Source: a virus | Strand: one strand, 5' to 3' | DNA length: 33,052 nt | Virus record (IMG/VR): IMGVR_UViG_3300032285_002179 | Span: 1 to 33,052 of that record | In this document: piece after piece, positions 1 to 33,052 of the stretch | Position numbering within the stretch: the stretch's first letter is position 1 | Layout: the number at the start of each line of letters is the position of its first letter | The notes under the pieces: model-generated | What the model was told of the DNA's origin: nothing | What the model saw: the letters and a program-made list of their open reading frames with translations, nothing else | Database searches by the model: none | Position numbers and translations under genes: made by a program

Positions 1-1
1 C

Positions 2-553
2 ATGCCGCTCCAGAAGGGCCACTCTCAGAAAGCCATTAGCTCCAACATCAGCGAGCTAATCGGGTCTGGACGACCCCAGAAGCAGGCGGTCGCCATCGCG
101 CTTGACACGGCGCGCAAGGCAAAGGCTGGCGGCGGCCCCCTGAAGAAGTCTCAGATGCCCCAGAAGGTGAGCGCGCTGCACGTCGGGCCGATCCACAGCC
201 CCGTCGCCGGGCGCACGGACCACCTCCCGATGCATGTCCCGTCGGGCGCATATGTCCTGCCCGCCGACATCGTCTCCTCGCTTGGCGAGGGCAACACAAT
301 GGCCGGATACCGCGCCGTCAAGTTGATGTTTCAGAAGGCCCCCTACGGCGCGTTCGCACAGGGCGGCCATGTGGGCAATCCCGTCCCCATTGTTGCCGCC
401 GGGGGCGAATATGTGCTGTCTCCTGACGAGGTTCTGTGGGCTGGTGGCGGAGACCTTGACGCTGGACACAAGAAGCTTGACGACTTCGTTAACAGCACGC
501 GCGCCGAGCTGATTAAAACACTCAAGGCCCTGCCGGGGCCGAAGAAAGACTGA
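2..553 (+). CDS. Phage structural protein of unknown function (183 aa)
   Basis: The ATG is the second base of the window, so its ribosome binding site lies outside. The first residues (MPLQKGHSQKAISSNI) followed by GRPQKQAVAIALDTARKA match my memory of a widespread but uncharacterised phage family, which supports this start. The N-terminal 45 residues are basic and helical. The rest is rich in Gly and Ala, with PIVAAGGEYVLSPDEV near residue 130 and a charged C-terminal helix ending LKALPGPKKD. There is no signal peptide, membrane segment or catalytic motif. It lies 10 bp before the GNAT gene and leads the virion block, so a minor virion or assembly role is inferred from position only. Confidence 0.8.
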   Translation: MPLQKGHSQKAISSNISELIGSGRPQKQAVAIALDTARKAKAGGGPLKKSQMPQKVSALHVGPIHSPVAGRTDHLPMHVPSGAYVLPADIVSSLGEGNTMAGYRAVKLMFQKAPYGAFAQGGHVGNPVPIVAAGGEYVLSPDEVLWAGGGDLDAGHKKLDDFVNSTRAELIKTLKALPGPKKD

Positions 554-563
554 GGGGTCTTAA

Positions 564-1055
564 ATGTCGCATGAAGAGCTGAAGGTCTGGGTTGGGAAGC
601 CGGAAGACATCGACGTCATGATGGAACTTGCCACGCTCGCGTGTGACGAGAATGGCTTCGTGGACCCGGATCCTGTCCGACTTTTGAATGAGTTGTGGCC
701 CGCGCTGAACCGCGAAAAGGGCATTGTCGGCATGGTCGGTATACCCGGGTATAAGCCGCAGGGGGCAATCCTTTTGAGGATCGGTCAAATCTGGTATAGT
801 AACCAAGAAATTCTAGAGGAGCGCGCAGTCTTCATTCACCCGGACTTCAGATCAACGAAGGGCGGGCGGGCGCGGAAGTTGTGCGACTTTAGCAAGAAGG
901 TTGCGGATGAGCTTGGCCTCCCCCTCACGATTGGCGTCCTGTCCAATCAGAGGACGTCAGGCAAAATCCGCATGTACGAACGAATTTTCGGCGCTCCCGC
1001 AGGGGCATATTTCCTTTACGGAACCCGCACTGGCGCTGCTCAGGCAGCCGAATAA
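564..1055 (+). CDS. GNAT-family N-acetyltransferase-like protein (163 aa)
   Basis: A predicted GNAT fold, which uses acetyl-CoA to acetylate an amine; the substrate is unknown. The N-terminal strand-helix (KVWVGKPEDIDVMMELATLA) is typical of the family. The central strand (EERAVFIHPDFRSTKGGRARKLCDFSKKVADELGLPL) carries a degenerate acetyl-CoA loop, FRSTKGGRA, in place of the usual Q/RxxGxG/A. The C-terminal part, GVLSNQRTSGKIRMYERIFGA, fits the family's last helix and strand. GAGGGG lies 8 nt before the ATG. Phages often carry such a gene among virion genes, where it may modify a phage or host protein. The family call is fairly safe; activity is not, given the altered loop. Confidence 0.75.
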   Translation: MSHEELKVWVGKPEDIDVMMELATLACDENGFVDPDPVRLLNELWPALNREKGIVGMVGIPGYKPQGAILLRIGQIWYSNQEILEERAVFIHPDFRSTKGGRARKLCDFSKKVADELGLPLTIGVLSNQRTSGKIRMYERIFGAPAGAYFLYGTRTGAAQAAE

Positions 1056-1068
1056 TTGAGGTACTAAG

Positions 1069-1605
1069 ATGGGCGGCGGAATCTTTTACGTATATGAGCA
1101 TTGGCGTCTTGATAGAGACGAGTGCTTTTATATTGGCAAAGGGTCCGGTCGCCGTGGGTATGATATGTCGTGCCGCAATAAGCACCACAAGGCAATCCAA
1201 TCGAAATTGAACCGCATTGGGTTTGCCATAGAAGTTCGCATTGTTGCCTGCGGGCTCTCGGAACAGAAAGCTTTCGCGCTTGAATGTGAGCGCATTAAAT
1301 ATTGGATTGAAGCTGGTGCCGACGTAGCCAATAGGACGTATGGCGGAGAGGGTGTAAGATACCCCAAGTCTACTGAACATAAGGCAAAACTGGCCGAAGC
1401 CACGCGAAATATGTCAAAAGAACAGCGGCAACAAATTGCAGATGCTCAACGTAATATGTCGCAAGAACAGCGCGACATTCGGGCGGAGAAAACTCGCATG
1501 TATAACGCAAGCATGACCCCCGAGCAGAAAGCCGCAAAGTCTGAAAAAGGCCGCATTAATGCGATGAAGCGTTGGGCTAAGCCCGCCACTAAAGAGGTGC
1601 TGTAA
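1069..1605 (+). CDS. GIY-YIG endonuclease, probable free-standing homing endonuclease (178 aa)
   Basis: The N-terminus contains FYVYEHWR followed by CFYIGKGSGRR, a GIY-YIG signature (here YVY and YIG), then a basic stretch and an ALECERIKYWIE helix consistent with the catalytic Glu region. Residues from about 105 hold repeated MSxEQR/MTPEQK helical units with HKAKLAEATRNMSKEQRQ, like the DNA-binding repeat modules of homing endonucleases. The gene is visibly more AT-rich than its neighbours. It sits between the GNAT gene and the large S74 gene, and its stop overlaps the next start (TAATG). Its RBS and first codons resemble those of the downstream gene, as if it had inserted there. A role in its own spread is inferred. 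Confidence 0.8.
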   Translation: MGGGIFYVYEHWRLDRDECFYIGKGSGRRGYDMSCRNKHHKAIQSKLNRIGFAIEVRIVACGLSEQKAFALECERIKYWIEAGADVANRTYGGEGVRYPKSTEHKAKLAEATRNMSKEQRQQIADAQRNMSQEQRDIRAEKTRMYNASMTPEQKAAKSEKGRINAMKRWAKPATKEVL

Positions 1606-4600
1606 TGGGCGGGGGTGGCAAGGGCGGCACTACAACAACCCAGACGATGCAAATCCCGCCGGAGGTTCTGGCGAGGTATAACGCCGTCAATGCGCGCGCC
1701 GAAACCGTCGCCCAGACGCCATATCAGGCCTACAGCAGCAACCCGAATGCCTTCGTCGCGCCCCTGACGCAGACGCAGCAGGCGGGCATCCAGAACACCA
1801 ACGCAATGGCCGGTGCCGCGCAGCCATACTACGGCGCGGCGGCTGGCCTGACTGCTATGGGCGCGGGAAGCGCAAATCCCGAGGGCCTGAATATCGGGCA
1901 GTATTATAACCCCTACACGCAGGCCGTGGCCGCTCCGACGTTGCAGGCCCTTCAGCAGCAGCAGGGCGTTGAGCGTTCTAACCTGATGAACCCGCAGGCG
2001 GCGCGCTCCTTTGGCGGCGACCGATCCGGCCTTGTTGCCGCCAACCTTGCCCGCCAGCAGGAACTCGGCACGGCGCAGGCAATGGCCCCGATTTACAAGC
2101 AGGCCTACGATCAGGCCACGCAGACTGCCCAGCAGCAGCAGGGCGTCGGCCTTGCGGCGCAGCAGGCGAACCTCCAGCGCCTTGGTCAGGCGGGCGCGCA
2201 GTTTGGTCAGCTCGGCTCTGGCGCGCAGGCGGCTGGCCTCGCCGGTGCGCAGGCGCAGCTTGGTGCGGGCGCGACTGAGCAGCAGACGGGTCAGGCTGGA
2301 CTTCAGGCCCTCTACAACCAGTTCCAACAGCAACAGGCGTATCCGTTCCAAATTGCTCAATTCTTGTCGAATATCGCGACCGGCACGGGCGCGCTGTCTG
2401 GAAACACGACCACGTCCAATACGCAGGGCGGCGGCGGCTTCTTCTCGGACGAGCGCCTGAAGGAAAATATTGAGCAGGTCGGCAAGACCAACGACGGCCA
2501 GAATATCTACCGCTACAATTACAAGGGCGACCCGCGCTCCCAGATCGGCCTGATCGCGCAGGAGGTGGCCAAGGACCACCCGGACGCCGTCGGCAAGAGG
2601 AACGGCTACCTGACAGTGGACTACCGCGACGCGACAAATGACTCCGTGCGCGGCCACAAGGCCGACGGTGGTGATGTTGGCACGTCCGCCTACGACATCG
2701 ACGCGCCCAGCGCCATGATGGGCGCGTCTCCGGTCACGCCGGAGATGCTGGCCCGGTTCGCGGCCAAGCCGATGGCTGGCCTTGGCGGCATGCCAATTTC
2801 TACCGGGGCGACTGCGCCCGGCGCTGCTGGCATCCTCGCCCCGAAGGCGACCGGCCTTTCCCCGGGATCCATTGAGGGCGCGCGGGCGCAGCTCTCCACG
2901 ATTCAGGGCGCTGACATGAGCAAGTCTCAGTCCGGGGCTGATTACTTTGACCAACAGAGGCGGCAGCTTCAGGACTTCCTTGCCACGCACGGCGCGTCGT
3001 CGCAGGGCGGCCTCGTGTCCGCCCCGGGCGAGTACGCCGAGGGCGGCTACGTCAATCCCGCCCTCCAGTATTACGCCCCGCAGGCGGGCAAGGCTGGCCT
3101 CGGCATGGGAGGCCCCTACGGCGCGCAGTTGACGCCCGCTCAGGTGCAGATGATGCGCGCGGCTGAACTTGCGAAGCCAGCACAGCAGAAGTCTGGCATC
3201 GAGCAGGCCAACCAGATCGCCAGCCTGACCTCCAAGGGATATGATGCTTGGAAGTCTCGCCCCAAGTGGATGGGCAACGATACCGATGCGGGTGCAGGGA
3301 AGGGCGACCCGAACGTCAAGCCGGGCGGAGCAACAAATGTCAACCCCGGCCTTGGCGGTGGCGATGCGTCAATTACTAGCGGCGCGAAGAACCCCAGCGG
3401 AGAGCCCGTTTACACCGGGCCGAAGGTTGATGGTGCGAAATCAACGATGCGCGTCTCGGACCTCGGCGGCAACGATCAGGTTGCCGGTCTTGCGCCCGAA
3501 CAAATGCCTGATTTTGAATATTCTGACGCCATGTTTGCCGCACGCGGCGGCTTAATTCACCGTGAGCATCATGCTGGAGGACTTGGTGTAGGCACGCCCT
3601 ACGGGTCGATTAGTGAGGAGAGCGCCCTCGGCGACGCCCTCACATCTCCCACCCCGCACTACCAGATGATGGAGGCGGGCAAGATGGGCAAGCCCGCTCC
3701 CCAGCCGAGCGGGGCCGAGCAGGTCACCAAGATGGCCGGTCAGGCCAAGGGGCTCTTTGATAAGGGCAAGAACGTCTACGATTTCGCGGCCAAGAAGCTT
3801 TCCGGCGACGCAGTCGGCGCGGCGGGCCAGCCGGTGAATGTTGGCAGCGCGACCGGCTACACCACTCCCGGCCTCGCGTCCGGTGAGGCGGCGGCGACGC
3901 CATTAGCTGAGGCGACAACTGGCGCAGCATCCGCCGCCACTCCCGCCATTGAAAGCGGAATTGCTGCGGCGGCTCCGGCGACTGAGGGGCTGGCAGCTGC
4001 CGCCCCCATTGCCGAGGGGCTGGCTGGTGCCGCCGGTGCGGCTGATGCGGGCGCTGGCCTCGCGGGCCTCGCTGGAGCGGCTGAAGGCCCCGGCCTCATC
4101 GGCGCTTTGGCGTCTGGCGCTGGCGCAGTGGGCGAGGGCCTGTCTTCGGCCCTTCCGTTCCTTCTCGCATTCCTCCATACCGGCGGTCGCGTTGATGGGC
4201 ATCGTCAGCACCACGCCGACGGCGAGCGCGTCGAAGACACCGGCGAGGCCCCGCAGGGCGACGACTTCCTGTCCAAACTCGCGTCCACCTTCAAGGGCGC
4301 GGGCGACACAACTGTCGGGCTCGGCAAAAAGGTTGCCGAGAACGTTCCGACTAGCGAGAACTTTTGGGTTCCGGCAATTGCTGGCCTCGGCTCGATGCTG
4401 GCATCGCCCAATAAGACGCTCGCGGGGGCCATTGGTTCCGGCCTCGTCGGCGGCGCGACAACCTACGAGAATATGCAGAAGCAGAACGCTCTGGAAATGA
4501 AGCAGCGCCTTGAGATGGCCAAGGGGATGTTCACCGGCCCCGAGATCATCAACGGCCAGAAAATGTACAACAACACCTACACCGGGCAGTGGGTGCCTGA

Positions 4601-6053
4601 GGCAGAAATGCTGAAGCAAAGGGGCATGTTCACCGGCAGCGGACAGCTTGGTGCGGGGACGCCAACGGTGGCCCCTCCCGCCCCAGCGGGTGGCGTCACT
4701 GACGCCGCAAAAAGCGTTGTGACCCAGCCCGCGCCGACAATCCAGCCGCGCCCAGTGCAGGCGGCTGAGCCCGCAGCGAAGAAGCCAGCCCCTGAAGCTG
4801 CCCCGCCGGTTGGCGGCGATAAGGCAGTGACTGGCGTTGACAAGGTTTCCTTGGAAGCTGCCGTCAGGCGGGATCCAACCGTATTCGAAGCACTCCCTGA
4901 GAACCGCCGCCCGGCCTACCTTGAAAAGCAGGCTGACACCCTTGAAGCAGACGCCGAAAGGTATCAGGAGCAGTCTCAGGAGGCGACACGCAGGGCCGGA
5001 ATAATCCGCGAAAATCCGGCGGGCGTGAAACGCGAGAATGAGGAGGCCGCGCGCCTTGATGCCCTCGCCAAGAGCAAGCGTGATGAGGCCGCTAAAAAGC
5101 GCGAGGCCGCCCAGACGCTGTACAACAATGCCATTGACCTCAAATATGAGGATGCCAAAAAGCGCATGCAGGCTGGCATTGAAAGCGAAAACGCGCTCGT
5201 TGACGTCGTTGACCCCAACACTGGCGCGACAATGCTCAAGCCCAAGAGCGAAATCCTTGGCAAGACTCCCGCCCCCGGAGCTGGCAGCCCGCCGGGCCAA
5301 GCGGTTGGCAGTGCCACTACTGGCGCAATGAAAAGTGAGCCGGAAAATATTAAGAACGCGCGCAATGAGATTGGAAAAGAAGAAATCAAGATGGCCGAAG
5401 ACTTTAGAAGGCGTGAGACCGCATCCTCTCGCGTCAACGGCCTCTTGGACATCCTGACGAAGTATGAGACCGGCAAATTTGCCGAGCAGAAGGCTGACAT
5501 CATCGGCAAGCTCAACGGCCTCGGCATCCGCGTTGACCCAACGGTCTCGGCTGACCCGGCAAAGTTTGAGATTTTCATGAAGAGCGCCATCAAGAACGTC
5601 TTCGATGACCTGCCCGGCGGCAAGATCCTGCTGGCTGAAATTGCTGGCCTGTCAAAAGCAAACGCCAACCCCGGCATGCAGGCTGAAGCCAACGCCAAAA
5701 TTTTGGGCGACGCGAAGGCCGCGATCAACTACGAAAATAAATACACGCTCGACTATGCGAAGTGGCGCAAGGAAAACCCCTCTCTGTATTCCCCCTTTGA
5801 CACCATCAAATTCAATGAGCAGTGGCTCAAGCAAAACAAACTTGATGATTTCAAGAAGGAAGTGGCGCGCACAATCGGCTACGTTGGGCAGAAGCTCCCC
5901 AGCAACCTGAGCGAGGCGAAGAACGGTCAGGCGTACTATCTGCCCGATAAAAAAGACGTCTATTATTTTGACGCGAACCGCAAAGATGCAAGCGGGAAGC
6001 CTACTCCGGGATTTTCAAAAACTGATCCTCTTGCAGGGAACGCCGGTCAATGA
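1605..6053 (+). CDS. Large virion protein with internal Peptidase S74 (tail-fibre chaperone) motif (1482 aa)
   Basis: The N-terminal 280 residues are Gln/Ala/Gly-rich and probably fibrous. Around S281 lies FFSDERLKENIEQVGK, then YNYKGDPRSQIGLIAQEVAKDHPDAVG: the Peptidase S74 intramolecular chaperone signature, whose Ser normally cleaves the domain off a tail spike. Here about 1,130 residues follow it instead of the domain being C-terminal. The remainder holds Gly/Ala-rich repeats (about 745-870), a glycine-rich hydrophobic stretch near 925-965, a Pro/Ala linker, a charged coiled coil (about 1100-1190) and a globular C-terminus. Short GG...HHA.G motifs occur twice. Overlaps: TAATG with the endonuclease, ATGA with the next gene. 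Fibre or DNA-ejection roles both fit. Confidence 0.8.
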   Translation: MGGGGKGGTTTTQTMQIPPEVLARYNAVNARAETVAQTPYQAYSSNPNAFVAPLTQTQQAGIQNTNAMAGAAQPYYGAAAGLTAMGAGSANPEGLNIGQYYNPYTQAVAAPTLQALQQQQGVERSNLMNPQAARSFGGDRSGLVAANLARQQELGTAQAMAPIYKQAYDQATQTAQQQQGVGLAAQQANLQRLGQAGAQFGQLGSGAQAAGLAGAQAQLGAGATEQQTGQAGLQALYNQFQQQQAYPFQIAQFLSNIATGTGALSGNTTTSNTQGGGGFFSDERLKENIEQVGKTNDGQNIYRYNYKGDPRSQIGLIAQEVAKDHPDAVGKRNGYLTVDYRDATNDSVRGHKADGGDVGTSAYDIDAPSAMMGASPVTPEMLARFAAKPMAGLGGMPISTGATAPGAAGILAPKATGLSPGSIEGARAQLSTIQGADMSKSQSGADYFDQQRRQLQDFLATHGASSQGGLVSAPGEYAEGGYVNPALQYYAPQAGKAGLGMGGPYGAQLTPAQVQMMRAAELAKPAQQKSGIEQANQIASLTSKGYDAWKSRPKWMGNDTDAGAGKGDPNVKPGGATNVNPGLGGGDASITSGAKNPSGEPVYTGPKVDGAKSTMRVSDLGGNDQVAGLAPEQMPDFEYSDAMFAARGGLIHREHHAGGLGVGTPYGSISEESALGDALTSPTPHYQMMEAGKMGKPAPQPSGAEQVTKMAGQAKGLFDKGKNVYDFAAKKLSGDAVGAAGQPVNVGSATGYTTPGLASGEAAATPLAEATTGAASAATPAIESGIAAAAPATEGLAAAAPIAEGLAGAAGAADAGAGLAGLAGAAEGPGLIGALASGAGAVGEGLSSALPFLLAFLHTGGRVDGHRQHHADGERVEDTGEAPQGDDFLSKLASTFKGAGDTTVGLGKKVAENVPTSENFWVPAIAGLGSMLASPNKTLAGAIGSGLVGGATTYENMQKQNALEMKQRLEMAKGMFTGPEIINGQKMYNNTYTGQWVPEAEMLKQRGMFTGSGQLGAGTPTVAPPAPAGGVTDAAKSVVTQPAPTIQPRPVQAAEPAAKKPAPEAAPPVGGDKAVTGVDKVSLEAAVRRDPTVFEALPENRRPAYLEKQADTLEADAERYQEQSQEATRRAGIIRENPAGVKRENEEAARLDALAKSKRDEAAKKREAAQTLYNNAIDLKYEDAKKRMQAGIESENALVDVVDPNTGATMLKPKSEILGKTPAPGAGSPPGQAVGSATTGAMKSEPENIKNARNEIGKEEIKMAEDFRRRETASSRVNGLLDILTKYETGKFAEQKADIIGKLNGLGIRVDPTVSADPAKFEIFMKSAIKNVFDDLPGGKILLAEIAGLSKANANPGMQAEANAKILGDAKAAINYENKYTLDYAKWRKENPSLYSPFDTIKFNEQWLKQNKLDDFKKEVARTIGYVGQKLPSNLSEAKNGQAYYLPDKKDVYYFDANRKDASGKPTPGFSKTDPLAGNAGQ

Positions 6054-8344
6054 GTGACGATGACTTCATCCCGTTCGTTCCTACCTCCCCGGAGCCCAAG
6101 CGGGGCGCTTCTGGGGAGGACTTTGTCCCCTTCAAGGAAACGCCACAGATAGGACTGCCCGAGGCCATCGGGCGGGGCGTGCGGAGTGGCTTCCTCCTCA
6201 ATCAGGTCCCGCAGGTCGCGGCCTTGGCCGAGGCGTCCGGCATGGTCCCGGAGCTGAAGTATCCCGAGGGTGGAACCCGCCCCAGCTACGGCCCCATTGA
6301 GGCCCTCGTCGGCGCGGGACGCCTCGGCTTGGAGAAGCTCGCGCCCGATACCTTTGGCGGGGGCGCGGGCCAGCGTTATGAGGAGCGCCTTGCATCCGAA
6401 AAGGCGCGTCAGGCCGCCTCGCGTGAGCAGTACCCCGGCACGTCAATGGCGTCAGAAGTTGGCGGCTCAATCCTGAACCCCATCTCCAAAATCATCCCGG
6501 TTCCAGAGGCGGGAAAAACTTTCCTCCAAAATGCAATGAGGGCCGCGCCGCCGTCCGCCGCGCTGGGGGCCATTCAGGGCTCCGGCGAGGGCGAGACGTG
6601 GTCCGAGAAGGGCATGAATGCCCTCAAGGGCCTCATTGGCGGCGGCGTCGCTGGCGGCGCTGTCAGCGGCGCTTTGGGCAAGGTTATGCCCGGCGCTAGG
6701 GCTCCCTCCGGCGAGCCGTCACCCGCAGACATTGTCGGCGCGGCGGAGCGCCTGTCCTCGCGCGGCGCGCCCCTGCAAGTTCCCAAGATTGTGGCCTCCA
6801 ATGACGAGCTGCTCAGCACTCTTGGCAGCACGGCAAAGGAGCTGCCATTTGTCGGCAAGCCATTGACTGAGGCGGCGGAAAGAACTGCCGGGCAAATTGG
6901 CTCCAAAGTTAGCGAACTTTCTGGTAACCAGACACGCCTCAGCGCGGGCGAGACGGCCAAGGACGCGCTGACTAATTGGATCGGGCCACGCTCGCAGAAG
7001 CTCGTTTCTGACGCCTACGACAAGGTCGATAACCTCATCACGACCCCGGCCCTTCAGCCGTTAGATGCGACGCGGAAGGTCGCGCAATCCGTTCAAGATG
7101 AGATGAACAAAAGCCAGAAAGTCCTCGGTGAGGATCCGGCTGTAAAATTCCTGATGAATGCCATCACAGACCCCGCCGGACTGGACTATCAGGGCCTGAA
7201 GGGGCTGCGTACTCGCATCGGCCAGATGCTGGATGACCCCAGCGAAATTTACAAAGATGCCTCGCCATCGCTGCGCAAGCTCTATGCGGGCCTGACCGAA
7301 GACCTCAAGGCTGTGGTCGAGAAAAGTGGCGGGCCCCGCGCGCTCAAGGAGTTTGAGGCGGCCAACGCATTCAACAAGGAAATCCAGAGCCAGCGTGAGG
7401 CCCTGCTGAAGATCACTGGGACCAAAGAAAGTTCCAAATCGGGCGATCAAATATTCGATACCCTGCTCAGGCAGGCCGGATCTTCGGGGGCCACAGACAT
7501 TCCCAAGCTTGCCTTGGCGCAGAAGTCCATGACGCCGCAGGAGTGGGCGCAAGTCAGCCGTGGCGTCATTGATAACTTGTCGATCAACAAGACGACAAAT
7601 GCCTTCGACCCCGCGAGCTTGTTTCGCCAATACGGCAAGCTATCGGATCAGGGGAAGGACATCCTATTTGGCCCGGCCAAGGCCCCATCATACGGCGTCC
7701 GGCACGCCCTTGATGACCTCGCGACCGTTGGGAAACGCCTTGATAGGCTCAACGCAATTGCATCAAATCAGGGCGGCGGCGAGCGCAAAATCCTGACTGC
7801 TGCTGAATTGTTTGGCCTCGTCTTTCACCCCCTCAAAGCAATTCCTGCGGTTGTCGCCGGGCGCGCATTTTCTTCAGTTATGGCTGAGCCCGCCACGGCG
7901 CAGTCAGTCGCGCGCTGGGCGAAGGCCTACGAAGTGCTGGGCAGCAAGCCATCAAGCGCCACGGCGCAGGCATTTGTTCGCGCGTCGCAAAACCTTGCGG
8001 CTGAAGTTGGCGGGCGTCACGGCCTTCCCGACAAGGAGGCCATCCTCAATGCTGTGATTGGCGGGACCGAGCTGGCCAAGCTTATCAGCAAGACCCACGG
8101 ATACCTCACCGACTTCTCGCCGCCTAGGGAAGCGCCCGATCAGGCTAATCGCCACAATGACACAGTCTTCGACACTGGCCGTTCCACCGGCGGGCGCACG
8201 GGCCGCGCCACCGGCGGCGCAGTCAACTTGATGGCGCTGTCCAAGGCCGCCAAGAAGCGCGTCACGCAAGTCACCGAGCCCCTCCTGAACGAGAGCGACG
8301 ACACCGTCGCCCACGCTCTGGCAGTCGCTGGAAAGAACATCTGA
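6050..8344 (+). CDS. Putative internal virion / DNA-ejection protein (764 aa)
   Basis: The start overlaps the previous stop as ATGA, so translation is probably coupled. The N-terminus is acidic with a repeated DFIPFVP / DFVPFKE motif. Residues about 185-220 form a glycine-zipper-like run (LKGLIGGGVAGGAVSGALGKVMPG) of the kind that can enter membranes. Residues 280-620 are predominantly helical. The C-terminal end (TGRATGGAVNLMALSKAAKK, then LLNESDDTVAHAL) matches my memory of a conserved tail in uncharacterised phage proteins. No enzymatic motif was found. Size, glycine zipper and place beside the S74 gene fit a head-internal protein released at infection, but this is inference. Confidence 0.7.
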   Translation: MSDDDFIPFVPTSPEPKRGASGEDFVPFKETPQIGLPEAIGRGVRSGFLLNQVPQVAALAEASGMVPELKYPEGGTRPSYGPIEALVGAGRLGLEKLAPDTFGGGAGQRYEERLASEKARQAASREQYPGTSMASEVGGSILNPISKIIPVPEAGKTFLQNAMRAAPPSAALGAIQGSGEGETWSEKGMNALKGLIGGGVAGGAVSGALGKVMPGARAPSGEPSPADIVGAAERLSSRGAPLQVPKIVASNDELLSTLGSTAKELPFVGKPLTEAAERTAGQIGSKVSELSGNQTRLSAGETAKDALTNWIGPRSQKLVSDAYDKVDNLITTPALQPLDATRKVAQSVQDEMNKSQKVLGEDPAVKFLMNAITDPAGLDYQGLKGLRTRIGQMLDDPSEIYKDASPSLRKLYAGLTEDLKAVVEKSGGPRALKEFEAANAFNKEIQSQREALLKITGTKESSKSGDQIFDTLLRQAGSSGATDIPKLALAQKSMTPQEWAQVSRGVIDNLSINKTTNAFDPASLFRQYGKLSDQGKDILFGPAKAPSYGVRHALDDLATVGKRLDRLNAIASNQGGGERKILTAAELFGLVFHPLKAIPAVVAGRAFSSVMAEPATAQSVARWAKAYEVLGSKPSSATAQAFVRASQNLAAEVGGRHGLPDKEAILNAVIGGTELAKLISKTHGYLTDFSPPREAPDQANRHNDTVFDTGRSTGGRTGRATGGAVNLMALSKAAKKRVTQVTEPLLNESDDTVAHALAVAGKNI

Positions 8345-8354
8345 GGATCCCACG

Positions 8355-9221
8355 ATGGCATCGACATACACGGTCAACAAGAGCATTGAGAAGCCCGCGT
8401 ACAACGACTACGCGGCGAACCCGACCGGATGGTCGGGGCCGGTTAACACTGACTGGGACATCATCGACAAGTCCTTCGGCGGCACGACTGTCAAGAACCC
8501 GACGGGCGTGTCTGGCACGGTCAACCTTGTGGCGTCCGAATATCAGTCGGCGATCCTCGTCATCGGCGTGTCAATATCCTCAGCCGCCACCCTGACCGCC
8601 AACGTCGTTTACCAAATCCCATCCGGCGTGGGCGGAACTTGGAATGTCTACAACAACACGACGGGCGCGTTCACGGTCACGTTTGCGAACGCCGGGGGCG
8701 GTACAACGTTCGCAATCCCGCAGGGTGAAAAGAGGATCATCTACTCTGACGGGACAAATATACGCGAGAGCGTGACGCTTCCCGCCGTATATCCGCCGCC
8801 ATTCGCTGCGGGGACGGCCATTGTCTTCGCCCAGACTGCGGCCCCCACTGGCTGGACCAAGTCCACCACGCACGACAACAAGGCCCTGCGGGTGGTGTCT
8901 GGCGCGGCATCCAGCGGCGGCACGGTCTCGTTCACAAGCGCATTTACGTCTCAGGCGGTTGCGGGGACGGTCGGGTCCACAACGCTGACGCTGGACCAGA
9001 TCCCGGCGCATAACCATGAGCCAATTATAGCTGGCGGCGGGAATAGTTCGACGAGCTTCTACCCGAATGCATTGTCCTCAACCCCCTACTCGGCTGCAAG
9101 CCGGTCGCCGGGGTGGCTATCAACGCAGGGCGGCGGTCTGGGCCACACGCACACGTTTACAGGCACAGCCATCAACCTCGCCGTGCAATATGTTGATGTG
9201 ATCATCGCAACGAAGGACTAG
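8355..9221 (+). CDS. Tail collar / tail fibre domain protein (288 aa)
   Basis: GAGGATCC precedes the ATG at good spacing. The N-terminal half consists of beta-rich repeats (NPTGVSGTVNLVASEYQ; VTFANAGGGTTFAIPQGEKR). The C-terminal half begins with AGTAIVFAQTAAPTGWTK, the hallmark opening of phage tail-collar domains, followed by LTLDQIPAHNHEP and GHTHTFTGTAINLAVQYVDVIIATKD; the HNH and HTH histidines are typical of metal-binding trimeric fibre tips. The protein is probably a trimeric adhesin or short fibre at the tail tip. It ends just before a small Cys-rich gene that closes the rightward virion block. Confidence 0.85.
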   Translation: MASTYTVNKSIEKPAYNDYAANPTGWSGPVNTDWDIIDKSFGGTTVKNPTGVSGTVNLVASEYQSAILVIGVSISSAATLTANVVYQIPSGVGGTWNVYNNTTGAFTVTFANAGGGTTFAIPQGEKRIIYSDGTNIRESVTLPAVYPPPFAAGTAIVFAQTAAPTGWTKSTTHDNKALRVVSGAASSGGTVSFTSAFTSQAVAGTVGSTTLTLDQIPAHNHEPIIAGGGNSSTSFYPNALSSTPYSAASRSPGWLSTQGGGLGHTHTFTGTAINLAVQYVDVIIATKD

Positions 9222-9225
9222 CCTA

Positions 9226-9537
9226 ATGGAATTAAAATCGGGGACATTCTGCCCACTCATCAAGAAGGACTGCGTGCAACTTCAGTGCGCGTGGTTCACT
9301 TGCCTCCGGGGGACTAACCCCAACACTGGCAAGGAAATTGACGAGTGGATGTGCGCCGTATCGGCCCTGCCGATGTTGCAAATTGAGGTTGCCAAGGAGG
9401 CCCGTCAGGGCGCGGCGGCGACTGAAAGCTTCCGCAACGAAATGGTAAAAATAGACGCTGAGCACAAGTCGGCAATTCGCCGTACTATTTCTTCAGGCCC
9501 CAACTCAATGCTGCTGGTCGCGACGCCGGACGATTAG
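9226..9537 (+). CDS. Cys-rich small protein, unknown function (103 aa)
   Basis: The first 45 residues hold six cysteines spaced as CPLIKKDC, LQCAWFTC and WMC, suggesting a small metal-binding or disulfide module. The rest is a charged helix ending in a short hydrophobic patch. The RBS is weak (AAGGA about 9 nt upstream), but the gene follows the tail-collar gene by 4 nt and is probably translated with it. The last 53 nt overlap the convergent GcrA-like gene on the other strand. I recall similar proteins as unnamed ORFs after tail fibres. Function unknown. Confidence 0.65.
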   Translation: MELKSGTFCPLIKKDCVQLQCAWFTCLRGTNPNTGKEIDEWMCAVSALPMLQIEVAKEARQGAAATESFRNEMVKIDAEHKSAIRRTISSGPNSMLLVATPDD

Positions 9538-9745
9538 CCTCGGCCACCTCCTGCTTGGGGAAGCCCCGGTAGCAAAGCCTGTGGTGCTTCTGGCAGTAGG
9601 AGCCCGTGTGCGTGGGCTCGCGGCAGAAGGTGGCCCAGCCCTCAACATTCTCGCCGGTAATATACCGGCACTGGCCGTATCTTAATCCCATGATGGGCGG
9701 GTCGGCGGCAACCGCCTTATCTTTGGGGTCGCCGCCGTCCGTCAT
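9485..9745 (-). CDS. GcrA-like C-terminal domain protein (86 aa)
   Basis: The centre of the protein (GQCRYITGE, then ATFCREP, then SYCQKHHRLCY) matches the C-terminal segment of GcrA, the alphaproteobacterial cell-cycle regulator that works with sigma70-RNA polymerase at methylated promoters. C26, C41, C51 and H54/H55 could bind a metal. The N-terminal HTH that lets GcrA bind DNA is missing: only about 20 unrelated residues come first. The start overlaps the stop of the DnaA-like gene (ATGA), so the two are probably co-translated. It may compete with or redirect host GcrA, an inference from domain content. The 3' end overlaps the plus-strand Cys-rich gene by 53 nt. Confidence 0.65.
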   Translation of the reverse strand: MTDGGDPKDKAVAADPPIMGLRYGQCRYITGENVEGWATFCREPTHTGSYCQKHHRLCYRGFPKQEVAEANRPASRPAALSWGLKK

Positions 9746-10161
9746 GCTATTTCCTGCTCCTGCTTGATGAGGAGCGCCGCATGGCGGTTTATGCCGTGGA
9801 AAATTGTGCTGTGGTCCCGGCCAAAGAGCGCGCCTATCTGGTGGAGGGACAGACCCCGCTGATTGCGGATTTCGTAGGCTGCCTCGTTACGAGCAAGCAC
9901 AGTCTCGTGCTTGCGTGACGCGCTCTTGATGTCGGCGACGCTGACATGGTGCTTCCGCGCGGCGCGGTAGATGATCTCCTCGGAGGGGCTGGAGAAATTC
10001 GGCTGAAGCATCCGCAGGATCGTGTCGTTGTCTGGCACAACCATGACCGCAGTCGGCTTACTTTTCTCCACAAACGCCCTCCTCGGGTCATTTATGCGGG
10101 CCTTAACCGACATGTAGTGCTCGTGCAGTTCCTGTAATGTCATCACCCTGATCATCTCCAT
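9742..10161 (-). CDS. Stand-alone DnaA domain IV-like DNA-binding protein (about 139 aa)
   Basis: Residues 62-128 (IYRAARKHHVSVADIKSASR, then the helix RNEAAYEIRNQRG, then LSLHQIGALFGRDHSTIFHGI) match DnaA domain IV, including the GRDHST signature that contacts the DnaA box. The AAA+ ATPase domain is absent; the N-terminal 60 residues are unrelated and charged. The protein should bind DnaA boxes but cannot by itself melt an origin. It may mark a phage origin or compete with host DnaA. Several starts are possible: GGAG lies inside the first codons, so translation may begin at the GTG or ATG about 4-6 codons later. It follows the lytic transglycosylase gene by 2 nt and overlaps the GcrA-like gene. 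Confidence 0.8.
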   Translation of the reverse strand: MEMIRVMTLQELHEHYMSVKARINDPRRAFVEKSKPTAVMVVPDNDTILRMLQPNFSSPSEEIIYRAARKHHVSVADIKSASRKHETVLARNEAAYEIRNQRGLSLHQIGALFGRDHSTIFHGINRHAALLIKQEQEIA

Positions 10162-10163
10162 GA

Positions 10164-10700
10164 TTAACGCATTGTAAGCTTGACGTATTTTTGACGGTAT
10201 TTCTCCGCGCCCCTCGACGAGAGCCTCCTATTCCATCCGCCCCAGCCGGAGACATGGCACCGGGCCATGTCGCTGGATGTCTTCACGCCGTGCTTAATGC
10301 ACATATCCATGTGGGCAAGTCCAGCCCGAATGCCGTAATCGCATTCGTGCATGCGTCTCGGCTCGAAGCCAAGTGCGCGGGCGGATCCGTCCATCATTTG
10401 CAGGACGCCCTTGGCGCGTCCGTGGCGGGTCTTGGGGCCGGTTGCGCCACAATTGAAGCCGCTCTCCAACTTTGCCAGCCGGAGGGCGCTCTCCACCCAC
10501 TGCTGGCCCAGCCGCTCTTTGGCGCGCTGGGCGACGAGCTTCGCCACGGCCTCTCGACCGATGGGGATGGGGACCGCTGGAGTTTTCGCAGTGAAACCGA
10601 AGAGGTCGGAGACCCAGTTTGGTGGCGCGTCCTGCGGCCCCTCGGAGGCGGCGGCGGGAAGCGCGATCAACAGGGCCAGTAGGGCCAATATCTTTTTCAT
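10164..10700 (-). CDS. Secreted lytic transglycosylase, SLT family endolysin (178 aa)
   Basis: It should cleave peptidoglycan glycan strands at lysis. Residues 1-19 (MKKILALLALLIALPAAAS) are a clear Sec signal peptide with an AAA/S cleavage site, so export would not need a large holin hole. The SLT domain starts near residue 55; LAKLESGFN contains the likely catalytic E79, followed by the AKGVLQMMDGSARALGF motif typical of Slt enzymes. Four cysteines in the mature part could form disulfides in the periplasm. AGGAG lies 6 nt before the start. The small membrane-protein gene lies just upstream on the same strand, making this a probable lysis cassette. Confidence 0.88.
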   Translation of the reverse strand: MKKILALLALLIALPAAASEGPQDAPPNWVSDLFGFTAKTPAVPIPIGREAVAKLVAQRAKERLGQQWVESALRLAKLESGFNCGATGPKTRHGRAKGVLQMMDGSARALGFEPRRMHECDYGIRAGLAHMDMCIKHGVKTSSDMARCHVSGWGGWNRRLSSRGAEKYRQKYVKLTMR

Positions 10701-10756
10701 GCGTAACTCCTGTTGCGGGCAGGACCATTCTCTCCATCGGCCATGCGGTTTCGGGA

Positions 10757-10771
10757 CGTTTAGTCTAAACG
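10757..10771. promoter_or_regulatory. Perfect 15-bp palindrome
   Basis: CGTTTAG-T-CTAAACG is a perfect dyad with 7-bp arms. It overlaps the stop codon of the 98-residue gene and lies 57 bp before the lytic transglycosylase start. It could be an operator or a weak mRNA hairpin; there is no T-tract. No second copy was noticed in the window. Confidence 0.4.
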
Positions 10772-11061
10772 CTGTCGGCGTCCTTGACCAATTTGAGGTG
10801 GGGCTCGGCGTTAAACAGGAGATCCTGCGCGCGCTTGATGTACTCGCCCTCCTCGTGCTGGACGGCGACCTCCATCACCTCAAGGAGTGACCGCTCAAGC
10901 TTCCAAATGCGCGCCCTCAAGTGGGCCTCGGCGCTCTGCGCGATTTTCATGGCCGCCTCAGCCTGCCGCAGGCAGACGTGGCATAAATTCACGCAGGGCT
11001 CGCCCTCATCAATCCCGGCGCAAATTTCTGCGGCGATGTCATCAATCAGTTTATTTTCCAC
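10765..11061 (-). CDS. Small hypothetical protein in lysis region (98 aa, GTG start)
   Basis: The GTG at 11061 is preferred because GGGAG lies 7 nt upstream and it overlaps the end of the 36-residue membrane-protein gene. A longer reading back to 11106 would swallow that gene and has no better RBS. The protein is mostly helical and charged, with a CVNLCHVC cluster near residue 24 that might bind metal. There is no signal peptide or membrane segment. It lies between the membrane-protein gene and the lytic transglycosylase. Function unknown; a lysis accessory role is only positional. Confidence 0.6.
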   Translation of the reverse strand: MENKLIDDIAAEICAGIDEGEPCVNLCHVCLRQAEAAMKIAQSAEAHLRARIWKLERSLLEVMEVAVQHEEGEYIKRAQDLLFNAEPHLKLVKDADSV

Positions 11062-11161
11062 GGAACAGCTCCCAGAGTGTAATTGCGCTAAATACGGCGG
11101 CGACAAGCATGATTGACCAAGTCAAGATGATCAGCGGGATCATCAGCATTACCTCAAGCAT
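11051..11161 (-). CDS. 36-residue single-span membrane protein, holin-like candidate
   Basis: The ATG overlaps the upstream stop (ATGCTTGA) and is preceded by GGAGAAGGAAA. The product begins MLEVMLMIPLIILTWS and ends LWELFRGK: a hydrophobic helix of about 25 residues (5-29) with an acidic N-terminus and basic C-terminus, predicting N-out/C-in or a short pinholin-like span. The stop at 11051 overlaps the GTG-started 98-residue gene. It lies two genes from a transglycosylase with a signal peptide, so a holin or membrane-depolarising role is plausible but unproven. Its overlaps with both neighbours and its RBS argue that it is translated. Confidence 0.6.
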   Translation of the reverse strand: MLEVMLMIPLIILTWSIMLVAAVFSAITLWELFRGK

Positions 11162-11360
11162 TTTCCTTCTCCATCAGTTGACGAGCCAATTCATCACGCT
11201 GGTGCCGGACCTTGCTCAACTTCCGGCGCAGCCGCTCCTCATAGTCGCGCGCGCTGACAAGGCGGCGCTCTAAATATTCAATGTGCTCGGCGGCCTTCAG
11301 GGACGCCCGGCACCCGTCTTTTTCAGCCAGCGCGCGCAACTCCGCCTTGTGATCAATCAT
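11154..11360 (-). CDS. Coiled-coil hypothetical protein (68 aa)
   Basis: The ATG at 11360 is chosen because GGGAGG lies 7 nt upstream and the start overlaps the previous stop by 8 nt; an upstream start at 11375 lacks an RBS. The sequence (MIDHKAELRALAEKDGC, then HIEYLERRLVSARDYEERLRR) is almost entirely charged heptad-like helix, so a dimeric coiled coil is likely. No known family recognised. It is co-translated with the 36-residue membrane protein, whose ATG lies inside its last codons. Confidence 0.6.
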   Translation of the reverse strand: MIDHKAELRALAEKDGCRASLKAAEHIEYLERRLVSARDYEERLRRKLSKVRHQRDELARQLMEKENA

Positions 11361-11532
11361 GGCGGGGCCTCCCATTCTTGCGGGCTGGCGCGCCGTTCTT
11401 TTTGGCTATCTCCCGAACGTAATGGAGGGACTTTAAGCTAAAGAGGCGGGCTATGAGGGCCACCTTCTCGCCCGCAAGATACCGCTGGGTGATAAGCTTA
11501 TTCCTCAATTTACGGTCTGCGTGACTGGCCAT
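11353..11532 (-). CDS. Small HTH-like basic protein (59 aa)
   Basis: The start at 11532 is set by the conserved leader ATGGAGATTGATATG, whose last ATG is used; the longer reading has no RBS. The product (MASHADRKLRNKLITQRYLA, then EKVALIARLFSLKSLHYVREIAKKNGAPARKNGRPRHD) has a helix-turn-helix arrangement like short resolvase- or sigma-type HTHs and a very basic C-terminus. It probably binds DNA, but no family was identified. The preceding gene's stop TGA lies inside the leader, which would couple the two. Confidence 0.6.
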   Translation of the reverse strand: MASHADRKLRNKLITQRYLAGEKVALIARLFSLKSLHYVREIAKKNGAPARKNGRPRHD

Positions 11533-11533
11533 A

Positions 11534-11731
11534 TCAATCTCCATATGTCCTTCCAAAAGTCGTATTTTTCTCAGCGCGGATGTCTTGATTGCGCCACGTC
11601 CAGCACTCTCCGTCATCCTGAAAGCAGACCCAGCACAAGTCGTGCTCAGCCCCGTAGTCAATCAGGACGTGCGCCAGCGCCTTGCCGCGCGGTGTCACGA
11701 CGGGCAGCGGCGGATCAAGGCGCAGCATCAT
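11534..11731 (-). CDS. Small conserved phage protein (65 aa)
   Basis: Two adjacent ATGs (11731 and 11728) follow GGGAGAAAC; the second has better spacing. The product contains ALAHVLIDYGAEHDLCWVCF and ECWTWRNQDIRAEKNTTFGR. The WTWRNQDIR segment is, from memory, recurrent in short unnamed phage proteins of alphaproteobacteria. CWVC could be a metal-binding pair. The last codons, GGA GAT TGA, supply the Shine-Dalgarno sequence of the next gene. Function unknown. Confidence 0.65.
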   Translation of the reverse strand: MMLRLDPPLPVVTPRGKALAHVLIDYGAEHDLCWVCFQDDGECWTWRNQDIRAEKNTTFGRTYGD

Positions 11732-12078
11732 GTTTCTCCCTTGTCGCTGGCAAGGGCGCGGATAGCATCGCGAATATCCATGACAGAGTCAGTTGCCCAC
11801 TCCCGCGCTGAAACGACCGTGATTTCCTGATCCTTGAAGCCTTTTAGCCAAGCATCAGCCACCTCCGCACATTCCTCAATCACGGCGTCCCGCAGCCGCT
11901 CGACTTCTTTCAGCATCTCGTTCAGGCCCAGCTCAACGCAATCCGTTCCGGGATAAATCTTCTCTTCTCCGTGAAAGCGAACGCCGTAAATATGATGCCC
12001 AAAGCTGTCATCCAGCCAATCGGCCATTTCAATCTTGCCCGTGACGGGGTGCCGCGTCGGTGCGGAGTAGTTGCTCAC
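11728..12078 (-). CDS. Hypothetical phage protein (116 aa, GTG start)
   Basis: The GTG at 12078 overlaps the upstream stop (GTGA), with GGAGA 6 nt before it; the longer reading begins inside the previous gene with a low-complexity Arg run and is rejected. The N-terminal half has KIEMADWLDDSFGHHIYGVRF and YPGTDCV. The C-terminal half is helical, with RDAVIEECAEVADAWLKGF, a pattern common in small phage ORFs near nucleotide-metabolism genes. No catalytic motif is certain. Function unknown. Confidence 0.6.
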   Translation of the reverse strand: MSNYSAPTRHPVTGKIEMADWLDDSFGHHIYGVRFHGEEKIYPGTDCVELGLNEMLKEVERLRDAVIEECAEVADAWLKGFKDQEITVVSAREWATDSVMDIRDAIRALASDKGET

Positions 12079-12413
12079 AGGCCGTCTCCTTCTTCGCAGT
12101 CGATCTCGACCTTCACGCAAGCGATGCGGTCAGGGGTTGCAAGATAGTCTGCGTTCTTTTTGTCTGAATATATTGTCGCCCAATCAGGATACACATTAAC
12201 CCACTTCGTCTGCCTGATGCGCGGCTTCACTTCGATGAGGTCAAATGGCCCTTCCAAAATGAAATTGACGCCGTTCTCCTGCCAAGTGCATGTCCGCCAC
12301 TCATCATGGTCCTTAAATGCGCCGTGAATGGCGTGCAAACCACGACCATCCGTCGCATAAATGCGAACTTCGTTGCCGCCGCGTGTGCGGTATTTTTTAT
12401 CCATGCTGATCAT
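12075..12413 (-). CDS. Hypothetical phage protein (112 aa)
   Basis: The start at 12413 follows ATGGAGATGAAA, a variant of the recurrent leader. The N-terminus, MISMDKKYRTRGGNEVRIYA, opens a small beta-rich module (DGRGLHAIHGAFKD, then EWRTCTWQENG) that I recall as recurrent in unnamed phage proteins. A second strand-rich half ends VKVEIDCEEGDGL. The final codons GGA GAC provide the RBS of the next gene. Function unknown; no membrane segment. Confidence 0.6.
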   Translation of the reverse strand: MISMDKKYRTRGGNEVRIYATDGRGLHAIHGAFKDHDEWRTCTWQENGVNFILEGPFDLIEVKPRIRQTKWVNVYPDWATIYSDKKNADYLATPDRIACVKVEIDCEEGDGL

Positions 12414-12440
12414 TTTCATCTCCATAAGTGTCAGGCAAAA

Positions 12441-12719
12441 TTAATTTGGCTTGGCGCTAACCTCCGCCATCAGCGCCTTTGCCTCGTCGAAGTTCTTTTC
12501 GATCATGCTCTCAAGGTCAGCATAGAAGGCGTCAAGGCCCTCCATCGCGTGGCCCTTGCTCTGCGCTCCTACAAGGAGCATCCCAGCCAGCATGCCCGTT
12601 ATAAACATGCTTACTTGCGCAAGGTTCTCGTTTACGTCGCCATACGCAATCTGGTCCAAGATGTATGACGCCAGCGCGCGCATATTGTCCTGCGTCAGGA
12701 ACTCATTCTCTTCACTCAT
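12441..12719 (-). CDS. Hypothetical protein with one hydrophobic segment (92 aa)
   Basis: ATGA overlap with the upstream gene, whose codons GGA GAT form the RBS. The N-terminus is acidic (MSEENEFLTQDNMRALASYI). Residues about 36-52 (VSMFITGMLAGMLLVGA) are hydrophobic enough for one membrane span or a buried helix. The C-terminus is an amphipathic helix. No family recognised. Confidence 0.6.
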   Translation of the reverse strand: MSEENEFLTQDNMRALASYILDQIAYGDVNENLAQVSMFITGMLAGMLLVGAQSKGHAMEGLDAFYADLESMIEKNFDEAKALMAEVSAKPN

Positions 12720-12979
12720 TTTGCATCTCCAAATTGGCCAGCGAAGGCCAGATAATTGATCGCGTCAGAGTAAGTGTCGGCCTTCTCGGGGCTGGTCTTG
12801 AGCCTCGACATCTTTACCGCCACGAGGAACAGGGCGGCCTCGTGGCAAGTCAATGCCACGCCCGTCATCGCATCAAAAATACAAATGATGCGCTCAAAAT
12901 TCTCCTCCAAGTCGCCGTATTCCTCGCCGCGCTCGCCGACGAGATTGATTGCATCCTTCAAGAAATTCATGTGGTGCAT
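12716..12979 (-). CDS. DUF6378-like protein (87 aa)
   Basis: The pattern FLKDAINLVGERGEEYGDLEENFERI, then MTGVALTCHEAALFLVAVKMSRL, then DTYSDAINYLAFAG resembles DUF6378, a small all-helical phage family in which an EYGxxxENF motif and an AxxYL helix are conserved, somewhat like MazG-type folds. A nucleotide-related role has been suspected for such folds but is not established. The RBS GGGGAAA is weak. The stop overlaps the next start (ATGA). Confidence 0.6.
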   Translation of the reverse strand: MHHMNFLKDAINLVGERGEEYGDLEENFERIICIFDAMTGVALTCHEAALFLVAVKMSRLKTSPEKADTYSDAINYLAFAGQFGDAK

Positions 12980-12988
12980 TTTTTTCCC

Positions 12989-13267
12989 CTACGCTTCGTG
13001 ATAGCCGCGATTGGCGTGCGTCGCCGCCACAACGGCCTTCACCTTGCCAATGTAAAACGGGTTGATCACAATCCGACCGACGGAGTAGTGCCCGTCTGTG
13101 CCGGACGGCATATTTGCGTCCCGATAAAATTCCTCGACCACAATAAAGTCTGTCCGGCCAAGGGCGTCGGCAAAGTCGTCAACGGACGTGGCCGGGTGCT
13201 CGCAGATGATCTGGTGGATCGGAACGCCCGAGCGGGCTGGCATATTCATCGTGATGAGAAATTTCAC
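12989..13267 (-). CDS. Hypothetical protein (92 aa, GTG start)
   Basis: GTG at 13267 has GGAG 6 nt upstream within GGAGATTGCAGTG, a variant of the recurrent leader; the longer open frame before it is Arg-rich shadow sequence. The product (MKFLITMNMPARSGVPIHQI, then HPATSVDDFADALGRTDFIVVEEFYR, then HYSVGRIVINPFYIGKVKAVV) looks like a compact alpha/beta protein. No family identified. A stable hairpin separates it from the single-strand-binding-like gene upstream. Confidence 0.65.
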   Translation of the reverse strand: MKFLITMNMPARSGVPIHQIICEHPATSVDDFADALGRTDFIVVEEFYRDANMPSGTDGHYSVGRIVINPFYIGKVKAVVAATHANRGYHEA

Positions 13268-13290
13268 TGCAATCTCCGTGGGTGAAGGGT

Positions 13291-13310
13291 GGGCGGGCCG
13301 GAGCCCGCCC
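13291..13310 (-). other. Intercistronic hairpin, 8-bp stem, UCCG loop
   Basis: On the minus strand GGGCGGGC-TCCG-GCCCGCCC, a C(UNCG)G-type tetraloop, lies 7 nt after the stop of the SSB-like gene. A C/A-rich, G-poor linker follows instead of a U-tract, so it may stabilise an mRNA end or cause partial termination. Confidence 0.7.
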
Positions 13311-13317
13311 GGTTTAA

Positions 13318-13995
13318 TTAACCGAAGTCCTCGTCGTCTGCGGGAGCCACGGCGCGGGGTGCCGGGGCGGCGGCGCGTGCGGATCCAGTGGAGGGCGGAG
13401 CGCCACGGGCGGCCAGCGGTGCCGGGGCAGCCGCCGGTGCCTTGGACTTGACGGCCTCGTCGAGGTCGCCCGGGCGCTTGACCCACGACACGATCTCGAA
13501 GATCGGCTGGTAGTTCGTGCTCTTCTTGTCGCCCGAGCCGCTGGTGAGCGGCACGGTGTCCTTGAGGACCACAACCGGCAGCTTGCCGGGGTTCGCCCTC
13601 AGGCCCGCAAGGTAGTCATCGTGCAGGACATTGAGGCCATTCTTCATGACGCCCGCCGTGCTGGCGAGTTCGCGGCAGTCGCCGCCGCACTCGGAGCCAA
13701 GCTTGATGTTCATGCGGAAGCCTTCCTTGTGGTTTGCGCTGGGCTTCTCCACATTCGGCGCGTCCATCGGCGTCATTTGGAAGTCGGGTGCCGAGCCCGC
13801 GACGAAGGCAATCCAGCCCGTCTCGACGTTCTCAAAGTCAAACACGGCCTTGAACGAGCGCGTGATGTCCACCGGCGTCGAGGTGCCGTCCTCGCGGTCA
13901 ACGCGGAAGAAGCGGCCCGCGCGGGCGTCGTACTTAACGATGGGCAGGAAGTCGCCGCCACCCGAGGTGCCGGTATTGCTGAAACCGAGAGCCAT
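13318..13995 (-). CDS. Putative single-stranded DNA-binding protein (225 aa)
   Basis: Start at 13995 follows GGAGAAATGAAA; the longer frame to 14169 has no RBS. The N-terminus, MALGFSNTGTSGGGDFLPIV, then AGRFFRVDRED, opens a family I recall beside replication genes in phages of alphaproteobacteria. The middle has CGGDCREL and aromatic residues consistent with an OB-like fold. The C-terminus is a long Pro/Ala linker ending in the acidic tip DDEDFG, the usual arrangement by which SSBs bind partner enzymes. Near the RecB-like nuclease and opposite the RuvC/primase operon. The role is inferred mainly from the tail and the context. Confidence 0.6.
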   Translation of the reverse strand: MALGFSNTGTSGGGDFLPIVKYDARAGRFFRVDREDGTSTPVDITRSFKAVFDFENVETGWIAFVAGSAPDFQMTPMDAPNVEKPSANHKEGFRMNIKLGSECGGDCRELASTAGVMKNGLNVLHDDYLAGLRANPGKLPVVVLKDTVPLTSGSGDKKSTNYQPIFEIVSWVKRPGDLDEAVKSKAPAAAPAPLAARGAPPSTGSARAAAPAPRAVAPADDEDFG

Positions 13996-14229
13996 TTTCA
14001 TTTCTCCATTGTGGGGCCGTGTGGCCGACCCCGGGCCTTCGCCCACTTGGGCAGAACTTATATCAGCGGGCCGGGCGCAACTCCGGCTGGTAACCCTAGC
14101 GATCTTCACAGTGTCACCGTCTCTATTCTCGCTGTGCCGAGGATAGTCGTGTGCATGGGGGCTCGCCACGGGTTCCTTTTTTACCCATGAATTGTATGTG
14201 TTTCTGCTTTCAACACCGCCGCTGAACTG
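13996..14229. other. Intergenic region between Gp49-family and SSB-like genes
   Basis: This 234-bp stretch holds the SSB leader (GGAGAAATGAAAATG) and probably its own minus-strand promoter. TACAAT and TATAAG occur as possible -10 elements, but neither has a convincing -35. A GC-rich imperfect dyad lies near 14008-14030. I saw no gene or member of the promoter family found at 22-24 kb. Confidence 0.4.
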
Positions 14230-14538
14230 TCACTGCGAGAGCTTCTCACGCAGCAGGTATCCCTCATGCTCCCAAATCTGACGGAAGGCGTCATCGTAGG
14301 CGTAATACTCGCCAATCTTGGCGTTGTGGTTCTGCGGGCTCGCCGCCGATGACTTGCCGACGAACACGAAGCCGTTGCGCATCAGGATGAAGCAAATGGT
14401 GACCTTGGCCGCGCCGATGTGCTCCTCGTGGAAGCTGTGACATTCAATCTTGGCGCGGATGCTCTCTTCAGTCACGCGGGGGCCGCGCGCCTGCTCCAGC
14501 ATTTCGATCACATCGTTATCAGACAGGCGGTCAGTCAT
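14230..14538 (-). CDS. N4 Gp49 / Sf6 gene 66 family protein (102 aa)
   Basis: The segment AAKVTICFILMRNGFVFVGKSSAASPQN, then AKIGEYYAYDDAFRQIWEHEGYLL matches the N4 Gp49/Sf6 gp66 family (strand-strand, then a YAYxxAxxxIWxxEGYLL helix). The family is widespread in phages and of unknown function. The ATG at 14538 shares its A with the previous stop (TGATG), with GGGGG 5 nt upstream; a GTG 12 nt earlier is less likely. It ends a transcription unit that begins at the divergent control region near 15300. Confidence 0.8.
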   Translation of the reverse strand: MTDRLSDNDVIEMLEQARGPRVTEESIRAKIECHSFHEEHIGAAKVTICFILMRNGFVFVGKSSAASPQNHNAKIGEYYAYDDAFRQIWEHEGYLLREKLSQ

Positions 14539-15290
14539 CACATCCCCCACACATCAAATGTGGCCTTGCGGGCCATCGGATCGGAAAAGTAAAACGTGTC
14601 CACGTCCGGCACGACATACGACGCCAAGACCTTGGGGTCGTCGCTCAGGGACAGGAACCTTTGGATCGTCATCCCGATCAGGCGCAGCGCCTCAAGATGC
14701 TCGCGAGCATTTTCGAGGACATAGGTCGCCGACTTTTTGGGGGTGACGTAGGAAACACGAGCATCGAGATTGTCTCCCCGGGAAGCGCGATACAGTGCAA
14801 CCTGCCGGGCGTGGTTGGTGCTGATCTTCGACGGGAGCGCGTGCGTTGTCTTGATGTCGGTAAGGACGCCGTGATCAGCCCACTCGATGTCGTAGAAGCC
14901 CAGCATCGGGACCAGCAGGCCCTCAAATTCATAGTGGATTTTCCCCTGCGTTGAGGTCGGCTTGCCGTAGGGCAGCAGCTCCTTCAGGCCGGTCTTCACG
15001 AAGTCGGCGATGGCCGCCTCCTCCTTCTCCTTCTTCGGCCCGCTCATGAGCGCAGTCAGCGAGGCGAACTCGCCGCGCGCGATGTCGATGCACTTGGCCT
15101 CAGACACCCCATCGACGAGGCCAGCGACGATGCCGCTCTCGACCGCAGTACCACGGTGCGCGGCGGGGCCGACCGTGTCCTTCACCTTCATAAGTTTCTT
15201 GAGAATGAACATGGCCGGGCTGGCCACAAACAGGTTGCAGGAAGACGGCGACAGGTGGTGAATGTCGTAGTGCTCGAATGGATTTTTCAT
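14538..15290 (-). CDS. RecB-like PD-(D/E)XK exonuclease (250 aa)
   Basis: Motifs in order fit the RecB/Cas4-type nuclease fold: HHLSPSSCNLFVASPAMFIL at the N-terminus, GTAVESGI (helix before the core), then GFYDIEW and VLTDIKTT giving the D...DxK metal and catalytic residues, then HARQVALY (the QxxxY motif). No helicase domain is present. Such phage enzymes process DNA ends for recombination together with an SSB. It begins the long leftward operon about 50 bp from the divergent control region; the start has only a weak GAGAG RBS. Confidence 0.8.
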   Translation of the reverse strand: MKNPFEHYDIHHLSPSSCNLFVASPAMFILKKLMKVKDTVGPAAHRGTAVESGIVAGLVDGVSEAKCIDIARGEFASLTALMSGPKKEKEEAAIADFVKTGLKELLPYGKPTSTQGKIHYEFEGLLVPMLGFYDIEWADHGVLTDIKTTHALPSKISTNHARQVALYRASRGDNLDARVSYVTPKKSATYVLENAREHLEALRLIGMTIQRFLSLSDDPKVLASYVVPDVDTFYFSDPMARKATFDVWGM

Positions 15291-15316
15291 CGGCTCTCAA
15301 TCGGTAAGGTTCAGCA

Positions 15317-15345
15317 CCTTAGTCTGATTTTTGGAAATCGGTCAA
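15317..15345 (-). promoter_or_regulatory. Possible leftward promoter for nuclease operon
   Basis: TTGACC (15345-15340) is a good -35. About 17 nt further the -10 region is poor (CTAAGG, or ACTAAG at 16 nt). It lies immediately beside operator-like dyad 1 and would drive 15290 and the genes after it. Weak call. Confidence 0.3.
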
Positions 15346-15347
15346 GC

Positions 15348-15358
15348 GACAAATTGTC
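15348..15358. promoter_or_regulatory. Operator-like palindrome 1
   Basis: GACAA-A-TTGTC is a perfect 11-bp dyad in the divergent control region, next to a Cro-like gene. It shares its outer bases with the second dyad 34 bp away (centre to centre) and overlaps the possible -35 of the rightward promoter. Confidence 0.55.
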
Positions 15359-15382
15359 TAATTCCACGGATTGACTTATTGG
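15354..15382 (+). promoter_or_regulatory. Possible rightward promoter for Cro-like/RuvC/primase operon
   Basis: TTGTCT, a 17-nt gap, then TATTGG. The -35 overlaps dyad 1 and the -10 abuts dyad 2, an arrangement typical of a repressed promoter. An alternative -35, TTGACT at 15371, lacks a good -10. Moderate to low confidence. Confidence 0.35.
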
Positions 15383-15392
15383 ACAAGATGTC
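15382..15392. promoter_or_regulatory. Operator-like palindrome 2
   Basis: GACA-AGA-TGTC, an imperfect copy of dyad 1 (GACAAATTGTC), lies 34 bp from centre to centre, about three helical turns. Both sites are within 80 bp of the Cro-like start, so that protein is the natural candidate to bind them. Confidence 0.5.
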
Positions 15393-15425
15393 TCACCGTG
15401 GCCACTCACGCTGGAGGGTCTACGC

Positions 15426-15623
15426 ATGAATGCGGGCGAGATTAATTGGGAGGTGGTGCGTACCGTGGCCCTCGGCCTCGGCGCGTCGCGCTTCGCAGTC
15501 TACAAGTGGCGGCAGCGGAAAATGGTGCCGTATCGGTGGCGCAGGCTGCTCGTCTTCGGGTCGGGCGGCAGGGTCCGGTGGGATCACTTTGACGATATGG
15601 ACAAGGCGAGGCAGGCACCATGA
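15426..15623 (+). CDS. Cro-like HTH regulator (65 aa)
   Basis: GGAGG 8 nt upstream of the ATG. INWEVVRTVALGLGASRFAVYKWRQRKMVPYRWR forms an HTH like those of Cro/YdaS-type small repressors, with the recognition helix around SRFAVYKWRQ. The C-terminal VRWDHFDDMDKA may form a dimer strand. Its stop overlaps the RuvC-like start (ATGA). Position beside two dyads in a divergent region suggests it controls its own operon and the opposing nuclease operon, as in lambdoid control circuits. Whether the phage is temperate cannot be told from this. Confidence 0.7.
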   Translation: MNAGEINWEVVRTVALGLGASRFAVYKWRQRKMVPYRWRRLLVFGSGGRVRWDHFDDMDKARQAP

Positions 15624-16090
15624 TTTACATCGGCATCGACCCCGGCCTTAACGGCGCAATCGCCTTCTTTGACCCCGACAAGGGCCACCTGTCTGTCGTG
15701 GACATGCCCGTTGTTGAGATGATCCGCAACGGCAAGAAGAAGCGCGAAGTAAGTGCGCAGATGCTCGCCCAGTTTATCCGAATTGGTGAGCGCCCCGAGG
15801 TTGCCGTGCTTGAGCGCGTCAATGCGATGCCGGGTCAGGGCGTCACGTCCGTCTTCTCCTTTGGCCGCAGCGCGGGCATTGTTGAGGGCGTGCTTGCCGC
15901 GCTGTCAATCCCGACGCAGATCGTCACGCCGCAGACTTGGCAGAAGGCCGCCGCAGTGCGTGGCGGCAAGGATGGGGCGCGGCAGCGGGCCGCAGAGTTA
16001 TTCCCGGTATATGCTGGGCTGTTTGTGCGCAAGAAGGACGACGGTCGCGCTGATGCGGCCTGCATGGCGTGGTACGCCGCAACACATTGA
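15620..16090 (+). CDS. RuvC-like Holliday junction resolvase (156 aa)
   Basis: MIYIGIDPGLNGA carries the first catalytic Asp (D7). VAVLERVNAMPGQG carries the Glu (E65). The C-terminal KKDDGRADAACMAWYA supplies the last acidic pair (D141 and D145). The VTPQTWQKAAAV and FGRSAGIVEGVL segments are typical of the phage RuvC-like group that cuts branched DNA before packaging. Length fits the family. ATGA overlap with the Cro-like gene indicates co-translation, and it precedes the primase-helicase. Confidence 0.88.
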   Translation: MIYIGIDPGLNGAIAFFDPDKGHLSVVDMPVVEMIRNGKKKREVSAQMLAQFIRIGERPEVAVLERVNAMPGQGVTSVFSFGRSAGIVEGVLAALSIPTQIVTPQTWQKAAAVRGGKDGARQRAAELFPVYAGLFVRKKDDGRADAACMAWYAATH

Positions 16091-16104
16091 TATTGGAGGA
16101 TGCT

Positions 16105-16806
16105 ATGATTGATACACGCCTGCCCCGGTTTAAGATTGCGTCGAATGTTTTAAGCGCCCTGTCTCTTGATGTCGTGAACAAGACGGCAGCTGATATGCAA
16201 AAGATGGGCTTGTTCAAGCCACCGTTTCCAGAGTTTTACATTCAAGCAAAATGTCGGCTTATGGAGCAACTTATACTTACGTCTATTGATAAATCTTTTG
16301 AAGAAACATCAACGATAAAGGAGGAGATACTTTTTCATTATGAGTTTAGCACCAACGGTGCGAAGGCAACGCCTTATTTGGCCATTGATGGAATGAATTT
16401 TTGCCCGCTTGATAGAAGGAAGATGGAAGCCTCCAAAGACGTTCAGTATCAATTCAGCTGGATGGCTGACACGACTGTCCGGCTGCTTGTGGTTTTGCTG
16501 GCCACGAAGAACATTGAGAAGGACGTTGAGACGTGCAACAAGCCAAATTCGCGCAACCGCCGCGAGCAGACGCTGTCAAAATACTCTTCGACAACGACCA
16601 TTAAAATTGGTGCAATATCAAAGACCATGCGCTCTGAGGGCGGCACCGGCGGCCCCGTGCGCCCCCACCTGCGTCGCGGTCACATCCGCAATCAGCCTTA
16701 TGGACCCGGCAGGCTTGAGGCCAAGCGGATCTTCATTCAGCCGATGTTCGTCAACGCTGATCAGGGGTGGATTGATGCGCAGAAAGAATACCGGGTCACC
16801 GCGTAG
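16105..16806 (+). CDS. Hypothetical phage protein of mixed composition (233 aa)
   Basis: The start at 16105 has GGAGG 5 nt upstream and begins MIDTRLPRFKIASNV; the reading from 16069 overlaps RuvC and lacks an RBS. The first 150 residues are helical, encoded by AT-rich DNA. The last 60 (GGPVRPHLRRGHIRNQPYGP, then RIFIQPMFVNADQGWID) are encoded by GC-rich DNA and resemble a RRGHxRxQxYG segment I recall from several phage and plasmid proteins. No enzymatic motif. The composition shift suggests fusion of two modules. Confidence 0.65.
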   Translation: MIDTRLPRFKIASNVLSALSLDVVNKTAADMQKMGLFKPPFPEFYIQAKCRLMEQLILTSIDKSFEETSTIKEEILFHYEFSTNGAKATPYLAIDGMNFCPLDRRKMEASKDVQYQFSWMADTTVRLLVVLLATKNIEKDVETCNKPNSRNRREQTLSKYSSTTTIKIGAISKTMRSEGGTGGPVRPHLRRGHIRNQPYGPGRLEAKRIFIQPMFVNADQGWIDAQKEYRVTA

Positions 16807-16815
16807 GGAATTGAT

Positions 16816-19002
16816 ATGACGCCGCTGAATGGGAATGATGGGACTATGCAGATGACAGCCACGTTTGATCCCGACTTCGCCGAGCCGTCCGAGTGGGCGC
16901 GCATGTACCGTGGCATCGGCTTCCAAGTCGTGCCAGCGATGTCGCACCGCGAGAACCGGCAGCAGTGGAAGCGCCCGGCGCTGCCGAAGTGGCGCGCGCT
17001 GGAACACGAGATTGCGCCCGACCTCACCTTCGAGCGTTGGTACGGCGAGGGCGGCGAGCACTCGCGACGCAACAACATGGGCATGATCGCCGGTGCCTGC
17101 TCCGGCGGCATCTTCGTCGTGGACCGCGACACCCAGAAGCATGACGGGGCCGTCGGCTGGTGGCTGGAAATGCTCGACCAGCAGACGCGGGCCGGTGAGC
17201 TTGAGACGGTTGAGCAGGTCACCGGCGGGGGTGGCGTCCAGCACTTCTTCCGCGCCCCTCCGGGGTGGGTGCCGCCCACCTGCAAGACCAGCATTGGCGT
17301 GGATATTCGCGGTCAGGGCGGCTTCGCCATGATGCCGCCCTCAATGCACGAGAGCGGCACGGCCTACCGCTGGAAGGCTGGCCACGAGCCTTGGGACATG
17401 GAGATCGCCGAGGCACCCCAGTGGCTGTGCGACGCAATCACGGATCTCGCTCATAAATACGGCGGCGGAAGTGGCGTCAACCATGTAACAGGCGACCGCG
17501 AAGTTACTTCGTCACCAGCGCACTCGACCAATGCATTTGGCATGATCGTGGACGGTCGCGAGGATTACATGACGCGCGTCGTGTGGGCGGCGGTCGTGGA
17601 TCTGCGGCGCGACGCGCCGATCATGCCGTCGCCGACCGAAATCCACGCCTCGATGATGGATGCCTTCGCCAACTATGAGCGGCACGTCAGGAACCGCCTC
17701 GGCACGCCCGGCGTCTCCAATGCCGACCTGCTGGAGCGCGAGGGGCGCGGCATCTCCCTCTTCACGGGCAAGTGGGAGGCGGCGATGGAGCAGTGGGGCG
17801 ACAAGGTTGCCAAGGCTGCGGAGGTGGCCAAGCCCGCCCGCCCTTTCGATGATCAGCCGACCACGGTCAAGGGATACGACTTCGACCCGGAGACCGGGGA
17901 GCTGACGGAAATCGTTGCGCCAGTGCCTGCCGCCGCTCCCGAGCCCGGCAAGGCTGATCCCAATGCGCTTGAGATCTTGGATGTGAGGGCAATGAAGCTG
18001 CTTCCCAAGCCAGTCTACATGATTGAGGGCATCGCCATCGAGGAGGCTCTGGGCTTCGTCTTCGGCCCGCCCGGGTGCGGCAAGTCCTTCCTGACCATAG
18101 GCATGGCCCTGTCCATCGCCGCCTTCGTCGGCCAGTGGTTTGGCCACGGCATCAAGAGGGGCGGGCCGGTGGTCTACATCTCGTCCGAGGGCACGGGCGA
18201 CATGGTCAACCGCATCATCGCGTGGGAGCGTGAGCTGGGCATCAGCGCCGACGACTTGCCCTTCTACCTGATCCGGCAGAGCGTCAACTTCATGCTGCCC
18301 AGCGACGTGGACCGCGTCATCAAGGCGGTGGCGGCGGTGGCGAAGCTTGCGGGCCAGACGCCCGTGGCCGTCTTCGTGGACACGGTCTCGCGTGTCCTGC
18401 CGGGGGCCGACGAGAACTTGCAGAAGGACATGACGCTATTCATCGCCGCCTGTGACCTGCTTCGGACCACCTTTCACGCGACCGTAATCGGCGTCCACCA
18501 CACGTCACGCGCGGGCAACATGCGCGGGTCCACGGTCTTCGACGGCGCTGGCGACTTCCTGTTGGGCATCGAGCGCGAGGAGGGTCAGGCCGTCGGCCAC
18601 ATCCACGCCAAGAAGATCAAGTCGGCCAAGGATGGCTGGGATCTGCCCTTCGAGCTGAAGACGGTTGTCCTCAACAGCCTCACGGGCGAGGCCAGCCTCG
18701 TGGCCGTCCCCTGCGAGGCACCTGAACAGAAGGCCAGCTCGTGGCCGCCCAAGGACGCCTGCCGAAAGATATTGCAGGCCCTCGGCACCGCGTGGCACAG
18801 TGGCAAGCCGTGGTCGAGTTACCCCCAGACGCGCAAGCAGGGCCGCTACGCCCCGGCCATCATCAAGCAGCAATTCGACGTGGCCGAGAAGGTCGCAGAG
18901 AGCATCATTGACGCATGGCTCAACAACGGGATCATCTCGTATGAGGTGGCCGACAAGAACTCCAAAATGCAGGGCCTCAAGGTCACAGGGAGCATCGACT
19001 AA
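16816..19002 (+). CDS. Bifunctional primase-polymerase / RepA-like helicase (728 aa)
   Basis: The N-terminal 220 residues match the Prim-Pol (archaeo-eukaryotic primase) fold: GFQVVPAMSHRENRQQWKRP, then NNMGMIAGACSGGIFVVDRD (metal Asp pair), then GGGGVQHFF, then SIGVDIRGQGGFAMMPPS. The C-terminal half is a RecA-like ATPase of the RepA/AAA_25 type: Walker A GPPGCGKS (417-424), Walker B VAVFVDT (D522), then GVHHTSR. The fusion should both prime and unwind phage DNA. The start follows AGGGAATTGAT, close to the recurrent leader; an internal ATG at 16846 has a poorer RBS. It is the core replication protein; no separate DNA polymerase is visible in the window. Confidence 0.88.
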   Translation: MTPLNGNDGTMQMTATFDPDFAEPSEWARMYRGIGFQVVPAMSHRENRQQWKRPALPKWRALEHEIAPDLTFERWYGEGGEHSRRNNMGMIAGACSGGIFVVDRDTQKHDGAVGWWLEMLDQQTRAGELETVEQVTGGGGVQHFFRAPPGWVPPTCKTSIGVDIRGQGGFAMMPPSMHESGTAYRWKAGHEPWDMEIAEAPQWLCDAITDLAHKYGGGSGVNHVTGDREVTSSPAHSTNAFGMIVDGREDYMTRVVWAAVVDLRRDAPIMPSPTEIHASMMDAFANYERHVRNRLGTPGVSNADLLEREGRGISLFTGKWEAAMEQWGDKVAKAAEVAKPARPFDDQPTTVKGYDFDPETGELTEIVAPVPAAAPEPGKADPNALEILDVRAMKLLPKPVYMIEGIAIEEALGFVFGPPGCGKSFLTIGMALSIAAFVGQWFGHGIKRGGPVVYISSEGTGDMVNRIIAWERELGISADDLPFYLIRQSVNFMLPSDVDRVIKAVAAVAKLAGQTPVAVFVDTVSRVLPGADENLQKDMTLFIAACDLLRTTFHATVIGVHHTSRAGNMRGSTVFDGAGDFLLGIEREEGQAVGHIHAKKIKSAKDGWDLPFELKTVVLNSLTGEASLVAVPCEAPEQKASSWPPKDACRKILQALGTAWHSGKPWSSYPQTRKQGRYAPAIIKQQFDVAEKVAESIIDAWLNNGIISYEVADKNSKMQGLKVTGSID

Positions 19003-19037
19003 TGGACACCAACGATGCGCGCGAGGGAGATGACGAG

Positions 19038-19955
19038 ATGAGATTATTGATCAGTTTTTCTGGAGGTGAAACGTCAGCGTGCATGACTAAGTGGATTTTG
19101 GACAATTGGCGGTCTCGCTATGACGAGATCATGGTTGTCTTCGCCAACACCGGGGAAGAGAACGAGCAGACGCTTGAGTTCGTGAAACGGTGCGATGATC
19201 ATTTTGGTTTCAATACGATTTGGATCGAAGCTGTGCAGTTTCATGGTGAGCGCCGCGCCCCAAGCTTCCGTGTCGTCAACTTTGAGACGGCAGCCCGAAA
19301 TGGTGCCCCGTTTGAAGACGCCATTAAAAAGTACGGAATACCGAACCAGAAATTCAAAGATTGCACGCGCAACCTGAAGCAGAAGCCGATTGAAGCCTAC
19401 GCCAAGGCGCAGGGCTGGCTTGTGGGGACTTACGATCTGGCTATTGGCATCAGAAGCGACGAGATCGACAGGATCTCATCGCGCGCTGAAACGCGGCGGA
19501 TTGTGTATCCGTTCATCAAAGAAAACCCCATGACCAAACCAAACATCAACACATGGTGGTCCAAGCAGCCATTCCGTCTTGAGCTTCGTGGATACCAAGG
19601 CAATTGCAAATGGTGCTGGAAAAAGTCGCTCAGGAAGCATTTCACGCTTATCCAAGAAAACCCCGAGGTCTACGATTTCCCGCGCCGGATGGAGGGCCTT
19701 TATGGACACGTTGGGCATGAGTTTGTGAAAGACACCAGCGCCTATCCGTTGCCTCTTAATTATCGCCGGACGTTCTTTCGCGGAAACAAAAGCGTGGATG
19801 ATCTTTTCGATGAGTACGAAGAGAAGAAATTGACTTTTGTCCCGGCTGGGGATGACGCAGCGGTATTTGATGCGGATTTCGACATTGGGGCCGGGTGTGA
19901 AGAGAGCTGTGAAGTCTTCTCTGACGAGGACAATATGGAGGCCCAAGATGCGTAA
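19038..19955 (+). CDS. PAPS reductase-like PP-loop ATPase (305 aa)
   Basis: The start at 19038 has GGGAG 8 nt upstream and gives MRLLISFSGGETSACMTKWI, with the PP-loop SGGxTS at the very N-terminus; the 12 codons from 19002 lack an RBS. MVVFANTGEENEQTLEFV and KFKDCTRNLKQKPI follow as in the PAPS reductase/sulfurtransferase superfamily, where ATP is split to AMP and PPi. A GNCKWCWKKSLRK motif (CxxC) is unlike classic CysH and could hold metal. The acidic C-terminal tail is unusual. Options are sulfur metabolism or a DNA/RNA modification step; the substrate is unknown. More AT-rich than its neighbours. Confidence 0.75.
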   Translation: MRLLISFSGGETSACMTKWILDNWRSRYDEIMVVFANTGEENEQTLEFVKRCDDHFGFNTIWIEAVQFHGERRAPSFRVVNFETAARNGAPFEDAIKKYGIPNQKFKDCTRNLKQKPIEAYAKAQGWLVGTYDLAIGIRSDEIDRISSRAETRRIVYPFIKENPMTKPNINTWWSKQPFRLELRGYQGNCKWCWKKSLRKHFTLIQENPEVYDFPRRMEGLYGHVGHEFVKDTSAYPLPLNYRRTFFRGNKSVDDLFDEYEEKKLTFVPAGDDAAVFDADFDIGAGCEESCEVFSDEDNMEAQDA

Positions 19956-20130
19956 ATCCCAGCCCTCCAAGCGCCGCTGGATCGCCCGCGCCAAGGCCGG
20001 AAAGTGGTTGCCGGTGATGGTCGTGATCGCGCTGGATCGCGGCCAGAACTTGCATGAAAGATGGGAGTTCCACCCCGAAGACAGTCGCTTTTTGAGGCTG
20101 CGGAGGTCTGCGGAGGTTCCCGGAGGTTGA
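19948..20130 (+). CDS. Small basic protein (60 aa)
   Basis: GGAGG 6 nt before the ATG; the start overlaps the previous stop by 8 nt (ATGCGTAA). The product (MRKSQPSKRRWIARAKAGKW, then EDSRFLRLRRSAEVPGG) is strongly basic, with a central hydrophobic strand (LPVMVVIALD); it may bind nucleic acid. The last 30 nt consist of three CGGAGGT repeats spaced exactly 10 bp, so the C-terminus lies within the iteron-like block. No family recognised. Confidence 0.6.
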   Translation: MRKSQPSKRRWIARAKAGKWLPVMVVIALDRGQNLHERWEFHPEDSRFLRLRRSAEVPGG

Positions 20131-20227
20131 TCGCTAAGTCATTGAAATCATTGGGCGGAGGTATGTGCGGAGGTTGCGGAACTTGATGCGTAACCCATTG
20201 ATATCATTAGCGGAGGTATGCGGAGGT
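20101..20227 (+). repeat. Iteron-like block: seven CGGAGGT copies
   Basis: CGGAGGT starts at 20101, 20111, 20121, 20156, 20168, 20211 and 20221, several at 10-12 bp spacing. Two longer imperfect units also repeat: TTGAT..CG.TAA..CATTGA.ATCATT..GCGGAGGTATG. The core GGAGG is also Shine-Dalgarno-like, but no start codons follow the individual copies. A replication origin, an initiator-binding array or an mRNA element are all possible. Confidence 0.6.
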
Positions 20228-20234
20228 ATCCCCC

Positions 20235-20266
20235 CTATACTACGTATAGACTGGCGGTCTTCCGCC
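20235..20266 (+). promoter_or_regulatory. Inverted repeat and hairpin before 20313 gene
   Basis: CTATAC-TAC-GTATAG (20235-20249) is a perfect 6-bp-arm dyad containing the -10-like TATACT. GGCGG-TCTT-CCGCC (20253-20266) follows at the position a transcript's 5' end would have. No good -35 is seen 17 bp upstream, where the CGGAGGT repeats lie, so any promoter here would need an activator. Confidence 0.35.
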
Positions 20267-20312
20267 GCCGTCCCGTAGCCGTGTTGTCAGACATCGAAAT
20301 GGAGATTTAAAA

Positions 20313-20981
20313 ATGGCAAAGCAGACGAAGCCAGCAAAGCGCGTGAAGACCAACGAGGTGCAGGCCTATGCCTTCGGCGTCCCGGTCACCGGCGGGGGGC
20401 ATCCCCAGTGGCACGAGACGCCCGGCACGTATATCGCCGGGCAGGAGGAGATTGACGAGGTGAACATCGTCGCGTCGGAGATGGAGAGGAAGTGGGGCTG
20501 CGACCGGCTGCGGCTCATGGTCCCGGCTGAGCTGCGGACGAAGTTCGACCGGCAGCGGTACAAGCTCAACCACGAGATCTGGCACGGCACGCTGGAGGGG
20601 GTGAGGCAGGAGGCCCAGCGGATGGTCAAGGCGTGGCGGGCGCTCGACAGGGCGGCGACCGGGGACGGCAGGAACCAAGCCGCGCCCGAGGTGTGGGAGA
20701 CCACCCTGAGCGACGGCACGGTGGCCGTGATCGCGTGGGACTGGAAGGACGCCGCGCTGTTCGAGGCCCAGCGCAATGGCCGGAAGGCGGAGGTCTACAC
20801 GCTGGCCGAGATCGGCAGGATCATCGAGGCGTTCCCCGAGGTCATGCGGTCCAAGAGCCTGTTCGCCGGGGCCGAGGTCACGGCAGTGCAGGGGCCCGAG
20901 CGCGACCCCCTGCGCGCCATTCCCGACAGCCTGTCGCCGATTGATGACGTCCTTCCGTGGGATATTGAGCGCAAGGATTGA
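20313..20981 (+). CDS. Conserved hypothetical phage protein (222 aa)
   Basis: The leader ATGGAGATTTAAAAATG resembles the recurrent leader and sets the start. The sequence has TPGTYIAGQEEIDEVNIVASEMERKWGCDRLRLMV and a long amphipathic helix (HEIWHGTLEGVRQEAQRMVKAW), then WETTLSDGTVAVIAWDWKDA and a C-terminal LPWDIERKD. I recall homologues as unnamed phage proteins. The DGTxAVIAW segment suggests a small beta module. No catalytic residues or membrane segments. Last gene of the rightward replication unit, directly before the bidirectional terminator. Confidence 0.65.
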   Translation: MAKQTKPAKRVKTNEVQAYAFGVPVTGGGHPQWHETPGTYIAGQEEIDEVNIVASEMERKWGCDRLRLMVPAELRTKFDRQRYKLNHEIWHGTLEGVRQEAQRMVKAWRALDRAATGDGRNQAAPEVWETTLSDGTVAVIAWDWKDAALFEAQRNGRKAEVYTLAEIGRIIEAFPEVMRSKSLFAGAEVTAVQGPERDPLRAIPDSLSPIDDVLPWDIERKD

Positions 20982-21069
20982 TTTTAAGGGGCCGCTGAGG
21001 CGGGCAAAATAGAAGGGGCCGCTAGGGTGATGCCCCAGCGGCCCTTAAAACGTCTCAGCGGCCTTCTAA
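20982..21069. terminator. Bidirectional terminator with four alternating arms
   Basis: Between convergent genes. Arm 1 TTTTAAGGGGCCGCTGAG (20982-20999) pairs with arm 3 CCCCAGCGGCCCTTAAAA (21033-21050). Arm 2, containing AGAAGGGGCCGCT (21011-21023), pairs with arm 3 or with arm 4 CTCAGCGGCCTTCTAA (21054-21069). Nested folding (1 with 4 and 2 with 3) and interleaved folding (1 with 3 and 2 with 4) are both possible. A/T runs flank the arms on both strands. Confidence 0.7.
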
Positions 21070-21074
21070 TTGGC

Positions 21075-21308
21075 TCAGGCGTGCGCGGCCTGAGACCGGA
21101 GTAGGCGGGAGACCTCCTCTGCCACCCAGTCCATGTCGAGGCGTCCCGCCGCCATTGCGTTGAGCAGGATGGCGACGGATTGCGGGATTTCGTTTTTGCC
21201 CGTGATCCAGTACTGGACTGCCCTGACCGTGTTGCCGGTCAGGAGCGCGACGTCGCTGTTGTTGAGGCCCAGCGCGTGGGCCGTCTCGGTGAACTCGGAG
21301 GGGGTCAT
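21075..21308 (-). CDS. Cro/CI-type HTH transcriptional regulator (77 aa)
   Basis: MTPSEFTETAHALGLNNSDVALLTGNTVRAVQYWITGKNEIPQSVAILL is a standard HTH_XRE-like domain (helix 2 NNSDVALLTG, recognition helix TVRAVQYWITG). The C-terminal 25 residues, DMDWVAEEVSRLLRSQ, probably dimerise. The start overlaps the previous stop (TAATG) with AAGGGA upstream. Last gene of the unit driven by the cassette promoter at 22.2 kb, so it is a candidate to bind the GCGAATTTAGTTCGC operator and repress its own unit. That pairing is inference. Confidence 0.8.
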   Translation of the reverse strand: MTPSEFTETAHALGLNNSDVALLTGNTVRAVQYWITGKNEIPQSVAILLNAMAAGRLDMDWVAEEVSRLLRSQAAHA

Positions 21309-21541
21309 TAGTCGTCCCTTTCAAGCGCGTCAAAGTAGATGTGGTTGAGTTCTCTTTCTTCATAAATTTGCCAAAGGGCGGAGATTATTTCTCTCAGCTC
21401 CTGCAGTGTGTTTGGCATAAACCCCAACGTCATGCCGCCACTTTCAATTTGAATGAGGCCGCAGCGAGTTTCGTATGAATGGATGATTAGCTTGTCTCCG
21501 TCGCAATCAGAGGATTGGAAGGCGATCTTCATTTTGCTCAT
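21308..21541 (-). CDS. Small hypothetical protein (77 aa)
   Basis: ATG at 21541 with AAGGGAC upstream at wide spacing; ATG three codons later (MKIAFQSSDCDG) is an alternative. The sequence MSKMKIAFQSSDCDGDKLII, then YETRCGLIQIESGGMTLGFM is strand-rich and is followed by a helix (LQELREIISALWQIYEERE). It resembles a single compact alpha/beta module. No family recognised. TAATG overlap with the HTH gene. Confidence 0.6.
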   Translation of the reverse strand: MSKMKIAFQSSDCDGDKLIIHSYETRCGLIQIESGGMTLGFMPNTLQELREIISALWQIYEERELNHIYFDALERDD

Positions 21542-21565
21542 GTGCTTGTCCCTTCGGTTGTGGGT

Positions 21566-21585
21566 GGCGGGGCCGGAGCCCCGCC
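21566..21585 (-). other. Intercistronic hairpin, 8-bp stem, UCCG loop
   Basis: Minus strand GGCGGGGC-TCCG-GCCCCGCC, a C(UNCG)G tetraloop, lies 8 nt after the stop of the 73-residue gene. It is followed by a C/A-rich linker, not a U-tract. Confidence 0.7.
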
Positions 21586-21593
21586 GGGAGGGG

Positions 21594-21815
21594 TCAGAGG
21601 GTGGCCGCAGCCTCGGCCTCGGTGGCGAGGAGCATGTCTTGTTCGAGCAGCTCGCCCAGCGTCTGGGTCGTGTAGACGCTGCGCATCGAGATGACGTCCC
21701 AGTGCGTGCCGGTCTCGGCGCGCATGGCGTCGGCCTTCTTCTGAGCCGTGTAGATATTTTCGGTCTTGAAGACGGACTTGATGATCGAGCGGCCCTGCGG
21801 AACAACGAAATACAT
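21594..21815 (-). CDS. Small hypothetical protein (73 aa)
   Basis: The leader ATGGAGATCCATCATG fixes the start at 21815. The product (MYFVVPQGRSIIKSVFKTEN, then AQKKADAMRAETGTHWDVIS, then TTQTLGELLEQDML) has a beta-alpha-beta look and no known motif. It lies in a unit of four small genes with hairpins on both sides. Confidence 0.6.
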   Translation of the reverse strand: MYFVVPQGRSIIKSVFKTENIYTAQKKADAMRAETGTHWDVISMRSVYTTQTLGELLEQDMLLATEAEAAATL

Positions 21816-21847
21816 GATGGATCTCCATGAGGTTTGGGTGGGGTGGA

Positions 21848-21865
21848 CGGGGGCCGAAGCCCCCG
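21848..21865 (-). other. Intercistronic hairpin, 7-bp stem, UUCG loop
   Basis: Minus strand CGGGGGC-TTCG-GCCCCCG carries the hyperstable C(UUCG)G tetraloop. It lies 9 nt after the stop of the 98-residue gene and is followed by a C-rich, G-poor linker leading to the next RBS. Confidence 0.7.
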
Positions 21866-21874
21866 CCCGGGTGA

Positions 21875-22171
21875 TCAGGCCGCCTTCTTGGCCTTCTTGG
21901 CCTTGATGCGGATGACGGGGAATGCCGCGCCCTCGACCTTGCAGCCGTCGATCTGCGCCTGCGTCAGGCCCAAGGCCAGCAAGGCCTTTTCGTTGATGGA
22001 CTTGCGAGACTGGACGGCGACGTCGAGGTCGGCGGTCTCGCCCGCGAGGAAGCCGTAGCCGCCGACGATGGCGATGACGTCGTCCTTGGCCATTGAGAGG
22101 ATGCCGTTGGCCTCGTCAGCCTGAGCCTTGGCGGCGAGGTAGACTTCGACGGCGGCGATGGTGTTGGTCAT
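21875..22171 (-). CDS. Small early-region protein (98 aa)
   Basis: First gene of the unit driven by the cassette promoter at 22.2 kb. The leader ATGGAGATCGATATG sets the start (22171). MTNTIAAVEVYLAAKAQADE is helical. Then GYGFLAGETADLDVAVQSRKSINEKALLALG resembles a short strand-helix module seen in phage proteins, and a Lys/Ala tail, KAKKAKKAA, ends it. It may contact nucleic acid through that tail. Function unknown. Confidence 0.65.
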   Translation of the reverse strand: MTNTIAAVEVYLAAKAQADEANGILSMAKDDVIAIVGGYGFLAGETADLDVAVQSRKSINEKALLALGLTQAQIDGCKVEGAAFPVIRIKAKKAKKAA

Positions 22172-22235
22172 ATCGATCTCCATAAGGTTACGGTCTCTCT
22201 TGACCGTGATTTGATCTTACGCGAACTAAATTCGC
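22169..22235 (-). repeat. Control cassette repeat, copy 3 (5 differences)
   Basis: 67-bp unit holding start codon, leader, 5' hairpin, -10 and operator. It is identical over its promoter-proximal 42 bp to the copies at 23604 and 24182 and differs at five positions in the leader-proximal part. Its hairpin (ACGGTC-AAGAGA-GACCGT) gains one base pair. Confidence 0.85.
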
Positions 22236-22242
22236 AGGTCAA
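22214..22242 (-). promoter_or_regulatory. Cassette promoter P4 with spacer operator
   Basis: TTGACC (22242-22237), 17 bp, TAAGAT (22219-22214). The spacer holds GCGAATTTAGTTCGC (22235-22221), an inverted repeat GCGAA/TTCGC. A repressor there would block RNA polymerase directly. It drives the genes from 22171 down to the HTH regulator. Confidence 0.8.
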
Positions 22243-22251
22243 CAGCTATTT

Positions 22252-22560
22252 TCAATCTCTGAAATTATAATCGTCCATGCACGCCTCTTCGATGTAGCCC
22301 GCCCTGAAGGAGCGCAGGATTTGGTTGTGGATTTCGGTCCCGGGCTCAACCGTGACGCTGGTAATGTAATCGTTCTCGTCCAGCATCTCGGCGTCCACCG
22401 GGCCGAACGCCTCAATCTCGACTGAGGGGTAAAAGATGCCGACGCTGCGGTCGATGGGGTCGATGGAATATTCGACCGGGAGCAGGCCGCTGATGGTGTA
22501 GGTGCCGCCGTTGAATGTGACCTCGACGTCGTCGAAGGCGTAGTTGATGCGGTTGGTCAT
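22252..22560 (-). CDS. Small early-region protein (102 aa)
   Basis: The exact leader ATGGAGATTGATATG sets the start at 22560. The product (MTNRINYAFDDVEVTFNGGT, then LLPVEYSIDPIDRSVGIFYPSVEIEAFG) is acidic and strand-rich, with a C-terminal helix (HNQILRSFRAGYIEEACMDD). It resembles small acidic beta proteins that mimic DNA charge, but that is only a surface impression. Second gene of the P3 unit. Confidence 0.65.
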   Translation of the reverse strand: MTNRINYAFDDVEVTFNGGTYTISGLLPVEYSIDPIDRSVGIFYPSVEIEAFGPVDAEMLDENDYITSVTVEPGTEIHNQILRSFRAGYIEEACMDDYNFRD

Positions 22561-22597
22561 ATCAATCTCCATTGGGGTGTCGGTTTGGAGGGGACTG

Positions 22598-22615
22598 GAG
22601 GGGCCTGAGCCCCTC
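22598..22615 (-). other. Intercistronic hairpin, 7-bp stem
   Basis: Minus strand GAGGGGC-TCAG-GCCCCTC overlaps the stop codon of the 71-residue gene and precedes the 102-residue gene. No U-tract follows. Confidence 0.65.
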
Positions 22616-22829
22616 ACCCGAAATCCGCCAGAAGGTCGGCGAGATCTTCATCACTCAGCTCTTCCGGCTCAATGCCCAGAAACTTGTACTCGGCGTCGAT
22701 TTCCTTTTCGAGCTGCTCGACCCAGACGGCGCGCAGCGCGCGCTCGGCGTCGGACTTGGCGGCGAAGAGGCGGACGCGCTCGTGGGAGAGGTGAAGCTCA
22801 AGGGCGTGGAGGTGGGTCAGGTCGGTCAT
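22614..22829 (-). CDS. Small acidic early-region protein (71 aa)
   Basis: The exact leader sets the start at 22829; the extra upstream residues of a longer frame lie in the 5' hairpin. MTDLTHLHALELHLSHERVR, then ERALRAVWVEQLEKEIDAEY is a helical hairpin. The end, GIEPEELSDEDLADLLADFG, is acidic and looks like a small interaction peptide. First gene of the P3 unit. Confidence 0.65.
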   Translation of the reverse strand: MTDLTHLHALELHLSHERVRLFAAKSDAERALRAVWVEQLEKEIDAEYKFLGIEPEELSDEDLADLLADFG

Positions 22830-22841
22830 ATCAATCTCCAT

Positions 22842-22872
22842 AAGGGTCATGGCTACATCAGCCATGACCCTT
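22842..22872. promoter_or_regulatory. 12-bp perfect inverted repeat at P3 leader
   Basis: AAGGGTCATGGC - 7 nt - GCCATGACCCTT. On the minus strand its inner part (AUGGC...GCCAU) would be the first nucleotides of the P3 transcript, matching the 5' hairpins of the other cassettes. The outer part overlaps the -10, so it may also act as a DNA site. Confidence 0.65.
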
Positions 22873-22899
22873 TGTATGTGAACTAAATTCGCTAGTCAA
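22871..22899 (-). promoter_or_regulatory. Cassette promoter P3 with spacer operator
   Basis: TTGACT (22899-22894), 17 bp, TACAAA (22876-22871). The spacer holds GCGAATTTAGTTCAC, one base off the common operator. The -35 touches the stop codon of the previous gene. It drives the 71- and 102-residue genes. Confidence 0.7.
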
Positions 22900-23128
22900 C
22901 CGCCTCCTCATCGACCGGCAAAATATTTTTGGCGTCTTCCTTCGGCACCGGCACAAGCACGTATCCGAGGTGCTTGGCGGCCTCCCTGAGCGCCTCGTGG
23001 AGCCTGTCGCGGTGGAACTCGTGGCTGCTGTCGTGGATCCAGTAGCAGAGGGTCGCCTTTTGCTCTGCTTCGCTCAGGGCGATGCGGGCGTGGACATAAG
23101 TTATGTTGTGGGTCAGGTCTACGGTCAT
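22892..23128 (-). CDS. Small early-region protein (78 aa)
   Basis: The leader ATGGAGATTAATATG sets the start at 23128. The product (MTVDLTHNITYVHARIALSE, then CYWIHDSSHEFHRDRLHEALREAAKHLGYVLVPV) is an alpha/beta protein with a His-rich helix and an acidic tail (LPVDEEAVD). No known family. Last gene of the P2 unit. Confidence 0.65.
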   Translation of the reverse strand: MTVDLTHNITYVHARIALSEAEQKATLCYWIHDSSHEFHRDRLHEALREAAKHLGYVLVPVPKEDAKNILPVDEEAVD

Positions 23129-23155
23129 ATTAATCTCCATCAGGTTAAGGGTGGT

Positions 23156-23173
23156 CGGGGGCCGAAGCCCCCG
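23156..23173 (-). other. Intercistronic hairpin, 7-bp stem, UUCG loop
   Basis: Minus strand CGGGGGC-TTCG-GCCCCCG, the same stem and loop as at 21848, lies 7 nt after the 49-residue gene's stop. Confidence 0.7.
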
Positions 23174-23180
23174 GTCTGGG

Positions 23181-23330
23181 TCAGAGGGTGAACTCGTTGG
23201 CGCGGAGGAAGGCGATCTCCTCGGGGGTGGCCATGCACGCCGCCATCATGTGCTTGTTCAGGTAGGTCTGGAGCTTGTTGCGGTTGCTGGCGGTCGGTGC
23301 GGCGCGGTAGGCGTTGATGAGTTTGGTCAT
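23181..23330 (-). CDS. Small early-region protein (49 aa)
   Basis: The leader ATGGAGATCAATATG fixes the start at 23330. Product begins MTKLINAYRAAPTASNRNKL and ends EEIAFLRANEFTL: a helical hairpin with a conserved-looking C-terminal end. I recall close relatives as very short ORFs in phages of alphaproteobacteria. The leader, the gene-length fit between two hairpins and clean codon use support it despite its size. Middle gene of the P2 unit; function unknown. Confidence 0.65.
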   Translation of the reverse strand: MTKLINAYRAAPTASNRNKLQTYLNKHMMAACMATPEEIAFLRANEFTL

Positions 23331-23361
23331 ATTGATCTCCATAAGGTGGGGTGGTGGTCTA

Positions 23362-23379
23362 GAGGGGCCTCAGCCCCTC
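23362..23379 (-). other. Intercistronic hairpin with stop codon in loop
   Basis: Minus strand GAGGGGC-TGAG-GCCCCTC. The TGA of the loop is the stop codon of the 78-residue gene, so a terminating ribosome would sit on the hairpin. Confidence 0.65.
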
Positions 23380-23606
23380 CGGTTGATATGGGCGCAGACG
23401 CGCGCGTTGTGATCTTCAAGGTATTCGCGGATCGTCAACTCCGTCAGGCGGTAGACGTACACGATGCTCTCGCGCCACTGGGGTGTAGTGCCGCTGTGCC
23501 AGTACACGTAGCCCTCACCCTTGCAGAGGCGCTCAGGATGACCGGCGCTGGCGAGGATCTTGTTGACTTCCGAAACGGTGCGGCAGGGGCGGTCAAGGTT
23601 GGCCAT
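23370..23606 (-). CDS. Small early-region protein (78 aa)
   Basis: The exact leader sets the start at 23606. The product (MANLDRPCRTVSEVNKILAS, then YVYWHSGTTPQWRESIVYVYRLTELTIREYLEDH) has an N-terminal helix followed by an aromatic strand region. The shape (a short motif GEGYVYW) resembles small phage proteins I have seen unnamed. First gene of the P2 unit. Confidence 0.65.
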   Translation of the reverse strand: MANLDRPCRTVSEVNKILASAGHPERLCKGEGYVYWHSGTTPQWRESIVYVYRLTELTIREYLEDHNARVCAHINRRG

Positions 23607-23670
23607 ATCAATCTCCATGTGGTGTCGGTCTCTCTTGACCGTGATTTGATCTTACGCGAACTAAATTCGC
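23604..23670 (-). repeat. Control cassette repeat, copy 2
   Basis: 67 bp identical to 24182-24248. It contains the start codon, leader, 5' hairpin CGGTC-AAGAGA-GACCG, -10 and operator. The genes that follow the two copies are unrelated, so the control unit, not the gene, is conserved. Confidence 0.9.
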
Positions 23671-23677
23671 TGGTCAA
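23649..23677 (-). promoter_or_regulatory. Cassette promoter P2 with spacer operator
   Basis: TTGACC (23677-23672), 17 bp, TAAGAT (23654-23649). Operator GCGAATTTAGTTCGC at 23670-23656. It drives the 78-, 49- and 78-residue genes. Confidence 0.8.
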
Positions 23678-23696
23678 CCGCTTTTCTCAAAAAATG

Positions 23697-23990
23697 TCAC
23701 CCGTCAGGGAAATATTTTTTGTAGTGGATCTGACCGGCGTCGGTCAGGGTCGCGATCTCCCACGCGCGCTCCCATGCCTTGACGAGGCTGGGGAAGGTCT
23801 CGCGGCTGTGCGAGCCCGCCGAGTGCAGGGTCCACTTCGCGTTCTTGCAGGGGTGCGTGATGACGGCGGCGAGGATGCGGCTGCCGCCGGGCAGCACAGG
23901 GTCTACATAGACGCCGACCTCGCACCAGCCGCCCTCGCGGCGATCCGTGCGCTTGGTGATGTAGTGGACGCGGCATTCGAGGACGGTCAT
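23697..23990 (-). CDS. Small early-region protein (97 aa)
   Basis: The exact leader sets the start at 23990. MTVLECRVHYITKRTDRREG, then GGWCEVGVYVDPVLPGGSRILAAV gives a beta-hairpin core. Then SLVKAWERAWEIATLTDAGQ is a helix. The composition is balanced and the codon use is like its neighbours. No family recognised. Second gene of the P1 unit. Confidence 0.65.
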   Translation of the reverse strand: MTVLECRVHYITKRTDRREGGWCEVGVYVDPVLPGGSRILAAVITHPCKNAKWTLHSAGSHSRETFPSLVKAWERAWEIATLTDAGQIHYKKYFPDG

Positions 23991-24031
23991 ATCAATCTCC
24001 ATGAGGTGAGGGTGGTCGGGGCTGTTGGTTT

Positions 24032-24184
24032 TTAAGCTTGGATTTGGGTGGCGCTGATTGCGACGTACCCAGCGCGCTTCGCGCAAAGCTTGGCGCGATA
24101 GACTGAGGTTGAGATGATGCAGAAAAAACCGATTTCAGCCGTGACTTTGACGCGGTAAACGGCGGTGGTCTTGGACTTGGTCAT
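24032..24184 (-). CDS. Small early-region protein (50 aa)
   Basis: The exact leader sets the start at 24184. The product (MTKSKTTAVYRVKVTAEIGF, then FCIISTSVYRAKLCAKRAGY) is basic and strand-rich, with a small hydrophobic patch. It is the first gene behind promoter P1, so it should be among the earliest transcribed. No family recognised; its reality rests on the perfect leader and promoter. Confidence 0.6.
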   Translation of the reverse strand: MTKSKTTAVYRVKVTAEIGFFCIISTSVYRAKLCAKRAGYVAISATQIQA

Positions 24185-24248
24185 ATCAATCTCCATGTGG
24201 TGTCGGTCTCTCTTGACCGTGATTTGATCTTACGCGAACTAAATTCGC
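24182..24248 (-). repeat. Control cassette repeat, copy 1
   Basis: 67 bp identical to 23604-23670. It contains the start codon, ATGGAGATTGATATG leader, 5' hairpin (24204-24219), TAAGAT and the operator. Confidence 0.9.
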
Positions 24249-24255
24249 CAATCAA
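24227..24255 (-). promoter_or_regulatory. Cassette promoter P1 with spacer operator
   Basis: TTGATT (24255-24250), 17 bp, TAAGAT (24232-24227). Operator GCGAATTTAGTTCGC at 24248-24234. It faces P5, 45 bp away, across the AT-rich segment with a DnaA box. Confidence 0.75.
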
Positions 24256-24270
24256 CCGCCCTGTGTCCCC

Positions 24271-24279
24271 TGTGGATAA
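24271..24279 (-). other. Perfect DnaA box
   Basis: TGTGGATAA (TTATCCACA on the minus strand) equals the consensus DnaA box. It is followed by an AT-rich run with T7 and A5. It lies between divergent promoters P1 and P5, in a phage that also encodes a DnaA domain IV. One exact 9-mer can occur by chance in this length, so an origin is only a possibility. Confidence 0.4.
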
Positions 24280-24299
24280 CTTTTTTTGAAAAAGATCGC

Positions 24300-24328
24300 T
24301 TGCAATGCGAATTTACTTCGCCTATAAA
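24300..24328 (+). promoter_or_regulatory. Cassette promoter P5 (rightward) with spacer operator
   Basis: TTGCAA (24300-24305), 17 bp, TATAAA (24323-24328). Spacer operator GCGAATTTACTTCGC (24307-24321) is one base off the common form. A 5' hairpin (GCGGTC...GACCCGC, one bulged C) occupies 24335-24353, just before the leader of the 132-residue gene. Confidence 0.75.
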
Positions 24329-24367
24329 TATTGAGCGGTCGCTGATGACCCGCTTATGGAGATTGAC

Positions 24368-24766
24368 ATGAAAATCGCTATCACCGCCGACAACGCCGCC
24401 AAGGTTGAAGCCGCCCTCAAGGCCGTCAACCACGCCTCCGTGGCGCACACCTTCAACACTTTTGATCAGGTCGCCCGCGAGGCCGACAATGCCGAGCGCG
24501 CCCTCCTCGACCTCATCAACAAGGGCGACGCCAAGGGCGCTTTTTACGTCACGGTCAGCGGCGACGCGGTGCCTAACGCCTATCGTTATGCGCGCAAGGG
24601 CACTCGGGTGGTCCTTGAGCGCGGGGCCAAGGGCTGGTTTTTGATCGAGCTGAACGCCGAGCCTGTCTATCAGTCGGGCGGGTCGAAGTGGCTGACGCTG
24701 ACCCCGGCGCAGGACGCGAAGGCCGTCGAGCGGCTGCGCAAGCGATACTCGGTCGGGGCAGCTTGA
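24368..24766 (+). CDS. Early-region protein behind P5 (132 aa)
   Basis: The leader ATGGAGATTGACATG sets the start at 24368. MKIAITADNAAKVEAALKAV, then AHTFNTFDQVAREADNAERALLDL is helical. Then AFYVTVSGDAVPNAYRYARKGTRVVLERG, then GWFLIELNAEPVY is strand-rich. I recall relatives as unnamed phage proteins. It is the only gene between P5 and the GapR-like gene. Function unknown; its control signals put it in the same regulon as the leftward small genes. Confidence 0.7.
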   Translation: MKIAITADNAAKVEAALKAVNHASVAHTFNTFDQVAREADNAERALLDLINKGDAKGAFYVTVSGDAVPNAYRYARKGTRVVLERGAKGWFLIELNAEPVYQSGGSKWLTLTPAQDAKAVERLRKRYSVGAA

Positions 24767-24819
24767 CGCTGTTCCGAAATTAGCCGAATATGCACCTGCA
24801 ATCAGCACATGAGGGGATC

Positions 24820-25119
24820 ATGACCAATAACCAACTGAAGGCGCTCATTGAACGCATTGAGCGCCTTGAGGCCGAGAAGGCGACTGTCGCCGACGACATC
24901 AAGGAGGTCTACTCCGAGGCCAAGGGCACGGGCTTCGACCCGAAGATCATCAAGAAGGTGATCGCAATCCGCAAGCGGGCGAGCGCCGAGGTCACCGAGG
25001 AACAGGCCCTGATCGACACATACATGAGCGCATTGGGCATGCTCGCCGACACGCCATTCAAGCAGGCGGTCGCGCGTTCCTCCACCACTAACATGCGGGA
25101 TGATCATGCCGACTCGTAA
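24820..25119 (+). CDS. GapR / DUF2312 family DNA-binding protein (99 aa)
   Basis: [48 protein letters not shown], then [15 protein letters not shown] is the DUF2312 signature. In Caulobacter GapR, this domain forms a tetrameric ring around overtwisted DNA ahead of replication and transcription forks and stimulates topoisomerases. GAGGGG 5 nt before the ATG at 24820 fixes the start; the 10 codons before it have no RBS. The 3' end overlaps the small terminase start. A phage copy could relieve supercoiling during phage replication or displace the host protein. Confidence 0.9.
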
Positions 25120-25612
25120 GAAATCAGACGCCCCGACCGAGCCAGCGCGCCCGGTCGGGAGGCCGTCCGCGTACAGCGACAAGATCGCCGACGCCATCTG
25201 TGAGCGCATGCTTGAGGGCGAGAGCCTGATGAAAATATGCAGCAGCGATCAGATGCCGAGCCGCGCGAGCGTTTATCGGTGGTTTGATGCGCGCCCCGAC
25301 TTCGAGGCGAGGTGCGCGCGCGCACGCGAGGGTCTGGCGGACTACCTCCTCGACCGCATTGAGCAGATGGCTGACGCGACGACGGAGGAGAACGTCCAGT
25401 CGCAGAAGGTGAAAATCTCGACGGCGCAGTGGCGGGCGATGAAGATGGCCCCCCGCATCTACGGCGACCGCAGCCGCACCGAGTTGACCGGCGCGGACGG
25501 CGGGCCGATCAACATTAAGGCGACAACCATCGACGCGCGGCAGCTTGAGCCGGAGGCGCGGGAGGCGCTGAAGCAGGCGCTGTTTGCGGCCAAACGCATG
25601 ACAGGAGATTGA
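25106..25612 (+). CDS. Terminase small subunit (168 aa)
   Basis: [20 protein letters not shown]-like N-terminal HTH (here [20 protein letters not shown]), then [20 protein letters not shown], then [25 protein letters not shown] match phage small terminases that recognise the packaging site. The C-terminal half, [20 protein letters not shown], then a Gly/Asp linker, is also typical. Start is ATG at 25106 or at 25100. It overlaps the GapR-like gene end and lies upstream of the large subunit. The last codons GGA GAT TGA supply the RBS of the next gene. Confidence 0.85.
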
Positions 25613-25613
25613 T

Positions 25614-25868
25614 ATGATTGACGCCGACGCTTTGCGCGCCATCGCGGCGCAGATGGAAGACCACGAGGCCTACCGGGCCGACCCGATGGGCATTGAGGCC
25701 ATCGCCCTCGTCAATGCCGCCGACCACATCGACAGCATGGAGCGCACGCTCCGGGCCATCCACGGGATTATCAAGATCCGCATGTACCGTGGCCGCACGG
25801 AGCCCTTCCTGCTCGACATCCAGCGCGCGATCCACGCCGTGCTCGGCCACGCTCATCCCGACACCTGA
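25614..25868 (+). CDS. Small hypothetical protein (84 aa)
   Basis: The leader AGGAGATTGATATG (the recurrent form) overlaps the terminase stop and sets the start. The product (MIDADALRAIAAQMEDHEAY, then ALVNAADHIDSMERTLRAIHGIIKIRMYRGR) is helical with a short basic end. It resembles small helical proteins near packaging genes. Function unknown. Confidence 0.6.
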   Translation: MIDADALRAIAAQMEDHEAYRADPMGIEAIALVNAADHIDSMERTLRAIHGIIKIRMYRGRTEPFLLDIQRAIHAVLGHAHPDT

Positions 25869-25905
25869 CGCATTCCCGCCCTACATTTCAACGTCACACG
25901 TCTTG

Positions 25906-25914
25906 TGCTAGAAT
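25906..25914 (+). promoter_or_regulatory. Extended -10 promoter for packaging operon
   Basis: TGCTAGAAT (TG at 25906, TAGAAT at 25909) is an extended -10 with no good -35. It lies in the 74-bp gap before the metallophosphoesterase gene. Flanking CCCGCCC (25875) and GGGCGGG (25926) form a long-range dyad around it. Confidence 0.45.
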
Positions 25915-25942
25915 GTCACAATGACGGGCGGGAGCGGATGCG

Positions 25943-26944
25943 ATGGTACTGAGCCCGGCGGAATTGCAGGCGCTGATACTCCAGATGGGCGGTATCAGCC
26001 GCACCGCCTATCACCTCGGGCGCAACGAGAGCACGCTGCGTTACGCCATCCGGCGCAACCAGCCCCTGCGCGTCTCGCCGGTCATCAAACATGTCGCGGG
26101 GCTGGAGGAGGAGAACCGCCTCCTGCGGCTGTCGGTCAGGGCCGAGGCCCCGGTCAAGCCGCGCATCATCCCCGGCAATGCGTCGAGGCCAATGGTCATC
26201 GTCGCCATCGGCGACAGCCACGACCAGCCTAGCATCCCGAAGGACCGCTTCCGGTGGATCGGCAAGCACGTCGCCGCCAACCCGCCCGACCGCATCGTCC
26301 ACATCGGCGATTTTGCGTCATGGGACAGCGTGTCGATGCACGAGGAGAAGGGCAGCGTGGGGCACGCCGCCCGGCCAAGCTTTAAGCAGGATCTGGACAG
26401 CTGCGAGGAGGCAATGTGCGCCCTGTACAAGGAAATCGACCACCTCGACATACCGCAAGACATGACGGCGGGAAACCACGAGGACCGCATCTTGCGGTTC
26501 GAAAACCGCACGCCGGAAACCGTCGGCACCCTGTGGGCGCAGGTCGAGGAGATGGCGGCGAGGTATCGCTGGCGGATCCAGCCCTACGGCAAGTGGCTGA
26601 TGATCGACCGGGTGGGTTTCATCCACGTCCCGATGAACATCATGGGGCGGCCCTACGGCGGCCAGCAGAGCGAGAACCAGATCGCGAACCACGCGACCCA
26701 CTCCGTGGTCTTTGGGCATACCCACCGGCAGACCTTCAGGAAGACGCCGAAGATTGGCGTCAATAACTCCATTGAGATTATGAACCTCGGCTCGTCGATG
26801 CCAGACGGCTACGTCGCCAAATACGCGGGCACCGCCACAACCGGCTGGTCTTATGGCATCTGCGAGCTATATATTCAGGGCGGCCACATCGTCCAATACC
26901 GCCACATCAGCATGCGTCAGCTCGAACAGCAGTACGGGGGATAG
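25943..26944 (+). CDS. Calcineurin-like metallophosphoesterase with N-terminal HTH (333 aa)
   Basis: The four metal motifs are in order: GDSH (90-93), GDF (122-124), GNHED (177-181) and GHTH (258-261), with MPE-type spacing. Residues 10-40 (LILQMGGISRTAYHLGRNESTLRYAIRR) form a DNA-binding HTH, then a short coiled coil (VAGLEEENRLLRL). The enzyme is probably a DNA or nucleotide phosphoesterase brought to DNA by the HTH. The gene lies between the terminase subunits. GGGAG 8 nt before the ATG fixes the start. The substrate is unknown. Confidence 0.85.
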   Translation: MVLSPAELQALILQMGGISRTAYHLGRNESTLRYAIRRNQPLRVSPVIKHVAGLEEENRLLRLSVRAEAPVKPRIIPGNASRPMVIVAIGDSHDQPSIPKDRFRWIGKHVAANPPDRIVHIGDFASWDSVSMHEEKGSVGHAARPSFKQDLDSCEEAMCALYKEIDHLDIPQDMTAGNHEDRILRFENRTPETVGTLWAQVEEMAARYRWRIQPYGKWLMIDRVGFIHVPMNIMGRPYGGQQSENQIANHATHSVVFGHTHRQTFRKTPKIGVNNSIEIMNLGSSMPDGYVAKYAGTATTGWSYGICELYIQGGHIVQYRHISMRQLEQQYGG

Positions 26945-26947
26945 GGC

Positions 26948-27172
26948 ATGGACTTCGAAGACGACAACGACGATCTGTCCACAGGCGAGGCCATAGCGCC
27001 GGAGCTATTCTTCGACATCGTGGCCCAGCGTGCTATTGCATTTGTGCATGTCGCCCGCTTTGCCGAGACATCGACCGACAAGCGCGTCAAGGACTTGACG
27101 TTGCAGATGATGAGCAAGCTCTGCATGAGCATCCGCGTGCCGTCCACGGCTGAACTGAAGGTAATGAATTGA
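26948..27172 (+). CDS. Small acidic hypothetical protein (74 aa)
   Basis: The N-terminus (MDFEDDNDDLSTGEAIAPEL) is strongly acidic; the rest is helical (FFDIVAQRAIAFVHVARFAE, then RVKDLTLQMMSKLCMSIRV). The ATG is 3 nt after the metallophosphoesterase stop, with GGGG upstream. Its end overlaps the large terminase TTG start, so it is co-translated. An adaptor role in packaging is possible; unknown. Confidence 0.6.
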   Translation: MDFEDDNDDLSTGEAIAPELFFDIVAQRAIAFVHVARFAETSTDKRVKDLTLQMMSKLCMSIRVPSTAELKVMN

Positions 27173-28854
27173 CGCAGCACGTCCTCAACCTCAACGGCCA
27201 GATCATCGACATCGACCAGCAGTTGATGGAGATCTCGCGCGCCGAGTGCGAGGAGGACTTGGCGATGTTTGTTCGCCAAGCGTGGCACGTCATCGAGCCG
27301 GGGCAGCCCTACATCCACGGCTGGCACATCGACTTCCTGTGCGAGCACCTCGCCGCGATCACGGACGGCGTCGAGCTGGACAGTGGGCAGCTCTACAACC
27401 GCCTGCTGATCAACGTCCCGCCGGGCACCATGAAGTCGCTGCTCGTCGGCGTCTTCTGGCCCGCGTGGGAGTGGGGGCCGCGCAACCTGCCGCATCACCG
27501 CTTCGTCTGCGCCAGCCACAGCCTCGACCTCTCAATCCGCGACGGGCTGCGCATGCGCCGCCTCGTCACGTCCGAGTGGTATCAGGAGCGGTGGGGCGAC
27601 CGCGTCGCGCTGACCGGCGACCAGAACCAGAAGACCAAGTTCGAGAACACCGCGACCGGCTTCCGGCAGGCGGCGGCGTCCGGCTCCATCACCGGCGCGC
27701 GCGGCGACCGCGTCGTCATCGACGACCCGCACAGCGTGGACGGGGCGAACTCTGACGCCATGCGCGAGAGCACCATCCAGTGGTTCAAGGAGGCCGTCCC
27801 GACCCGCCTCAACAACCCCGACCGCTCGGCCATCGTTGTCGTCATGCAGCGCCTGCATCAGGGCGACGTGAGCGGCGTCATCCTCGACGAGCAGCTCGGC
27901 TACGATCACATCATGCTGCCGATGGAGTTCGACCCGAGGCGCGCCGGGCCGACGCTGCTGGGCCTTGAGGATCCCCGCACCGACGACGGCGAGCTGCTCT
28001 TCACGGAGCGGTTCAGCGCCGCCGTCGTCGAGCGCGACAAGAAGGTCATGGGGCCATACGCCGCCGCCGGTCAGTTCCAGCAGGAGCCGACGCCGCGCGG
28101 CGGCGAGATCATCAAGCCCGACTGGTGGGAGACGTGGGCCGAGGACGGCTTCCCGATGATGGACTACGTCGTCGCCAGCCTCGACACGGCCTACACGACG
28201 AAGACCGAGAACGACTTCAGCGCACTTACAATCTGGGGCATCTTCAGCGGCGACGTCAGCAGCGCCCGCGCCGACAATTTTGTCAACGCCCGTGGCAAGC
28301 TGCGCAACAACGCCGAGGAGGCCACCCGCTTCGACGAGGGCATCCGCATCAGCCAGATGCTTGACCACCACCCCGAGAGCGTGCCCCGCGTGATGCTCAT
28401 GGCGGCGTGGCAGGAGCGGCTGGAAATGCCCGACCTCGTCCAGAAGGTCATTGAGACCTGCAAGCGCATGAAGGTGGACACACTGCTCGTCGAGGCCAAG
28501 GCCAGCGGCATCAGCGTCAGTCAGGAGCTGCGCCGCCTGTACAACGGCGAGGACTTCGGCGTCCACCTGATCAACCCCGGTGCCATCGACAAGCTGTCCC
28601 GGCTCTACTCGGTCCAGCACCTGTTCAGCGAGGGCATCGTCCACGCCCCCGACCGGCACTGGGCCGACCTCGTCATCCGGCAGTGCGAGATTTTCCCCAA
28701 GGGCACGCACGACGACCTTGTGGACACCGTCAGTCAGGCCCTGCGCTTCATGCGCGACCGTGGCTTGCTCACGCGCGCGCCCGAGCGTATTGCTGAGATC
28801 GACGCCGGTCGCCGCCATGTTGGCAAAACACCCGCGCCGCTTTATCCGGTTTAG
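27169..28854 (+). CDS. terL: Terminase large subunit (561 aa, TTG start)
   Basis: The packaging motor. The ATPase has INVPPGTMKSLL (Walker A-like, 83-90) and DRVVIDDP (Walker B, 181-187). The nuclease domain starts at YVVASLDTAYTTKTENDFSALTIWG, with D339 as the first metal ligand; LVEAKASG and HDDLVDTVSQAL carry the later acidic residues. The start is a TTG, overlapping the previous stop (TTGA), with GAAGG 7 nt before it. This length and motif set are typical of headful or cohesive-end terminases; the type cannot be set from sequence alone. Confidence 0.93.
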   Translation: MTQHVLNLNGQIIDIDQQLMEISRAECEEDLAMFVRQAWHVIEPGQPYIHGWHIDFLCEHLAAITDGVELDSGQLYNRLLINVPPGTMKSLLVGVFWPAWEWGPRNLPHHRFVCASHSLDLSIRDGLRMRRLVTSEWYQERWGDRVALTGDQNQKTKFENTATGFRQAAASGSITGARGDRVVIDDPHSVDGANSDAMRESTIQWFKEAVPTRLNNPDRSAIVVVMQRLHQGDVSGVILDEQLGYDHIMLPMEFDPRRAGPTLLGLEDPRTDDGELLFTERFSAAVVERDKKVMGPYAAAGQFQQEPTPRGGEIIKPDWWETWAEDGFPMMDYVVASLDTAYTTKTENDFSALTIWGIFSGDVSSARADNFVNARGKLRNNAEEATRFDEGIRISQMLDHHPESVPRVMLMAAWQERLEMPDLVQKVIETCKRMKVDTLLVEAKASGISVSQELRRLYNGEDFGVHLINPGAIDKLSRLYSVQHLFSEGIVHAPDRHWADLVIRQCEIFPKGTHDDLVDTVSQALRFMRDRGLLTRAPERIAEIDAGRRHVGKTPAPLYPV

Positions 28855-28904
28855 GGCGCACCCATGATCCCCTACGCCGCCACAGTACTTCTAAGGACGC
28901 ACCT

Positions 28905-29108
28905 ATGATCCTCGCCAACGCCATTGTTGACGTCATCCGCCCCGCCACGCCCGTGGGCCTCGGCCAATTTAGGGTCGAGGTCTGGGGCCGGGAGCCGCAT
29001 GACTACGTCCGCGTCTATACCGTTGAGGCCAAATCTGATACGCTCGCCGCTCAGGAAGGCCTCCACCGCTTCGACGTGGAGATCTCCGCACTTCTGTCTG
29101 AGGGATGA
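28905..29108 (+). CDS. Small hypothetical protein (67 aa)
   Basis: ATG at 28905 preceded by AAGGA. The product (MILANAIVDVIRPATPVGLG, then QFRVEVWGREPHDYVRVYTVE) is a beta-strand-rich small module with a C-terminal helix. It lies between large terminase and portal, where phages commonly keep small unnamed genes. Function unknown. Confidence 0.6.
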   Translation: MILANAIVDVIRPATPVGLGQFRVEVWGREPHDYVRVYTVEAKSDTLAAQEGLHRFDVEISALLSEG

Positions 29109-29111
29109 TCC

Positions 29112-31427
29112 ATGCCGCTGCCCGGCCTTTCTAACCCCAACATCCGCCTGCCGGGCCTGCCCGTCCCCAACGCCCAGACGCCAGCCAATGACACCGAGGT
29201 CATCATTGAGCAGGGCGCTGACGTGGCGGACACTGACGACGCGGGCAACGTCCTGCGCATTGAGCATGACGACGGGTCGATCAGCATCAGCCTCGACGGC
29301 AAGCCAATTGAGCCGGGCGCGAAAAAAGAAAAGGGCGGCTGGTTTTCCAACCTCGTCGATGACATCGACCAGATGCAGCTTGGTATTATTGCCAATGACC
29401 TGCTGCGCGGCATTGAGGACGACATCCAGTCGCGCAAGGACTGGATTGAGGCGCGCGCTCAGGGCATCAAGCTGCTGGGCCTGACCATCGAAGTTCCCGG
29501 TCTGGCCGGGGCCGTTGACGGCGCGCCGGTCGAGGGCATGAGCCGAGTCCGCCACCCGCTCCTGCTTGAGGCTGTCCTTCGCTTTCAGGCCAACGCCCGC
29601 AGCGAGCTGCTGCCGACTGACGGCCCGGTCAAGATCCGCAACGACAACAACAACGCCGACCTCGCCGAGGACCAGCGCGCCAACGCGCTCCAGCGCGACC
29701 TGAACCACTACCTGACCTCGACGGCGGCTGAATACTACCCCGACACCGACCGCATGCTGCTCATGCTCGGCTTCGGCGGCACAAGCTTCAAGAAGGTCTA
29801 CTATTGCCCCCTGCGCAACCGGCCCGTCTCCGAGACGGTTGATGCCGACGACCTGATCGTCAACAACGCGGCGACGGACCTCAAGAACGCCAAGCGCATC
29901 ACGCACCGCAGCTACATGCGGTCATCGACCGTGCGCCGCCTCCAGATCCTCGGCGTCTACAAGGACGCCGACCTGCCGATGGCGAAGGATCCCGACCTTG
30001 ATGCGGCTCAGCGCGAGGAGCGCGCGCAGCAGGGCATCAGCGACAGCTCGTTCCGCCCCGAGGACCGCGACCGCGAGATCTACGAGTGCTACTGCGAGCT
30101 GGACGTTGTCGGCTTCGAGCACAAGTACAAGGGCAAGGTCAGCGGCCTTGAGGTTCCCTACCGCGTGACCATCGACCTGTCGTCGCGCGAGATCCTGTCC
30201 ATCGTGCGCAACTACAACGAGGAGGATGACCTCCCCGAGGCGCGCACAACGTTCGTCAAGTACACGTTCGTGCCCGGCTTCGGCTTCTACGACATCGGCC
30301 TCCTTCACATCCTCGGCAACACGACGAACGCCATCACGGCGGCGTGGCGCGAGATGCTCGACGCGGGCATGTACGCCAACTTCCCCGGCTTCCTGTTCAG
30401 CGACGCCGGTGGCCGCCAGAATACCAACATCTTCCGCGTCCCGCCGGGCGGCGGCGCCCTCGTCAAGACGGGCGGCCTGCCGATCAATCAGGCCATTATG
30501 CCGCTGCCCTACAAGGAGCCGGGCATGGGCCTGATGAACCTTGTCCAGAACATGGCGGAGACGGGCATGCGGATCGGCGGCACGTCTGAGCAGGCGGTCG
30601 GCGAGGGCCGGGCGGATGCGCCGGTGGGCACCACGCTGGCGCTTATTGATCAGGCGACCAAGGTGCTGAACTCGGTCCACAAGCGCATGCACAGCGCGCA
30701 GGCCGAGGAGTTCCGCCTCCTCGTCGATTGCTTCCGCGACAACCCCGAGAGCTTCTGGCAGCGCAACAAGAAGCCCGCCTACCAGTGGGACCAGCAGACG
30801 TTTATTCAGGCCCTTGACGACGCCGAGCTGGTGCCGCAGGCGGATCCGAACACCGCGTCGCAGTCTCAGCGCATGATGAAGATCGTGGGCCTTAAGCAGC
30901 TCCAGCAGCAGAACCCGTCGATGTATGACCCCATCGCCATCGACACCGCCGCCATGCAGGCGATGGGCTGGTCGAACCCGCAGCAGTTCATGGTGCCGCC
31001 CAGCGCGCTCCAGCAGAAGCCGCCGCCGGAAGTCCAGTACGCGCAGGCGATGGTCGGCATCAAGAAGCAGGAAGCCGACGCTAAGACGGCGATGGTGCAG
31101 GTCAAGGCGCAGGAGGCTGCCGCCAAGGCCGCTCAGGCGCAGCAGGAGGCGGGCGGCGCGCCCAATGCCGGGCCGACCGTCATGGACCAGCTCAAAGCGC
31201 AGGAGCTTCAGGTCAAGCAGAACGAACTTCAGATCAAGCAGCAGGAGGGCATGATGGACGCCCTCAATCGCAAGCGCGACCGCGAGAGCCGCGAGCGTCT
31301 GGCGGCCGTCAGGCTGGCTGAAGAAATGGGCCAGAACCCGCAGGCGATCCCCGTGGTGCAGAATTTCCTGCAACCTGATATGATTAACAGGCTCGAAAGC
31401 AACGAGCAGCCGCTGACGCAGGAGTAG
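29112..31427 (+). CDS. Portal protein (771 aa)
   Basis: Long portal of the P22/podovirus-like type. Residues 90-200 (NDLLRGIEDDIQSRKDWIEARAQGIKLLGL, then RVRHPLLLEAVLRFQANARSELL) and the following MLLMLGFGGTSFKKVYYCPL segment are characteristic. The C-terminal 150 residues are Gln/Ala-rich coiled coil (KKQEADAKTAMVQVKAQEAAAK), consistent with a barrel. Size, motifs and place after the terminase agree. It forms the DNA channel at the capsid vertex. Confidence 0.88.
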   Translation: MPLPGLSNPNIRLPGLPVPNAQTPANDTEVIIEQGADVADTDDAGNVLRIEHDDGSISISLDGKPIEPGAKKEKGGWFSNLVDDIDQMQLGIIANDLLRGIEDDIQSRKDWIEARAQGIKLLGLTIEVPGLAGAVDGAPVEGMSRVRHPLLLEAVLRFQANARSELLPTDGPVKIRNDNNNADLAEDQRANALQRDLNHYLTSTAAEYYPDTDRMLLMLGFGGTSFKKVYYCPLRNRPVSETVDADDLIVNNAATDLKNAKRITHRSYMRSSTVRRLQILGVYKDADLPMAKDPDLDAAQREERAQQGISDSSFRPEDRDREIYECYCELDVVGFEHKYKGKVSGLEVPYRVTIDLSSREILSIVRNYNEEDDLPEARTTFVKYTFVPGFGFYDIGLLHILGNTTNAITAAWREMLDAGMYANFPGFLFSDAGGRQNTNIFRVPPGGGALVKTGGLPINQAIMPLPYKEPGMGLMNLVQNMAETGMRIGGTSEQAVGEGRADAPVGTTLALIDQATKVLNSVHKRMHSAQAEEFRLLVDCFRDNPESFWQRNKKPAYQWDQQTFIQALDDAELVPQADPNTASQSQRMMKIVGLKQLQQQNPSMYDPIAIDTAAMQAMGWSNPQQFMVPPSALQQKPPPEVQYAQAMVGIKKQEADAKTAMVQVKAQEAAAKAAQAQQEAGGAPNAGPTVMDQLKAQELQVKQNELQIKQQEGMMDALNRKRDRESRERLAAVRLAEEMGQNPQAIPVVQNFLQPDMINRLESNEQPLTQE

Positions 31428-31431
31428 GGGC

Positions 31432-33024
31432 ATGGACGACCGTTTGATTGAGCGCGCCCTGCGCCTCGCCCGTGGCGGTTACGCTGACGGCGGCGACACC
31501 GAGGTTCAGTCGAACGGTCAGCCCGTTGTTTCTGACGGACAAATCAACTGGGGCGAAAATAACGCTGACTTCCTTCGTGCCGATGCGGCCATGCGCGCCA
31601 TGCGCGACATGCCCGCTCTGGAAGTCGCGCCCCGCCGCGCCCGGCCTGCATACGTTGAGGCTCCCGACGTTCCGCTTCCGCCCGTTCGTCCGGATTTCTT
31701 CAAAGAACTTCCTTCTCCGCCGACGACTGATGCTATGAGGGAAGGCCCCGGATCCTACATTCCGAAGAATGACTTCGATGCGCCGGCGCAGCCGACGCCG
31801 GCCGCATTGTTTGACCCGAATTTTACTGAAAAGGGCTTTCCGTCGGCGCCTGTTTCGATGGGATTTTCTGCGCCAAAGAGTTCGTTTGGCGGGCCGCCTG
31901 AAGGTGTGGCCGTCTTCGATCTTCCGGAAGGATTTACGCCGTCCGGACCGTCGCCCGACGGCCCCACGGCAAGGGAACTTATCTCTCTGTTGCCCAGCGT
32001 TTCAAAACAGTCTGAGCCGGTTCCTGCTCCGACCCCGGCTCCTGCGCCGCCTCCTGCTCCTGTTGCTTTCGCGCCCCCCGCAACCGCAGACGTTACTGCG
32101 CCCACGCAAATGGAATTGACGCCGCGTCAGCGCGATCTGATCATCCGCACGATTGCGGCTGAGAGCAGCGGCAAAACGCTGCAAGAGGGGCAGGGCATCG
32201 CGAATGTGATCCTGAACCGCATCGAGTCCGGCCGGTATGGGAAGACACCTGAGAAGGTTCTTTTTGCAAAGTATCAATTTGAGCCGTGGGCTAATCCAAA
32301 CGGCCCCAACTATCCGATGCGTCATAAGCCCGGATCGCCAAGGTACGAAAACGCCGCAAAGGCGCTCGACGCAGCAATCAACGAACCTGACAATACAAAA
32401 GGAGCTACCCTGTTCTGGGGTCCAAAGGCGCAGTTCGCTCTCGGCCGCCCGGCTCCGAAGTGGGGCCGCAGGGGCGGACTTGATATTGGCGACACGCGCT
32501 TTCACCGCGATGACGGTGGCGAAGTCGTCGAGCGCAAGCATCACGCTGACGGCGAGGCCGCTTCTATGTTTCCACGCGATGAGAACAGTGACAATGCAGC
32601 AATCAATGATGCCGTCACTTACGCAAAATATTTGAGCCGCAACGATCCAATCGAAGCGTTCAACCCGTCTTATGCAGATTATGTTGCGCGTAACGCAGAC
32701 AGGTTAAATTCGCGCCAATACGTTGGACAAATGTTTCCCTTCTCCGTTGATAAAGAAGGAAAAAGTTTTTTTGACCCAACGGCCGGTATCGTTGGCTCTG
32801 TTTGGAGCGGCATCACTGCTCCCGGAGATGCTTACCGTGGAAAAGTAGATCTTCAGGGCGAAGATGCCATCAAGCGTGCCCTTGATGTTGCCGGAACAGC
32901 GATGGTCGGCGGCATGCCTGCCGGTACTATGGCTGCAAAAAGGCGGCTGACGAGGGAGCAGTCGCGCTTGGCATGGCATCTGGGCCGCGCGCAAGGGCCG
33001 CAAAAAATGACACGGGTGCCTTGA
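31432..33024 (+). CDS. SleB-type cell-wall hydrolase in virion protein; probable frameshift near end (530 aa as read)
   Basis: Residues 1-225 are Pro/Ala-rich linker, with RGGYADGGDT at the N-terminus. Residues about 228-365 match the Hydrolase_2/SleB fold: LTPRQRDLIIRTIAAESSGK (E244 probable catalytic), GIANVILNRIESGRYG, then ATLFWGP and LDIGDTRFHR. It should cut peptidoglycan during DNA entry. HHADGE appears near 368. After AAK (A5 run at 32937-32941) the frame gives an unlikely Arg-rich tail, stopping at 33022-33024. The -1 frame reads KAADEGAVALGMASGP and stays open to the window end. So the true protein is probably longer and runs past the edge. Confidence 0.8.
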   Translation: MDDRLIERALRLARGGYADGGDTEVQSNGQPVVSDGQINWGENNADFLRADAAMRAMRDMPALEVAPRRARPAYVEAPDVPLPPVRPDFFKELPSPPTTDAMREGPGSYIPKNDFDAPAQPTPAALFDPNFTEKGFPSAPVSMGFSAPKSSFGGPPEGVAVFDLPEGFTPSGPSPDGPTARELISLLPSVSKQSEPVPAPTPAPAPPPAPVAFAPPATADVTAPTQMELTPRQRDLIIRTIAAESSGKTLQEGQGIANVILNRIESGRYGKTPEKVLFAKYQFEPWANPNGPNYPMRHKPGSPRYENAAKALDAAINEPDNTKGATLFWGPKAQFALGRPAPKWGRRGGLDIGDTRFHRDDGGEVVERKHHADGEAASMFPRDENSDNAAINDAVTYAKYLSRNDPIEAFNPSYADYVARNADRLNSRQYVGQMFPFSVDKEGKSFFDPTAGIVGSVWSGITAPGDAYRGKVDLQGEDAIKRALDVAGTAMVGGMPAGTMAAKRRLTREQSRLAWHLGRAQGPQKMTRVP

Positions 33025-33052
33025 AGGCAGCCAATGAGCTTGGTGATGCACC

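Follow-up and report, generated by a model that had tools for sequence, protein, structure and literature searches.

A conserved 5'-leader hairpin in a repeated promoter module of uncultured, probably alphaproteobacterial phages

In a group of uncultured viruses, probably infecting Alphaproteobacteria, nearly every promoter-driven message of a small-gene cluster is predicted to open with a hairpin that most likely shields the front end of the message from decay. As judged from sequence comparison, this is a genuine conserved hairpin of the 5' leader, belonging to a regulatory module that is repeated in an undescribed phage group.

A promoter module with a leader hairpin

The window, that is, the whole stretch analysed, is a virus record of 33,052 bp. 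It is probably derived from an alphaproteobacterial phage, since a strong GapR-like domain is encoded at 24820-25116 and Paracoccus, Roseobacter, and Rhizobium phages are among the hits of its TerL. A cassette of small genes reads leftward from 24196 to about 21590, with a single divergent gene at 24356, and is served by five promoters (P1-P5). In all five the order of elements is -35, 17-bp spacer containing a dyad, -10, hairpin, and leader GGAGATYGATATG. The promoters are the following.

22214-22242, minus strand: promoter P1, with -35 TTGACC, a 17-bp spacer with the dyad GCGAATTTAGTTCGC (22221-22235), and -10 TAAGAT
23649-23677, minus strand: promoter P2, layout as in P1, operator at 23656-23670
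22871-22899, minus strand: promoter P3, with TTGACT, operator at 22878-22892, and -10 TACAAA (22871-22876)
24227-24255, minus strand: promoter P4, with TTGATT, operator at 24234-24248, and -10 TAAGAT
24300-24328, plus strand: promoter P5, divergent from P4, with TTGCAA, operator at 24307-24321, and -10 TATAAA

A scan with consensus sequences calls only P1 and P2 sigma70-like. The spacer dyad GCGAATTTAGTTCGC is found at five sites in the record, far above chance. The spacer as a whole corresponds to a dyad operator, GCGAA-N5-TTCGC, which is kept in all relatives as well as in a distant phage lacking the hairpin. The hairpins, leaders, and a candidate regulator are as follows.

22191-22206, minus strand: P1 hairpin CGGTC-AAGAGA-GACCG, 6 bp including a flanking A-T pair (22190-22207); predicted fold -8.8 kcal/mol, z -3.7
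23626-23641, minus strand: P2 hairpin CGGTC-AAGAGA-GACCG, by exact match and fold
24204-24219, minus strand: P4 hairpin CGGTC-AAGAGA-GACCG, by exact match and fold
22842-22872, minus strand: P3 12-bp DNA dyad with the 7-nt loop TGATGTA, by sequence; its orthologues have the CGGTC hairpin
24335-24353, plus strand: P5 hairpin GCGGTC-GCTGAT-GACCCGC, with one bulge; predicted fold -7.7 kcal/mol, z -2.15
22169-22181, minus strand: conserved ribosome-binding leader GGAGATYGATATG of P1
22827-22839, 23604-23616, and 24182-24194, minus strand, and 24358-24370, plus strand: the other copies of leader GGAGATYGATATG
21078-21308, minus strand: 77-aa helix-turn-helix protein that may bind the spacer operator (weak HTH_3 hit; PHROG transcriptional regulator)

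A stem is present just 3' of the -10 in all five promoter heads. The three copies of CGGTC-AAGAGA-GACCG given in the preliminary description are exact (CGGTCAAGAGAGACCG at 22191-22206, 23626-23641, and 24204-24219 on the minus strand), and no fourth CGGTCAAGAGAGACCG is found anywhere in the 33,052-bp record. Because P1, P2, and P4 are near-copies of one repeat module of about 100 nt (81-84% identical), their hairpins do not represent three independent cases. The preliminary description placed such a hairpin at the start of every cassette transcript. This is right in substance and holds for the five operator promoters of the window, though the span it noted, 22842-24353, omits P1 (22191) and the independent cases are fewer than it implies. 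Its spacing of 6-8 nt from the -10 to the stem agrees with P1, P2, and P4 (7 nt) and P5 (6 nt) but not with P3, where the -10 already contains the beginning of the full dyad and the core comes 5 nt later.

The 12-bp dyad of P3, within which AUGGC...GCCAU had been noted, is perfect as DNA. Only about 5-7 bp of it would be available to RNA, since the final two bases of the -10 already belong to the 5' arm and transcription would start 5-8 nt later. The part expected in RNA (22849-22865) is AUGGC...GCCAU plus an inner extension, and its predicted fold from the putative start is -7.3 kcal/mol. The one-bulge stem reported for P5 is found at 24335-24353 on the plus strand as described, and it is predicted to fold as an ensemble (MFE frequency 0.14). 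The leaders of the window fold beyond chance, as indicated by the z-scores of isolated-leader RNAs (-3.7, -4.0, -3.1, and -2.2).

Note that a leader of the form GGAGATTGATATG also occurs outside the cassette without a promoter hairpin (11530-11542, minus strand; 25604-25616, plus strand). The gene for the 77-aa helix-turn-helix protein adjoins the cassette, and a homologue was found in 12/12 operator-bearing records tested, including the distant phage lacking the hairpin. For this reason the protein is the leading candidate for binding the spacer operator, and it may be the repressor of the module.

Retention and pairing of the stem in related phages

Searches with the P1 protein led to 33 viral loci and one genome contig; the P5 protein as query retrieved no viral relative, and an orthologue of it adjoins the cassette in L056. 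The P1 gene is absent from every phage of the INPHARED set. The nearest isolate by TerL is MW202675 (61%), in which neither the promoter module nor the leader was found. This isolate (MW202675.1) has, near 19600 and 20500, a repeated promoter of its own with another spacer dyad, plus a near-copy (TTGACAC...TTTCGTACGATG...TAGGGT, with no hairpin evident), which may represent an analogous regulon. The contig CANCHK010000124.1 (L055), labelled as an Opitutae MAG, contains the P1 gene and the module, and is probably a phage contig binned into that MAG.

The relatives gave 85 operator-bearing promoter heads at first and 97 distinct heads under a wider rule. Among these 97 heads from 33 phage loci, the stem is present in 91. 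Thus pairing is mostly kept in homologous leaders, where its loss had been named as evidence against the preliminary description: stems are broken in four heads within the family, and two operator promoters of a distant phage (L012/L084) have no hairpin. Since the operator is used there without it, the hairpin is dispensable in that phage. Arms are mostly 4-8 bp, and loops vary in sequence and length (3-8 nt). The module precedes 35 unrelated gene families.

The stem starts at an almost constant distance from the operator (SD 1.1 nt); between its end and GGAG the spacing varies more (SD 2.7 nt, range 2-16). The hairpin is also retained in heads with another ribosome-binding site (TCTGGAGCCC), that is, without the GGAGAT leader. 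From these two observations, the hairpin goes with the promoter and not with the ribosome-binding leader, so far as sequence comparison can tell. The predicted stem position in the family is 6-9 nt 3' of the -10. The base immediately 5' of the stem is A in 73 of 74 heads, and that A is preceded by C in 67 of the 74. C followed by A is a typical YR start. Hence the RNA probably starts at this near-invariant A (+1), with the stem running from +2.

Some arrangements depart from the common one. The 16-mer of the CGGTC hairpin is also found in several contigs without the operator (L025-L030), of which only L026 is module-like, with a TTGACA-like promoter, the hairpin, and GGAG. Two tandem operators, the second lying over the -10 and the start site (GTGAATTTTCTTCAT then GCGAAGAATGTTCAC), are found at 2379 in L057 and 7928 in L068, and likewise at 6926 and 7928 in L078 and 3460 in L079. 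Most of these tandem-operator promoters precede orthologues of the P1 gene.

The covariation analysis proposed in the preliminary description was run on 74 distinct heads, aligned by sequence only with MAFFT; this alignment excludes the heads with CCGC stems as well as the L012 head, which lacks the hairpin. Pairing of the named stem holds in 90% of cells, compared with 18-44% in slid registers. There are 17 double-changed cells, a number reached by none of the 500 shuffles, although these cells are not independent events and correspond by eye to about half a dozen distinct two-arm changes. The inner pair is C-G in 60 heads, U-A in 8, and U-G in 4. The outer pair is C-G in 40, U-A in 8, U-G in 2, and other in 24, the last being the 24 of 74 heads in which it is unpaired. 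Between them the three core pairs, GGU/ACC, are nearly invariant over the 74 heads, and conservation is highest in the 5' arm. The preliminary description had hairpins conserved in shape but not in sequence. Pairing indeed persists where stems have changed; "not conserved in sequence" is overstated because the core hardly varies.

Leaders of orthologous genes differ in the stem (CGGTC/GACCG, CCGC/GCGG, or ATGGC/GCCAT) and yet pair. For example, all 20 of the 20 P1 orthologues are paired, with several stems and loops, and either CGGTC/GACCG or CCGC/GCGG stands ahead of an identical flank, GCAACCTTATGGAGAT. The P3 gene has ATGGC/GCCAT in the window and CGGTC/GACCG in two relatives. One clean compensatory pair is seen between CATGGC-TGATGTA-GCCATG in the window and CACGGC-TGATGTA-GCCGTG in L068. 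Selection for pairing, as suggested earlier, is borne out by the 91 stems in 97 heads, by covariation exceeding all 500 shuffles and the slid registers, and by orthologous stems that differ and still pair. Pairing appears to matter more than sequence, as in stem-loops of the ompA and papA type, though the core is conserved. Comparison of the sequences establishes the architecture of the module, the fixed position of its stem, pairing in changed stems, and retention before orthologous genes.

Predicted folding energies agree with this. With one representative per gene family, the mean MFE is -5.8 versus -2.8 for shuffles (SD 0.28; 0/1000). When 45 nt of coding sequence are included, the local hairpin has a median probability of 0.80; it falls below 0.5 in 23 of 72 heads, whose 5' arm has another predicted partner, often the GACC at the start codon. 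RNAalifold, run on the complete gapped alignment of mixed heads, gave no consensus structure, and Rfam at gathering score gave no hits in the window. Cells with G-U outnumber those with A-C, 8 versus 2. This strand asymmetry is not decisive because the antisense strand is predicted to fold as strongly as the sense strand. A loose test accepting any helix of at least 4 near the start is passed by 79/81 observed and by 48/81 expected by chance. Due to this high chance rate, the covariation and energy tests are relied on.

Possible functions of the hairpin

We lean modestly toward a dispersed module of promoter, operator, hairpin, and ribosome-binding site in which the 5'-terminal stem-loop protects mRNA. 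The module would consist of a sigma70-type -35, a 17-bp spacer with the dyad operator (GCGAA-N5-TTCGC), and a -10, followed by a start at the conserved A about 6-9 nt downstream. A stem-loop of about 5 bp would extend from about +2 to +17, and a short unpaired linker would lead to GGAGATYGATATG. The RNA would thus begin with pppA and the stem directly after it. RppH requires at least two unpaired 5' nucleotides (PMC10667835), as does the Bacillus enzyme (PMC3997798). Protection of the 5' end fits the placement of the hairpin, since only about one nucleotide would be unpaired here. Such an end would be a poor substrate for an RppH-type pyrophosphohydrolase and for 5'-end-dependent RNase E, and the phage mRNAs would live longer. 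We infer where transcription starts, that the hairpin forms in the cell, and that it protects the mRNA from decay. The fixed distance to the promoter, the near-invariant A, and retention without the GGAGAT leader fit a 5'-terminal element.

Passive carriage is fairly unlikely. The module would have been copied between loci by recombination, and A-C/T-GGT, as the initially transcribed sequence, would be tuned to promoter escape and not to structure, consistent with the near-copies P1, P2, and P4, with the occurrence ahead of 35 unrelated gene families, and with the high conservation of the 5' arm. However, changes in the 5' arm are accompanied by changes in the 3' arm (17 double-changed cells; CCGC/GCGG between the same flanks in P1 orthologues), something that promoter escape by itself would not call for. 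It is also unlikely that the dyad is a DNA site of a dimeric regulator overlapping the start site, with an incidental RNA hairpin. A dyad does lie at the start site of every promoter beside another DNA dyad, the spacer operator; its GGTC/GACC core is nearly invariant, that of P3 reaches into the -10, and antisense folding equals that of the sense strand. Against this, the half-sites lie anywhere from 3 to 8 nt apart and change completely (GGTC, GGTT, CCGC, ATGGC, GTCAGC) in the same or related phages, even between orthologous promoters; a dimer that recognises one sequence should put up with neither kind of change. Changed half-sites and loops of 3-8 nt speak against both a DNA site and a loop-binding protein.

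The latter is the case of a translational operator for a phage protein, like the RNA sites of T4 gene 43 and gene 32, which we consider quite improbable. The hairpin is located a few nt 5' of the ribosome-binding site and has a common core stem. The top 10 bases of the T4 and RB69 gene 43 operators are identical (PMC3014915), whereas here neither the sequence nor the length of the loop (3-8 nt) is conserved, the distance to the ribosome-binding site varies from 2 to 16 nt, and no RNA-binding candidate was found. With loops of 3-8 nt, unrelated sequences, and no conserved loop, the hairpins differ from the gene 43 type at least as to the loop.

That the hairpin insulates or presents the ribosome-binding site, keeping it unpaired, is very improbable. 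The linker 3' of the stem is often A/C-rich and internal genes also have a hairpin ahead of the same site, but the predicted openness of the site does not meaningfully gain (0.434 with the real hairpin, 0.453 with a shuffled one, p 0.09, and 0.408 with the hairpin deleted, p 0.02). Highly improbable is a switch in which GGUC of the 5' arm pairs by turns with the local 3' arm and with the GACC in the AUGACC of the start region, turning translation on and off: full-context folds predict GGUC-GACC pairing at the start in many heads and the bias toward ATGACC is statistically clear (19/28 promoter-headed families versus 5/32 internal ones, p 5e-5), but Met-Thr starts and ACC codons are common in these phages, families with both types of head have no consistent change of start, and ATGACC is likewise seen with arms other than GGUC (P3 of the window; most heads with CCGC stems start Met-Thr), for which reason the bias is not built on. 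Examples of ATGACC starts, whose GACC is complementary to the GGUC arm, are at 22166-22171 and 22824-22829 on the minus strand.

Internal genes and known systems

Nearly every cassette gene is fronted by a hairpin, in two unrelated styles, because the internal genes mostly have one too. In the window these intercistronic hairpins are the following.

23156-23173, minus strand: CGGGGGC-TTCG-GCCCCCG, before the leader at 23138; no U-tract; predicted fold -16.4 kcal/mol
23362-23379, minus strand: GAGGGGC-TGAG-GCCCCTC, before the leader at 23340
22598-22615, minus strand: GAGGGGC-TCAG-GCCCCTC, before the leader at 22570; predicted fold -15.5 kcal/mol
21848-21865, minus strand: CGGGGGC-TTCG-GCCCCCG, a repeat, before the last cassette gene

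A strong stem is found at 72 of 92 leaders classed as promoter-less by a filter (a handful of which are actually promoter heads). These hairpins are GC-rich, often have a UUCG loop, are unrelated to the promoter hairpins, and vary in sequence among relatives. In most of them, the 8 nt that follow include 0-2 T. Intrinsic terminators were considered and rejected, as there is no U-tract and the terminator-like hits of a scan include none of the hairpins, whether at promoters or between genes. By analogy, they resemble elements of segmental mRNA stabilisation more than of termination. Stable hairpins are found between genes of one operon in the Rhodobacter puf operon. Intercistronic stem-loops also take part in selective RNA processing and stabilisation in E. 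coli (PMC10667835). The hairpins of the cassette are likewise stable and placed between genes of the same operon; unlike those of E. coli and puf, they precede a shared ribosome-binding leader in a phage cassette.

Stem-loops at the 5' end stabilise the E. coli ompA and papA mRNAs, and work on them is cited in PMC3997798. The present hairpins are like these in a stem about 0-2 nt from the predicted 5' end of the mRNA, a variable loop, and an ordinary ribosome-binding site next to it, and unlike in that one module stands before many unrelated phage genes and is coupled to a spacer operator, with stabilisation here a predicted property. Mycobacteriophages of cluster K have SAS/ESAS, conserved start-site sequences of unknown function before many phage genes; the SAS is a 13-bp consensus GGGATAGGAGCCC at the start codon, and about half have an upstream imperfect inverted repeat of 17 bp with a variable spacer of mostly 4-13 bp (PMC3203893). 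A conserved start-site sequence with an upstream inverted repeat before many genes is common to both systems, whereas sequence and host differ and the arms here, of about 5 bp, are at the predicted transcription start. Membership in SAS/ESAS was rejected, since the leader is GGAGATYGATATG and not GGGATAGGAGCCC, and the arms are mostly 4-8 bp versus 17 bp.

T4-type phages have PeSL, small intergenic units of an early promoter and a stem-loop that recur across a variable gene region and seem to be mobile. The module of the window is similar to these cassettes as a repeated unit of promoter and stem-loop. A 5'-terminal stem-loop is an element of a known kind; its use as a phage-wide module joined to a spacer operator has, so far as could be checked in open papers, not been described.

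A broader and more tentative possibility, which we regard as doubtful, is that one helix-turn-helix repressor governs mobile modules and a protective hairpin accompanies nearly every cistron, setting mRNA lifetime gene by gene in an undescribed regulon architecture. If the proposed protection is true, the reusable promoter cassette of this phage family comes with its own operator and also with a built-in safeguard for mRNA 5' ends. The module would then mark a regulon of uncharacterised phage genes, and its dozens of natural variants with matched stems could serve to test how 5' pairing governs mRNA lifetime, possibly in Alphaproteobacteria.
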